Positions 1-64,000 of a stretch of 64,000 nt of DNA are shown here, piece by piece. Both the position numbers and the translations under genes were made by a program. The notes under the pieces are model-generated. The model made no database searches. It worked only from the letters and a program-made list of their open reading frames with translations, and had not been told where the DNA came from. Source of the stretch: Leucosporidium creatinivorum (taxonomy: Eukaryota > Basidiomycota > Microbotryomycetes > Leucosporidiales > Leucosporidiaceae); NCBI GenBank assembly GCA_001600635.1, contig BCKL01000001.1, forward strand, positions 523,550-587,549. Reading direction: 5' to 3'. How positions within the stretch are numbered: position 1 is the first letter of the stretch; each line of letters opens with the position of its first letter.

Positions 1-3000
1 GGAGCGATCGCCACGCTCGAGGGCAAGGATCAGCTGCAGCTCAAGTGCCTCGCCGAGTTGCTCGTCAAGTATGGCCGTTCGCTCGATGGGTTGAGCGACG
101 AGGGCAGCGACGACGAGGAGGATCAAGCCGACGACACCCTCTCGAGTCGCAAGAAGGAGGCCGACGTCGTCGAGGTCAAGACCCACCGAGGACGAGTCGC
201 CTTTGCCGTCGAGGCTCTGTGGGATCAAGTCGAGGCCGTGCGCGACTGGCAGGCCATCATGGATTTCCTTCTGCTCGACCACTCGGCGGATTCGTCCAAA
301 GAGGACACGCCCAAGGCGAAGGGAAGGAAGGGCAAGAGCAAGAGTAGTGAGGAGGAGGAGACGGGCGGTGAGGTGCTGGAAGCGTGCAGGTTGACCGAGG
401 CGGAGGAGACGCTGCTCGTTGAAGTGCTCGTCGCTTCCCTCACCAAGGTCACTGGCGCTTCGGCGGCTACTACCAAGAAGGTGAGTCTTCGTGATCTTAT
501 CTAGCTTCCGACAGCTACTGACGCTGTCGCCCTCGTGTACGCAGGAGAAGGAGAAGGAGGATGACGTTCAAGCCGAGGTCAGCCGCGCCGTCATCGAGGC
601 GCTCCCTCGTCTCTTCGCCAAGCACCAGACCATCCCCTCGCGCGTCGTCGATATCCTCTCCATTCCCCGCCTCATCTCGCTCGACCTCTACCTCGACATG
701 AGGATGCTCACCGTCAGTTCGGCGCCCGTTCGCTCGCCGAACTCGTTGCTGACCTCTCCACTCCGACAGGCCTACGAGGGACTCTGGGACGACGTCACCA
801 AGCAGTTTATCAAGCATACCGACCCCGACGTCCTCGACCAAGCGGTTCAGACCATCAACAAGCTCAACGCTTCAACGACCCTGGGCAACACCAACACGAC
901 CAAGATGGCAGAGCTCGAGGACTCGCTCGCCTCGTCTCTTCGCGAGGCCGTCGCAGGCAAGGATGTCGAGTCGTCGGCGTTTGAGGAGGACGAGCTTCTA
1001 GCTCTCGAGTCATGGCTCGCCAGGATCGACAAGCTGCAGAAGATCAAGGATATGTCGAGCAGCTTGGACGATGCCGATGAGGGCAAGCAGACAAGCGCAT
1101 GGGAGATCATCGACTCTTTGGTCGAGCGTGGACGGCTGGGCTACAAGGACGAGGCTTCGGTGAGTCGTCTCCTGCTTATTCGGTCGGCGTTCGATCTAGC
1201 TGACCCTCTGCTCCTGCCACAGCTCATCGAGCACGCGCTCTCCATTCTCGGCACTCACTTCATCTGGCAACTCAACTCCTTCATCGCCGAGGTCGCCACT
1301 TCGGAGCAGCCCGACTTTGCTGCCCTCGCCTCGCTCGTCGCCAAGAGGACCGCTCTGGTTGACAGACTCGAGGAGTTCTCGGTCGGCCAGAACTCGAACG
1401 CTGCTGAGGGTGTCAAGCAGGTGGTGAGTATTCGCTACTCTGCCTCGACTCCGAGCCGTCACTGACCGTCGCCCTCGTCTATAGGCCCTCGCCCTTCTCC
1501 TCGACCTTCACGTCCTCAGCGACACGGCCACTTCCGCCAAGCGCGACCCCGACGGCCAACTCGCCGACCTTCGTCTCCCCTGCTCCGACGAGCTGCAAGC
1601 TCGCTGCGCCGGCTACATCGAGGCCGAGCTCGAGCGCCATTCGGACGAGATGGCTGCTCTGCGCAAGACGGAGGAGAAGGACGATGAGGAGCAGTCGGAG
1701 GAGGAGGAAGAGGATAGCGATGATGATGCTGCGGCGAGGAAGAAGAAGAAGGCGGCTAAGGCTAAGGAGAAGAAGAGCAAGGCGGGCAAGCAGGCCAAGG
1801 AGGACGTCCTCAAGAAGAAGTCGGCGAGCGACATCCGAGGTGAGTTGATGCGCTTCGCTAGCTCTAGCTTGATCGTTGACTTCTCTCGTTCGACTACAGC
1901 CGAGAAGCAGAAGGAGCAAGCCCGCCTGATCGCCAATCGTCGCTTCGAGCGAGTCATCTACCCCTTCGTTCGCGCCATCCACTCTGGCAGCATCGACCTC
2001 CGTCACTCGAGCGTCCTTCTCGCCCACTACGAGCGCTTCAGCGCCCTCTTTGACAAGTGGTGCAAGCTGCTTGGGGAGGACCTTCGCGACGAGGGCATCT
2101 ACGCCGTCGACGGAGGAGAGCTGGTCGCTCATGTCGTCGCTTCTACCCTCGAGAGCGTGAGTCGTATCCCACTAATCTGTTAAGCCCTGTCACTGACCTC
2201 CCCTTCTGTTTCACAGGCCTGCACCCTCTTCCTCGATTCCTCGGCCACCGACGAGCACCTCGTCTCCCTCGGCCGCATGCTCGTCCAATCGACCGTCGTC
2301 CGCGGCGCCCAACTCACCATCACCAAGCGTCTCCCCGCCCAAGACCATGTCAGGCTACACACCCAGAGCCTCGCCTTCATCGTCAAGAAAATCGCGTCGC
2401 TGCAGGAGGACAAGAAGACTCAGGCGAGGAACCGAGCGTTGTCGTTCTTCAAAGCTCTCGCACATCTGCTGCTCGGCGTGGATGGCAAGAGCGCGTTGAA
2501 CATGTGCGTGCTGAGGCTTAGGTACTTCGAGCCGAACCCTCGCTGACCTCTCCTTGTCCCTTCGCAGAAAAAACTCGCTCGACTCGCTGCTCGAAGACAA
2601 CGGCGTCGAAGTGTCGGCGACGTCCAAGACCTGGGAGCCCGTCCGAGCTTACAAGAAGCGCCTCGTGACCGCCATGTCCAAGGATCCCTGTACGTCGCTC
2701 CCCCTCGCTCTCGTCTCAATGGGTACCGAAGCTGACCCGTCTCTCGCATCTACAGCCATCAAGACTGCTGCGCAGGAGAAGGTCAAGAAGACGGCCGCCA
2801 AGGGCAAAGGCAAGCGTGCCGCTACCTCGGACGCAGAGGATCAAGAAGACGAGCTCGCATCCGACAACGAGGACGGCACTCCCGCTCCCGCGCCCGCCAA
2901 GGCTCGCGCTCCTCGCAAGTCGACCACCGCCAACTCGTCGGCTCGCAAGTCCGCTGCTGCCCGAGACGAAGATGAGGAGGAGGTCCTACCGCCGAGGAAG

Positions 3001-3378
3001 AATGGCCGAGCTTCGCCCAAGAAGCGCGCTGCCACCGCCGAGGAGGACGACGATCTCGAGGAGGCGGAAGCCGAGGTCGTTCGCTCGCCAGCCAAGAAGA
3101 GGAAGGTGGAGCGTCAGGCGAGGGAACCTACCGCCGAGTCGGAACCCGTTGAGGAGGAGCAGGACGAGGTCGAGGTCGAGGTCGAGTCGCAGCCCATGTC
3201 TTCGCCTCGCAAGAAGCGGGAGCTGTCGGAGGCTGAGGAGGAGATCGAGGAGGATGAGGAGGTTGAGGAGGAGGAGGAAGTCGTTCAGGCTGGTAGCAGC
3301 TCGCGGCCACCCGATTCTCAGGCTTCGCAGGTCTCCCTCTCGGACATCAAGAAGGCCAAGAAGAGGGCCAGGCGTTGA
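1..3378 (+). CDS. SCC3: Cohesin subunit SCC3/STAG (3' part; 5' end outside window)
   Basis: This is the C-terminal part of the cohesin HEAT-repeat subunit (Scc3, STAG or SA), which binds the Scc1 kleisin and supports cohesin loading and sister-chromatid cohesion in the nucleus. The window opens inside an exon read in frame 1. Exons are about 1-480, 545-712, 770-1159, 1223-1423, 1485-1839, 1900-2156, 2217-2503, 2568-2689 and 2756-3378 (TGA). Introns are short with GTGAGT or GTCAGT donors and CTGAC branch sites. The helical segments resemble the STAG family, including a stretch near 2217-2500 containing LGRMLVQSTVVRG and LAFIVKKIASLQEDKK. The last exon (2756-3378) encodes a tail of alternating basic and acidic runs, as in fungal Scc3 C-termini. 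I assign the family from overall resemblance, without an alignment; another cohesin-associated HEAT protein is the main alternative. Confidence 0.8.
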
Positions 3379-5663
3379 GTTGTATAAGTGTTCGAGTTTG
3401 CGTAGTCTCTTTCGTACTGCTGTAGCAATCGCTTCTATATCGTCCTCCTTCCGTCGAGGATAGCGAGTCTTGGCCAAGTCCGAACCCGGCGGAGTGCGAA
3501 TGAGCAACCCGTCTGGGCAAAGTCCTACATCTCCGCGACGGGATGAGAAATCCTTTTTGCTGCAGAGTAACTTAGTCTCACCCTTGCGCCTATATCTACA
3601 CGCTACCGAGCGAGCGACCGCATGGTGTTTCGACCCTTCTGTCAGGCTGGAAGACATCGCCGAAGGGCCAAGCTCGTCCGATTCCACCTCGGCTTGGGTG
3701 AGGAGGGCAGTTCTGCTCAATTGAGGCGGCGGGTGAGTTCCGATCTGTCCGAGTCGACTTCTGCAGGTGCGCCGACGGGCTCCTTCTTGCCTATCTCGCT
3801 GCAGAGACAGCACAGAGAGAGCAGTTGCAGCAAGGCACATTCATCAAGCATCAAAGTCGTTTCTGGAGTCTCTTTGCAAGTCAGGCCTCGGTTGACAGCG
3901 TGGTCCGGTGTGATACAGTACAGATCGATGGTACCGTGTTTTTATAGGATCGTCGCTGGTGCTGTTCGCCGAGAAGAGAGAGGCGCGTTCGAAGGGAGGC
4001 AACTTGGCAAGAGAGCGACGACCTCGGCGCAGGTTGATTGCGACTGTTGGCCCCACATCCTGCATCAGGCGATGCCCCATGGGCTACAGCATTTGGCCAG
4101 AGGCAGAGAGTGGAGAGACAGGCTCGCTCGCGAGAGAGGCGATCTTGCTCGGCAGGCGGTGACGACTCACGAGAGCCTCTTCGCGGCAGCTCGGCGATGG
4201 GTTGCAAGTGGCCTCTGCTCAAGGAGGACGAGGGCCCCGCTCTCGTAAGGGAGGGGAGAGGCGTGTGCTCGTAATGCAGTGGAGAGGCTGTGGAGCTGCT
4301 GTCGAGGGCCCGCTGGAGGCAGAGGCGCTGAGCAGCAACCCTGAGAGAACCTCGGCTCAGGGCACCTCCGCCGAGCATTTCGATAACTAGCTTTCTGAAC
4401 GTTGGGCAGTCTTGCCGCCGTTAAGAGCTGTAGCTGTAGCAGAATATATACGTTCTACTTTACTGCACCCTCGCCGCGCTTTTAGCAGCTTTCTTTACCC
4501 CGGGTTCGCTGTTCGGCGCTCGATGAGCAACCACGATTCGCCTGACGAGGTCGCTCAGGAGCTGTAGGAGAGTAGCAGTGAGCGGCGTTGTAATAATTAC
4601 CGCATCAAATGGCCTACAGACCTTGCGCTTGTGGGCGTGCAGATTCATTGACCCTGCCTCTCCGCTGTCTCGTTGAGGAGAAGTCGGAGGCCACCAGGTG
4701 CTCCTTCTGCTCCTCCACACCCCAGCTCTTGCAGCTCGTCTCGTTTTCCGTTCGACGTTTTGCTCGCACGGTAGACGGCACGTTCAACTACAGCCCTCGC
4801 TCGGTCTCCCCTTCTACTCTTGAGCAGCGCGCGCCCCTCCCAGGGTGAGCTATCTCGCTCGCGACGAGCACAGTTCGATCTTTGCAGTCTTGGACGCCAG
4901 CTAACGCTGCTGTCGCTGCACAGGTCCATTGGTACATCCTCTACACCCTCTATCCTCTTCCTCCGACCCCCTCAGCGCCGTTGCAACCTCTCCCTTTCGT
5001 GCTTCATCGCCTCCTCGCACCCCAACCCGACCGCGCATTCTTCGCTCAGCCGGCCGCTCATTAGACTGGAACGAGGCTTAGACTCGACTGTACTCTGCTA
5101 CAGCTTGCATCACACGTCTCCGAGCTTACTGGTGAGTCTTGTTTTGCTTCTGCTCCTGGCGCCCGGCGTCATGCGCAGGGCGTTCAATCGGCACCGAATC
5201 TTACTTTCTTCTCTCCTTCGCGCTCGGTGTCGTACAGCTTTACAAGAGCATACGGATCCTTTAGACCAGTTCACTCTGGTGCTCAAGGTGAGGATGGCTC
5301 CCCCCTTACGCCTCAAAGTCGTTTTGATTCGGCCAGGCCCCTCACTGTGGAGTGGAGGAGCTCCCGCAAAATCGAATGCAGTTCGAGCAGGGTCGTCTGT
5401 AGGCGATTAAGGCGGTATAGCCACGGCTGCTGGAGGGGATGATTTGCGCTGGGAACCCCTGCCTTCTCTCCTCTTCGCTCGCGATCGTTCGCAGGGCGCG
5501 AAGGCTTCGGCATGCGCTTGGAAGGCTCCAACAAATCAACTCGGCGCTGTAACAGCAAACTGACACTTCCCCTACCTTCTGCAGTCGCTCCGAGGTCCAA
5601 CTTACAGCTCCGCACCACCTTCGTCGCCTGACCCACTCCCTCCTCCTCCTCCTCCGCGCCAGC
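3379..5663. other. Long gap; probable intron-containing 5' leader of GAC1-like gene
   Basis: These 2.3 kb hold no ORF I recognise; the ORFs present are short, basic and low-complexity. The right half looks like a transcribed leader of the downstream gene. A convincing spliceosomal intron lies at about 4845-4923 (GTGAGC donor, GCTAAC branch, CAG acceptor), with further candidates at about 5132-5236 and 5288-5584 (CTGAC then TGCAG). The left part contains T- and GC-rich stretches and presumably the SCC3 3' UTR and the promoter. No RNA gene was seen. Confidence 0.4.
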
Positions 5664-8280
5664 ATGCCCTACGCCATGCCTTCACCAGGCAGTGCACCCA
5701 CCAGCACCATGGTCATCCCTCCCACCCCTCGCGCTGAGCAGAAGCGCCCCGCTCGCCACCACCAGCGCTCCGTCTCGACCGACGCCATTCCCAGCACCAG
5801 CAGCTTCATTTACGTTCACCCGGCATCCTCAAACGAGCCGCCGACAGCGTCGACGAGCTCGCAACCCTGGTCCCGCTCGTCCTTCGATGCAGCGGGCCCT
5901 TCGGCCGGAGGCCTCCCTTCGCCCTTATCCACGCGCCGGCGTGTCAAGCTGTTTGGCTTCACGCCAACCTCGGCAGCGGCGGATGATGGACCATCGTCGC
6001 AGGAGGAATCGTCAGCGGGAGAAGGACAGCAGGAGGAGCAGGCAACGCCTCGGCAGGAGAAGCCCGCCCCCGTCATGTCGACGGCCTTCTCGTTCGGCCA
6101 GACGACAGCGGTTCCATTAGTCCCCGTTCCCAGTCGGACGCTTTCTACGCCCAACGCCACGCACGTCGAGAACCTCAAGTCGGCGTTCGGATTGCGCAAG
6201 ACGGCCATGGTGCGCAAGAAGTCGGGCGAGCTCGTTCGGTCCTCGCTCAAGACCGGCGACGCCCTACGCCGCGAGAAGGCTCGCTCCGCTCCCGCCACCC
6301 CCGTCTGCCCCAAATACGTCCACTTTGATACCCAACTTGAGCACGTCAAGCACTTCCTCGCCCAGCAGCGACCGGCAGCGGTCAGCAGGAGCGGGAGCCC
6401 CGTCGAGACGGAGACCGAGGACGAGCCCGAGTCGTTCCCCTTCCCAGCAATGGCCAGCGCAGCCGCAGGGACAATCAAGCTGAAGCTTCCCAACTTCCCG
6501 ACTCGCCTCAACCACGACCAGGACGCCTACGTCGAGACGCTCGAGATTGGCAAGGACGGCAAGTCGATTCGCGGCATCGTGCGCGTTCGCAACCTCGCCT
6601 TCGAGAAGTGGGTCGCGGTGCGATTCACTCTCGACCACTGGCAGACTGTCTCGGAGGTCTCGGCTGAGCACTCTGAGTCGATGGGCGCCAACTCGGATCG
6701 CTTCGTCTTCAACATCCGTCTGCAGGACCTCCTCAGTCGCATCGAGGAGAAGACCATGTTCATCGCCATTCGCTTCACCGCTGGAGGACGTGAGATCTGG
6801 GACAACAACGATGGGCAGAACTACCGAGTCGAGTTCGCCAGGATGATCACGCCTCAACAGCAGCCACCGCAAAAGAGCGCGCTCTCTGCCGGCAAGCGAC
6901 AGACCTGGTCGGTCACCAACGCTGGACAGGCCGCTGATCGCATGGCCGACCTGCGGAGGGAGCTGGATCGACTCGTGTCGGACGACATGGAGCCGCCAAC
7001 GCTTCGCTCGCCCGACTCGCGCTCCTTCACCGAGGGATCGCCTACCGCCCTCTCGAACCGCTACGACTTCAACCACTCGTTCAAGCAAAAGGTCGTCTCG
7101 CGCCCATCGTACGACAGCTACGCTCCCACCTCCTCCCCTCCCAAAGCCGCCGCCGTTCCCTACTTCTCGGCCACCTCGCTTGTCAACGGCATGCCCGCGA
7201 CGAGCTACCGCGAGCCGGTCACCACCTCGCAGCCGAGCTCGGCTACTCGCGGTGGAGCCTCGAGCCCGTCGATGCGTCGAGCAGATCTCCCGCCCGACTT
7301 TGGCGCGCCGAGCACCAAGAGCTATCAGGCCTCGTCGCCGCTCTACAGCTCGTCGCCTCTCTACCCTCCTCCACCTTCTCAGCGACCGCCATCCCCACCC
7401 AACGAGATGGCCATCAAAAGCCTGTATCAGCAATACCTCAACCACCCCGACGTCGCCAACTATCAACCCTCGACCGCTCGCTTCAACACCCATCCTCCCA
7501 CCGCTCGATCGCCCTCAAACACGTCGGGTCTCCCCCCATCGATGCACTACGCGCCTCTCCTCCCCCCCACCTTCCGCCAGCACCGTCGACGAGACTCGCC
7601 GTTCGCCTCGCCCGCCGTCTCCCCTTTCCAGTCGCCCAGCGAGTCGCCGGCCGATTCGCCTATCCCTTCGCCCGCTCGCTCGCCCCTCTCGAGCTCGCCA
7701 CCTCGCGCTTCGTCACCTCAGCTGTATCCTACCATCTCGCCTCCCTCGGAGATGGCCCTCTGGTCACCCGCCTCGTCTTCGGATGCCATGTCGACCTCGA
7801 GCTCGATCATGAACTACTCGCCCGACTCGGAGGCGACATCGGTAGCCGAATCGCCTTCGTCGATGAGTCCCAGGCCGCAGGGACCCATGGAGTTCTCGAC
7901 GTTTCTCGATCGGGTGAGTTTGCTACCTCGCGGTCGCCGAGCGTGAATTGAGAACTGACATCCTTCCTCGCTCGCAGTACTGCTTCCACACCTCATCGCA
8001 GCCCACGTCGCTCGGCCTCATCGGTGTAGGAGACGCCGCATCGCCCTTCCCTTCCTCCCTGCCCGCCGACTTCTCCTCGACCTCGACGACCCCTCGCCGA
8101 AGCACCCCCCTCGCCACCGTCTCGACGGCTTCCTCGAGCTGCGGCAACCGCGCCTACTACTCCTCCTCCTCCCAAAACTCCTCGGGCTCCTCCACACCTG
8201 CCAACGGCCAAGAAAGCAACGCGCTGGAAGCCTTCGCAGCGTTCGCCCCTCCCCCCGCGCCGCCGGCCATCGTCTCATAG
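5664..8280 (+). CDS. GAC1: Protein phosphatase 1 glycogen-targeting subunit (CBM21)
   Basis: Regulatory subunit that tethers PP1 (Glc7) to glycogen or other substrates, controlling glycogen synthase. There are two exons, 5664-7913 and 7978-8280, giving 850 residues. An RVxF-type PP1 docking motif (KYVHF) sits near residue 217. A CBM21 domain follows at about 271-395; it ends in the family signature WDNNDGQNYRVEF. The C-terminal half (about 430-850) is disordered and rich in Ser and Pro with many SP dipeptides, likely phosphorylation sites. The ATG at 5664 begins a long open exon, and another Met follows at codon 3. A long leader with introns precedes it, which hints at translational or splicing control. 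It could equally be named after the paralogues Pig1, Pig2 or Gip2; orthology within the family is not resolved. Confidence 0.85.
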
Positions 8281-8643
8281 AGAATCTCATGTTATCTTCG
8301 CTACTAGCTCCCCTCTCCCCCTTTTGTACTTAGTTCCCCCCCCCCTGTCGTGCTTTCTCCCATTCGTACCGCATCATCTTCCCCTGCTACCGCCTCTCTT
8401 GGTCTCCCTCTCGCGCCTCTCTTGCTTTGCCCTAGTCATTTTCCTCTCTTTCATATAACGCTAGACTGACGCTCAGAAATGAATACGATTCATACCGAAC
8501 TCTCGACGCGAGACGTGGCGAAGCGAATGCTCTGAGCAGACGGGAGGCGAGGGAGAAGCCACTTCGCGGAATCGCCGAACATGTCGAGCTTCAGAGAGAG
8601 ATCTGGAGACGGACGAGTTACAGAAGATACAAATGGAGGTCGA
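8281..8643. other. Convergent 3' region between GAC1-like and SDR genes
   Basis: The genes on either side point at each other, so this 363-bp stretch holds only their 3' UTRs. It starts with C/T-rich DNA, including a run of C at about 8336-8345. No ORF or RNA gene was seen. Confidence 0.5.
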
Positions 8644-9521
8644 CTACTTGTCCAGCACACTGCCCTTCGCCAGCTTCTTGATCTCCTCGTTGTCGAACAC
8701 TCCAGCATTGCCAACTTGGCCCTTCCCTTCCCACCCTTCAATCGACCCACTACTACCCTTCAGAGCCGCTTCAATCATTCCACGAGCCAAGGCATCGGTA
8801 TTGACGACATAAGAAGGCGCGAGCGTGCGAACAACCGGCCAGAGGAAGCCGAGTCGGCGGTAGACGAAGGGGGCGTCGGGGACGGGGTGGACGGGGATTA
8901 TGCCGGCAGGGCGGAAGGAGTAGGGCGCGAGATGGGTGGTGGGAGGGAGGAGAGCGATCTCTTTTTCGGCGCGACCTGGTCAGAGAGGAAGAGGGGTCAG
9001 CTGAAGGGTCGAAGCCGAGCTCGTTCGGCGAACCTTTGACACGGCCAAACATCTGTGAGGCAGGCTTCTCCTGGTCCGCACCTTGACCTGTAGAGGAAGG
9101 AGAGGTCAGCCTCTTAAGTACGAAAGCAAGAGAGCAGCGAGACCTCACCGGAAAGGTAGCAGAAGACGAGCTTCGGGTCCGAAGCCTTGCGAGCGGCAGC
9201 AAGCGCTTTAGCAGCGGCGAGAGGGTACTCGCGGGTGATAACGTCGTAATCTTCCTCCTTGAAGCCCATCGAAGAGATGCCCTGCGCCCAGATGACGGCG
9301 TCGTGGTCCTTGACCTGGTCCAGCAGGCTCGGCGGGTAGGAGGTGAAGTCGGAGTGAATGATCGTCTTGAGCTTGGGCGTCTCGTCCGGTTTGGCGATGA
9401 TGTGAGGAGGAAGAGGTCGGCGGACGAGGACCGTCACTTGCGAGATGGAGGGGTGCAGCAGCGCCTGCCGAACGACTTCGCTTCCGGCGGTTCCAGTTGC
9501 TCCAGTGACGAGTAGTTTCAT
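8644..9521 (-). CDS. Atypical short-chain dehydrogenase/reductase, NAD(P)-binding
   Basis: Predicted Rossmann-fold NAD(P)-binding protein of the atypical SDR, TIP30/HTATIP2-like or NmrA-like type; the substrate is unknown. Three exons at 9149-9521, 9034-9087 and 8644-8975 give 252 residues with exact phase. The N-terminus has the dinucleotide motif TGATGTAG (residues 6-13) followed by the strand VTVLVRR. A middle segment reads AVIWAQGISS, and a YLSG strand lies where these enzymes place their catalytic region; a classical YxxxK pair is not clear. The ATG at 9521 comes directly before the Rossmann strand, so this start is secure. The protein is close to the minimal length for the family. It shares a 316-bp divergent promoter with the acyl-CoA dehydrogenase gene. 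Confidence 0.75.
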
Positions 9522-9837
9522 AGTGTGAGAGTGTAAGAGTGTGGTGAAGTTGCTCGAGATGCTGGTGGGAGTGCAAGAGGCGAAGCGGGCGGATCTCGCC
9601 TTTTTCGAGATCTCGAGCTGAGAGCCGGCGCCGAGTCGACGCGCAAGTCGGATTGAAGTGGAGGTGCCGAGGTCCTGATGTGGTGGGATCCAATTGAGGC
9701 GAGGTGCAGTCGAATCGGGCTTACTTGAGCCAACGAAATGATGGTGTGAACGGTAGGAGATGAAGAGGCTGGTGACCTGAAACGCTCTTGTCCTCCGCCA
9801 TTTAGCATCTCTGTACCTCGACAGACCCTGACCGAGC
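9522..9837. promoter_or_regulatory. Divergent promoter, SDR (-) and acyl-CoA dehydrogenase (+)
   Basis: A 316-bp gap separates the two start codons, which face away from each other. Both promoters must lie here, so coordinated expression is possible. No specific factor site could be assigned with confidence. Confidence 0.5.
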
Positions 9838-11741
9838 ATGGAGTCGTTCGGGAACACAGCTACACCATTCGCTGAACCTGCTTGGTAAGCTACACTCGCT
9901 TCCCGCCTTTCCCTTCGCCTTGAGCCCCACGCTGTCGAACAGGTACTCCACGCTCTCGTCTCCATACTACACCGACAAGCATCGGAGGGTGCGCGCTGCT
10001 GCTCGAAAGTATCACGATGAGCTCGCTGGTGCTGCTGAGGAGTGGGAAGCGGCGGGAGAGGTGCCGAGAAAGGCGATGGATGCGCATGCTCGGGCAGGGT
10101 GAGGTCCCAGAGCTGTGACAAGCAGAAGAACGGTCGCTAACAGCTGAGCACCTACAGATGGACCGCTGCTAGTATTTGGCCAACGCCGAGCGCCGAGCTA
10201 CTCAAGAAGGCCGGCGTGCAGCTGCCAGCTGGCCTTGCGCCGAGCGAATGGGACATTTGGTGAGCTTGCGAGTCGTTGTAGCTGCTCCGAGCTTCGAGTC
10301 GTTGTAGCTACTCCGATGTTGCTGACTCGACTGCACTCTAGGTGCGACATCATCGCGGTGGACGAAGGCGCTCGCAAAGGCTTCCTCGGCGCAGGCTGGG
10401 GTCTGACCGGCGGCAACAGCATCGGCGCTCCCCCGCTCGTCGTGTATGGCACTCACGAGCAGCAAGACCGTCTACTGGTACCTATCCTCAGCGGAGAGAA
10501 GCGCATTTGCTTGGGAGTTACCGAACCAAGTGGTGGCAGCGATGTTTCGGCTTTGAGGACGTCGGCGAGGAGGACCGAGGAGGGCTTTCGAGTGAGCGGC
10601 GAGAAGAAGGTGAGCTGCTGCATCTCACGGGTTCGGAGGGACATTACAGTTGACCCAGCTCTTACAGTGGATCACCAACGGTATGACGGCCGACTTCTTG
10701 ATGACCGCCGTTCGGACTGGAGGCGCTGGCGCTGCTGGCCTTTCCCTTCTCGTGGTCCCTCTCGACTCGCCCGGTGTGGAGAGGCGCACGATAATCAACA
10801 CTGGAGTGGCAGCCTCGGGTTCGGCCTACATCACCATGGAGGATGTCCTGTGAGGCAGCCGAAGAGAAGCGTTCGCGGCGCCGTTTCTGACTCGGCCTTT
10901 CTCTTGCAGAGTGCCCTTCAACAACCTCATCGGCAAGGAGGGAGAAGGATTCAAAATGATCATGACCAATTTCCTTCACGGTCAGTCACTGCTCCTCGGT
11001 ACATCGATGCGACCTCCGAAGCTAATCCTCGACCTCGGCGCAGAACGACTCGTCCTCTCGGTGCAGTCGAATCGAATGGCTCGCATTTGCCTTGAGGATG
11101 CCTACGAGTACGCTGCTTGCTTTTCGCTGAGCTCAGTACGCTGACCTCCTCTACCACCGCAGGTACGCCTCGTCTCGCAAGACCTTCGGCAAGCGCCTCG
11201 TCGAGCAGCCCGTCATTCGAGCCAAGGTGAGCTCTTCCCGTCTTCTTCAGCTCGCAGATGACTAATCGAAGCCACTCTCCAGCTCTCGGATATGGCCCAG
11301 ATCATCGAGCGCAACCACGCCTGGCTCGAGCAACTCGTCTACCACACGACTCAGGTCTCGAAAGCCGAAGCCGACCGAGATCTCGCTGGTTTGGCGGCGC
11401 TGCTCAAGGTATCGTGCACTCGAGGGTTGGAGAAGTGTAATAGGGAGGCTCTGCAGATCTTGGGTGGTGAGTCGTTCCATTTGTAGAGCTCGAGCGAGCC
11501 GAGCTAACCTCAGGCTTCTCGGCAGGCATCGGCTACCAGCGCGGTGGGAGGGGAGGGCGAGTTGAACAGATGTGAGCTCGCCTGATCCATCTGCCACGCT
11601 GTGAGCTGCCCTCTTTCCTCCTACAGCTCGCGAGACTTGAGGGTCATGTGTGTCGGCGGCGGCTCGGACGAGATCATGAGCGACCTCGGCTTACGGATGG
11701 CGGAGCAGCTGGCCGGTTTGAGGTCGAAATCGAAACTGTAA
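9838..11741 (+). CDS. Acyl-CoA dehydrogenase family protein
   Basis: FAD-dependent acyl-CoA dehydrogenase: alpha,beta-dehydrogenation of an acyl-CoA in beta-oxidation or branched-chain degradation, in mitochondria or peroxisomes. Eleven exons are about 9838-9884, 9943-10098, 10158-10259, 10342-10609, 10668-10849, 10910-10980, 11044-11107, 11163-11226, 11283-11466, 11526-11571 and 11627-11741; they sum to exactly 432 codons plus stop. Family motifs seen include LGVTEPSGGSD (flavin and substrate loop), KKWITNG, YASSRKTFGKRL and QILGGIGYQRGG. The position of the medium-chain-type catalytic Glu reads GGGSDEIM, lacking the usual YEGT. A Glu in HERLVLS sits where isovaleryl-CoA and long-chain enzymes carry their base. 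The fungal N-terminal cytochrome b5 domain is absent and the length is normal for a plain enzyme. Substrate cannot be assigned. Confidence 0.85.
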
Positions 11742-12071
11742 CGCTCTGGAACAGCTAAACAAGCTGCATCGATGACTCTTCAGGAATCCGAACGAGGTTT
11801 GAGGGCCCAGCTGCAGCGACTGCGACAGCCCTCGCCGAAGCTCGTCTCCGCTCCTTCGCTTCCTCCAAATCGTTCGCTTCTTGCCTTTCGCTCTCTCGCG
11901 GCTCTTCGACTTCGCGGACAGCCTAGGACTCGAGGACTTGTCTGCACTTCACTCGGACTTCGCCTGCACCTCATCAGCTCGACCAGTCGCGTCGCTCTCG
12001 TCTCCTTTCCCCTGGCCATCGCGCTGTCCCCACCTCTGCGCATCTCACGGAGCACACGACTCATCACCAAC
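11742..12071. promoter_or_regulatory. NTH1 promoter/leader with an in-frame upstream ATG
   Basis: These 330 bp separate the acyl-CoA dehydrogenase stop from the NTH1 start. An ATG at 11772 is in frame with NTH1 and would add 100 Arg-, Leu- and Ser-rich residues, with no stop between. Only 30 bp precede that ATG, leaving little room for a promoter, so 12072 is taken as the main start. Confidence 0.4.
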
Positions 12072-13772
12072 ATGGCCCCACGAGCACGCCGCTCCGAGTT
12101 TAGCTCGCGTGTTGTGCTCTACGAGCCAGCAGCAGCCGATTCAACCGCCGCCAGCAGCAGCACCACCAGTACGCCGGTCAAGCGGACTCGAGTAACGCGC
12201 TCTACAGCATCTTCGCCTCTAGTGGGTAGCTCCACTGCTGCTTCGTACAAGGAGGAGGACGAAGAAGACGAGAAGAAGCCGGTGAAGGTCGCCAAGAAGG
12301 CGACGACACCTCGCAAGCCCAAGCCGTTCCAGGAGAAGCTGGCGAAGGCTCATCCGGAGCCCAAGAGGTGGAGAGAGCAGTATGAAGCCCTTCGCAAGCA
12401 GAGGGAGACGGTGAGTGAGGCGATTCGGCGGTCGAGCGGCGCGCGAGCTGACTTTGGCTCGTTTCGCCGCAGATCGTGGCGCCTGTCGACAACATGGGCT
12501 GCGAGCAAGGAGGGAGAGGCCGAGATGAAGCGCCAGCGAATGAGAAGGTGAGCGACTGAGTCCTCGCAGCCGAGCACCAAGGGACTGACCCTTCTGCTCG
12601 CAGGACAATCGCCTGTCGATCCTCGTCTCGCTCATGCTCAGTTCGCAGACCAAGGTGACCATCGCTCTCTCAGCTGCCTTCAACGAGCCTGCAGTATCTC
12701 AGCGCGCAGAAGCTCACTCGGCGATTGCCTTCGCAGGATCCGGTCACTCATCAAGCGACCATGAACCTCCGTCAAGGTCTTCGCGGCGGCCTCTCGCTCG
12801 AGGGACTACTCGACGCTACCGTCGACGAGATCGACGCCCTCATATGCAAGGTCGGCTTCCATGCGACCAAGGCGGCCAATCTCGCGTGAGTCTTTGTCGA
12901 CCGAGCAGTGGAGTGAGAGGCAGCAGGACCTCTGCTGACTATCTCATCTCGCCAACAGGAAGCTGGCGATTCGTCTGCGCGACCTGCATGACGGAGACGT
13001 GCCGAGTGACCTCAGTGAGCTCCGCTTCGGAAAGCGACAGCCCTCGGCGAAGGCTGATCGCTTCTTGTTCGCAGCTGAGCTTCTCGCCATCAACGGTGTC
13101 GGACCCAAGATGTCAATTGTGAGCAGACGACTCGTCTGAGTGACTCTTGAGGACCTAGCGCTGACCGCTGGCTCCTCTCCCTCGACCCTCCTTCGCCTTG
13201 CCCGCCCTCACACAGCTCTACCTCCAAGCCATCGGTATCAACGCCGGAATCGGAGTTGATACGCACGTTCACCGCATCACCAACCGTCTCGGATGGCACA
13301 AGCCCGCCACCAATACGCCTGAGCAGACTCGCCTGAACCTCGAGAGCTGGCTGCCCAAGGATCTTCACCCCAAGATCAACCTGTGCGCTCGCTTTTTGAT
13401 CTTTCTATCATCCTGAGAGCCTACTACTAAGTCGCTACCTCACACAGCATGCTCGTTGGCACGGGACAGAAGATCTGCCTCCCAGTCGGGCCGCGATGCG
13501 ATTTGTGCTCGCTCGCCTCGGCCTCTCCTTCACTCTGCCCGTCCGCCAGGAAGGTCGCGCCCAAAAAGGAGAAGCTCAAGAAGGAGGAGAGCCCCAAGAT
13601 TGAGATTGAGGTCGAGAGCGAGGTCAAGCCGAGCTCGTCGGAGGTCGTCAAGGCGGAGGAGAAGGTTGAGATGAAGGAGGAAGATGGCTCATTGGTGGTA
13701 AAGGAGGAGCAGGTGCTTAGTAGCGTCAAGACCGAGGTAGCTAGCCCCGTTAAGGGCAGTCTCGGTTGGTAG
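12072..13772 (+). CDS. NTH1: Endonuclease III homologue, bifunctional DNA glycosylase/AP lyase
   Basis: Base-excision-repair enzyme that removes oxidised pyrimidines and cleaves the AP site, in the nucleus and usually also mitochondria. Eight exons (12072-12410, 12473-12547, 12604-12654, 12737-12885, 12959-13014, 13075-13118, 13216-13382, 13448-13772) encode 401 residues. The helix-hairpin-helix motif INGVGPKM carries the catalytic Lys (about K235). The catalytic Asp lies 18 residues on in VDTHVHR (about D253), the spacing found in E. coli Nth. A [4Fe-4S] loop follows as C304-x6-C311-x2-C314-x9-C324; the last spacing is longer than the bacterial x5. N-terminal residues 1-100 are basic and Ser-rich. 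A charged Lys/Glu tail of about 70 residues follows the cluster, longer than in human NTHL1. The gene ends 113 bp from the convergent neighbour. Confidence 0.92.
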
Positions 13773-13885
13773 GGTTCGCTCGCTGAGCTCTCGAGGCGCA
13801 AAGAAGTGATGTTGTGATATGTCTGTCCATGATAATGCGCTATAAAATACAAAGCCAACAAGATGCGAGTACCTGCCCCTCTCTT

Positions 13886-16793
13886 CTACGCCTGCCTAAA
13901 CGGGTTATTCGTCGCCCAATCCAACCGCTTCCCACTCGCCGTCGTGAAAGCGCTCCGTTGCGAGTTCTGCGAGGCTCCCGTCTGCTGAGGTGCGAGCCTC
14001 GTCGGCTCCTCCGGTACAGGCGCGGGTGGTCGCCTCGAGCCGTAGGAGGAGCGAGACCATCGAGTCGACTCGGACTCGGTCGGCGAGTTGGCGATCACGA
14101 AGCGAGGGGTGAGGGGAACTTCTTGCTGCACGAGATCGTCATAGGAAGGTGCCGCGCGGGGGAGAGGCGGGTAGGCGATCCGAGGATCGAGCGTTTGAAG
14201 CTTGGTAGCGACCTCCTTCCTCCCGAGGTCGTCGGCGAACTTGGCGGTGTGCTGCCTTCGGCGCTTCTGCTCCCGTTTCCTGAAGAGCCAGAATCCGAGG
14301 GCGAGGAGGGCGAGCACGACAAGGATGATGGCGAGGATTATGTACCATGGGAGCTTAAGCTTGACGGCGGTGGCGGAGTAGGTGGAGGAGGTAGCGGCGA
14401 CGGTGACGAGCGCGGAGAGGCAGACTCCGAAGCCTGAGACGACGGTGCAGCCGTCCTTTGTAGCGACGCAGGAGCCACTCTTGAGCGTGGTAGTCGAGCT
14501 GCAGCTAAGGCAGTGGTCGGATCCTGCTCCTGAGCACGTCCCGCACTCGCTCGAGCAAGCGACGCAGGCTCCCTTCGAGGTGTCGTAGTACTCGGACGAC
14601 GAGCAAGTGAGGAGGCAGGTCGAGGCGGAGGAGAGGACGGGGCGATGGGATGGGCAAGTGAGGCAGGTGTCGAAGGAGCCGCCGCACGACTCGCAGTCGG
14701 GATGGCAGGCGAGACAGGTGGTGGTGTTGGTCGAAGGAGCGAAGTAGCCTGTGGGGCAGGACGGTCCAGCGATACAGGTGCCGTTGAGGACGAGTTTGGA
14801 AGTGTCGGAGCAGGTGCTGCAGTCGCCGGCCGTTGTGCCAGAGCAGGTCGAGCAGCTCGAGTCGCAGGCTGGGAGCGAGAGGGTCAGCGAACGGCTCCGA
14901 AGGCGGAGAAAGGAGAGCTCTGAACATACCGACACAGCTGAGACCATCACGAGAGACAGAGGATCCTGTAGGACAGCTGCTTACGCAAGCGCCTTCGACG
15001 AGGTACGATCCAGCGAGGCAAGCCGAGCACTTGAGCTGCGATCGAGTCGAGGTCGAGCTGAAATTGTCGATGGCGCCGGCCGTACATTTGGCGGGAAGGG
15101 CTGTACGATTGAGCGAGTCAGTCGATATTCATCAAAGGTCCTAGAACGCGACTCACCATCGCACTCCTTCTTCGAGTTATCGAACACCCAGCCAGCGTTC
15201 GGCGCCACGGCCGTCGTCGACCCATTCTGCACCACTCCCGACCCATCACAAACCCCCGTCTTCGAGTTCAGCGCCACGCACCCCCCATTGAGCAGTGCAT
15301 TCGGACTCCTACACGACAAGCACCCTCCTGTTCCAGTCGTCCAGCACGTCTCGCAAAGCGGATTGCAATCGACGCAGGCAGAGGTGGTCGAGTCGAAGTA
15401 GGTTCGGTCGGCGCACGTGATGAAGGTACCGTTGGTGGTCGATGAGGTGGCGGTCGTGCATTTGGTGCCGTCGTTGGAGAAGGGTTGGAGGCCGGCTTGA
15501 CAGGTGAGGCAAGTGCCCGTGGGGCCGCTGCAGCTCGCGCAGGAGGGGTCGCAGGCTATGAGATAGTGAGATCAGATTTCTGAATTGATCTTCGGAGGTG
15601 ATCCAACTCACCGAGGCAATCTCCTCCGGCCGAGGCGAAGTAGCCCGTCGCGCAGGCAGCGCACCGAGTTCCGTTGGCGGCGGTCGTCCAGCCAGCGTTG
15701 CAGGCGCAAGTGGCGGTAGTGGATGCTGAGGCGCAGACTCCATTCGAGCAGTTGCAGGCTGTGGCGAGAGAGGTGTCAGCTCGAGCTTCGGGGGACGACT
15801 CGGTGAGTGAAAGACGAACCCGAAGCGAGCGTGCCGTTCGCCGCCGTCGAGTCGAGGCAGCGTCCTGTTCCGGTGATGCCGTCGTCGCAGGTAGTACACC
15901 CGACTGGGCATGCTTCGCATGTCTTGCCGAAGAAGCTTTTGGTGCATGCGTCTGCAAGAAGCGAAGGGGTCAGCTCGGCGCCGAAAGTCGAGAACGAATG
16001 CCGGCAAACTCACTGCAAGTCGAGCCAGTAAAGCCAGGCGAGCAAGCGCAGGTCGAGTTCGCTGCACATACCCCACCGCTTGCGCAAGGAGTAGTGCAGC
16101 CGGTTCCCTGAATCTCGACGACCGAAACCCCTCCGCTGCCGCCGACCATATTCCCCACATCGGCGACTCCATCCCAAGCGACTACTCGACTACCCGAGGA
16201 TCCTCCGACTTGCAAAATCGCCCAGACATTATCCGAGAGCAAGAACGACTGGACCGACTTGGCCGATGCCGCCGTCGAGTTGTGGATCGAGGTGTTGGCG
16301 AGGGAGGTGTAGGCGGCGGTGCCCTCGAATAGAGGTGCCGAGTAGGTCGTCAGGCCTGTTTGGAGCGAGACAGAGAAGGTAGAGCCGGGCTTGCCCGAGG
16401 TGGAGAAGCCAGCGTCGACTTCGGAGGTGGAGGAGGTGCCGAAGGTGAGGAGCGAGGAGTTGGCGGTCGAGGCTGAGGCTGAGGTGTAGGTGCCGGGTAG
16501 GAGGACTGTCGCGCGCGAAGTGGCGTTGATGGGGGTGAGGACGGTGACTCCAGCTGCTCCAGGAGCGAGTAAGCTAACAGGCGACGAAGCATAAGCTCGG
16601 CGAACTCACCTGCGAGCGAGTTGGCCCCTTGAATGCACTCGGTTGGTGTACAGACGGCGGCGAGCGATGAATTCAAGCTCAGGCTTGACGAGTCGACGGC
16701 GGCCGAGGAAGCTGCAGCGAGTCGAGCTGGCGCTGGGGCTGCTGAGCTGAGAGCTGGGAGCAGCAGTGCTGCAGAGAGTAGCCGCAGGATCAT
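13886..16793 (-). CDS. Cysteine-rich EGF/furin-repeat single-pass membrane protein
   Basis: Predicted cell-surface type I membrane protein of unknown function. Seven exons (16610-16793, 16014-16553, 15820-15951, 15612-15758, 15157-15555, 14930-15100, 13886-14868) give 851 residues. A signal peptide (MILRLLSAALLLPALSSA) starts it. Next comes a Ser/Thr-rich domain of about 180 residues with several N-x-S/T sites. EGF-like repeats (CASGGVC, CACSPGFTGSTC) follow, then furin- or TNFR-like CxxC repeats (CDPSCASCSGPTGTC, CDSSCSTCSG) to about residue 670. A membrane helix lies at about 697-720 (LPWYIILAIILVVLALLALG), with a basic stop-transfer and a cytoplasmic tail of about 131 residues rich in Pro and Ser. 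Every one of the six introns is phase 1, so all five internal exons are symmetric. Upstream in-frame MLSRPPM is a possible longer start. The architecture recalls metazoan receptors, but no kinase or known signalling domain is present. Confidence 0.75.
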
Positions 16794-17132
16794 GGGCGGT
16801 CGAGAGAGCATTCAAAAGAAGATGTGGTAAGAGCCTGAGAGCTGTCGCGCTCGAGCTGTGGCCGTGTCTGGTCATCTACACCACAAAGGGAGCCGCAAGA
16901 CAAGGGATGGCGAAGGGGCTCGTGCTGAGCAGTTGGCGAGCTTCTGTCGCGCTCGGCTGTAGTCCAGTAGGTCGAGCAAAGCATCTCCGAGCTGTAGCAT
17001 GATAGTTGGTGCAAGACGAGCGAGTTTCAGGAGATCAAGCCTAACGCGTCGTCTCGGCAGCGATTTGGCGGCTTTGGTCCAGTTTGTACTTGCTTTCCTG
17101 CTCTGAACTGCTCGTTTCTATCTCGCAACATC
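16794..17132. promoter_or_regulatory. Divergent promoter, cysteine-rich membrane protein (-) and OPA3 (+)
   Basis: A 339-bp gap between two start codons facing away from each other must hold both promoters. GAGCTGT-type words recur here (about 16850 and 16990), as they do in several other gaps of this window. No known factor site was assigned. Confidence 0.45.
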
Positions 17133-18201
17133 ATGGCAAGCGTGAAGATTGCTTCACTAGCTCTCAAAACCCTCTCCAAGCCGAGTGAGTCTCCTACTCC
17201 TCCTCCTCCTCCAACAGCCAGCGGCTTCGACAGCGAGCTGACGTTGCTCTGTAGTCGCCATGAGATTGAAGCGCGGAGCAAAGGAGCATGAACGCTTCCG
17301 CGAGCTGACTATCGAGTTTGCACAATTCTTACATCGCTCCGAGATGACGGCGAGTTGGGCTGGAAGAGCTGCCGACTTAGGGCCGTGCGCTGATCTCTGC
17401 TCGTCCTGTAGATGCGAGTGAAGCTGCTGGGAGAGACTCATCCCAAGCACATTCGACCGCTGAACGATGCAAGGTCAGTCCTCGACTTTCTTGAGCTCTC
17501 TGCCGTCGAGCAGACCAGTTGACGTGGTTCCCCTCCCTTCTCTCGGCTCTGTGCTGTTTGTACACAGAGCTATCGACGCTGGCGCCAACTTCATCAGTGA
17601 AGCATTTCTGTTCGCATTCGCTGCAGCCATCAGTGAGCTTTCTTTCTCATATCTCGGCGTTCATCAGCCTCCGCCGAACCTCGTCGCTGACCCTTTCACT
17701 CGGTTCAACAGTCATGGGCGAGACATGGCGCAGTCGACGAGCAGAAGGGAAACGGCGAGATGCGGTGCAGGATCAGCTCGAGACGTATGGTGTCGAGATT
17801 GCCGAGTTGAAGGGGGCGCTAGTGGAGGAGCGGACAGAACGGGAAGCGGGTGTATCGAGGGAGCGTGATCTGGAGAAGATTGTGGAGGAGGTACGTTTGA
17901 TCTCATTTCGCTCCTGTCCCCTCGCCCACTCCCTTGACCCGTCACCTCACGCTGACCCTCCCCTCGCTCGCAGATCGTCGCTATCGGCCTACGGGGCGGC
18001 TTCATCGACGTCTCACCGCAATGGGAGTCACACGTACGGATAGGACAGCAAGCACGAGCGTTCAGGACCTCCGACCGAGCTGTAACGGATGAGCCGGATC
18101 ATGAGGATCTGGAGTCGGCGCCGAGGTCGGTCATTGTGGAGGAGCTGAAGAGGAGCAAAGAGCAGCACAGTAGCTCAGTAGAGAGTAATGATGACCCTTG
18201 A
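17133..18201 (+). CDS. OPA3: OPA3-like mitochondrial protein
   Basis: Orthologue of OPA3, a small mitochondrial membrane protein linked in animals to optic atrophy and 3-methylglutaconic aciduria; its biochemical role is not settled. Six exons (17133-17184, 17255-17349, 17412-17473, 17568-17632, 17712-17890, 17974-18201) give 226 residues. Family signatures are SKPIAMRLK near the N-terminus, FAQFLHRSEM, IRPLNDARAI and a hydrophobic helix FLFAFAAAI, followed by a coiled-coil with charged heptads. Intron 2 appears to be a GC-AG intron: the exon ends at GAG ATG ACG and the intron begins GCGAGT. This choice restores ungapped alignment with the HWVEMRTKM region of animal OPA3. The 3' two thirds of the gene lie in the left arm of a 1.6-kb inverted repeat, and a 5'-truncated copy lies at 29457-30390. 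Confidence 0.85.
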
Positions 18202-18903
18202 TGGGCTCTCCTCCTATCTCGAGGTCAAGTGAGCTTGTTGCTGGCGAAGTTGAGCGGCGAAGGATCGTCGAGGTCGGTTCGCTCGCGACGTAGACGGGTC
18301 GATGAGCAGTCCGGAAGGCTCGTTTGAAGCTGCTACAGGCGAGAGTCATGTACCAACAAGAAGACAGATGCATTCCGAAACCCACTCAGCAAGCTACAAG
18401 TTCATTCCCAACCGCGCGCCGGACCCCTCCTCGAACCTCAAGCCCATCTCATCTCGACACCGGCTTTAAAGCCTAAACTTGAAGTGAGGATTGTCGCTAC
18501 CGAGCTCCGGCTCGGCAGCACCAGCAGCGACGAGTTCTGCCCTGCGAGCGTTGGTCCTCCGAAGAGCCAGGGCGTGAAGGGTCGTGACGATAATGGAGAG
18601 GATGGAGAGGGAGAAGGCGATCCACAGACCCTGGGTATATCTGGGCGCCTGCTTTGCGTTGAATATGAAGCCGATTGCTGCGCCCGAGGAGTCACCGACG
18701 AGCTGCATCAGTCCTGCGAGACAAAGCGCGAGGGTCAGCAGCAAGCTCGGCGCCGAAGAGGATAGCTCACCGACCGATGTAGCTCGGCGGAAGCGACCCG
18801 CCGTGTTCGTGGTAACCCAAGTCACACTAAGCCCTAGTGCCCCATAGAGAGAGAGCCCAACGACGAACACTCCTCCAAAGCGAGTTTTTGGCGACTCGGC
18901 GAT
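17290..18903. repeat. Left arm of 1.6-kb inverted repeat (OPA3 3' part + permease 3' end)
   Basis: The segment from OPA3 exon 2 through the truncated permease tail is repeated in reverse complement at about 28737-30350. Both arms are about 1.61 kb, separated by about 9.8 kb. Small indels occur in the introns. The last OPA3 exon and its 3' flank are almost identical between arms, while the permease-coding part differs more. The outer break falls inside OPA3 exon 2; the inner break falls inside permease exon 11. Confidence 0.9.
18466..18903 (-). pseudogene. Truncated 3' end of ACS-family permease gene
   Basis: The minus strand here repeats the end of the permease gene at 26780-29186. It covers the last part of exon 11 (GLSLYGALGLSVTWVTTNTA) and exon 12 (LMQLVGDSSGAAIGFIF to the stop). 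Only about the last 115 residues are present, with the splice sites kept. Several amino-acid differences from the full copy exist (for example GALGLSVTW against GAVGLNVTW). It has no permease promoter; the DNA upstream is a copy of the oxoprolinase-A promoter and exon 1, joined out of frame. It is therefore a dead fragment created by the duplication. Confidence 0.85.
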
Positions 18904-18905
18904 GC

Positions 18906-19376
18906 CTCAGCAGCTTGACGACGATCTGTGGGGAGATGGGAGGTAGATGAGCATCTGTCGAGAAGCGGGGGGATCTAGACTATCATCACCTCGATGGTTA
19001 TTGAGGCGATGGAGTGCGAAGTGGGGCTACTGTGGTGAAGTCGGCGATTATTCGAAGCGCTCACCTCTTTTCGGTCGCCGCTGGGATCAGGGTTCGAAGC
19101 ATGGATGTCGCTGGAGGTGCCCCCTCTGTCACACGAGATGCGAATGCTGTGTGGCGGCACCACGTAGGTCGCATGAGGCATGGTAGGCGAGCAAAGAGGG
19201 ATGAAGGGGCAGGCGAGGCTCAGGTCGATGAAACAGCAACGAATTGACGAGGTGCAGCAAAGGTAGGTGGTCCTAGAGGTGTCCGAGAAGCAGATAGTAG
19301 TTGGTGAGAGAGCAGCATCCTGTCCAGCGAGCGATTCAAGTCGGCAGCGGAGGCGAGCGCGTGGGGAGAGTACAAG
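18906..19376 (-). repeat. Duplicated promoter, exon 1 and exon-2 edge of the oxoprolinase-A gene
   Basis: This 471-bp segment is a direct repeat of about 22443-22914. It carries 195 bp of upstream DNA, the start codon (19181), all of exon 1 with a changed motif (GGTSSD where the functional gene has GGTFSD), the donor and intron 1, and the first 19 bases or so of exon 2. There it breaks and joins the permease fragment. Downstream reading is out of frame with the permease, so no sensible fusion is expected, but the copied promoter may still be active. Confidence 0.85.
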
Positions 19377-19578
19377 CCCATTTTCGAGCCGGAGAAGGTG
19401 ATCACCTCACTTCAAGCTTTGCCTCGGTCCGCTCTGACTCTGTTCTGTACAAATAAGAAAGTTGCAGGTTGTCTTGACTTGGGCAGCTGAGCAGAAGCGA
19501 GTTGAACAACCTTCGCCGAGTCGCCAAGGCCGAGAGGCCGAGAGAACCTCTGACTTACGATACAATACAGCAAGGCCT
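19377..19578. other. Unassigned spacer downstream of oxoprolinase-A
   Basis: About 200 bp between the duplicated promoter fragment and the oxoprolinase-A stop codon. It contains a short open stretch near 19380 (IFEPEKVIT-like) that I could not assign. It must include the 3' UTR of the oxoprolinase-A gene. Confidence 0.3.
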
Positions 19579-22500
19579 CTACTTTGACAGAGTGATATAT
19601 ACATGCTTCGAGGCAATCTTTGCCTCGCTCCCCGGATCTAGTACAAGCGTCTGCGTACCGTCCAGCACGATACAGGGCCCCGCTACCGAGTCGCCCTGCT
19701 CCAGCTTCTCCAACAGGTACACCGGCACGTCGAGTCGTCCTGTACTCTCAAAGTACATACTCGTGGCTCCCTCGCTCTTTGTCGTCGACGCTGGTGCGAA
19801 GGAAAGGCGGGCAACTTCGGCGTAGACGGTCTCGCCAAGCGAGTCGAAGGTCTTGCCGATTCCTCGGACACGGACGTCGTCGACCATGACATTGAGGTCG
19901 AGGAGGAATCCGAACTCGTACTTGTAGGCGTCGAAGAAGGCGGTCTGGAAGTCGAAGGAACCATCGGCGGGCGCGAGGGTCATGAGCGAGGTGTCGGAGC
20001 CGTCGTAGCTGAGGGGAGCGGTCGAGTCAGTGAAGGAGACAGAGTCGGAAGAGGAGAACGACACTCACCGCATGTTCAGGTAGCACTCGGTCTGGATCAT
20101 GTCCTCGGCGAAGCCCTGCGCCTTGAGCTCGGCGACCACCTCCTTCTTCAGCTTCTCTACACGAGATACGAGGTAGCCCTTGGTAGTCGGACTCCAGGTC
20201 TCGGCACAGGGTTCTTGAATCTCGTGTGCTCTGTGGTGCGAGAAGAACGTCAGCCTCAAGCTTTAAGACAGCGGCGGAGGGCAACGTACCGGTCAGCGAG
20301 CGCGAGTCCGTAAGCCGAAAGGATGGACGAGAAGCGGTGGATGAGGACGGTGGTGATTCCGAGCGATCGGGCAATCTCGCAGGCATGTTGTCCGCCAGCT
20401 CCACCAAAAGCTGTTGATAGGAATGAGAGTCAGCTTCAGATGGACAAAGGCAAAGTCGGCGGAGGGCAGCTAAGGAGGCGACCACTCACAGGCAAGAGCG
20501 TGCTTGGCGGTCGAAAATCCACGAGCCTCGGTAAGAGAACGAATCGGGCGTGCCATGGTCTCGTTGGCGACCTTGATGAAGCCGTAGGCGACCTCGTCGA
20601 GGGTCATCGACTTGCCTCCGCTGGCGCCGATGAAGGCATTGATCTGGGAACGGAGCGCCTCGAATGCTGTACGAGACGCCTCGAAGTCCAGAGGCTCCTT
20701 CTCGCTCTTGCCGAAGATCTGCGGGACGTGGATGCGTGAGCGAGGAGCGCCGAAGAAGCGCGAGGAAAGCTCACTTTAGGAAAATACTCGGGAAGCAGAC
20801 GGCCGAGGATGAGGTTGGCGTCGGTGACGGCGAGAGGTCCTCCCTTGCGGTAGCATGCAGGGCCAGGGTGCGCGCCTGCCGACTCGGGACCGACGTTGAA
20901 GAGTCCGTTGCGGAAGGTGAGGCAGCTGCGAAGGAAGTGCGTCAGCATGAGCGCGCTAGGGGAGGAGTAGCTTTGCAGGAAGGTAGCTCACCTGCCTCCA
21001 CCAGCCGCCACGGTATCGATCTTGAGCTGAGGGCTCTGAATCGAGATACCGGCGGTGATCGTCTCGAAGACGGTCTGCGGAAGGCATGAAGCGAGTCAGC
21101 CTCGCTCGTTTTGCTAGGAAGACGTGAGCCCACCTCGTAAGATCCTCCAAAGCGAGAGACGTCGGTCGAGGTTCCTCCCTGCAAGCGAGAGGGCGAGAGG
21201 GGGTCAGCGAGGAGCGGATAACCGAGCACCGAAACCGAACGCAGCGAGAATAGTGCGAAGAAGCTCGAGACTCACCATGTCGAAACCAATCAGAGGCTGC
21301 TTCACCTCATCGTCCCAGCTGGTAAGGCTGTAGCCGACGACGCCTCCAGCGGGTCCACTGAGGAGCGATTTGAGTCCGCCGAACTTGTCGACGTTGACCA
21401 GCGTTCCTTCGCTCGTCATGAACTCGACACGAGCGCCGTCATCATTGCCAGTCGACAGCTTGTCGTCGAAGCCAGCGAAGAAGCCCTTGAGGTAGAGCTT
21501 GAGGACGGGAGTGAGGTAGGCGTCGGCGGCGGTGGAAGTTGCGCGAGGGACCATCTTGATCTGGGGCGAGAGCTGTGAGATGCAGCAAGGTACACGTCAG
21601 CGCGAAGTACAACTCTGTCGCGAGCAGGTTTCCACGCACCACCGAGGAAACCGAGACCTGAGTGAAGCCGATCTTCTCGGCGATAGAAGCGATGAGATTC
21701 TCGTGATCTACGCAAGGAGGGAGGGTCAGGGAAAGCTACCTGTCGGAAAGCAGATCAACTTACCGTTGAAGGTGTAAGAGTGAGCGAGGCAGATGGCGAG
21801 ACCTCGGGTACCCGAGTCGTAGAGGGCTTGCAGGTCGGCGGTGACTTGAGCAACGTCTGCGAGAGCTTGAATGTCAGCTTCGAGCTTCCTCCGCGAGTCA
21901 AAGACAGCAGCAAAAAGTCGTGAGATTCACCTGGCTTCTTCAAGATGCGTACAGCCTCGCCCGAGACTCCTCGAACGATCTCGCCGTCGTGGCCCGAGAC
22001 TACAGCTCCGCTTTCGTCAAACTTGACGCCGGTTTGAGCGAACTCGGGGTCGCTAGTGTAGCCAACAAGAGTCACACGCTCGTCGACCTCGAGCACTGAT
22101 TCGTAGAGCATCTTGGGGCGACGAACGTTGAGGTCGAAGATGCCGGGTCGGCTTTGGTTTGAGATGCGAAGGAGGTCTTTGAAGCCCTTGGTCACGACGA
22201 AGACGAATCCAGCTCCCTTGCGTTCGAGTAGAGCATTGGTGGCGACGGTCGTCGACAGCCTGATGTACTCAATCTTGTCGGTCGGGAGTTTCGTGCCCCG
22301 AGGGAACGACTCGCCGGTGACGGCTTCGAGGACCTGTGGGTAGCTGAGGGTCAGCGAGGGTGTAGGCAGAGAAGATATTAACTTCGTGCTCACGCGACGG
22401 CAGCCCTCGGCGGGCGCGTCGGGGTAGTTGGCCAAGTCGACGCTCAGCAGCTTGAAGACGATCTGTAGGGAGATCGAGGGTAGATGAGCATTCGTCGTGA

Positions 22501-22719
22501 GGCAAGGGGATCCGGACTATCATCGTCTCAATAATTATCGAGACACAGCAGTGCCAAGTGGGGCTGCTGATGGTGAACTCGGCGATTATTCGAAGCGCTC
22601 ACCTCTTTCCGGTCGCCGCTGGGATCAGGGTAAGAAGCATGGATGTCGCTGAACGTGCCCCCTCTGTCACACGAGATGCGAATGCTGTGTGGCGGCACCA
22701 CGTAGGTCGCATGAGGCAT
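19579..22719 (-). CDS. 5-oxoprolinase/hydantoinase, HyuA-type subunit (N-terminal half)
   Basis: ATP-dependent opening of 5-oxoproline to glutamate (or a related cyclic amide), probably cytosolic. Thirteen exons give 755 residues: 22603-22719, 22394-22462, 21931-22333, 21764-21856, 21640-21707, 21276-21572, 21134-21178, 20992-21074, 20775-20925, 20490-20718, 20290-20410, 20069-20230 and 19579-20008. The N-terminal nucleotide motif is DRGGTFSD (residues 18-25); the usual T is S here. The second phosphate motif is [12 protein letters not shown] (about 348-359). Other oxoprolinase signatures are [23 protein letters not shown] and [17 protein letters not shown]. It matches the first half of the roughly 1,290-residue eukaryotic OPLA/OXP1 and then stops; the second half is the divergent gene at 23164. 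Its promoter and first exon are duplicated at 18906-19376. N-methylhydantoinase A is an alternative name, but the sequence looks closer to OPLA. Confidence 0.88.
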
Positions 22720-22914
22720 GGTAGGCGAGAAAAGAGGGGTGAAGGGGCAGGCGAGGCTCAAGTCGATGGAAAAGCAGCGAATTGACGAGGTGCAGCAGAG
22801 TTAGGTGGTCCTAGAGGTGTCCGAGAAGCAGATAGTAGTTGGTGAGAGAGCAGCATCCTGTCCGGCGAGCGATTCAAGTCGGCAGCGGAGGCGAGCGTGT
22901 GGGGAGAGTACAAG
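22443..22914. repeat. Parent copy of the direct repeat (oxoprolinase-A 5' end)
   Basis: This is the functional source of the repeat at 18906-19376: upstream region, exon 1, intron 1 and the beginning of exon 2. The two copies differ by scattered substitutions and small indels, mainly in intron 1. They are in the same orientation, 3.5 kb apart. Confidence 0.85.
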
Positions 22915-23163
22915 TCGCGAATGGTGCGGAGCTCGGGTTTCCTTCCTCGATTTCGGCCTACGGACCATATCCGGCAGGATCATGTGTTATCAAGTGCTCT
23001 GCCCTGCCCCGTACTACCTCCATGCAGCCCGCCGGCTCACTGGCGCCTTTCGCCCTTCTGCAACGACTTGCACCCTTTCGCTCTCACCTCTCGCTCTTTC
23101 TTGCTCGACCAAGTCGATCCTAAGGATTCCTAGCACTTTCTCAGCATCTGCACCTACTCCAAC
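22720..23163. promoter_or_regulatory. Divergent promoter between the two oxoprolinase-half genes
   Basis: A 444-bp gap lies between the two start codons. It holds a TTATCA at about 22987-22992 (TGATAA on the minus strand), which fits the HGATAR core of fungal nitrogen-regulatory GATA factors, and a weaker GATAG at about 22831. A shared bidirectional promoter would give stoichiometric amounts of the two subunits. The site function is inferred from sequence only. Confidence 0.5.
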
Positions 23164-25733
23164 ATGCCTTCTACCACCTCTGCGGTCGCTCCAGCGGATC
23201 CCATCCTGCTCTCGCTCTTCGCTCATCGGTTCATGGCCGTAGCTGAGGCGATGGGCGTCGCACTTCAAAAGACATCTGTATCCACGAATATCAAGGAGCG
23301 GCTCGACTTTTCCTGTGCCCTTTTCGCTCCCAACGGCGACCTAATCGCCAAGTAAGCTTCTCCTTCGCTTTCGGCTACACCAAGCTGCCCTGCGACCATG
23401 TAATCATTTAGAGCTGTAAGCTGACCATCTTTTCTCCTGCAGCGCACCCCATCTACCCGTCCACCTCGGCTCCATGAGGTGAGATCTTCCTCGCCTCGGT
23501 GCTCTCGACTTCGCCGAGCTGACCTCCTTCGCTTCAAAGCTTCGCAGTCAAGTTCCAGATTGATCACCTCGGAATCGGTCCTGATGCTCCCTCCGGCGAA
23601 GGCATCGAGGAAGGCGATGTAGTGAGTACGAGCTGTCTCGGCGCTCATCTCGGCGCTCGGCTAACTCGACCCTTGTCACCACAGATTCTCACCAATGCTC
23701 CCAAGGCAGGCGGAAGTCATCTTCCCGACGTTACCATTATCACTCCCGTCTTTGACAAGGTGAGCGATACTTCGTATCGAGCTCCGGCGCCCTTCGCTGA
23801 CTCTGCTTCGGCGCGATCGCAGGTCACCAAGGAGCTCATCTTCTTCACTGCCAGTCGAGGACATCACGCCGACGTTGGAGGGATCCTTCCCGGGTCCATG
23901 CCGCCCACGAGCACCACCATCTTCCAAGAGGGCGCACAAGTCACGTCGTTCAGGATTGTCAGGAAGGGCAAGTTCGACCAAGCCGGCCTCGAGCGTCACT
24001 TCATCGAGATCCCTGGTGGGTCCTCGTCCAGCTTCTTTGCTCTGACGTAGCTGACCAACCATTCCATCGCTACAGCCTCCTACGAAGGATCGTCGGGCAC
24101 TCGCTGCTTCCGCGACGTCAACTCCGACCTCCAAGCTCAGATCGCCGCCAACACGAAGGGCATCCAGCTCATCGACGCCATGATCCAAGAGTACACCCTC
24201 GACACGACTTTGGCGTACATGACCCACATTCGCAACAACGCCGAGCTGTCGGTTCGGAACCTGCTCCGCGAGGTTGCTGCTCGGCAGTCGTCGCCCGAGG
24301 CTGTCCTGCACCGTATCGAGTACATGGACGACGGCACTCCCATCGGTGAGCCTTACCCCTCCATTACTACGAGACGAGGCTCAGCAAACAGAGCCGAATC
24401 GTCGCCAAGCCTCAGAGACTGACTCTTTCGCCTGGCAGAGCTCACCGTCACCATCGACGCTCAGTCGGGGCAGGCCGTGTTCGACTTCACTGGCACTGGT
24501 CCCGAGATGTGGGGCTCGCTGAACGCGCCCATCTCCATCTGCTACAGCGCTGTTATCTACAGCCTTCGGGCCATGGTCAACCAGGACATCCCCCTCAACG
24601 CCGGCTGCCTCGCGCCGATCACTCTCATTATCCCTCCCAACTCTCTACTCGACCCCTCCGAGACCTGCGCTGTAGTAGGAGGAAACGTCACCACGTCGAT
24701 GCGAATCGTCGACGTCGTTCTTGGCGCGTTCGAGGCGGCTGCGGCCAGCGGCGGCTGCTGTAACAACCTGACCTTTGGCACGGACAAGTATGGGGTATAC
24801 GAGACCGTGGCATCAGGAGCTGGAGCTGGAGCTAATTGGGATGGCGAATCGGGCGTCCACACTCAGTGAGCTGCTCGGCGAGGCTCCTCCGAGCTGTTCT
24901 CGCTGGTCTTTCGAGACGTTCGAGCTCAAGCTGACCTCTTTCCCCTCACTCAGCATGACCAACACTCGTATCACCGATCCCGAGGTGCTCGAACGCCGCT
25001 ACCCTGTTCTACTACACGAGTTCTCCATCCGCGACGACGGCTCGGGCGGCAAAGGCCTCTACCAGGGAGGAGAGGGAGTCGTGCGGGATATCGAGTTTCT
25101 CGAGCCTGTGCAAGCTAGTATCCTTTCTGAGGTGAGTCGCATTTGGACCTCGTGGAGCTCTGTTGAGCTATAGGCGGGAGAAGGAGGCCGAGAGCTGACT
25201 TCCTCTTCGGTTCTCTCCCCTCTTATCCTCTTGGTGTTCTTGCACCCTCACTCCCACACTGCTCCACTCCTCCCTCTACACTATTCATCCTGCACCACAC
25301 TACCCCAATACTCCTCGCCTATCCCTGTCCTCTCCCGCCTCTCAGCGCCGAGTCCACCGCCCGTACGGATTGGCTGGCGGACAGCCCGCCAAGTCGGGCC
25401 AGAACCTTTGGATTAAGAAGACTCGCAAGGCCGACGGCGACTGGAAGAGCGACAACGACCCTGCTCGCATCATCAGCATCGGTGGACGCGCGACGGTCAA
25501 GATGGGAGGTGAGTTCTCGTCCTCGCTTCTGTTGCCATCGAGTTCAGTCGCGCTCATACTGCACTTCTCTCTTCGCTCGTCTAGCTGGAGACCACATCAA
25601 GATCCTGACACCCGGTGGAGGAGGATGGGGCACCCCTGGCCAGAAGCGGGCCCCGAAGGTCGAGCCGCCGAAGCAAGTGTTCGTGCCGAGGGGCAGTCTT
25701 GTAGATCGTCAGGCTTCGCAGCTGGGTGTTTGA
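23164..25733 (+). CDS. 5-oxoprolinase/hydantoinase, HyuB-type subunit (C-terminal half)
   Basis: Second half of an ATP-dependent 5-oxoprolinase, expected to work as a complex with the HyuA-type protein. Ten exons (23164-23351, 23443-23478, 23540-23621, 23685-23759, 23823-24015, 24076-24345, 24439-24865, 24954-25131, 25346-25508, 25585-25733) give 586 residues. Signatures of the HyuB half of OPLA are clear: [70 protein letters not shown] and the terminal [10 protein letters not shown]. The ORF starts at an ATG about ten residues before the segment [14 protein letters not shown], which in animal OPLA lies mid-protein. So this is a separated half and not an internal truncation. A 195-bp fragment of exon 7 and its intron is repeated at 26094-26287. 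Confidence 0.88.
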
Positions 25734-26093
25734 GTTAGTGTAGCGTTTGCTTATTGCGTCTGTGTACTGTATCTATGCTCGCTGTCAGCTCGTCGTTCAA
25801 GGATGGCAAGCTCGGTGAAAGCAGCTCGGCGAAAGGCAGCGCTGGAAGGCTCGCTCTGCGCCTCTGCAATATCCTGAAAGCGGCGCAAACATTCTTACAT
25901 CACGATTTAAAGCGTCTCTGTACTTCGGAGGGTGCTCCCTCGACGCTTGTAGCCCTCCCTCTTCTCGGCGATGCCTCTCCCGAGCTGTTCTCGCTTGCGC
26001 TGACCTGTAGGAAGTCACTGCAGTACTGCGACGAGTTTATCGCAGCCCTATCCATGCTCTAATACAGCTGCGTATTGCTTCACAGCGTCTCGT

Positions 26094-26287
26094 CGACGTC
26101 GTTCTTGGCGTCTTCGAGGCGGTGGCTGCCAGCGGCGGCTGCTGTAACAACCTGACCTTTGGGACGGATCACTGGGGGATGTACGAAACTTGTGCATCAG
26201 GAGCTGGAGCTGGAGCTAATTGGGATGGCGAATCGGGCGTCCACACTCAGTGAGCTGCTCGGCGAGGCTCCTCCGAGCTGTTCTCGC
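26094..26287 (+). pseudogene. Duplicated fragment of oxoprolinase-B exon 7 and intron 7
   Basis: This 194-bp piece repeats about 24710-24904, from VVLGAFEA through the end of exon 7 (SGVHTQ) and the first part of intron 7. It carries a few substitutions (for example the KYGVYETV region now reads HWGMYETC). It has no start codon, promoter or continuation and is a dead fragment, in the same orientation as its parent 1.4 kb upstream. Confidence 0.85.
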
Positions 26288-26707
26288 CTGCGCTACGCTG
26301 ACCTGTGGAACTCGCTGAAGTACTAGGGTTCGTTATCTGAACAGTGGGATATGTTCTTGTACCGCTGCACATCGCCTCGCAGCTCCTCATCGACTCAGTA
26401 GCCCCGCCGATCTCCGAAGCCCCTGACTTCCGCTATCCTCTCCTCAGTTCTTCCCGTCTCCGCTCGCTGTTAGCCTTCATATACTCAGTCCCTCCCTTAC
26501 CTTTCCCTAGCCTTGAGCGCCACTCCCAGCCAGTGTGCATGCGGACTTGTTCCGCTCATTTCTGCCGGCGCCAGCTTGAGCTTGAGGTGCGGGGAGGCCT
26601 ATCGCTTCTCCTCTGCCCCTCGTCTTGCTCTCAAAACCGCTGCTTGCTGCTTCTCTCTTCTCTCTATCCCCCGCTCTCAATCATCAAGAGCCTTCACCAC
26701 CGTTTCA

Positions 26708-26779
26708 GTGAGTAGCCACTACATGCAAAGCTGCAACTTTGACCCGTTCCTTAGCAGCTGACGTCTCCTCCCCCTCCAG
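26708..26779 (+). other. 5' UTR intron ending directly at the permease start codon
   Basis: A 72-bp intron with GTGAGT donor, CTGAC branch (about 26759-26763) and CCAG acceptor. The acceptor's last base is 26779 and the ATG begins at 26780, so splicing places the start codon at the exon edge. Confidence 0.65.
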
Positions 26780-29186
26780 ATGAGCCAGCGCTCCGCCGAC
26801 GACAAGATGGTAGACGGAAAGACGACCACACCTACGGAACTTTCAGCACATCAAGCTCCCATCGATTCGGAGCTGTACATTGATCCCATGGAGGAGAAGA
26901 AGCTACTTCGGAAGGTGAGCCGCGCCGTCGGCTCTTCTGCACCTTGTCGTGAATTGACAGACCTCGGTCCTGCTTTGATGTACTCCTTCACTCTTCACAA
27001 TTATGTCTGACTACAGCTGGACGCCTTCCTCATCTCCATTCTTGGCACCCTCTACCTTCTCTCCTTCCTCGATCGGTCGAACATTGGGTGAGCCGCTGCA
27101 CGCTTCCACCGGACTTGGCTCTCTTCATGCTGACCTCGTACTCGTCTTCAGAAACGCTAACATCGCGGGCATGTCCACCGATTTGAAGCTCGTCGGCAAT
27201 CAGTAGTAAGGCTTCAAGCTCTCGCTCGGCTTCGCTCTCAAGCTCCGAGCTCACCAGTTCATGCTTCTATAAGTGGTGCGGCCGTGTCGGTCTTGTACAG
27301 CACCTACGTTTCATTCGAACCTCTATGGTAAGCAGCATCGTCTCCACCGTGTCGTTGGAGCCAAGCTCGGCGCTTGTCGGTTCGCCGAGCTTTCCGCTAA
27401 GGCTTGACCCTGCAGGGCCAACATGCTCAAGATCGTCGGCGCCCAACGCCTCATGACCATCTCTACAACACTTTGGGGTGCCGTTACCATCGGAACCGCC
27501 TTCGTACAGAATTGGGATCAGCTCATGGCCGTCCGAGTCCTTCTTGGCGCTTTCGAAGCCGGTGAGTCGTTGCTCTGCTCTTCAGACAATTAGTGGTAGA
27601 GCTGTAGGATGATGTATGGCGCTTGAGGATACAGCAGGCGCACAAGGGTGTCTGACTGCTCGTGCTAACGCTTTGCCGCCTCCGATTTAACAGGTCTGTT
27701 CCCCTGCGTGAACATGTACCTGGCCATGAGCTTCAGGCCAGAAGAGATGGGTCGCCGACTGTCGTACATCTTCTGCGCGGCTGCCCTTGCACGTCGTCTC
27801 TCCGCGGCTTCGGTGGGCTGTAAGCTTAGAACTGCGCTGACCGAGTTGTCCTTCACACAGAGCGGCGCATTTGGCGGTCTTCTTGCGTTTGGACTGACTC
27901 AGATCAAAGGAGGTCCACTAGCAAGCTGGCAATACCTGTGAGTTCCCTCTCGGCGTTTCAGCGCTCGCCTCGCTCGACGTTCTCAGGGTCATGGAAGGCT
28001 AATGCAGGTGCTGCCTCCTCAGGTATCTGGTCGAAGGCATTATCTCCCTTTCCTTCGCGCCCATCATCTACTTCATGCTCCCCAACACTCTTGACAAGGT
28101 GAGCCGGAGCTTTCTTCCTTTCGCCGCCATCTCCTCCGGAGGATCCCATCCACCGTGGTCTCGTCAAATCTGCTTCCGACGCCCTTCGAGATTGTAGCTG
28201 TACTTTAGCTTCGACTGACGCCTCTCTGTCACTTCCGCAGGCCTGGTGGCTTAACCGTCGCGAGCGCGAGCTCTGCGTAATCCGCTACGAGATTAACAAG
28301 GTCAACTTCAACCTCAATGAGGAGTTCTCGTGGTATCAGGTCAAGCTTGCCGCCCTCGACTGGATGACATGGAGCCACTCGGTCAACCAATTTTGTGTGG
28401 ACGTCACCCTCTACGTGAGTCGCCGACCTCATCGCCGAGACGTCAAACTGACCCTCTTCGTGCTATAGGGCCTTACCACCTTCATGCCCGTCATCATCAA
28501 AGGGCTGAACCTTACCAAGAACACTGTCGACGCCCAGCTTTTGACTGTCCCCGTCTACTTCGTCGCTGCCGCCTCTTATGTCGTCGGCGCTCGCTACTCG
28601 GACAAGTACCAGTGAGCAAAGTCTTGTCCTCTGAGCTTGTTTAGTAGATGAGAGCTAACGCGGACGCTTCCAGGCTCCGCTCGCCATTTATCATCCTCTA
28701 CATGTCTCTCGCCGCCATCGGCTACCTCATCCTCGCCATCGCCGAGTCGCCAAAGACTCGCTTTGGAGGCGTATTCGTCGTCGGGCTCGCTCTCTATGGT
28801 GCCGTCGGCCTTAATGTGACTTGGGTCACCACAAATACGGCAGGCCACTTCCGCCGAGCTACATCGGTCGGTGAGTTATCCGCCTCCTCATCTTGCGCCG
28901 AGCTTGATCGCTGACCCTCGCGTCGTCTCTCGCAGGACTGATGCAGCTCGTCGGCAACTCCTCGGGCGCAGCAATCGGCTTCATCTTTTCCGCCGTAGAC
29001 GCGCCTCGATACACCAAAGGTCTCTGGATCGCCTTCTCCCTCTCCATCCTCTCCATCGTCGTGACGACCCTCCACGCCCTTGCCCTTCGAAGGATCAACG
29101 CTCGTAGGGCAGAGCTCGTCGCGGCTGGTGCTGCCGACCAGCCGGAGCTCGGTAGCGACAACCCTCACTTCAAATTTATGCTTTAG
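26780..29186 (+). CDS. ACS-family MFS permease (allantoate/nicotinate-type anion transporter)
   Basis: Plasma-membrane major-facilitator permease of the anion:cation symporter family (Dal5, Tna1 and relatives), which import organic anions such as allantoate, nicotinate or small peptides. Twelve exons (26780-26914, 27017-27087, 27152-27205, 27274-27327, 27416-27561, 27694-27812, 27861-27937, 28023-28098, 28241-28414, 28469-28611, 28674-28870, 28936-29186) give 498 residues. The family motif FLDRSNIGNANIAGM lies at the end of helix 1, followed by NQYGAAVSVLYSTYV and SGAFGGLLAFGL; a long hydrophilic loop after helix 6 and a cytoplasmic C-terminus are typical. Intron 6 (27813-27860) is 48 bp and free of stops. 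Its position beside the oxoprolinase halves suggests it imports their substrate or a precursor. Exons 2-4 are duplicated at 30365-30680 and its 3' end at 18466-18903. Confidence 0.85.
27014..27328. repeat. Parent of a 0.31-kb direct repeat (permease exons 2-4)
   Basis: Permease exons 2 to 4 with introns 2 and 3 are repeated in the same orientation at about 30365-30680. From about 27058 to 27305 the two copies appear identical or nearly so, including intron sequence. The edges are more diverged. Confidence 0.9.
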
Positions 29187-30350
29187 ACCGGGCGTCGAGA
29201 TGGGCTCGAGGCTCGAAAGAGGGTTCGGGCGCGGGATTGGGAATGGAGTTGTAGCATGCTTAGTGGGTTTCAGAATGCATCTGTCTTCTTGTTGGTACAT
29301 GACTCTCGCCTGTAGCAGCTTCAAACGAGCCTTCCGCACTGCTCATCGACCCGTCTACGTCGCGGGCGAACCAACCTCGGCGATCCTTCGCCGCTCAACT
29401 TCGCCAGCAACAAGCTCACTTGACCTCGAGATAGGAGGAGAGCCCATCAAGGGTCATCATTACTCTCTACTGAGCTACTGTGCTGCTCTTTGCTCCTCTT
29501 CAGCTCCTCCACAATGACCGACCTCGGCGCCGACTCCAGATCCTCATGATCCGGCTCATCCGTTACAGCTCGGTCGGAGGTCCTGAACGCTCGTGCTTGC
29601 TGTCCTATCCGTACGTGTGACTCCCATTGCGGTGAGATGTCGATGAAGCCGCCTCGTAGGCCAATGGCGACGATCTGCGAGCGAGGGGAGGGTCAGCGTG
29701 AGGTGACAGGTCAAGGGAGTGGGCGAGGGGACAGGAGCGAAATGAGATCAAACGTACCTCCTCCACAATCTTCACCAGATCACGCTCCCTCGATACACCC
29801 GCTTCCCGTTCTGTCCGCTCCTCCACCAGCGCCTCCTTCAACTCGGCAATCTCGACACCATACGTCTCGAGCTGATCCTGCACCACATCTCGCCGTTTCC
29901 CTTCTGCTCGTCGACTGCGCCATGTCTCGCCCATGACTGTTGAACCGAGTGAAAGGGTCAGCGACGAGGTTCGGCGGAGGCTGATGAACGCCGAGATATG
30001 AGAAAGAAAGCTCACTGATGGCCGCAGCAAATGCGAACAGGAATGCTTCACTGATGAAGCTTGCGCCAGCATCGATAGCCCTGTATACGAGCCGCAGGGA
30101 GCCGAGAGAAGGGAGGGGAACGACGTCGGCTGGACTGCTCGACGACAAAGAGCTCGAGAACGCCGAGGACTGGCCTTGCATCGTTCAGCGGTCGAATGTG
30201 CTTGGGATGAGTCTCTCCCAGTAGCTTCACTCGCATCTACAAGGCGAGCAGAGGTAAGCGAACGGCCACGAGCTCGTCCAGCCTGACTCGCCGTCATCTC
30301 GGAGCGATGTAAGATCTGAGCAAACTCGATAGTCAGCTCGCGGAAGCGCT
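28737..30350. repeat. Right arm of 1.6-kb inverted repeat
   Basis: Reverse complement of about 17290-18903. This arm includes the complete 3' end of the functional permease gene and a truncated OPA3 copy, tail to tail. The left arm has the opposite state: complete OPA3 and truncated permease. Arm lengths match to within a few bases at the breakpoints. Confidence 0.9.
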
Positions 30351-30390
30351 TGTGTTGATTGGCGTAGCTGAACCTCCACCTCATCTCCAT
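29457..30390 (-). pseudogene. 5'-truncated, chimeric second copy of OPA3
   Basis: The minus strand repeats OPA3 from within exon 2 (FRELTIEFAQ) to the stop (29457). Exon 1 and the first part of exon 2, which hold the mitochondrial-targeting-like N-terminus, are missing. In their place, antisense sequence of the permease fragment supplies an ATG at 30390 (and 30384) in frame, so the ORF would begin MEMRWRFSYANQHK and run into FRELTIEF. The GC donor of intron 2 is kept. The donor of intron 3 has changed from GT to GC, which probably weakens splicing. No frame-breaking change was seen in the remaining exons. It is most likely a pseudogene, with a small chance of an expressed, mislocalised chimera. 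Confidence 0.75.
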
Positions 30391-30680
30391 ACTCGGCACT
30401 CGCTACCTTCTCTCCTTCCTCGATCGGTCGAACATTGGGTGAGCCGCTGCACGCTTCCACCGGACTTGGCTCTCTTCATGCTGACCTCGTACTCGTCTTC
30501 AGAAACGCTAACATCGCGGGCATGTCCACCGATTTGAAGCTCGTCGGCAATCAGTAGTAAGGCTTCAAGCTCTCGCTCGGCTTCGCTCTCAAGCTCCGAG
30601 CTCACCAGTTCATGCTTCTATAAGTGGTGCGGCCGTGTCGGTCTTGTACAGCACCACGTTTCATTCGAGCCGTCAAGGCA
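30365..30680 (+). pseudogene. Duplicated permease exons 2-4
   Basis: A direct copy of 27014-27328, carrying exon 2, intron 2, exon 3, intron 3 and most of exon 4. The interior is essentially identical to the parent. The coding strand has no start or continuation. It abuts the outer end of the right inverted-repeat arm, and its antisense strand provides the chimeric start of the OPA3 copy. Confidence 0.9.
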
Positions 30681-31456
30681 AGCTTCGCCGCCTACGCTCT
30701 CGCCCGTGGGTAGGCCGAGCTCGGCGCTACTGTAGTAGAGAATCCAGCTTTCCTAAGATCAAAGCAGAAAGTGCTGCGGCTGGGAGACGAGTCCAGCCAT
30801 CTGGAAGATCAAGCAGAAGCTCTGCACCGGTGCCGTCGAAATCAGGAGGCGAGACCTCGACGAGCACGAGCAGCTTGACACGGCTCAGCTTCCTCTACTC
30901 CAACTTGCTCGTTCTTCGCTTCTCTCGACTTCGCCTATAGGAAGCTGTCATATCTCAGCATTGGCTACAGCCTACGCCCCACCACCGCCTACTCGCCTAG
31001 CTACAGCAGGACCAGCTCGTCTCACTCTCGAATCGCGCTCAGGTCGGGACGTAAGCTTGCTGAGGACGTTCTACATGAGTGAGAGAGCGCTTGGAAGCTA
31101 CAGGTGAGCTCTCGAGTCTACGCTGGTACTGCTGCTGCTGGAGGAAGCGGGTAAAAGGGCTACAGCGGTGCAGAGCCACGCGTCTCGAGGGTGGAGTGGG
31201 CGGACTCGGAGGGGAGGAGGGCTTGGAGAGAGGGTGGGCTACAGAGGGAGAGTGTACAGAGCTTCAGCTGATCCTCTCCTTGCTCCTGCTCGCAGAAGAC
31301 CCCGCTCGCTCGAACGAAGCTCGACTTAGCTCTCCCTAGCGCTGCTCGACTCGACTGAAGGTAAGCAGCTCGCTCCAAGCATCTCCGGTTCTAGCTGACC
31401 CTCTTCTGCTCACCCACAGCTACCACCCTCGCCGCTCTCTCACATCCTCGCCCGAC
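30681..31456. other. Non-coding gap upstream of decayed F-box gene
   Basis: No recognisable gene. The right end looks like a leader of the next gene, with an intron at about 31361-31419 (GTAAGC donor, CTGAC branch, CACAG acceptor). Together with neighbouring segments it marks the right flank of the rearranged region. Confidence 0.4.
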
Positions 31457-32638
31457 ATGGCCTCCGCCGAGCTCCCCTCGTCCCTCGCTTCGCCCCCCTC
31501 CTCGTATCGTCTCCCCATCGAGCTACTCGCCCAAATCGTCGAGGAAGCTGTCGATTCTCGCCGCGACCGTCGACACCACCACCCTCCGTCAGCTCTGCCT
31601 CACATCGAGAAGCATCCTCCCCTTCGCTCGCTCGGCGCTGTACCGCGACATCTCCATCAGGCTACTGAGCCCCGACGAGAACTCTCAGGGTACGGTATTC
31701 AATCCCTGCATAGATGAAGACATCGACAGCCTCCTCAAAGAAGAGCTCCAGGAGATAAGCAGCGACGCAGATGCTGTCAGGCTGACCCTGGCGCACTCCC
31801 CCCACCTCGCCCGCCTGGTCACTGGCCTCAGTCTGCAATTCGACTACAAAGAAGTCGGATTTCACGTACCCGCCTACTGTGTTGGATCCTTCCTGAAGCT
31901 TTGCCCTAACATCACCGCCTTTCGCTTGCTCAACGGCTGGGTTGACGAGCCGAGGCTATCATCGACACCTTGCTTCAATCACAGCGCCAATTGACCGAGT
32001 TGGAGGTCAGCTACGCTCACAATCTTTCAAACCTCCTGGCGCACCTACCCACGCTTCAGCGACTCCATCTCGGCCGGTCCGACGACGATGAACTCGAACT
32101 GGCGACCGCCGACTTGCCCTTACTCGCCCCTATGCTTGATTCCCTCTATCTCGACCAGCAGAAGTTTGAGATTCCCGAGGCGTTCCTGGACCAACTGTTC
32201 CTCTGCTCCACCACCTCCCTGCGCCAACTCCACCTGGTCCTTCCAGCTTTTCCCCATGCCACTCAATACCTTCCCGAGCTCTCGGCCCTGTCCCACCTCA
32301 CCCTCAGCGCAGAGTCTTCCATAGACGCGATTGTACTCACCGACGAGCTTGGTGAGGTGCTTGCCCGATGCGTAGGGCTACGCTCCCTCCAGCTCGTTGG
32401 CTTGTTCACCCTCCGCGAGTACGCTCGTTTCCCATGTCAAGTATCCTCCATGCGGTTCGACACGATGAATGCGCTCGTCGATGCGGGAGCCGTGGAGTTG
32501 CTGCTCGTGGACGATTCTCGTTCCGCCCTGCGTCAAGTCGTGTTTGACGGGGCGGGGTACAAGAGGTGGGAGAAGCTCGGCGCCGAGCATGGCTGGTCGC
32601 TCGAGCGCTATGAGAAGAAAACTGTCTTTGGGAGGTAG
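31457..32638 (+). pseudogene. F-box/LRR-like gene with two reading-frame shifts
   Basis: The start (MASAELPSS) leads into an F-box-like segment LPIELLAQIVEEA. Homology then continues in another frame from about 31540 (AATVDTTTLRQLCLTSRS, LPFARSALYRDI), as in the F-box ORF at 56167 (CCLVSRSFLPLARAQLYR). Near 31940-31950 the frame shifts back, and a leucine-rich C-terminal domain runs to the stop (LLAHLPTLQRLHLG, LRSLQLVGLFTLREY). The first shift behaves as a one-base gain and the second as a one-base loss, so the ends are back in register. No short intron explains either. It is either a recent pseudogene or carries two sequence errors. Intact, it would have been about 390 residues, an SCF-type substrate-recognition protein. 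Confidence 0.6.
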
Positions 32639-33152
32639 GAAGGATGAGAAGGATACCCGCTTTGCTTTGCTGTAACTTCCTTTGACTCCCTGCTGTGTTC
32701 GGGCGCCGCGAGAGGAGCGACAGAGAGAGGGCGAGCTCGGCGTCGGGTCGCAGAGCGCTGGGCTCGCCTCGCTCGATCTCGGAGGGTGCGAGCCGAACGA
32801 GAAGCTCTGGAGTACACAAATAAGGAGATGTTCCTGCAGGTTGGCCCACCCTCAAAGCTCGCTGTGAGACTAAAGAAGCCAGACGGCAAAAGGCGAGTGA
32901 GCGCCGAGCTGACTTAAAGAGTCCGCGAGAGTTGTCTGAGGGTTTGCAGCTGTTTTTGGGTGGTCGAGTGAGGTTTCCAGCCTCTCTGAGTCCTGCTGCA
33001 GCTCGTCCCAATCCGACCTCGCTCGACCCTTCGCCGACTCGCCCAAGCCGGCTTGCGCTTCGACCATGTTTTCTCTCTTCTCCCTCTCCCTTCTGGCTAC
33101 CTCGCCAGCTGCTCGTCTCGACTATCCAAAGCACCTACCAGCAATCTAGTAG
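32639..33152. other. Gap between two F-box-like loci
   Basis: 514 bp with no recognisable gene. Contains a GAGCTGAC word near 32907 typical of branch sites in this genome and C/T-rich DNA just before the next ATG, consistent with a 3' UTR, promoter and leader. Confidence 0.35.
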
Positions 33153-33690
33153 ATGGAAGCTCTAAGACTCGACCAGCTCAGCCTCGACGACAAGCAAGGA
33201 GCGCAGGAGCAACCCTCGACGAGCGGCAGCAAGAGCAAGAGCAAGCGGTCGGGCGCGGCGAGGAGGAAGCTGAAGAAGGAGAGCAGTAAAAAGCTACCCA
33301 AGCTACCTCAAGAGCTCATTGGCCAAAACCTTCGACTCGCCTACCCGGCGCCTTCCTTCGACGAGCTGACCGCCGGAAGCGATGAGTCGCGCGCCTGCAT
33401 GCACCATCTCAGCCAGGCGTCGCTCGTCAGAACCGAGTGGAGAGAAGAGGGCCAGAGGCGGCTCAGGGAGCATGTCGTACTCGATAGCGATCCTTCAATC
33501 CTTCCTCCTGCCGAGCTCGGAGCAGGGCGGTAGGGTGATGCGCACACTCTACGTTCCACGACCCCAGCTGCACTGCGACTAGGTCGGAAGAGCTGGCGCC
33601 CAATGTCTGGAAAGCGTTGAAGCTGGAACAGGTCGGCAAGGAAGCCTCTCCAACCTTCTCGGTCCTCCCTGAGCCAGGCGTGAGCTCATC
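33153..33690 (+). pseudogene. Remnant of an F-box-like gene
   Basis: An ATG ORF opens with a basic N-terminus and an F-box-like segment (LPKLPQELIGQNLRLAYPA), then FDELTAGSDESRACM and HLSQASLVRTEWREEGQRRL, before an early stop at 33533. The continuation is visible in a second frame (AILQSFLLPSSEQGG, RVMRTLYVPRP) and a third (SEELAPNVWKALKLEQVG) before homology-like sequence fades at about 33690. At least two frame changes and loss of the C-terminal half mark it as a pseudogene. It resembles a common expanded family of F-box-like proteins in these yeasts; I rely on pattern only. Confidence 0.5.
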
Positions 33691-34103
33691 GCCGAGGGCT
33701 GCTCGCGAGCTCTTAAATCTGTCAGCGATCGTATGATAGAGCAACAAACTTCAGTCAGAATCAAGAGGACTCGCTGCTGCACCGCAGCGCCTCCGCTGCC
33801 CCTCTCTCCGCCACTTTCCGCCTGCTCCTCGTCGCCGAGACGAGCTCTCCCTCCCTCATTCCCTTCACCCATCGCCCAGCTCACAGCTACAACACTTCAG
33901 TCATGCTCGGACAACATACCAACTCGTCTCCAGCTTCCCCTGCTTCCGAGCAAGGTCTCATCTCTTTACACATGACGACTTTGGAGCGCTAGGGAGCGTT
34001 GCAAGGGGAGCGCAACCCTTTGCGCTTTGCGCGACAGTACTTGCTTTGCAGATCGTCTCTCGCCGCACCAGCAGACCTACGGAAGCACAGGCGAGCTCGT
34101 AGC
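33691..34103. other. Gap before SH3 membrane protein; may hide its first exon
   Basis: About 410 bp without a confident gene. The downstream protein lacks a convincing signal peptide from its first usable ATG, so an upstream coding exon may lie here. Candidate ATGs (33735, 33903) do not give a clean signal peptide. Confidence 0.3.
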
Positions 34104-36267
34104 ATGTCCAATACGTCGTCATGCCTCTCCCTTGCCGGTTCATCGTGAGTCGCGCTCCCATCGGAGCTTCAACGCCGAGCAGCGACGTGCGGCTTTTGGC
34201 TGACGGAGCAAGCTCGACGCGGCTGTCGGCTGGCGGAGGGAGCTCGGATCGGTCCAACACAGCTGACGCGCCTCCTACAACGCTGTAGCATGTGTCCCCG
34301 GTTCGCTGGAATGTCGATCAATCCTCAGAACCTCACCAACTCGTGGCCACTTTTTGAGGGAGTAGACTCTGTAGCTGCTTTCGATTCTGCCCTCCAGAGT
34401 TACTTATCACCGAATGGGCAGGTGAGCGCGCCCGCCGATGCTTTGCAGCGCCAGAGCTGACCTTGCCGGTCCTTCAGTTCGCCAGAACGAAGCAGGAGAA
34501 GCAGCTCGGCTGCGCCAACTACGACGTCGGCTTCGTACTGCAGTGGGAGCAGACAGTGCTGGTGAGTGGCAGACCTGCGAGACGAGCGAGGCGTCGCTGA
34601 CCCGCTTTCGCCTCTCGCTCCCTCCGAACCTCATCGCCGAACCCCTCGCCTCCACCTCTCTCCTCTCCTAAACTCGATCTCATCACCACGAAAAAGTGCG
34701 GAGAGTTCACCAATATTGCCTACTCGTCGCCAGGCTGCAACCGCGACACCTCTGCCGCCGTCATGACTTGTCAGTCAACCTGCACCGAGTGGGCCATGTC
34801 CGAGGTCCAGCTCGTCAACAACACCTTCATCTGCGGCGCCCCCTATAACGCAACAAGGGAGGAAACCCTTCGACGCGACTCAAGTCAATGTACCGTGAGC
34901 TGTAGCGCAGAAGACCCGCAACTCGGGAGCGAGCTGACTCTCGCTCTCTCCCTCCGAGCAGGACTGGTCCGCTCTCGCCTCGAACGACAGCTCATGCGTG
35001 ACGGGCACCAGCAACGAAGGCAACTGTGGATTCGGGAGCTCGGAAACGCAGCTCTGCTCGTACTGCGACCCCAACTCGGAGGTCAACGGCGGAGGAGTTC
35101 CAGCCTGCTGCATCAACTCCAACTCCAACATCAGCTCGTGCGGCTACTCGCTCACCGCCGTCAATGTACAAAGCTCCACCACGCTACCTACCTTCGCTTC
35201 GTCCTCCACTGCTGCCTCAGCCCCCTCCTCCTCACCGTCAAGCGACAGCGATGAGCTCGGCGCTCAATCGACGGGCCTCTCCAACGGCAGCATCGCAGGA
35301 GCAGTCATCGGGAGCGTGGTTGGCGCGCTACTAATACTACTCCTCCTAGTTTTGCTGCTCAGGAGACGGCGAGCCACCCCCCATAAAGAGGAGGCAGGAC
35401 CGCGAGGAGTCGAGGGAGGAATGGCGGAACGCTCGCCGACTCTCGTGGACGTCAAGCCGAGTGTCAGGTCGAAGGGTCCTGCCAAGGGTGAGAAGAAGGG
35501 GATTGAGAATGTGCCGGAGAAGGAGTCGATGCCTGCACCAGAGTACCCAGCCGAGAAGTCGGCGGCAGTGCAAGAGCCTTCGAATCAGTTTGGACCGACC
35601 AACGCGGCCATGTGAGCTGATTACTCCTCTGCTAGCTCATAGCTAACCTCTACTACTCTCGATAGCCTGCCTCGCAAGTCCTACCTTCTCTCTGGCGGCG
35701 TCCTTCCCCCCTCCTCATCTGCAACGACCGGCCTGGCCACCACCCTCGCCGCTCCGATCCCCTCCAGGAGCCGACCGACCTCTCGCTACACCTCGGACGG
35801 AACAGATGGCGCGTCTGCCATGCCTTCAAAAGCTTCAAGCGAGGGTAGGATCCTCGTCGCCTCATACCCCGACGCCTACAGCGACCGCACCATCTACCCG
35901 TGAGTTCGGCGCTGCCATTTCTCGTCGAGCTGTTGCTCCCCTTTGACGGGCCGATCGAACGGTACTGATCATCTTCCACTCCTTGCTCTTCCGTCGCTCT
36001 TCTTTCAGCGGCACCCATGTCATCGCCCTCTACGACTACTCGCCCTCGCTGCCCGACGAGATCCAGCTAGAGATCAAGGACGTCGTATACCTCAGCGAGC
36101 TGTACGATGACGGATGGGCACAAGGGATCATTCGACGCCGAGATGGTAGGAGGGACAAGGGAGCTATTCCACTAGTCTGCGTTACGACTTTGCCGAGCGC
36201 CGACACTTCGCCCGAGTCGGGCGCGGAGGAAGATGAGCCCGAGTTTGAGGTAGATCGACGGGCGTAG
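34104..36267 (+). CDS. Single-pass membrane protein with C-terminal SH3 domain (Fus1-like)
   Basis: Probable surface protein that couples a cysteine-rich outer domain to cytoplasmic SH3 binding partners; fungal Fus1 and Sho1 are analogies only. Confident exons are about 34289-34423, 34478-34561, 34697-34894, 34962-35611, 35666-35899 and 36009-36267. A first exon from an ATG at 34104 to about 34145 fits in phase, but the true start may be further upstream. The outer region has paired cysteines (CANYDVGF, CQSTCTEW, CSYCDPNS, CCINSNSN) and N-glycosylation sites. A membrane helix (GAVIGSVVGALLILLLLVLLL) is followed by RRRR, a long charged linker, and an SH3 domain at the end (ALYDYSPSLPDEIQLEIKD, DGWAQGI, GAIPLVCV). 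The SH3 hallmark ALYDY is intact. Confidence 0.75.
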
Positions 36268-36438
36268 AGGAGCCATGGACATGATAGAGATAGAGCTCTT
36301 GTGTAGATACGTAGGTTAGCGTCGAGCAGCGTAGATCCGCGCCTTCGCATCGGCACCGTTCTCGGCTCGCGCCAGCCGCGTCTAAAACCAAAAACATCGC
36401 AAGTGTTGCAGCACAGACATCACATCGACGAGAGCCTA
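36268..36438. other. Convergent 3' region
   Basis: 171 bp between two stop codons that face each other; holds only the two 3' UTRs. Nothing else was seen. Confidence 0.5.
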
Positions 36439-37832
36439 CTAATCATCATCAAAGGGCGAGCGGACGTATTCGAGGTCGTCGTCGTCCGAATCGTCGGCGG
36501 TATCCTTCTTCTTCTCGAGCAGCGAAACCGACTGGCGAGGGAGAAGTCCGATCTTGGCTGTGGATGTGCACAGAGTGTCAGTAGTGTGTTCGCACAGGCG
36601 TCGACGACCAACAGCTTGCAGAAGTCCTTCTTCGGCTCCTCGTCCTTCGAGACGGTATCCTTCGCAGTCGACTCGGCGGGGGCGATGTTTGATGTAGCGG
36701 CGGGAGCAGCTGGTGTAGGAGTAGCAGTAGGCGCAGGGACCGCAGGGAGTGGAGCATCTGTAAAGAAGGAGATGTTAGCTCGTGTCCAGCTGCGAAGAGT
36801 GCTCGAACTCACCTCGGGCTGGGTTCGAAACGGGTGCAGGGCGAGGGAGGAGCTCGGGAACGACGGAGGGGTCGGTCGAGCGGTTGGATTGAGGTCGAGG
36901 AAGAGCAGAAGGGGGCGTCCAGCTGGAGTTGTCGCTCTTCGGTGGAGGTGAAGGCGCCGAGCCGGTTTGCGAAGGGCCGCTATAGGATCGAAGGGTCAGC
37001 TCGATGAGACAAGCACAGCAGTAGGATAATCAGAACTCACAACTGAGCGTCGATGGTCTCGTTAAGCTTCTCGAACTGCTCCTTGGCCTTGCCGAAGAGG
37101 GTGCCGAACGTCTTCTTGCCCTGCTCGGCGAACTTGGAGCTGGAGGGCGGGAAGAGTGTCAGCAGAGCTCAGACTCTCCGTGTCCATCCATATCACTCAC
37201 AACTGCTCCGTCAACTGATCCAGCTCATCTTTCTCTCCCTCCCCACCTTGCTGAGCGCCCTGCTGGCCCGCCGGCGGAGCTGTGTTGCTGGCAGCAGAAG
37301 TACCACGACGACGAGGAGTGTAAGGCTGGTACGCCAATCCCGCCGTCTCGCGAGACTGCGGTACAACTGCAGCTCCCGCTCCTCCACTCCTGCGTGACGC
37401 GGAGCGGCGCTCATGCTCCTGGCGAGCTCGCTCTTCCTCCTCTGCCATCAGGCTTCTTGCATACTCCTCGTCGTTCTGAGACTGCTGCTGTAGCGTCGAG
37501 CGAGCGTCAGCGGTCGTTCTGAGGTCCAAACGAGCGAGCACCGCACGCACCGTTGCAACCGCTTCGGGCTCGTAGGTAGGGTCGTTCATGGAGAGCAGCA
37601 GCTCTGTAGCTGACTCGAGGTTGCCTCCTGCCTCGAGCACCGCCTCCAACACATCGACGCTCGTTTCGGGGAAGAGCTGCTGGAGTTGACGGATGTCAGG
37701 GTTGGGATGCTGCTCTACAGCGGCAGGGGCGGGCTCCTCGGTGACAGCAGCAGCAGCAGGAGACGGTACAGTAGCAGGTACCTCCGTCTCGGTCTCCTCG
37801 GTAGCGGTAGCGGCGGGCGGTTCAGACGACAT
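36439..37832 (-). CDS. CUE5: CUE-domain ubiquitin-binding protein (CUE5-like)
   Basis: Likely ubiquitin adaptor; yeast Cue5 links ubiquitinated aggregates to Atg8 for autophagy. The start at 37832 (MSSEPPAATATEE) precedes a CUE domain at about residues 40-80 (IRQLQQLFPETSVDVLEAVL, with the FP motif). A DEEYARSLMAEEEERARQEHE helix, a Pro/Gly-rich segment and the Cue5-type C-terminus KIGLLPRQSVSLL follow, with an acidic ending before the stop at 36439. Exons are about 37551-37832, 37201-37487, 37041-37139, 36813-36979, with two more down to 36439. The last intron is read as about 38 bp and is the least certain. The first intron (37488-37550) is 63 bp and stop-free, so retention would add 21 residues. 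A clear W/F/YxxL Atg8-binding motif was not identified. Only 150 bp separate its ATG from the stop of the next minus-strand gene. Confidence 0.75.
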
Positions 37833-37982
37833 GAGAGCGATGAGGCGGGAGCCAAGCCGCGAACGTCGGGCTGAGATCTCTTCTGTAGTCAACCACGCTT
37901 GCCCAAGTTCGAGATCGCTCGTGAATAGATGACTATGTACAAGTGAACAGCTACAGTAGACCGACATCGCACCAGCACCTCT

Positions 37983-40900
37983 TCAAGGCGCTCCTCCTTG
38001 CCCTGCCGCCGAGCCTCCTCCGCTCCCCTCGCCCCACCCCGTGTAGCTGTTCCACGGCTGCCCCAGCCCGACGCCACCGTACCCAGCAGCAGCCCACCCA
38101 CCCGCCACGGGCATACCGAACGCTGCCTGACTCTCAAACAGCGCGAGCATGCTCAAATCGTTCGGCGCCATCGCCGAGGACGGATCGGAGGCGAGATGAG
38201 GAGATTGGGAGAGGAAGGGTTGCTGGTCGGTTGTAGCGGGAGCGGGTTGAGAGAAATTCCATGATGATGTGGTGCTAGGGAAAGGGGAGAAGCCTTGGGC
38301 GGTAGGGAGGGAAGCAGTGGTCAAGGGCGGAGGAGGGAAGGGCGAAGTCGAGTAGGGGTAGTAGGGCTGCTGGAGATTGGGAAGCATCGGCGCGGCAGGG
38401 TCGTATTGGGTAGTAGGAGTCTGCTGCTGTAAGAGGAGAGTGAGCTTATCGAGCAGGAACGAGAGAAGAGCTCGACTCACGCCTGGCATGGCGAAGGAGA
38501 AGGGCACGGGTGCACTCGTTTGTCCTGCATCGAAACGGGGCTGCTCATCCATCGAAATTGGCTGCTGAAACTGCTGCTGCTGCTCTGTACCCGACATGCT
38601 GACCTCTTGCGCCGCCATCAACTGCTTCTGAGCGGCGCCGACCGTCTCGGGCTGAGCTCCTGCGATGGGCGGTGTCCATCCGAGAGCTCTGAGCTGCTTG
38701 GCGAGCTCCGAGTGAGGGTCAAGGGCTTGTGCATCGAGGTTCAGGAGCGAGGCCCTCGTCGACGCCCCCTGTACCGGATTCCACTCATTGATCAAACGCT
38801 CGAGATCCCTCGCCGTCGATTTGGCGCAAGGCCAAGGCATCTCATCGAGCATCTCCACGCACAGGCGAGCGTTGGAGAAGGCGCCGAGCGTCTTTTTGGA
38901 GCCTCGGTCGCCGTGGAGGGCCATGAGGAGGTGGATTCGGCCCGTGGTGAAGCAGATTTGGGTGGAGGAGATGGTGGCGTAGCGGAGGCCGGGGCAACGG
39001 CGGTGGAGTTGGAAGAGTTGGATGAGCTTGGTGCTGTAGGAGAGCGTGTTAGCTGAGTCTCGAGCGATATGGAGGACCGAGAACATACGCCGCCTTCTCG
39101 CAGGACTTGACCGCGAGGTCGGATGCTGGGGTCGATGTCTCGCCACGCTTGCGAGGGAAGAAGGGTCGATGAAGTAGGAGGACTTGGAACCTGTCGGGCG
39201 GGAGCAAGTCAGCACAGACGAAGGAGAGTCGAGCCGAGGGAAGACGAGGCTCAGCGAGAAGAGGCAGATCGACGAACTCACCAATAGAAGAGGTGCAGCA
39301 TGGTGACATGTGTCGGCTGAAGTCGAGTCGAGTGAGGCGAAATGGCGATAGCAGGTGGGATGCTCTCGTAGAACTCTCCGAGCTCAAGATGCAGGTTGGA
39401 AGCGACGGCCTTGGTATGAGCGGCTCGAGTGTCGGACTTGAGGGCGTAGATGGCGCTGCTGATCTTCTCGGCGAGAATAGCGAGCTTGGCGGTCCAGAGG
39501 AATGTGGTCGAAGCGTAGCTGGGCAGCTCGGCGCTTGGCGAGCCCTCGTCGTCCGAGTGGTCCATCTCATCTTCGAGCCGAGAGTGCCACAGTCGGTCGT
39601 CGAGAGCTTTGAAGACGGTCGGAAGGGGAGTGTCATAGTGAAGGGAGGTGATGGTAGGAGGTCGACCGACGTAGGATGCCCAGAGCTTATCTGCGAGGTG
39701 CGGTACCGAGGTCAGCTCCAAGCCGAAGCGTTGAAGGGAGGTCGACTGTCTGGCGAGTTTCGCTCACGTACCCTGGATAAAGGTAAACCAGAAGGCCCGT
39801 TCCCTCTCCTCCTTGGTCTCTTGCGAGATCAGTCCTTTCCGACACCAACTCGTCGCGTCAATTCCGAGCCCGAGAGTCGTCGCCATGCGAAGCCCTGCTC
39901 CGCCGTAGTGGTAGCCTGTGCGGCGAGAAAGGGAAGGAAGAGAGGAGGAGTGGAAGTCAGCGCACGACTCGTGAGCAGAAGAGCTCGGCTCAGCACTCAC
40001 CTGCGCCATGACGACTCGTTCCCGAATGCACCGAGCCGAGGACCATGAGCCCCTGCAGCGTAGACAACATCGGTCGCTCGACTTCTGCCTCGAGTGCTGC
40101 TTTCGCGGCCGAAGCGAAGAGGTTGCAGGCGTCGACATCTTTGACGCGGGCGTCCGAGCAGTAGACGACGGCGAGGGCGAGGATGGCGTTGTGCACTGTT
40201 GGTCGTGAAGTAAGAGATCAGCACAAGCTCAAATGATCGAGTACTGTAGCTTCAGCACAGTCAGCTCGCTCATACAGCGCCCAGTTCCCTGCTCTCCACG
40301 ACCTCCCGTCGCCGAGATCCAATCGTCGTCAAGGAAAGGGGTTCCGAGACAGCACCAGATTCACGGGAAACGAGGACTCACACATGGGCGAATAATACGA
40401 GGTGCGTTGCGGGGCCGAAGGTGACCCTCCACCCAGGCAAGCTGCCAAATCCCGCCGGAAAAGGCCAGGGGAAGCAGCTCCCGAGGTCCATCCGCACCAG
40501 CTGTAAGCGATACACGGCTTCAGCGGTGCCCCAGTATCACTCCGAGGGTCAGTAGGAACTCACTCGTTGAAGTAGGTGAAGAACAAGTCGAGCAAATGAT
40601 CATGCAGCTGCTCGTCGAGCCCTGGAATCAACTCCGAAGGCAGATTTCTCGCCCAATCTACCTCGGTAGGCGTGGCCGCAGCGTCGGGCCATACTCCAGT
40701 ATCCCTGAGCGAGAAGGAAGAGGGGGAGAAGGTATTGGTGCCGACTGAGGTGGAGAGGCCGTTCGTCGGGGCTTCAGGCGAGGAGGGACCTGGGAGGTGC
40801 GCGAAGGTCGATTGTGGACCGTATTGGCGGAGCTCGCCGGTGTCGTCGTCAATCTGTAATACAGTAGAGTCAGTGGAAGGCCGAGGAAAGCTTCCCGAGC

Positions 40901-41389
40901 AGCTGAGAGCGCTCTCAGCTCCGCCGAAGCCGAAGAGCTTACCTTGAGCATCTCAATCGCCTCCAACCCCGCTTCCACGTCCGACCCTTGCGGCCCATCT
41001 ACCGCCTTCTCCTTCCCCTTAGCTGGCCGCTCCTCCACCTCCCCACCATGCGGCAGCCCAGCTTCCTCGAGCATGCCCTCGAGCGCCCGAATCCGTTGAT
41101 GCAGCGCGTCGACATACGTCTTGCTCGCCGCTTTGCGCCCATCGAATTGATCTCCATATCCACACACTTCTTCCACGAGAGCGCAGGCTCCTGCAGGATG
41201 ATACCAGTGAGCTGGGACGAGCCGACGGAGAGGGAGACAACGCGTACCGCAAGTCGGCTTAACACCATCACATTTGCAGCGACGACGACGACAACCGGCG
41301 CAGGATCTTGCAGCATGACCTGCTATCTTTCGCTTGCCGTTGGAGCCTTCTCCTGAGGGCATTTGAGCTGCCGAAGAGGTGGAGGCCAT
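37983..41389 (-). CDS. Zn2Cys6 fungal-specific transcription factor
   Basis: Nuclear DNA-binding regulator. The ATG at 41389 gives an N-terminal binuclear zinc cluster with perfect spacing, C-x2-C-x6-C-x6-C-x2-C-x6-C, split by intron 1 just after the fourth Cys (SCAGCRRRRCKCDGVKPTC). A coiled-coil linker follows (YVDALHQRIRALEGMLEEAG). The middle homology region (Fungal_trans) spans roughly RTSYYSPMLHNAILALAVVY through RRDLAACLGGG, GLRMATTLGLGID and ERERAFWFTFIQDKLWASYV. The C-terminus is rich in Gln, Pro and Ser. Exons are about 41248-41389, 40943-41190, 40564-40853, then exons to about 40382, 40195-40001, 39915-39772, 39690-39282, 39190-39089, 39033-38481 and 38426-37983. The last intron (38427-38480) is 54 bp and stop-free. 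A related gene lies at 61926-64000. Target genes are unknown; YYSP and RRDLA features recall the XlnR-type group. Confidence 0.88.
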
Positions 41390-41864
41390 TCCCCGCGTGG
41401 GAATTAGCGAGTTGTAGGTGATTCGAGAGGGTGGCGGGTTGTTCGAGAGTAGGTCCGAGGCTGTGAGCTGCAGCCTGTGCTGTACGAAGTGCTGGAGGTG
41501 AGGCGACGAGAGGTAAGAGTAGAAGAGCGAGATAAGGCTCGTGACCCCGGTAAAGTGAAATTGTACAGAGCGGCCTGTAGGCATGTAACAGCAATTTCGA
41601 GAGAGTTGGAAGGGATTCAGAGCGCTTTAAAGCCTTCGCCGAGCCCTACAGAACTATCGCCGAAGGAAAGGGGGAAGCTCTGCACCGAGGTAGCGTACTG
41701 CTCGGAAAGGAGAGTAAATGATCGACAGAGCACGAAAGCTCGCAGCAACTTTCTGTACCACACTACTTCGACCCTCGACCCCTCTCATCTCTCGCTTGCG
41801 CGTCGCTGCAGCTCTCTCTCTCTCCCATTCTCGCCTCGCTTTCTGCACCTCAACACACTCGACC
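41390..41864. promoter_or_regulatory. Divergent promoter, transcription factor (-) and RPT4 (+)
   Basis: 475 bp between two opposed start codons. C/T-rich DNA lies immediately upstream of RPT4 (about 41800-41860). I did not find a clear match to the yeast proteasome control element. No ORF of note. Confidence 0.45.
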
Positions 41865-43750
41865 ATGTCGGCCCCAGCATCTGAGCCCAACATGCACCCT
41901 GTAGCCTCTACTTCTACTCCCGAACAGCCAGAACCTACACCAAAGGAACGGGCCATCCAGGCTTACCGCAAGGTGCGCTCGTCTCTACAGCCTCTCTCGC
42001 TCGTCCAGGCTGACTCTGATCTGCTGTACCGCAGAAACTGAAGGAGCACGAGGACGCGGATGCTGGACTGAAGAAGAGTGAGTCTCTTACAGCCTCTAAA
42101 CGACGAGTCGTGGCGAGCGAGCTGAGCTGACCCGTTCTTGCTGCCCTACAGTCCGCATGTCGCTGCGTGATCTGGAGCGGGACTACGAGAAGTCTGAGGA
42201 CGACATCAAGGCGCTGCAGTCTGTAGGACAGATCATTGGTGAAGTCCTCAAGCAGCTCGACGAGGAGAGGTGTAAGCTGCTCGTTCTCTCGGCTCTCTGC
42301 TCTTCGTACGCTGGGCTGATCCTGTTTGTATGGTACAGTCATCGTCAAGGCGTCTAGTGGACCCCGTTATGTAGTTGGATGCCGCGCTGCTGTCCCCAAG
42401 CCAAAGCTCAAGGCCGGCGTGCGCGTCTCGCTCGACATGACGACTCTCACCATCATGAGGTGCGTTTAGCTGGCCTATGTAGCGTTCACTGCGCCGAGCT
42501 AACATTTTCTATGATGCAGGATTCTGCCCCGTGAGGTGGACCCCCTCGTGTACAACATGTCGATGGAGGATCCGAACGGCGCGACGTTTGCTGGTATCGG
42601 AGGATTGGGAGACCAGATTAGGGAGTTGAGGGAGGTGAGTCGCTGCTGCAGTTCCAATTCTATCGTACGAAGCTGACCACGTAGTCTCGCAGGTCATCGA
42701 GCTGCCTCTGATGAACCCCGAGCTGTTCATGCGCGTGGGAATCAAGCCTCCGAAGGGTGGGCTTCCCTCGACTTTCGCCTCCTTGCTCTCGCTAACAGTA
42801 CTCTCTACAGGTGTTCTCCTCTACGGCCCCCCAGGCACCGGAAAGACCCTCCTCGCCCGCGCCGTTGCCGCAACCCTCTCGACCAACTTCCTCAAGGTCG
42901 TCTCCTCGGCTATCGTCGACAAGTACATCGGAGAGTCGGCTCGTCTCATTCGCGAGATGTTCGGCTACGCCAAGGAGCACGAGCCGTGCATCATCTTCAT
43001 GGACGAGATTGATGCGATCGGAGGAAGGAGGTTCTCCGAGGGAACGAGTGCGGATCGTGAGATTCAGAGGACGTTGATGGAGGTGAGTACTCGGTCGCTC
43101 GTATAAGCAGGACTGTCGAGCTAACGACCTGTGCATATAGCTCCTCAACTGCCTCGACGGATTCGACTACCTCGGCAAGACCAAGGTCATCTTCGCTACG
43201 AACCGAGTCCGTCTCATGTCCTCTCTCCCGCCCCTCTTTCTGCTAACCTTCCTCGCCACCCACAGCCCGACACTCTCGATCCCGCCCTCCTCCGTCCCGG
43301 CCGTATCGACCGCAAGATCGAGATCCCCCTTCCCAACGAAGCGGCGCGCATGGAAATCCTCAAGATTCACGCCGGGCCCATCAAGAAGTCGGGAGAGATT
43401 GACTACGAGGCGGTCGTCAAATTGAGCGAGGGGTTCAACGGTGCGGATTTGAGGAACGTGTGCACGGAGGCGGGAATGTTTGCGATTCGGTGAGTTCGCG
43501 CGAGGGCTCGGCGAGGAAAGAGAAGGGCGGATGCTGACGTCTATGACGATTGCCAGGGACGACCGCGATTACTGTACACAGGACGATTTCATGAAGGGAG
43601 CGAGGAAGCTGCAGGTACGTCGCGAGTCGAGGTCGCCGAGCGCTCTCGGCGGCGCTGGAGCGAAGAACAGAGCGCTGACACTCCTCTCCTTCTCGCGCTT
43701 TACAGGAGGCCAAGAAGCACGAGTCTTCTGCAGATTACGAGAAGGTCTAG
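41865..43750 (+). CDS. RPT4: 26S proteasome regulatory ATPase subunit Rpt4
   Basis: AAA+ ATPase of the proteasome 19S base ring that unfolds substrates and feeds them to the 20S core. Eleven exons (41865-41972, 42035-42077, 42152-42271, 42339-42459, 42520-42634, 42693-42756, 42811-43082, 43141-43206, 43266-43489, 43557-43614, 43706-43750) give 411 residues. Order of motifs: N-terminal coiled coil, OB-fold segment ([24 protein letters not shown]), Walker A GPPGTGKT (about 196-203), Walker [12 protein letters not shown], sensor [17 protein letters not shown] with the arginine fingers, and the AAA lid [15 protein letters not shown]. The GFNGADLRN and [16 protein letters not shown] segments fit Rpt4 (PSMC6). 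The C-terminus YEKV lacks the HbYX motif, as expected for Rpt4. The ATG at 41865 is the last in the leader ORF. Confidence 0.95.
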
Positions 43751-44062
43751 ATCTGGACGATATGAAACCTCGACGCTTTGCTGTACAGGCGCCTGCATCG
43801 CCGAGAGGGTGAGCGAGAGCCGTACTAGATTACGTTGAGCTGCCAACTGGGTTCTAATGAAGTCTGAGCGCCACTCTGTCTCTGTACCGCCCTGCTCCAT
43901 CGAAAAGCAACTCTGCACCTCGATTTCGAACCCATTGTCGATCATCCCTTTCGCGAGTCGCGCTCCTTGGCCTTCTCCAAACCCTCGCCTTTCAACACCA
44001 GTCTGTCGGCCCTCTCGCTGTAGCAAAGCAGCTCTCAGCTCACACTCTACACTCTCTACAGA
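43751..44062. other. RPT4 3' UTR and promoter of the E2 gene
   Basis: 312 bp between two plus-strand genes. A CTACAG just before the E2 ATG (about 44056-44061) could be a leader acceptor. No gene or RNA was recognised. Confidence 0.35.
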
Positions 44063-45260
44063 ATGTCTTCAGCAAGCAGCCGTCGCATCACAAAGGAGTA
44101 CGCCGAGTTGCAGGCAGAGTGGCCTCCCCACGTCGTTGCTCAGCCGGATGAGAACAACTTGCTCCACTGGGTGAGTTCTGAGCTGGCCTGTAGGTTTATA
44201 GCCGTACACTCTGCTGACCTAGCTACTCACCTGCAGACTGGCGTCATCACTGGCCCACCAACGAGCTCTTACAAGGGTAAGCTCAGGCTCTGACGGCGCT
44301 CGAGCTCGCTTGATGAAGGCTGTAGCTGATCTGAGATGCTCGTGGAACAGACGGCAAGTTCAAGATTGACATCACCTTCCCTCTCGAATACCCTTTCAAG
44401 TCGCCTACTGTACGTCTCTCACGCTCACCCAGCTCGCTTGGAAAGAGTCATCGCGCGCGCCGTTCTGTGCGCCTCTGGAGACCTCTTCTGATCGTTTTGT
44501 TTCTTTACTACAGGTCAAGTTTGTACGTTGACGTCTCTGCGCGATTTTGCCGCCCCATTCAAGCTGCAAGAGGACTTGCTCGTCGACGAAAGCGGGGACA
44601 GTTTCGCTGACCTGTTGCATCCCCTTCGGCTCTCGGTACACCATCAACAGGTCACCCGCATCTACCACCCCAACGTGACCGACGACGGAGCCATCTGCAT
44701 CGGTCTGCTCAAGGTGCGTTCTCTGTCGTAGGCGCGGAGCCAAGGCTGTCGGAAGCTGGGAGCTGACTGGGAACATCGTGTTGGCGGTACAGGCTGAGGC
44801 GTGGAAGCCTTCGACCAAGATTGATGCTGGTGAGTGATCCTGCCGTATTGCGACCTGCGGGGATTCAAGGGGAAGCTAACTCGGCGCTCGCTTCGTGTTA
44901 CAGTCCTTCGCGCGCTCGTCCAGCTCCTCGAGGAGCCGAATCGTATGTTGTTATCCCCGCCGAATACTCCACGTGGGCTGCTGTGGTCGTATGCTGACCT
45001 TCCGTCCTCCTCAGCCGATGATGCCCTCGTCGCATCGATCGCCGAGGTGAGCTTTGCTTCCCGGTCCACCACCAACCGCTGGAAGCTGACGTGCTTCTCT
45101 TCGACCACAGATCTACAACACCGACCGCAAGCAGTTCACCAAGAACGCCCAGGAGTGGGTCAAGAAGGTCCGTCCTGCGCTCGCTCCCTCGGACTCTCTC
45201 CGGCCCTCTCGCCTCGAAGAAGGCTAGCTCACACCCTTCCCCCCACAGTACGCACAGTAA
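44063..45260 (+). CDS. Ubiquitin-conjugating enzyme E2 (UBC4/5 or UBE2L3-like)
   Basis: E2 enzyme that carries ubiquitin as a thioester and passes it to an E3-bound substrate. Ten exons give exactly 151 residues: 44063-44170, 44237-44276, 44351-44409, 44514-44522, 44651-44713, 44793-44829, 44904-44942, 45015-45046, 45111-45167 and 45249-45260. The UBC fold is complete: HPN triad (about 78-80), catalytic Cys in GAICIGLL (about C88, eight residues after the Asn of HPN), and a C-terminal helix IYNTDRKQFTKNAQEWVKKY. The WKPSTKI segment after the Cys resembles UBE2L3/UbcH7, while the C-terminal half (EEPNPDDALVASIAEIY) resembles UBE2D/Ubc4, so the exact subfamily is unsettled. Exon 4 is only 9 bp (Val-Lys-Phe), a microexon. 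The last exon has three codons plus stop. Confidence 0.9.
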
Positions 45261-45557
45261 ACGTAGCTACACACCAGAGCGCCTTCGCTCGTCCAATCTG
45301 CCTCTACATACGCTCGTCTCTTCCCCTCCCCTCGCTTGCCGAATACCCCCTTGCCCCGCTTTGCTCGCTCGCCCACAGAAGGCGCTCAGCAGCCTCTCTT
45401 CCTCGCATTGTAACCAGGACTGCTTTCGTCTCGCTAAGAATTAGGAGCAAAGCGAGAGTGAGCAGAGAGAGCGAGAGAGAGGAACGAGAGCTGCTCGCCA
45501 ACTCCGAAGAACGACACAAAGCGAGTGTTACCATCGACAAAGGAATACAGCCCATCT
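45261..45557. other. Convergent 3' region between E2 and phosphatase genes
   Basis: 297 bp between facing stop codons, containing their 3' UTRs. GAGAGAGCGAGAG-type purine runs occur near 45465-45490. No gene recognised. Confidence 0.45.
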
Positions 45558-47102
45558 CTACAGTCCGAGTAGACTCTTGCGATAATACGCCGTCAACGCC
45601 AACGCCAACAGATTGCCGGCCCCGATCCTGCGAAGGCAAGAAGTCAGCTCCAGCTCATCGCCGAACCTCGCCTCGGCCGCAAGAACTCACCTCGCATCCT
45701 TGTTGAACCCCGCCAACACTAACACGCACCACACCAACCCCACAAGCTTGTCTACCGCCGCTCCGAGCATCTGCTTCTGCCTCCAATCCGGGTCAATCGC
45801 GAACGGCGCCTGGAACGGCAGCCTGAGCGCCTTCCTCGCCTCTGCTGCGTCCGTTGGTGGTCGAGGAAGGGAGATAACAGCTGTCACAGGCTTATGATCG
45901 CTCTGCGTGAACTCGGGGATACTCTTGTAACTCTCCACCTCCGCCGCTGACCCTCCTTCGGCGTCGGCCCAAGTAGCGAACAAGATCCGGTCGGTCCAGC
46001 CTGGGACCCTCGATTTGAAGGATTTGAACGTGTCGATGGTGCCGACTTTGTATTTGTAGGTCGGGGGGAAGGTGATGCTGCCTTCCTGGAGGTGGTGGAG
46101 GGAGCGAGGGGGGGAGGAGAGGCGCTCGTGCGTGAGTTGGTCATGTGGGAGGAGGGCTGCGAGGTCGAGGGTTGGGGGTGAGAGCGCGGTGGTGAGTGTG
46201 GAGAGGGGAAGGGTCGTAGGCGTCTTGGTGGAGATGCGGTAGTTGAGGTCCTGCGAACGCCGGGGTCGAGTAAGGTCAGCTCTTCGGCTCTGTAGAGAAG
46301 CGAGAAAGACCAAGGCTCACGCCAAAGAAGAACAAAGCGCTCGTATCATAGATCTGCACCCCCTTGGGGTCACTCGGCAGCCACTTCCTCCTCAACGCCT
46401 TGAAGACGTCCCTCCTCCTCCCCTCGGGGATCTTGAACTGCTGGCTCTCGCCATCCACCCCCGGCGCAAAAACGAGCCTCTCGACAATACTCTTCCAATC
46501 CTCATTCCTCCTCTGCAATCCCGAATCATGAGCCGCGAGATGGGCAGTGACGAAGGTCAGGACCGTGTGGCCCGAGTGCTCCTCGGTCTTCTCGTCCTCC
46601 TCCTCGTCGGTATCGAGCACCACCCTCACTCCTACCGCACCCTTGTTTCCCATCACCCTCCCGATCCCACAAGCCGCCTTCGCAACCCTCACATCCACGA
46701 CCTTGCTCGTAACGGTTCGATCCCTTCCGTAGACGAGGATTGCGATCCCTCCGAGCACCTCCTTAGCCAAGAGGGTGTACGTCTCCTTGCTGCCCGTGTG
46801 CGACTCGATGGCTTGCAGGATGAGGTGGTCGTGGGCGTCGAGAGCCCCTTGCGTCAGTCCGAGAAGGGCGAGGTGCTGTGGTATCATGTCGAGAGTTAGC
46901 TACAGCTGTACAACATAGCAGTGGGATAACGTACAAGAGGGATCATCTCCTGAAAGCCAATCGCAAAGAAGTCTGGCGGCTCGGAACTGCTCTTTGATCC
47001 GAGAGTTGGAGCCAGCCAGTCTGCTACAGAGGCGCCTGGCTGCGTGGGGTTGATGACGGAGAGATGTCCATTGTAGGTGGCCGCTTGCACTCGGTAGGCC
47101 AT
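45558..47102 (-). CDS. Inositol polyphosphate 5-phosphatase (Inp54/INPP5-type)
   Basis: Mg-dependent phosphatase predicted to remove the 5-phosphate from PI(4,5)P2 or soluble inositol phosphates. Four exons (46935-47102, 46321-46875, 45691-46250, 45558-45627) give 450 residues. Signature motifs occur in order: FFAIGFQEM (metal-binding Glu), GIGRVMGNKGAVGV, TAHLAAH, a central variable segment, PGWTDRIL and the terminal SDHKPV. All catalytic residues I can identify are present. The C-terminus carries two hydrophobic segments (VGLVWCVLVLAGF and IGAGNLLALALTAYY), consistent with ER membrane anchoring as in yeast Inp54. No SAC1 domain is present, which separates it from synaptojanins. The start at 47102 gives MAYRVQAATYNGH, the usual beginning of the catalytic domain. 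Confidence 0.85.
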
Positions 47103-47534
47103 GTCGGTGTGAGAAGTGAGTGAGAAGCGGGAGGGAGAGCTGGGAGTTCGCCGCCAGTGACCGATTTGAAGGGAAGAAGTCAGGGGCTCGCAGGATCTCG
47201 CTTCGCAGTGAAGATCGTGTTTTGCACTGAAATGAGCCTTCTGTGGGCTCTGGTATTATCTTCCTTCGACTTCCCTCCGACCGTTCGACCCGACCGAGCC
47301 CAGCTTCGGTCCACCCTTCCTCCTACCCATCGCGCTATACGTTAAGCTAAACTGCACAAGAACACAAAAGCACAAGAAAACACTATCGTCGTACACTATC
47401 GCACACCTCCTCCTCACATCCCTCCGCCTCATCTCAGTCCTCGGCGCTCGGCGCTCGTCTCCTCCCTCGCCCCTCGCCCCTCCTCCCTCCTCGACCCCTC
47501 GCCTGCGTCACACTCGACTTCCCTACACACTCAT
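47103..47534. other. Phosphatase promoter and GID4 3' UTR
   Basis: 432 bp between the phosphatase start codon and the GID4 stop. It holds A-rich DNA with repeats of CACAAGAA near 47351-47378 and then C/T-rich DNA. A tRNA-like fold was sought and not found. Confidence 0.4.
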
Positions 47535-49533
47535 TTACCGGAACTCGAAGCAGTCGCTCCCTCCCCGCCTCGTGCCGGGCACGTAGCGCAAGCTCAGCTC
47601 CTGGTACGGCTCCGAGTCTGCGGAAAGAGCGCGAGCGGTCAGCCAGAGCTCAGCAGAAAGACGACAATGCAGAAAACCGACTTCTAAAGAAATAGAACCC
47701 TGTCATCTTTGCATTGGTGTAGGAGTGCAGCCCGAACTCGTCCCGCTGCTCCGCCGAGCGGTTGGAGAAGCTGGACCTCCGTCTCGGTGCTCCAGGCGAC
47801 AAAGCGGGGTACGGCGAGTCCCATCCTGTCGCTGTAGTAGGTGAGGGCGCTCCTGCACCCTCACTCGACCTCCTCCTCATCATTGCCGCCGAAGGACTCG
47901 GAGCAGGAAGGGGCGGCGAGGAAGGGACGGGGAACTCGTCGATCGTGGTGCCGAGTGGTGTAGGAAGGGGTGGAGAGGCGAGGTGCGGTGGAGTGTTGTA
48001 ATTGCGGTCGGCGTAAGGGTGGGAGGAGGATGAGGAAGAGGAACGAGCTTCGGCGGTGGTAGAGCCCAGTCCGAGGCTCAGGCTGAGCGAGCTGAAATTG
48101 AAGTCGAACCCCTGCGTCGGGTCTTGAGCTCCTTCCTTGGGAGTACTGGCTTCGGGAGTGTGCGACACCTCCGAGGGTGAAGGCGGTGGGTGAAGGAGAT
48201 GGGAAGGAGCGAAGCCGGGGAGGCGCTGAGGGGTGTCGTGCCCGGCGAGACCGACGAGAGAGTCGAGAGGAAGTGGGGTAGTAGGCGGAGATACAGGCGA
48301 TCCTGCTCCTCGTACGATGGCGGCGTAGGAGAAGCCCGAAGCGCTGGAAGCTCGGCGCGGGCGAGGAGGGGCTGCAGGCGGCGAGGCCGAGGCGGAACCA
48401 CTCGAGGTAGAAGCGACAGCATTGGTCGAATGCGAGCGACTCCTCGCTTCCGCCGGGATGTCCATCGCCTCCGAGCTCCCATGCTCACGCTCCTCGACAA
48501 TCGAACGACCGAGTCCGATGCCTACGCCGCCGCTCGGAGCTGTAGGCGATCTGAGAGGTGGTCGCGAGCGTCCGTTCCCGTTTGAGCCGGTCGAGAGGGT
48601 GCGAGGAAGAGGGCTGTGGCGCGAGGCTGGAGGGGAGAGGGTACGCTCGCGCTCGGCGCGGGAGGGGAAGGTCGAGGAGGTGGGGGAGGGAAGGTCGTCC
48701 GGAGCAGAGTCAAAGTCGAGGCCTTTAGATACATGAGGGGTCAGCGAGGAGCGCAAATGAGAGCGCAGAGAGCCAGCGAAAACGAACAGAGGTAATAGAA
48801 GCCAGCGAATGAAGCGCCGTGGATATTCTGGGCGTGAGAAGAGGGGACGACGAATTGTTCCTTCCATCGCATGAAGAGGTAGGGCTTGTTCTGGTGCTGC
48901 TGGATAGAGCCGAGCCGAGAATCAGTCTCATCGCCTATCCCCCTCGTTCGATCCTCCCCTCCCCCGCACCTTGAAGTTGAGATTGGGCTTGATCAGACTG
49001 TTGCGCAAGGCCTTGGAGAAAGCAGGGAATCGGGACCAGTGCTTCATGTCGTCTGCTTCGGTGGCGCCCCAGCGAGCGGTGCGGAAGCCGGCTTTCTCGC
49101 CGATGATCTCTCCCCTGCGAGAGGAGGGGATCAGCTCTCAGAACGCCGAGGGGAGCAGCAAGGGCCACTCACTCGAAGAAGGTGACGAGCGATTCGAGTT
49201 CCGGAGTGAGGTGCTGGATCTGTAGTAGACCAGAAACCGTCCCTTGGTGCAAGTCGACGCTGTAGAGCGACGAAGAGAGGTGAGCAACGCAGAATGACCT
49301 CAGCGCTTCGTTTCTCGGTGCAGGCGAGCAGCTGAACGGGAAGCTCACGTATCAATGTTGACTCTAACTTTGTAGCTGTTCCTCCCCGAGCGTTGTAGGC
49401 CTTCCCAGACGGCTCCAGGGTGCAGCGGCCCACGAGAAGACGATGGCGGGGGTGGGGCGAAGAGGGACGAAGCGAGAGGATCCACCGCCGCGTGAGAGCT
49501 GTAGGCCAATGTATCGGCGGTAGATACAGGCAT
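47535..49533 (-). CDS. GID4: GID/CTLH ubiquitin ligase substrate receptor Gid4 (Vid24), with large insertion
   Basis: Receptor of the GID E3 ligase that recognises N-terminal proline degrons, for example on gluconeogenic enzymes during catabolite inactivation. Six exons (49349-49533, 49173-49259, 48970-49114, 48788-48899, 47682-48722, 47535-47617) give 550 residues. The beta-barrel motifs are recognisable: [64 protein letters not shown] and GASFAGFYY in the first part, then [17 protein letters not shown] and an ending FEFR. Exon 5 inserts roughly 320 low-complexity residues rich in Ser and Pro between [11 protein letters not shown] and the strand containing MTGFYFF; yeast Gid4 has only a short loop there. 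The exon 4 donor is GTTCGT, weaker than usual. It shares a 318-bp divergent promoter with the SRP-receptor gene. Confidence 0.85.
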
Positions 49534-49851
49534 CTCTGAACGAGATCTGTAGGCGATTCGACTGGGAACGGCGCAGGAAGACGAGGAGAATGAAGGGGCG
49601 ATTGGAGAGTGCGGGGAGAAGGTCGAACGGCGGTGGGATTGTGGTGCAGGTAAAGTCGGCGAGAAGCTGTAGTGGTATTTAGCTTCTAATGTACCGAATT
49701 TACTGCTTTAGCTGGTGAGCGGCAGGCATCTTCTTCGGAGCAGTGGGCGAGCGGGGTCGTGGCGAGAGTCAAGAGTACTGTCGAAGCTCGTGACCTGCTG
49801 CTTTCCCTCCCGCTTCAATCTGGTCGGCGCTCGGTCGACTCGTCCAAAAGG
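49534..49851. promoter_or_regulatory. Divergent promoter, GID4 (-) and SRP receptor beta (+)
   Basis: 318 bp separate the two start codons. Several CTGTAG words occur (about 49546, 49666). No factor site is assigned. Confidence 0.45.
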
Positions 49852-51184
49852 ATGGCTTCTGTACCTCATCCAACACCTGAGGTGGTCTCCCTCTTATCCC
49901 CAGGCGCCCTCTCCCCTATGCGCATCTTCCTCTCCCTCCTCGTCTTGCTCGTCTTCCTCCTCGGCGCCTTCTTCTCCCCAAGATCAGCCAAGAAGGGGCC
50001 CAAAGGAGCTCGTACGGTACTGCTTGCTGGTCCACTAGCTTCAGGCAAGACGGCCCTGTTCTCCAAGGTGAGCTACACGCGCTCTCGAGCTTACAGCGGG
50101 CTTTCGAGCTGATTGAACTGATCTGTTCGCGCAGGTACTCTATGGAGCAGCACCACCTACGCACACCAGTATCAAGGAGAATGAGGCAGTCGTCAAGGCT
50201 CGGTGGGAGGAATCTGCAGCTCCCATAGCAGAAGAGAAGGGCGACCTCAAGCTCGAGCAGGAGAGCTCGGCTGTACGTCTTTGCTCTAAGCTACTGCTAC
50301 TCTACGCTCGCTGACATGATCTACGATATTACAGGCCGTCTCTCATGCTCTCACTACCCCACTACACCTCGTCGACACGCCCGGGCACCCTCGACTTCGT
50401 GCTCGCTCGCTCGCCCATTTCCTTCCCGCAGCTGATGGCGTAGTCTTCACTATCGATGGCCAGACTGGATTGAGTGGAAAGAACGTCAGGGATGCCGCCG
50501 AGTGAGTGCGAGTGGGAATGTCCCGCTGGCTTCCTTCTTGCTGACCTCCCTTCTCCCTTCTCTCCGCCTCCCACCCTCTTCTTCAATCTCATCTCTCGTT
50601 CCGCTTACAACAGGCATCTCCACCTCCTCCTCTCGCTCCTCTCCCTTCTGCCTCCCTCCCACCCAACCCCACCTCTCCTAATCCTCCTCACCAAATCCGA
50701 TCTCCTGTCCACGGTTTCATCCTCCACCACCAGCTCCTCCCTCTCCTCGCCAGCCGCCTCAAAACCCAAATCCCTGACCCTAACCCTCGACCGCGCGCGC
50801 CAATCCCTCGCTCGCGAAATGGAGCGCCGTCGTGTCGCCTCGGTCTCGTCGTCTTCCCTTGCTGGCGCTGGGGCTCGGCTGGAAGGACTGGAGGCGATCC
50901 CTGCTTCGGCTTCCTCCTCCTCCTTGGTCCAGACCATCCTCGGGCTAGTAGGCATGGGGGAGAAGTCCACTTCCCTCGGTGCGGGCGAGAAGGTGGTGAT
51001 TGGATTGCCAGAGGATGAGGCAGAGATCTTCGATAAGGGGGAGGCGTTCGCGTTTGAGGGAGGGTTTGAGTGGAAGAAGTTGGAGGAGGAGATGGGGGTG
51101 AAGGTCGAGTGGGCTGTCGGGAGCGTGAAGGGAGCGGGAGGGGAGGGCACGGGGAAGTGGTGGGAGTGGGTTGAGGGGCTGTAG
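49852..51184 (+). CDS. SRP102: Signal recognition particle receptor beta subunit
   Basis: ER-membrane GTPase that anchors the SRP receptor alpha subunit and helps deliver ribosomes to the translocon. Four exons (49852-50067, 50135-50272, 50335-50501, 50614-51184) give 363 residues. An N-terminal membrane helix (IFLSLLVLLVFLLGAFF, about 24-40) precedes the GTPase domain. G1 is GPLASGKT (about 59-66), G3 is LVDTPGHPRLR and G4 is LLTKSDLL. The protein is longer than animal SRbeta (about 270) owing to a Ser-rich insert after G4 with an alanine/serine stretch, followed by a short conserved end (FEWKKLEEEMGVKVEWAVGS). An in-frame ATG at 49759 would add 31 residues; 49852 is preferred because it places the membrane helix at the usual distance. 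Confidence 0.88.
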
Positions 51185-51434
51185 ATTGAGTAGAGGAGGG
51201 CGGAGATGGGAATGTGATGCCCAGACGGCATGCATAAGCTCTTTTTACGAGATGGCGTGAGGTGAGCGCCGAAGCGAGTCGGTCCAGAGAGGGCGCCGAG
51301 CCAGAGAGCTTCGCCGAGCACTTCATTTCAAGTCCGAAAGCTGCCTCATGACCGGCGCGGGTTCCCAAATACTCTGTCGAGCCATTTACAGGCCCCCCAC
51401 TTCATCTTTGAAAGCGAGCAGATCCCGTCTCGAG

Positions 51435-54400
51435 ATGTCACTCGCAACCTCTTTAGCGACGCGCTCCTCTTTCTCCTCCGCTCACCTCGTCTCTTCATCT
51501 CGCCAGCGCATGGCCTCCCATCTCAAGGAGGAGGCCGCCCTACCTCCTCAGACGGTGCATCAGGCTTCTTGGCCCGCATTCAGCGCTCGAGAGGCAGACG
51601 CTGCTTCAACAAAGCGGTCTCTCGACCATGCGACGGCGTCCACGAGCCAGGGGGCAGCAGCGGAGCAGGAAGAAGAGGACTACAGAGGGTCTGTTGCGTA
51701 CGAACCGACAGGGTTCGGCGAAATCGGTGAGCCTACAGCGAGGAGGTGGCGCGAGCTCAGGTCGCTGAGCGAGTTGAAGAGCTGACGGCTGGATCGAACT
51801 ACAGGCAACTTCATGCGGAACAAACGAGTCAAACTGAATGTGCAGTACCAAGCTCGTAGGACCGAGGTGGAGCAAGAGGAGGGCGTTGCGCTCGTTCAAC
51901 TCTTTCGCGGAGCGAGGGTGCATGTGAGTAGTCGCAGGGCTGCTCGCCTTTGACCAGCTACAAGCATTCGATCCTGTATACCCCTGCTGACCTGCTTCAA
52001 CCCCAGATCAACGGCGACACCTCTTCCTCGGGGCACACCCTCCGCTCCCTAATCCGTCTCCTCACCCTCCACGGCGCGACCTACATCCCCTACATCGACC
52101 GCAAATCCCTCCCAACACACATCATTGCCTCCAATCTCACGCCCTCCAAACGGCACGAGTTCAGGGAGTACAAGGTGGTCAAGCCCGAGTGGATCGTCCA
52201 GAGCGTGAAGGAGGGGAGGTTGTTGGATTGGACGAGATTTGGGTTGCTTGGTGCTGTTGAGGCTGGGGAGGAGAGAGGAGTGGGAGAGGCCGAGACGGGG
52301 AGGGAGACGCAGAGGAGTTTGGCAGGCATGTTCGCTGGGAAGGGAGGAGGGGGCGATTCGGCGAGGGAGGGGCAGGTGCTGGAGGGAGGTCGGGTTGAGA
52401 AGGGGCAGAAGGCACAGAGAGTCAAGACAGAGACGATCGAGTCGCTGTCGGAGCGAGGGAGTAGGCTTGCTCGCTCGGCGCTGGCAGCTCAGTCGGCTTC
52501 GAGCTCGGCGCTCCCCTCCTCCTTCTTCCAACGCCGGCCGACCCTTCCTGCGCCATCTCCTCCACCCAAACCGCCTTCACCACCACTCAACGCGATCATC
52601 AGCGCCTACCCACCACCCCTCGCCACCCTCGGCACAACTAAGCACCCCTGGCTCCCCTCCGCCGACATGTCCTCGCGCACTCTCTCGCTCCTCAACGACC
52701 CCACCTGGGTATCCAACCACACCTCCGCCTCACCCACCTTCCTCTCTCAATACTTCGCCCAATCCCGCCTGCACCATCTCAGCACCTGGAAGGAAGAGCT
52801 CAAAAGCCTAGTCGCCAGCCTTCAGCCACCCAGCGCTCAACCGACTCGAGCGAAGAAGCTCACTGGAACGCCAAGCGATGACCGCATCATCTTCCATGTC
52901 GACTTTGATTGCTTCTTCGTTAGTGCCGGGTTGACTACGAGGCCGGAGCTGAGGGGCAAGGCCGTCGCTGTCTGCCATTCGAGGGGAGGGGACGACGCGG
53001 CGTCGAGTACGAGTGAGATCTCGGCTTGCTCGTACGAGGCGAGGGCCAAGGGAGTGAAGAGTGGCATTAGGTGAGACATCTGCTTCCCTTGCGTTCATGG
53101 GCCTGAAGCTGACTCGCCTCGCTCTCGCCTTCGCAGTCTCGGTCGAGCCAGGGAGACGTGCCCCGAGCTCATTACGATCCCGTTCGAGTTTGACCTGTAC
53201 AAGAGGTGAGCTTGAAGTCTTCTCCCTCCGCCGAGATCGTCGCTAACCTCTCCGGCATTGTACAGCATCGCCTCTCGCTTCTACGAGATCCTCCTCTCGC
53301 ACGCCTCCCTCCTCCAAGCCGTCTCGATCGACGAGGTCCTCATGGAAATCAAGCTCCCCTCCAATCCCGCCTCTTCCACTTCCTCCGACCCCGCTCTCGA
53401 CCTCGCCCACTCCATCCGCGCCGAGATTCTCGCCGCTACAGGCTGNCCCGCCTCCATTGGCATCTCGCACAACATCCTCCTCGCCCGCCTCGCCAGTCGC
53501 NAAGCCAAGCCCGCCAACGCCTTTCACCTCACTCCAGACCTTGTTCCCTCCTTTCTCGATCCGCTCTCGGTGGACGACCTGCCCGGAATCGGCTGGAGCA
53601 CGAGGAACAAGCTCGAGGAGGAGCTGAAGGTCACGACTGTTGGTGGGTTGCTGAAGGTCCGACAGTCGGAGTTGATGAGGGTGCTGGGAGAGAAGCAGGG
53701 GAGGAAGTTTGCCGAGTTTGCGAGGGGAGTTGACGACAGGGAGTTGGACGTGGGCAAGGCGAGGCAGTCGGTGTCGACCGAGGTCAACTACGGCATTCGC
53801 TTCGAAAAGGAGGAGCAGGTCGAGGTGAGTCGTATTCAGAGCCCGCTGCTCGCCGCCGCTGACCCTCTCGACCTCTCACAGCGCTTCATGCGAGAGCTCG
53901 GCGAGGAGACAGCCAAACGCCTTCGCGCTGTCGGCTGCAAGGCTCGTACCCTTAACCTCAAGATCATGCAGCGTCACCCCGACTCGTCCGTCGACCCTCC
54001 CAAGTTCCTCGGCCACGGTCACTGCATCACGCAGAACTCGTCGGATCGTATCGCTGGCCCAGGAGGATCCGCGACTGACGATGGCAAGGTCGTCGGCGAG
54101 GTCGCTTGGAAGCTGCTGAGGACGATGAGGATCGAGCCGAAGGAGCTGAGAGGGATTGGAATCCAGCTGCAGAAGCTTGAGAAGGATGGGAGGTCGGTCG
54201 ATGCCGCGAGGGAGAAGGGGCAGTCGATGCTGTCGTTCGCCGCCGCTCCTCGGCCTCCTCCGCCGCCCACCAAACCCTGCAAGTCGACTACCGAGCTACT
54301 CCGACCGCCGCCGCCGAAGGAGCACGAGCCGTCGCCCTCACCGCTCGAAGTGATGCTCCCTCCGCCAGCTCAGCAGCTCTCGTCGGCTCGGCGCTCGCTT

Positions 54401-55435
54401 CGCAAGGATCCCTCCATCCTCATCCTCAGCGACTCCGACTCGGACACCTCTTCGCCGCCGCCACCGCTCCAGAAGCTTACTCGCCCTATCGTCAAATCCG
54501 GCCCTGTCCCGAAGGAGCGTCCTTCCGAACACATCCCCTCCCTCTTCAATTGTCGCAAGCGAGCAGCTCCTCCCACGCCTCCGTCAACGCAGCAAGTCCC
54601 CGACTCGGAGCTCGTACACTACGGTATCGACCCCGAGATCTACCATGCCCTCCCTCGCGACGTGCAGTCGGAGCAGCTGGCGACGATGAGGAGGTGCAAG
54701 TTCGCACCCAAGCCCGAGAAGCGCCAGTCAACGCTCCGAGGCCACTCGAGCAAGCCTACTCTCAGCAAGGAGCGCAGCAAGAGCAAGAGCAGGTCGACTC
54801 CTCCTCCGCCTCCTCTCCCCTCCGCCATCGACCTCACCCTCTCGCCTGCCTCGTCTCCCGCCGACCCTCCACCTCCGCCTCGTCCACCATCCACTTCCCC
54901 CTTCCTCACCGACGATGAGCTCGACCTCCTCGAGTGGAACATCACCGACTTTCGCTCCTTCTCCACCTCCGTCCGCAAGCAACTCACGGCGGATGGACGC
55001 ACCCTGCTCAAGCAGCAAGCGAGCCTCAAGGTCATGACCCATCGCCGAGCTCTTCGCGACGCCGACGCCCGCCGCATGGGCCTGCGCGAGGTCGTCGTTC
55101 GCCCTTCATCTAGGTTTATGCGGCGGGACAAGCTCGAGGACATTCGGGACGTCCTCGAGACTTGGGTGCAGGAGAAGAAGGACGAGGTTCCGCTCGACAG
55201 CGATCTCGAGAAGCTGGCCAAGTATCTCGAGAAGTGCGTTGCGAGGAATAAGGAGTGCAACGTGGCTCAAGCGATCGATGTGCTGGAGTGGTGGGAGTAT
55301 CTCTTGGGCGAGGAGTGTGGGATGGAGGTCGAGGCGAAGGGCTCGGCGAGGGCGTGGTGGGATGCCTTGGGGCGGGCGCGAGTGAGGGTGCAGGAGGCGG
55401 TGACGCTTACTTATGGAACGGATCTGGTAGATTAG
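51435..55435 (+). CDS. REV1: REV1 deoxycytidyl transferase (Y-family translesion polymerase)
   Basis: Inserts dCMP opposite abasic sites and scaffolds translesion synthesis with Pol zeta. Exons are about 51435-51726, 51805-51923, 52007-53070, 53137-53205, 53266-53824 and 53882-55435, giving 1,218 residues from 51435 or 1,193 from the next in-frame ATG at 51510. A BRCT domain comes first (VALVQLFRGARVHINGD through VVKPEWIVQSVKEGRLLDW). The polymerase domain has the metal-binding motifs VDFDCFFVS and SIDEVLME, a GIGISHN-type segment (ASIGISHNILLARLASR) and a thumb LPGIGWSTRNKLEEEL. Later come one clear ubiquitin-binding motif (GIDPEIYHALPRDVQSEQL) and the Rev1 C-terminal domain (VLEWWEYLLGEECG). 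Two undetermined bases at 53446 and 53501 fall inside codons, probably Cys and Lys by family comparison. The intron at 53825-53881 is 57 bp and stop-free. Confidence 0.93.
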
Positions 55436-56166
55436 ACTTACTGTTGCTACAATATGCATCTTTCGATATTCAGCTCGAGCAGGAGCGCAACCGTTAACCC
55501 GAGCATGCCTCGTTCGCCGAGCTCCGAGGTGGGAGCGTCGTCTCGAAAGGGCACGGCCGATAGTAGGGGAAGCAGGACGGATGCTACTCGCTCCGGCTCT
55601 CTTTTGCTTTGTACTAGAAATGACCTGACTTCGCTTGGCCTCCTGTTCGAGCTCGACGCGCCGTCTCCAGCTCGCCTCAACTAGCAACTCTTCGTTTGCT
55701 GCGCTCCACTCGTCTGCTCATCTCGACCCGCTCGCTTCGCTCGGAAAGCTCGTCTAGAACGGAAAGGACGCTCTACCACCCCTCCTCGCACTCAGCAGCA
55801 CTCCCTTCCGCCGCAGGATACGCGTCGAACGCTTTGCTCGTCGTCATCACTAGCTCGCTGTTCGCGACTCGTTACTAGCTTAAGGGTGAGCACGGTTGGC
55901 TTGAACGGGACAGAGGACGATTGCTGATGCTCAGCCTCGATACAGAGAAGTCGCTGTCGCTGTCGCTCAGCCCGCTCGTCTCATCTCGTCTTGCGCGCAT
56001 CGCTCGAATCGACCAGGTGAGCACCTCGAGGGCAGAGAAGGGTGGATGAAGCTGATCGCACCTCACCCTCACAGCTACCACCGAAGCCCTCCCCGCCTTC
56101 CTCGCCCTCGTCGCCTTTCCTCCAACTTCCGCCCCTCCTCGCCTGCCTCCTCCTCTCCTCGCCATA
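55436..56166. other. REV1 3' UTR and leader of F-box ORF
   Basis: 731 bp with no independent gene. Intron-like signals occur at about 55875-55934 (GTGAGC to CTCAG) and 56017-56074 (GTGAGC, CTGAT, CACAG), suggesting a spliced leader for the next ORF. No in-frame ATG for that ORF was found here. Confidence 0.4.
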
Positions 56167-57378
56167 GTGCAGCCCGCTCTGCCCCCTGAGATCATCTCCG
56201 AGATCCTTCAGGACGTCTGGTACAACGAAATTCATGGATGGCCCGACCAGCACACCCTCTCCGCCTGCTGTCTCGTGTCGAGGTCCTTCCTCCCTCTCGC
56301 CCGCGCTCAACTCTACCGCAGCCTCACCTTCACCATCTGCGACCCACCCGACGAGCCCGCAAGAATGACGGAGAGGACTCTTCGGCGCCTCCTCGACTAC
56401 CAGACTTCCTGCCTTCGCGACACCATCCTCCTCCGACCCGAGCTCGGCGTTCATGTCGAGGAAGTTCGCATCGTATTTGCCCAACGGGGACCCTTGCTGG
56501 GCGACCAGATCAGCGCCCAAATCCTGGATGAGCTTCGGACTCGCTGTCTTCACTTGAAGGCGGTCTGCCTTGGCTCGAGTTCGGAGCGGAGCGATCAAAC
56601 CAATCTGGCGCTCGGCCGATACGGATCACAACTTCGCATGCTCGAGTACGAAGAGGAGCAGAGCTGGACTTCGGAGTGGTTCAGTATGCTATCTGCTCTT
56701 CCCAACCTGGAGCGCCTCCATCGAGTCAACTACGGCTTCCTGCCCGAAGGACAAGTGGACTCGCCGTCAATTCAGCTCACCTCCTTCTACGGCGTGGACG
56801 AAATCGACTACGACTTCTTCCTCCTCCTCCTGCACAACTCGCACGCCTCTCTTACCACCCTCGATCTCCCCAGTCAGAGCTCCGAGCGACGAGCCTGGGA
56901 CCTATCGCCATTCGTCGCCCTTCAGTCCCTCAACCTGAGCATGGGGTTCGGCCAGGGCGTCGAGTTAGGCGATGACACCGACAGAGGCGTACTCTTCACC
57001 GTGAGGTCGTGCCCCAATCTCGTCTCTCTCCACTTTACAAGTGGGGTAGACCTCCCGAAGCTTTGGGAGAGCGAGGACGAAATCCCCTTCCTCCATCTCT
57101 TGCCTTCGACCCTCCGTGCGCTACACATCGGAGGAATTCAGTTATCCGACCAAAACCTGTTGGAACCCCTTGCCGACCCTACTATCCTCCCTGTGCTCCG
57201 CACTCTCGTCCTCGGCGATTCGACTCAAGTCGGCGACATGCGCGAGGGCGATCCACCGTCCTGGGTGAGCGCTCAGCGAGATGCGGCGTCTATGAGGCAG
57301 GTGGAGAAGACGTGTGAAGCTCGTTCAATCGAGCTTACCTGGGAGAAGTGGGAGCAGGGGGAGCGGATCGCGTTTTGA
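56167..57378 (+). CDS. F-box/leucine-rich-repeat-like protein, start codon unclear
   Basis: Probable SCF ubiquitin-ligase substrate receptor. A single open exon of 403 codons runs to a TGA at 57376-57378. The F-box-like start LPPEIISEILQDVWYNE is followed by LSACCLVSRSFLPLARAQLYRSL, and then leucine-rich segments (LRMLEYEEE, LPNLERLHRVN, LTTLDLPSQ, LQSLNLSMG, LPVLRTLVLGDS). The open frame is not preceded by an ATG: the codon at 56164-56166, where a start is expected from the distance to the F-box, reads ATA and is followed by GTG. The first internal Met (56365) would remove the F-box. Explanations are a single-base difference in this strain or assembly, an unrecognised upstream exon, or early decay. 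It resembles the frame-shifted locus at 31457. Confidence 0.6.
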   Translation: MQPALPPEIISEILQDVWYNEIHGWPDQHTLSACCLVSRSFLPLARAQLYRSLTFTICDPPDEPARMTERTLRRLLDYQTSCLRDTILLRPELGVHVEEVRIVFAQRGPLLGDQISAQILDELRTRCLHLKAVCLGSSSERSDQTNLALGRYGSQLRMLEYEEEQSWTSEWFSMLSALPNLERLHRVNYGFLPEGQVDSPSIQLTSFYGVDEIDYDFFLLLLHNSHASLTTLDLPSQSSERRAWDLSPFVALQSLNLSMGFGQGVELGDDTDRGVLFTVRSCPNLVSLHFTSGVDLPKLWESEDEIPFLHLLPSTLRALHIGGIQLSDQNLLEPLADPTILPVLRTLVLGDSTQVGDMREGDPPSWVSAQRDAASMRQVEKTCEARSIELTWEKWEQGERIAF

Positions 57379-57474
57379 GATTGAGGTGCTTGATAGGGTG
57401 CGAGGAGATTGTAAAACGTGCATGACATCAACTCAGGCTGACAGTGGACATGTACGCACAACGCTACGACAAGA
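57379..57474. other. Convergent 3' region
   Basis: Only 96 bp separate two facing stop codons, so the 3' UTRs are very short or overlap. Nothing else was seen. Confidence 0.5.
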
Positions 57475-58397
57475 CTAAGCACAGACATCCTCGTTGAGCA
57501 TGTCGAGCACCAACATGTGCCCGGGCGCATGACTGAGAACCAGTCCCGGAATCTTGCTGTCCATCACCGAGAGCTGAGGCGTCACTCCACAACCCCAGTA
57601 GACCGCTACTTCTCCCTCCCTTATCTCGGTCGCATCTCCAAAGTCGGGCTTTGTTCCGTCGAGGTCGGTGATGCCGAGCGCTCGAGCTCCTTCGACTCCC
57701 CAAGCCACTGGCTCTCCGTGAGCGAGAACGAAAGGGCGAGTTATTTCTCGGACAAGGGGAAGGAGGTCGAGAGGGTAGGGCCGCATTGAGACGACCATGT
57801 TGCCGCCGAATACTAAGCGAGAGCTAGTCAGCGCCGAGCCCTCTCATCGCCGAGACTTCCAACTCACCTCCTGCCGCTGCCAGAGGGACCTTTGTTCGGT
57901 ACATCGGTACATTTCGATTGAGTTCGGTGTGTCTTGGTACCAGTCCTCGGGCGGCGAGGGCTGCTTCGAAGGAGTACGAGCAGCCGATGAAGAAGGCAAC
58001 GCTGTCCTCCTTCCACTCCTTCGCGACATCCCGCTTCTCCTCCACGAAGGCGCCGTCGACGTAGGTGCGGTATAAAGGAAGGTCGTATCGAATGTCGGCG
58101 TTGGCTGCTAGCCGTGCAGGGACTGTCGGGTCGCCTGGAAGGGTTTCGCCGAGCAGAGGGCAGCTGAGAAGGAAAGCCGAGTTAGCGGAGTCGCTGATAG
58201 GCAGGATCTTCAACTCACGGTACAGGGTTACGAGCACAGAGAGCACGAAAGTCGGCAGCGAACTTGTGGGGCAGAATAATCACATTGGCCTGCACATGGC
58301 CGTCGCAGAGGTTGGCGGTTGCTGGAGCTCGAAACCTGTCCTCGCGACAAAGCAGGCGAATGTCTGAAGGCGTTGGTGGGGCGAAAGCGACAGTCAT
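57475..58397 (-). CDS. D-glutamate cyclase / YcsI-type hydro-lyase family (DUF1445)
   Basis: Member of the DUF1445 family. The human member DGLUCY converts D-glutamate to 5-oxo-D-proline, and bacterial YcsI genes sit in 5-oxoprolinase operons. Three exons (58219-58397, 57868-58163, 57475-57812) give 270 residues, the usual length of the fungal and bacterial single-domain form. Recognisable segments are CDGHVQANVIILP, FAADFRALCARNP(V)PCPLLGE, FIGCSYSFEAALAARGL, NVPMYRT, FGGNMVVSMRPY and the C-terminal WGCGVTPQ and ISHAPGHM-like LSHAPGHM. The start at 58397 gives MTVAFAPPTPSDIRLLCR; longer in-frame starts upstream would add a hydrophobic stretch (LLLSCFLLHLCLT) of doubtful meaning, possibly a mitochondrial leader. 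The enzymatic role in fungi is inferred from the family. Confidence 0.8.
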
Positions 58398-58560
58398 GGT
58401 CAAGCAAAGGTGCAGAAGGAAGCAGGAGAGCAAGAGACGATAGCGCCCCCGCTGGCTTCTGCTCAGCGCCTCAGGCACCTCCGGACCAATCCCTGAGGGA
58501 GAGGAAGGAAGAAGACGATGTATGCAAGGCATTGCGATTATGTAGCGAGGTAAAAGGAGA
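58398..58560. promoter_or_regulatory. Short promoter region of the D-glutamate-cyclase-like gene
   Basis: 163 bp between the start codon of the cyclase-like gene and the UBP14 stop upstream on the same strand. It must hold the UBP14 3' UTR and the cyclase promoter. If a longer in-frame start were used, most of this gap would be coding. Confidence 0.35.
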
Positions 58561-61500
58561 CTACTTGATGCGTTCAAAGATGTAGACGTAGGCCAGCGGC
58601 ATCAAGTCGATGGCACTCTGCGCTCCCGCCTCGGCTTTGACGACCTTCTCGTCGTTGAACAAGACCCATCCTGTCTCCTCGCCCTCTTGGACGTGCGCTA
58701 CGTAGTGACCCGAGTGGACGGAAGGTCCCTTGTGCGAGATGAAGGCCTTGAGGCGGTAGTTGGCGGGCAGCGAGGACGAGCCGAGGGAGGTGCTGGCGTC
58801 GGCCGAGCTGGCTGCAGGAGCATCGCCGTTGTCTCCTTGATCGTCGGGGTGGTTGAACAGCCAGTCGGCAGCTCGAGCGAGGTCTCCGCTCTGTATTGCG
58901 AGGAGAAGGTCAACGCAGTTCTCGGCGAGGACCGGCAAGGGAAACGCACCGTCTCGCGAAGAGCCTTGCGAGCTTGCGCTGCCGTGAAACCGAAAGCGAC
59001 GAGCTCGTTGACCTGATCCTCGGACGCCTCCTTTGCCGAAGAGGCGGCGCCAGTAGCGGGAAGAGGGTCGTCGATGTCTGCCGAAGAAGGGGGGTCAGCC
59101 GTGCTCGGCGAACAGAAAGCTGAAATGGCGTACCTGCATCCTCCATGTGGGCGAAGAGCCACTCCATAGCCGCGTTGGCGTCTCCACTGCTGCCGGTAGC
59201 GAGGAGAGCACGCTTGCAGCGAATCTCGGGGAAGCCCATGCCGGTAAGCTGGTTCATCGCCTCGGCGTCGAAGGTGACCTCGGCGGCAGCTGGCTCTGGA
59301 GGAGGGACGACAATCAGCGAGAAGCCACTCGAAGTAGAGTACTCTGGAACTCACCCTCGGCTTGAGGAAGCTCGACCTCGTCGTCCTGCTTGCCCTTGCC
59401 GAGGAACTTGTCGAGGCTGAGCAGCTGGTGAGGGACGAGGAGGGGAACGTCCACCTTGCGAGGGACCCAGTTATCGACTTGGAAGCGAGCAGCGTTGACG
59501 AGAAGAACGTCGGGGAAGGTGGCGAAGCGAGTGGTCCTGCGTGAGCGAGATGGTCAGCACGAGCCGAGCGGAAAAGCGAGAGGGGCGAGCTCACTTGACC
59601 GCCTCGACAGTCTTGGCGCAAGCAGGGCATTTGTAGTCGATCGAAGTAGGCGAGGTCAAAGTCTCGAGGCAGGAGACGAGCTCGACGGGCTCATACTCGA
59701 CCTTCTCATCCTTCTCGGCTTCCGTCCCCTCCTCCTTCTTCTTGACCACTACCGGTACCGGCACAGGCAGCAGCTCCTGACCCTCCTCCCTCTTGTAGCT
59801 CACTCCCTTGCACTCGGTGCACTGCAGCCTCTGCTCCTGAGCGAAGCCGAAGATGCTCGTAGGGTTCTCGGTCCCCTCGGCCCTCGACGAGCGACGAATG
59901 ACCTCGAGAAGGTAGGCAAGGAACTCTCCAGCGTCCTGTTGCCTCATCGTCGAAAACTCGGGGTGGGCCTTGCCGACGAGCGCCTTGAACATGCTCGGTC
60001 GAATGCCCTCCTGGAACACGACCTTGGGCTTCGACTCCTCCTCGGCGGTGGGCGTGTAGCCTGGCTCGGCATCGTCATCTTCAAATTGGCGAGGGACCGA
60101 GTAGCGACCAGAAAGGAGACCGTCGGCGATCTTGGCCATCTGGCATTCGAAGCACGAGGCGGGGTTGAGGTTGGTGCAGGTGGTCGTGTGGGTGTAGAAC
60201 GAGGTGAGGTAGCGCTCTTGGAAGGAGGGTAGGGAGAAGAGGGACTGAAGGGAGGAGGCCATGTAGCAGCTGTGTGCGAGTGCGATCAGCTTCAAGCTCA
60301 CACGGCTCAGCCGACGACCTCACCTGTTGCCGAGGTTTCGCAGTCCCGTCAGGCCTGGTCCGGTGAGAGGTTCCAGCTCCTTGCCATCGGCGCCAGTCAT
60401 GGCGAAGTCGAAGTTGAGGTTCTGCTCAACTTGCTGCGAACGAAAGGAATGTCAGCGAGGCTCAGCGCGACCAGCGTACGGCTCGAGACTCACCAGCTCG
60501 GTCATCGTCTTCTCCGTCTTCTTCTGTCCCGCGACCTCGATACCAAAGTTGGCGAGGTGATCCGCAAGATTGTTGTCAACCTTGGCGTCGTCACAAGCGT
60601 AGCAGTAGATGTCTGCGGGACGGAGGAGGTCAGCTCTCGGCTCGGACTCAACGCCGAGCGGACTGACCAGCGGTTCCATCGGGCTCGATCGTGCCCATCT
60701 TGACGGCGACGGGATGTCCAAACGACTCGGTATGAGCCACTCCGTGACCATTTCCTCCTCCTCCGCCGTACTGCTGCCTTCCGCAACCGAGCGATCCACA
60801 GGTGAGGCAAAGCCAAAGGTTGGAGGTGAGGTTGCAGCCCTCGACGGCACAAGCAGCGAGTCCTGTAGACGTATCCAAGCGTTAGCTTGGCTTCTCTGAA
60901 GATGGAGAAATGGAGCTCACCCGAAGGCTCCAGACGTTTCGGCGCTGGCTGAACGAGCTCGTTCGTGTGCCCGCAGGTCGTGATCTCCTCCTCCCATGCC
61001 TTGACCTCGGACTTTTGAGCGGAAGACATGGACGAGAGGACGGCGGCGATCAAACCGTCGAGCTGTAGAGCAAGTCTCATCAGCGGGAGCCCAGCGCATC
61101 GTCCTCGAACCCCGCCGAAACGCACCTGCGAGTTGGCGCCGAGCAGCACAGGCTCCTCGCCGACGTACAGCTTAGCCGTAGTCTCGATATCGTACTTCTC
61201 GTGCTCGGCGGGCTCTTCTCGAATCGCCAGCTTCTTGAGAGCCGGCTCGCTCGAGTCCTGGCGGTGAGAGCTCACGTCAGCTCGGAGCATTCAGCTACAG
61301 CAGCGCCATAGAGAATAGCCTACCCTCTTACTCTTGACGACGGGCTTCCTCCTCCGCTTGATGTTGACGACTACAGTGTGTCTCGTCTTCTGGAAGTGGA
61401 GCAGGCCGTGGCGGTTGGTTGAAGTGGAAGGGCAGGCGCCGTTGAAGCAGTGCAGGCAGACGTCGATGCCCTCAGGCATATCCTGATCGTCGAAGCATTG

Positions 61501-61634
61501 GGTGCACTCTGTAGGCGAAGCGAGTCAGCTTGTCGCCTTTGAGCAGCTGCTCAAGGTGACGCACCCTCTCGATGAACGAGCTGTGATGCACGAGGGGGCG
61601 ACAGTTGCGCGAATACTTCTGCTGGGACCTCCAT
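58561..61634 (-). CDS. UBP14: Ubiquitin-specific protease Ubp14 (USP5/isopeptidase T)
   Basis: Deubiquitinase that disassembles free polyubiquitin chains and so keeps proteasome substrate sites clear. The ATG at 61634 gives MEVPAEVFAQLSPPRA, and exon 2 (from 61508) continues ECTQCFDDQDMPEG, as in Ubp14. Domain order: an N-terminal variant zinc finger; a ZnF-UBP finger (TCGHTNELVQP, CNLTSNLWLCLTCGSLGCG, HGVAHTESFGHPVAV); the catalytic Cys box GLRNLGNSCYMASSLQ; a middle part with FRQQDAGEF-like MRQQDAGEFLAYLLEV; two UBA domains (NQLTGMGFPEIRCKRALLAT, NELVAFGFTAAQARKALRET); and the His box SVHSGHYVAHV before the end YIFERIK. All catalytic landmarks are intact. Roughly a dozen short introns interrupt the gene; I did not fix each edge. 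Length is about 800 residues, normal for the family. Confidence 0.92.
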
Positions 61635-61925
61635 GTGCTGTATCGAGGTGGCGAGAAAGAGACGAAAATGAAGTCGAAGGCTAAGGGACGATTCGAAGCT
61701 GGTGGCGCCTCATAGCGAGCAGAGAGGAGCAGAATGTGCAGCGTTTCGCCTCACGTACAACCTTCGCTGTATGGTCTGAGCTCGACGAGCTGGAGTCATC
61801 GCAAGTCTCCGCCCGCTCAGCTCTCCAAGTCCCCTTCCGCTCAGCTCGGCGATGACTTCTCGGGTCGTCCTAACTGTCCATGATCAATGCTACACCGGCG
61901 GGACTCGCTCCCCGCGTCTAAATGT
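61635..61925. promoter_or_regulatory. UBP14 promoter and 3' UTR of the upstream transcription-factor gene
   Basis: 291 bp between the UBP14 start codon and the stop of the transcription factor on the same strand. No known element could be assigned. Confidence 0.4.
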
Positions 61926-64000
61926 CTAGTTCTGCATCCCGAGATCTCTCAGCCACTGCGGCAGCTCACCTTCTCCCTCACCCGCTCCACCGAATCCTTG
62001 ACCCGCCCATTGGCAGTATCCCTCCATCGGCATCCCCAAACTCAGCCCATCGCCGCCTTGCAGCAGCGAAAAGATGTCGACCGAGGAGAAGGGATCGATG
62101 GGGATGTTCGTGGCCGTGTCGAGCTCACCGAAGGAGAAGGCCTCGGCTGTCGAGGAGAAGGAGGGGAAGGTCGGCGCGAAAGTTGGATCGGCGGAGGGAG
62201 GCAGAGTGGCCTGAGGGGGATGATATCGCGAGAACGATGCCGTTGGTGCTGAGAAGAATGACGTGGGAAGTGTTGAAGTCGGTGCAGGCGGAGGTTGGTA
62301 GCGGCCGAAGGATGGGGGAGGTTGGTAAGGAGCGATGGGAGGGGCGGGCGGAGGGGGTGCGGGGCTGTACAAGTTAATGACCTGTAGTGAGCAGGGTAAA
62401 GAGGGAATTAGCGCATCGCTCGATGGGAGCGAAGAAGAACAGCACACGTAGGGCGTCGGAGAGCTCGGTTCCGGCGCTGGCAGATCAGGGAGGCGAGGGA
62501 GGGAGTCGGGATTCTCCAAGTTGGCCAGTCGACCCCAGCTCGAGTCCCAGAGGTTGCGGTGAAGATCCACAGGCGCCTTCTCGTCCTCCTCTTCTGGCCG
62601 TGCTCGCTTGACTCCGCCGCCGAGTCCAAGTCGTCCCTCGGCCTTCATCGCCGAAGTCCCGCACCATTCCTCAGTGAGGCGTCGCAGGATCTCCGCACTT
62701 TGCGTAGCGCACTTCCAGCTTTGACCCATCTCCCTCAATGCATGCTGGCAGTCCTCCGAAGCGGCGAGAGCGGTGGTGAACTTCTTGGGGGCGTCTTTAG
62801 CGTTGATCGCCGAGAGGAGATGGACGGTACCGGCGAGAAAAGTGACTTGAGTGAGGGTGATAGTGCTGTAGCGAAGACCTGGAGAGATTCGGTGCATCTG
62901 AGAGGGGGGATCGCGAAGGGAGATCAGCTCGGCGGCCGTTAGATATGGTCCGAGCCTCCGCTGCTCACCTCCAGCAGATTGACGATCTTGGATCTGCGCG
63001 GATATCATTCTGGGTTAGCGGTCGAACTCAGGCGCAGGACGTTGAGAGCACTACGACTCACGCAGCTCGCTCGCAATGCTTGACAGCGACTCGGTTCACG
63101 GCGAGGAGCTCCTTGCCGTCAACTCGCGTATAGTAGGGACGATGAAGGAGGATGGAGATGAACCAGTAGGTGCAGTGGAGGGTGATGATGTGGCTTGGTG
63201 GAGGGGTGCGGCTGTAGGGCGACAGCGCGATCGAGACAGGCAGCTCGGCGTGCCATCGCTCGAGTTCGACGCTGTAGAAGCAGTAGCGGGTCAGCGATCT
63301 CTTTGATCAATAATGGAGGTACACCTCGGTTGAACGTCGACGGAGATGGCAGCGTTTACGAGAAGGAGAACGATGGGGAGGAAGGAGGCCGAGCGATAGC
63401 TTACTGGAAAGCTGAGACTTTGGCAATCACGCTCGAGGCGTACAAGCGACTTTTGAAGCTGTAGAGCACTGCGAGAGGAGGGTCAGCCTCGACCTTGAGC
63501 AGAGAGCGCTCGAGCGACTCACGCCGAAGAATCCGCTCGAGAATGGTCATGAGCTTGCCCGCATGGTGAAGTGTCGACGAGCGATACCCAGGAACGTCGT
63601 TAATATCGGTGAGTGAAGCGCGCCAAGGGAGCCGATCCTCCTCCTCGTCGATGGCCGGCAGTGAGGTTTCGTACGAGTCGGCCGAGAGGTGAGGCGCCCT
63701 ACCGAGGTAGCAGCCCCAAAGCTTGTCCTGTAGTAGCCACGTGCAGAACGTCCGCTCCCGCTCCCGCCTGACCTCGCTGCTAACGAGTTGCCGCTGCTCA
63801 AGCGGTTCCAGCGAGACGGCGAGACCGAGGTTCGAGGCGGAGAAGTTGGCGATCCCGTAGTAGAGGTAGCCAATCTTGTGACGAGCTGCTCCGGCGTAGT
63901 AGTCGGCGAGGAGGAAGAGTCCTTGGATGCTCGAGAGCAGTGCTGCTTCCGACTCGACCTCGATGCGAGTCTTGGCTCGTTCGGCATACACTTCGGCGTC
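61926..64000 (-). CDS. Second fungal-specific transcription factor (3' part; 5' end outside window)
   Basis: C-terminal part of a regulator related to the one at 37983-41389. The portion seen has the middle homology region (ALLSSIQGLFLLADYYAGA, IGYLYYGIANFSASNLGLAVS, RRERERTFCTWLLQDKLWGCYLGRAP) and then the conserved helix MHRISPGLRYSTITLTQVTF, which parallels HRRCPGLRYATISSTQICF in the first gene. The C-terminus is rich in Pro, Ser and Phe (YQPPPSFGRYQPPPAP) and likely activating. The zinc cluster, if present, lies beyond the right edge of the window. The final intron (62382-62447) is 66 bp and stop-free. The stop is at 61926. Both genes share order of segments and intron style, suggesting an old duplication. 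Confidence 0.8.

Follow-up and report, generated by a model that had tools for sequence, protein, structure and literature searches.

How does an enzyme that in fungi is usually one long protein come to be encoded by two genes that point away from each other? This is the question raised by the 5-oxoprolinase (OPLA) of Leucosporidium creatinivorum in the 64,000-nucleotide stretch of DNA analysed here, which we call the window. In the available extract of PMC8453981, the single OPLA chain is given as around 1250 residues. In the window, the halves are distributed as follows:

22719..19579, minus strand: A1, HyuA-type half of OPLA (spliced model, Pfam, trees)
23164..25733, plus strand: B1, HyuB-type half of OPLA (spliced model, Pfam, tree)
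22720..23163, no strand: inter-ATG region of 444 bp, candidate two-way promoter (start codon coordinates)

Both genes are intact. A1 has 13 exons, 12 GT-AG introns and 755 aa, B1 has 10 exons, nine GT-AG introns and 586 aa (1,341 aa combined), and each spliced frame has one stop, the terminal one. They lie head to head, with 444 nt between their ATGs. The Pfam domains over cut-off are Hydant_A_N, Hydantoinase_A and Hydant_A_C in A1, and Hydantoinase_B in B1, the latter over profile positions 1-519 of 519. The N-terminal HyuA, HyuA and HyuB domains of the OPLA type are all there, but the single fused chain of the family is replaced by two complete genes on opposite strands, and the alignment places the break in the HyuA-HyuB linker, which is read through in fused relatives. 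The original prediction of two divergent genes for the OPLA halves is thus confirmed by the spliced frames and the domains, and its lengths and 444-bp gap held on re-check. Both genes may be co-expressed from the 444-bp region, and their products may work as a two-subunit enzyme. GATA sites number 0-3 per upstream region, too few to judge.

Does the locus itself keep traces of its past? Beside B1 lies a transporter gene, T, and the block of A1, B1 and T is surrounded by partial duplicates and by an inverted repeat of 1.6 kb:

26780..29186, plus strand: T, MFS transporter of about 498 aa in 12 exons, with one uncertain exon border (spliced model, NCBIfam)
18906..19376, minus strand: partial duplicate, 91% identical to 22443-22914, covering the 5' end of A1: upstream sequence, exon 1, intron 1 and the beginning of exon 2
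26090..26287, plus strand: partial duplicate, 91% identical to 24706-24903, running from the last part of B1 exon 7 into the first part of intron 7
18467..18904, minus strand: partial duplicate, inverted, of the T 3' end (28737-29185), 85%
30366..30671, plus strand: partial duplicate of T covering its exons 2-4 (27015-27321), 96%
17278..18904, no strand: left arm of the inverted repeat, with part of an OPA3-like gene and the T 3' end
28737..30363, no strand: right arm of the inverted repeat

Part of the inter-ATG region (22720-22914) is among the duplicated sequences, at 19182-19376, and the exon part of the duplicate at 26090..26287 is still an open frame. There are signs that a later rearrangement left the inverted repeat around the whole block; an inversion of A relative to B is unproven.

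Are these the only genes of their kind in the genome? Whole-genome domain searches returned three A-type and three B-type genes: the window pair, a fused gene (C19), A2 and B2. The check for a separate fused OPLA gene elsewhere in the genome was therefore positive: C19 encodes 1297 aa, and its exon 13 spans the A part, the linker and B, as befits a single chain. A2 sits on C1, 0.47 Mb off, and B2 on contig C7; together they make a second split set, with no B-type gene near A2 and no A-type gene near B2 in the same searches. A1 is 57% identical to A2 and 53% to the A part of C19 (C19A), while B1 is 63% identical to B2 and 47% to C19B. In the alignment, A2/B2 break at the same point as A1/B1, and the N-termini of B1 and B2 are both short, starting just ahead of the same DPILLSLF. 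Two intron positions are common to A1 and A2 and one to B1 and B2, with none in common with C19; chance would give about 0.12 common introns, and P(3 or more) is about 3e-4 if sites are uniform. Divergence is highest at third codon positions (0.53-0.55, vs 0.21-0.33 for first and second positions), the pattern that genes maintained by selection should show.

Another question is how the halves relate to those of prokaryotes. The locus scan covered the best 80 of 585 relatives; these 80 prokaryotic loci have the halves in one frame in 71 cases, in two frames in five, and only B in four. L048 and L116 are interrupted by a single in-frame stop (a gap of 3 bases), so three of the five split loci were counted as real; among the loci with only B, L089 and L102 start at a contig end, and L052 and L075 (Crocosphaera, Microcystis) do not. 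The trees used 33 of the 76 loci with both halves, selected by matched length (at least 600 for A, at least 440 for B) and, further, by standing up to L047, having two frames, or falling on every third number. Short matches, among them L043 and L048, were dropped, and the A tree was built without L060 (long branch). The eukaryotic rows in the main trees are the genes of one genome (A1, A2, B1, B2, C19).

The A half is about 40% identical to three plasmid-borne fused OPLA-type proteins and up to 48% to GTDB loci, and the B half 42-45% and up to 56%, respectively; against three split HyuA/HyuB pairs from bacteria, identity drops to 28-30% for A and 29-32% for B. That the halves resemble OPLA more than bacterial hydantoinases, as had been proposed, is borne out by these values (40-56% vs 28-32%), and the tree built for each half against prokaryotic relatives places both outside the sampled bacterial HyuA/HyuB clades. 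The two half-trees agree on ((pair 1, pair 2), C19 fused). The pairs group at 99/96 in the A tree (38 rows) and 100/98 in the B tree (39 rows), and join C19 at 100/100 and 97/87, respectively. Both pairs and C19 fall inside a 10-row clade containing seven fused prokaryotic proteins, the nearest sampled prokaryotic members being fused, and in each tree the three HyuA/HyuB pairs stand apart as a long-branched outgroup. AU tests on the joined halves (19 rows, without the HyuA/HyuB pairs, L057, L060, L093, L077 and others) rejected pair 1 with C19 (p 0.0013) and pair 2 with C19 (p 0.0028); for the A half alone, A1 with C19A was not rejected (p 0.068), and A2 with C19A gave p 0.011. The C19B branch is long, 1.49 in the B tree. 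In trees with 11 prokaryotic rows, an approximate sequence of yeast Oxp1 was placed differently by each half: the A half joined C19 (86/82), the B half the split pair (80/77). A search of viral contigs with B1 found no relative.

What, then, is the history of the split? The half-trees and joined-half AU tests argue for fission of a fused gene before the pair was duplicated, and the second set leads to the same order of events by its common break, the three common introns and the grouping that excludes C19. Judged from sequence, the fission looks real, and its source looks to be a fused OPLA-type gene and not the bacterial HyuA/HyuB genes sampled. Old HyuA/HyuB genes, split from the start, transferred and then filled with introns, would account for a two-chain layout that bacterial hydantoinases and caprolactamase share (so far as the extract of PMC8453981 goes). 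Such pairs do have separate A and B genes, but their low identity sets them apart from the nearest relatives of A1/B1, and both halves nest with C19 inside the fused clade; transfer is thus extremely unlikely, and for the HyuA/HyuB sampled it is contradicted by both trees. The original prediction of gene fission is supported as to origin, since identities, trees and AU tests indicate that a fused OPLA-type gene gave rise to the halves; it is not supported as an event of this locus, where a fused gene would have been broken recently and one half flipped. The head-to-head order, the partial duplicates at 85-96% identity and the inverted repeat would suit such an event, but the divergence of A1 and A2 (57% aa) is far older than the local duplicates, and A2/B2, sisters of A1/B1 broken at the same point elsewhere, contradict it, which makes a recent local origin very improbable.

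Or did the linker break twice? Duplication of an intact fused gene could have come first, with each copy breaking afterwards in that one linker. This natural weak point gave way separately in Nostoc/Crocosphaera (L055, L068, L077), where a fused OPLA-type gene underwent an independent fission at about the same place; there, unlike in the window, the genes lie on one strand, with frames 35-1475 bp apart, and nest among fused cyanobacterial OPLA. However, two events are needed instead of one, and B1 and B2 share their short N-terminus ahead of the same motif, so that we regard two fissions as unlikely. The account that we favour, an old single fission with later duplication, leading to a two-subunit ATP-dependent lactam hydrolase of OPLA type, is as a whole probable. 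In this fungal lineage, a fused OPLA gene would have been duplicated, with one copy still fused, today on C19. The other copy would have split in the HyuA-HyuB linker, as trees, common break and common introns suggest, and once by parsimony; the split set would have been duplicated later, leaving A1/B1 head to head and A2 and B2 apart. The split thus looks older than the duplication of the pair, not a recent fission plus inversion, and further copies of the two halves at other sites in the genome point the same way, against an isolated accident at this locus.

Would two chains still make an enzyme? A model for the two-subunit layout is caprolactamase CapAB of Pseudomonas jessenii (PDB 6yra), whose residue assignments were taken from the extract of PMC8453981. 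The CapB metal ligands D41, H99, D102 and H124 correspond to B1 D48, H114, D117 and H141 (alignment, counted by hand), with identical letters in 39/39 B rows. CapA D295 corresponds to A1 D348, kept in 39/39 A rows, and CapA D11, by motif only, to A1 D18, kept in all 36 A rows with a letter there. A1 and B1 thus carry the ATP-site and metal-site residues of the CapAB type, which makes a CapAB-like two-subunit enzyme likely, although CapAB is bacterial, far from A1/B1 in sequence and, according to the same extract, has its genes in B-A order. NCBIfam models for CapAB and for acetophenone carboxylase are matched, each under its cut-off; the caprolactamase scores are 240.4 and 173.8 bits, against cut-offs of 1000, so that CapAB-like working is possible, yet by that test the pair is not a caprolactamase. 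From the kept residues and the CapAB structure, A would bind ATP and activate the lactam by phosphorylation, B would take part in ring opening through its metal site, and the two may associate as (AB)2. As substrate, 5-oxoproline or a closely related lactam is the most likely.

The phosphate-1 motif DRGGT is present in A1 (DRGGTFS) and C19, and DRGGTF in 30 of 33 prokaryotic OPLA-type rows (three without a match), whereas A2 carries DTGGTF; this difference is what raises the thought of differing lactam preferences. A more ambitious scheme would be a true two-subunit OPLA with two A and two B genes, forming A1B1, A2B2 and A1B2/A2B1 complexes of different preference, with A1-B1 and T dedicated to the uptake and opening of external 5-oxoproline; we consider it unlikely.

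What is the transporter doing there? T lies downstream of B1, and its best NCBIfam subfamily is TIGR00893, at 170 bits, under the cut-off of 395. From the gene order, T perhaps imports 5-oxoproline or a close lactam. In the extract of PMC13398684 the yeast 5-oxoproline transporter is stated as not known, which makes T, beside a split 5-oxoprolinase, a concrete candidate. Six stretches of 10 kb in the surroundings of A2, B2 and C19, with the A2- and B2-bearing stretches (L025, L024) left out of the T alignment, yielded no T copy that stood out: spliced-alignment scores on both strands were 94-131, read as noise, vs 2431 for T itself. C19 has its own MFS neighbour, identical to T in 79 of 243 aligned columns over its first 241 residues; its fragment reaches 33.0 bits with MFS_1, slightly short of the 33.4 cut-off. 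T belongs to a family with many members in this genome (82 candidates at first look, 10 scored, T not among the ten listed), so its position beside B1 may be chance. A parallel exists in a Z. bailii-derived wine-yeast set, where the extract of PMC7212421 lists the 5-oxoprolinase OXP1 (B25) and a TNA1/D-galactonate-type MFS gene (B26) consecutively; the numbering suggests that they are adjacent on the DNA, and the 5-oxoprolinase there is one gene, vs two here.

Compared with eukaryotic OPLA and yeast Oxp1, A1/B1 have the same domains, with the break between the HyuA and HyuB parts, and branch with the fused paralogue of the same genome, but they are encoded by two genes, as two chains, where those enzymes have a single chain. 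The change to two chains in a metabolic enzyme of a eukaryote that also retains a fused paralogue offers a natural test of whether OPLA can do without the link between its halves. Split OPLA genes may be misnamed as bacterial-like hydantoinases where gene finders or family counts assume a single long protein. Among the matches listed from the open-licence PubMed Central literature, no split fungal 5-oxoprolinase is reported. In the extract of PMC11580864, human OPLA is listed with proteins whose homologues in gut microbes are split, and that of PMC11982011 mentions three 5-oxoprolinases in Rhodosporidium toruloides strain IFO0559.

The two halves of 5-oxoprolinase (OPLA) in the window, the HyuA-type gene A1 and the HyuB-type gene B1 (together pair 1), are as the original prediction described them. 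Their reading frames were confirmed on re-check, and the spliced models, searched against Pfam, bear out the lengths, coordinates and description: A1 consists of three hydantoinase A domains and B1 is a full-length Hydantoinase_B. The two start codons are separated by 444 bp.

22719 to 19579, minus strand: A1, 755 aa, 12 GT-AG introns spliced
23164 to 25733, plus strand: B1, 586 aa, nine introns spliced

Is this the only OPLA of the genome? Domain searches with Hydantoinase_B, Hydantoinase_A and Hydant_A_N over the whole 27.7-Mb, 63-contig assembly, a size that together with its short, dense introns fits a fungus, returned four loci: the window pair and the three genes below. A separate fused OPLA gene elsewhere in the genome, a point that the original prediction had raised, is thus present.

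Contig C19: fused OPLA-type gene, 1297-aa model, 23 introns
Contig C1, about 1014152 to 1017123: A2, lone A-type gene, 795 aa
Contig C7, near 273.4 to 276.3 kb: B2, lone B-type gene, 596 aa

In the C19 gene, the terminal exon of the A part continues into the B part without a stop. The same searches of the assembly found no B-type gene near A2 and no A-type gene near B2, the two members of pair 2. The genome therefore totals three A and three B parts, with one couple fused.

As for the relatives of these genes, A1 is 57% identical to A2 and 53% to the A part of C19 (C19A), while the values for B1 are 63% with B2 and 47% with the B part (C19B). Compared with fused OPLA-type proteins from Rhizobium, Tistrella and Sulfitobacter plasmids, identity is ∼40% for A1 and 42–45% for B1, versus 28–30% and 29–32%, respectively, with the split HyuA and HyuB of three bacterial loci. 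Both halves are accordingly nearer to OPLA than to the bacterial hydantoinases in these plasmid-borne comparisons, for which the fused or split state was taken from the annotation at five of the six loci; the Tistrella locus, which is unannotated, was read as a single 1259-residue frame. Among the best 80 of 585 relatives in a scan of GTDB contigs, both halves lie in one frame in 71, in two frames in five, and only the B half is found in four. The top eight of these 80 (L037–L044, from SAR324, Desulfobulbaceae and other MAGs) have one frame each, and their B half is 49–56% identical to the OPLAs of this genome, above the other prokaryotic OPLA sampled in this best 80 of 585. Such closeness may bear on the origin of the eukaryotic gene.

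The trees place neither half inside the sampled HyuA or HyuB clades, which upholds the proposal of a fission from OPLA rather than a descent from these bacterial split genes. In the careful trees (38 rows for A, 39 for B, the eukaryotic rows being the genes of this genome), A1 groups with A2 (99/96) and then with C19 (100/100), and B1 with B2 (100/98) and then with C19 (97/87). The two topologies are identical, a quick 39-row A tree is concordant with the careful one, and in both halves pair 1, pair 2 and C19 fall inside a 10-row clade whose remaining seven members are fused prokaryotic proteins. Could one of the pairs be closer to the fused gene instead? With the halves joined (19 rows), AU tests rejected the grouping of C19 with pair 1 (p 0.0013) and with pair 2 (p 0.0028), and the fewest fused/split changes on this tree are three. 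On the A half alone, A1 with C19A was not rejected (p 0.068), and A2 with C19A gave p 0.011. The C19B branch is long (1.49 in the B tree). A provisional yeast Oxp1 sequence, to be taken only as a lead, joins C19 in the A tree and the split pair in the B tree, weakly in both.

Another question concerns the age of the split. A1 and A2 have two intron positions in common, phase included (of 12 and 9), and for B1 and B2 the count is one (of 9 and 14), whereas no intron position of either pair recurs in C19. Uniform placement would give 0.12 shared sites, with a chance of ∼3e-4 for three or more, a guide only, since real introns are not uniformly placed. Codon differences within A1/A2 and B1/B2 reach 53–55% at third and 21–24% at second positions, an excess expected under coding constraint. 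The common break, the shared introns and the trees together indicate that the split predates the duplication of the pair. From the sequences, the OPLA gene looks to have undergone a derived, old fission into two subunit genes, with two copies of each half. Two-chain forms are well known among bacterial members of the superfamily, according to excerpts of PMC8453981.

How might the separate halves work? In the same excerpts (PMC8453981), the related caprolactamase CapAB is a two-chain enzyme, (AB)2, whose A chain carries the ATP site and whose B chain carries the metal site, each chain aligning with one part of eukaryotic OPLA. By a hand-counted alignment, CapB D41, H99, D102 and H124 correspond to B1 D48, H114, D117 and H141, four letters identical in 39/39 B rows; CapA D295 corresponds to A1 D348, kept in 39/39 A rows, and CapA D11 to A1 D18, matched by motif. 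The fission point divides two portions that bacteria make as individual chains, so that a two-chain enzyme could plausibly work with no additional components. By this analogy, A1 and B1 are plausibly predicted to act as one, in which A1 would supply the ATP site and B1 the metal site, as in CapAB (PMC8453981, in part). The ATP phosphate-1 motif is DRGGT in A1 and C19, and in 30 of the 33 prokaryotic OPLA-type rows (three had no match), and DTGGT in A2, a hint that pair 2 may be functionally different.

The neighborhood of pair 1 includes a transporter gene and several local copies.

26780 to 29186, plus strand, downstream of B1: T, MFS transporter, ∼498 aa
Left of A1: copy of the A1 5′ end, 91% identical
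Right of B1: duplicated end of B1 exon 7, 91% identical
Flanking the A1-B1-T block: copy of T exons 2–4, 96% identical
17278 to 18904 versus 28737 to 30363: 1.6-kb inverted repeat surrounding A1-B1-T, with part of an OPA3-like gene and the T 3′ end

The top NCBIfam match of T is the subfamily TIGR00893, under the cut-off. The fused C19 gene is likewise adjoined by an MFS-like gene whose best match is TIGR00893 and which, as a fragment, falls under the Pfam and NCBIfam cut-offs. A list of genes acquired by wine yeasts places the 5-oxoprolinase OXP1 beside a TNA1/D-galactonate-type MFS gene (PMC7212421, in excerpt), and the yeast 5-oxoproline transporter is stated as not known in an excerpt of PMC13398684. 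On these grounds T, judged by its neighborhood and in a genome where this transporter family is large, is a fair candidate for a 5-oxoproline importer.

A whole-genome DNA search found the inverted-repeat sequence at these two places only. The T 3′ copy joins the A1 5′ copy at 18904/18906. The stretch 18860–19190 is a chimera that joins the 3′ end of the T copy to the A1 copy (upstream part, exon 1, intron 1), and its frames, read by eye, are mismatched. The duplicates and the repeat fit two routes: A1-B1-T inverted as one block through staggered breaks, or successive rounds of local copying. The copies arose long after A1 and A2 diverged and are uninformative on the origin of the divergent orientation of A and B.

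Split OPLA is also found in cyanobacteria. Among the best 80 of 585 relatives, three loci from Crocosphaera and Nostoc (L055, L068 and L077) have separate A and B OPLA-type genes on one strand and are nested among fused cyanobacterial OPLA, a fission independent of the fungal one. At L052 (Crocosphaera) and L075 (Microcystis), only the B half was found, the A half being absent from the fetched flanks; these are perhaps OPLA with unlinked halves. In Legionella brunensis (L048) and a Hyphomicrobium (L116), the OPLA-type gene is broken by one in-frame stop codon.
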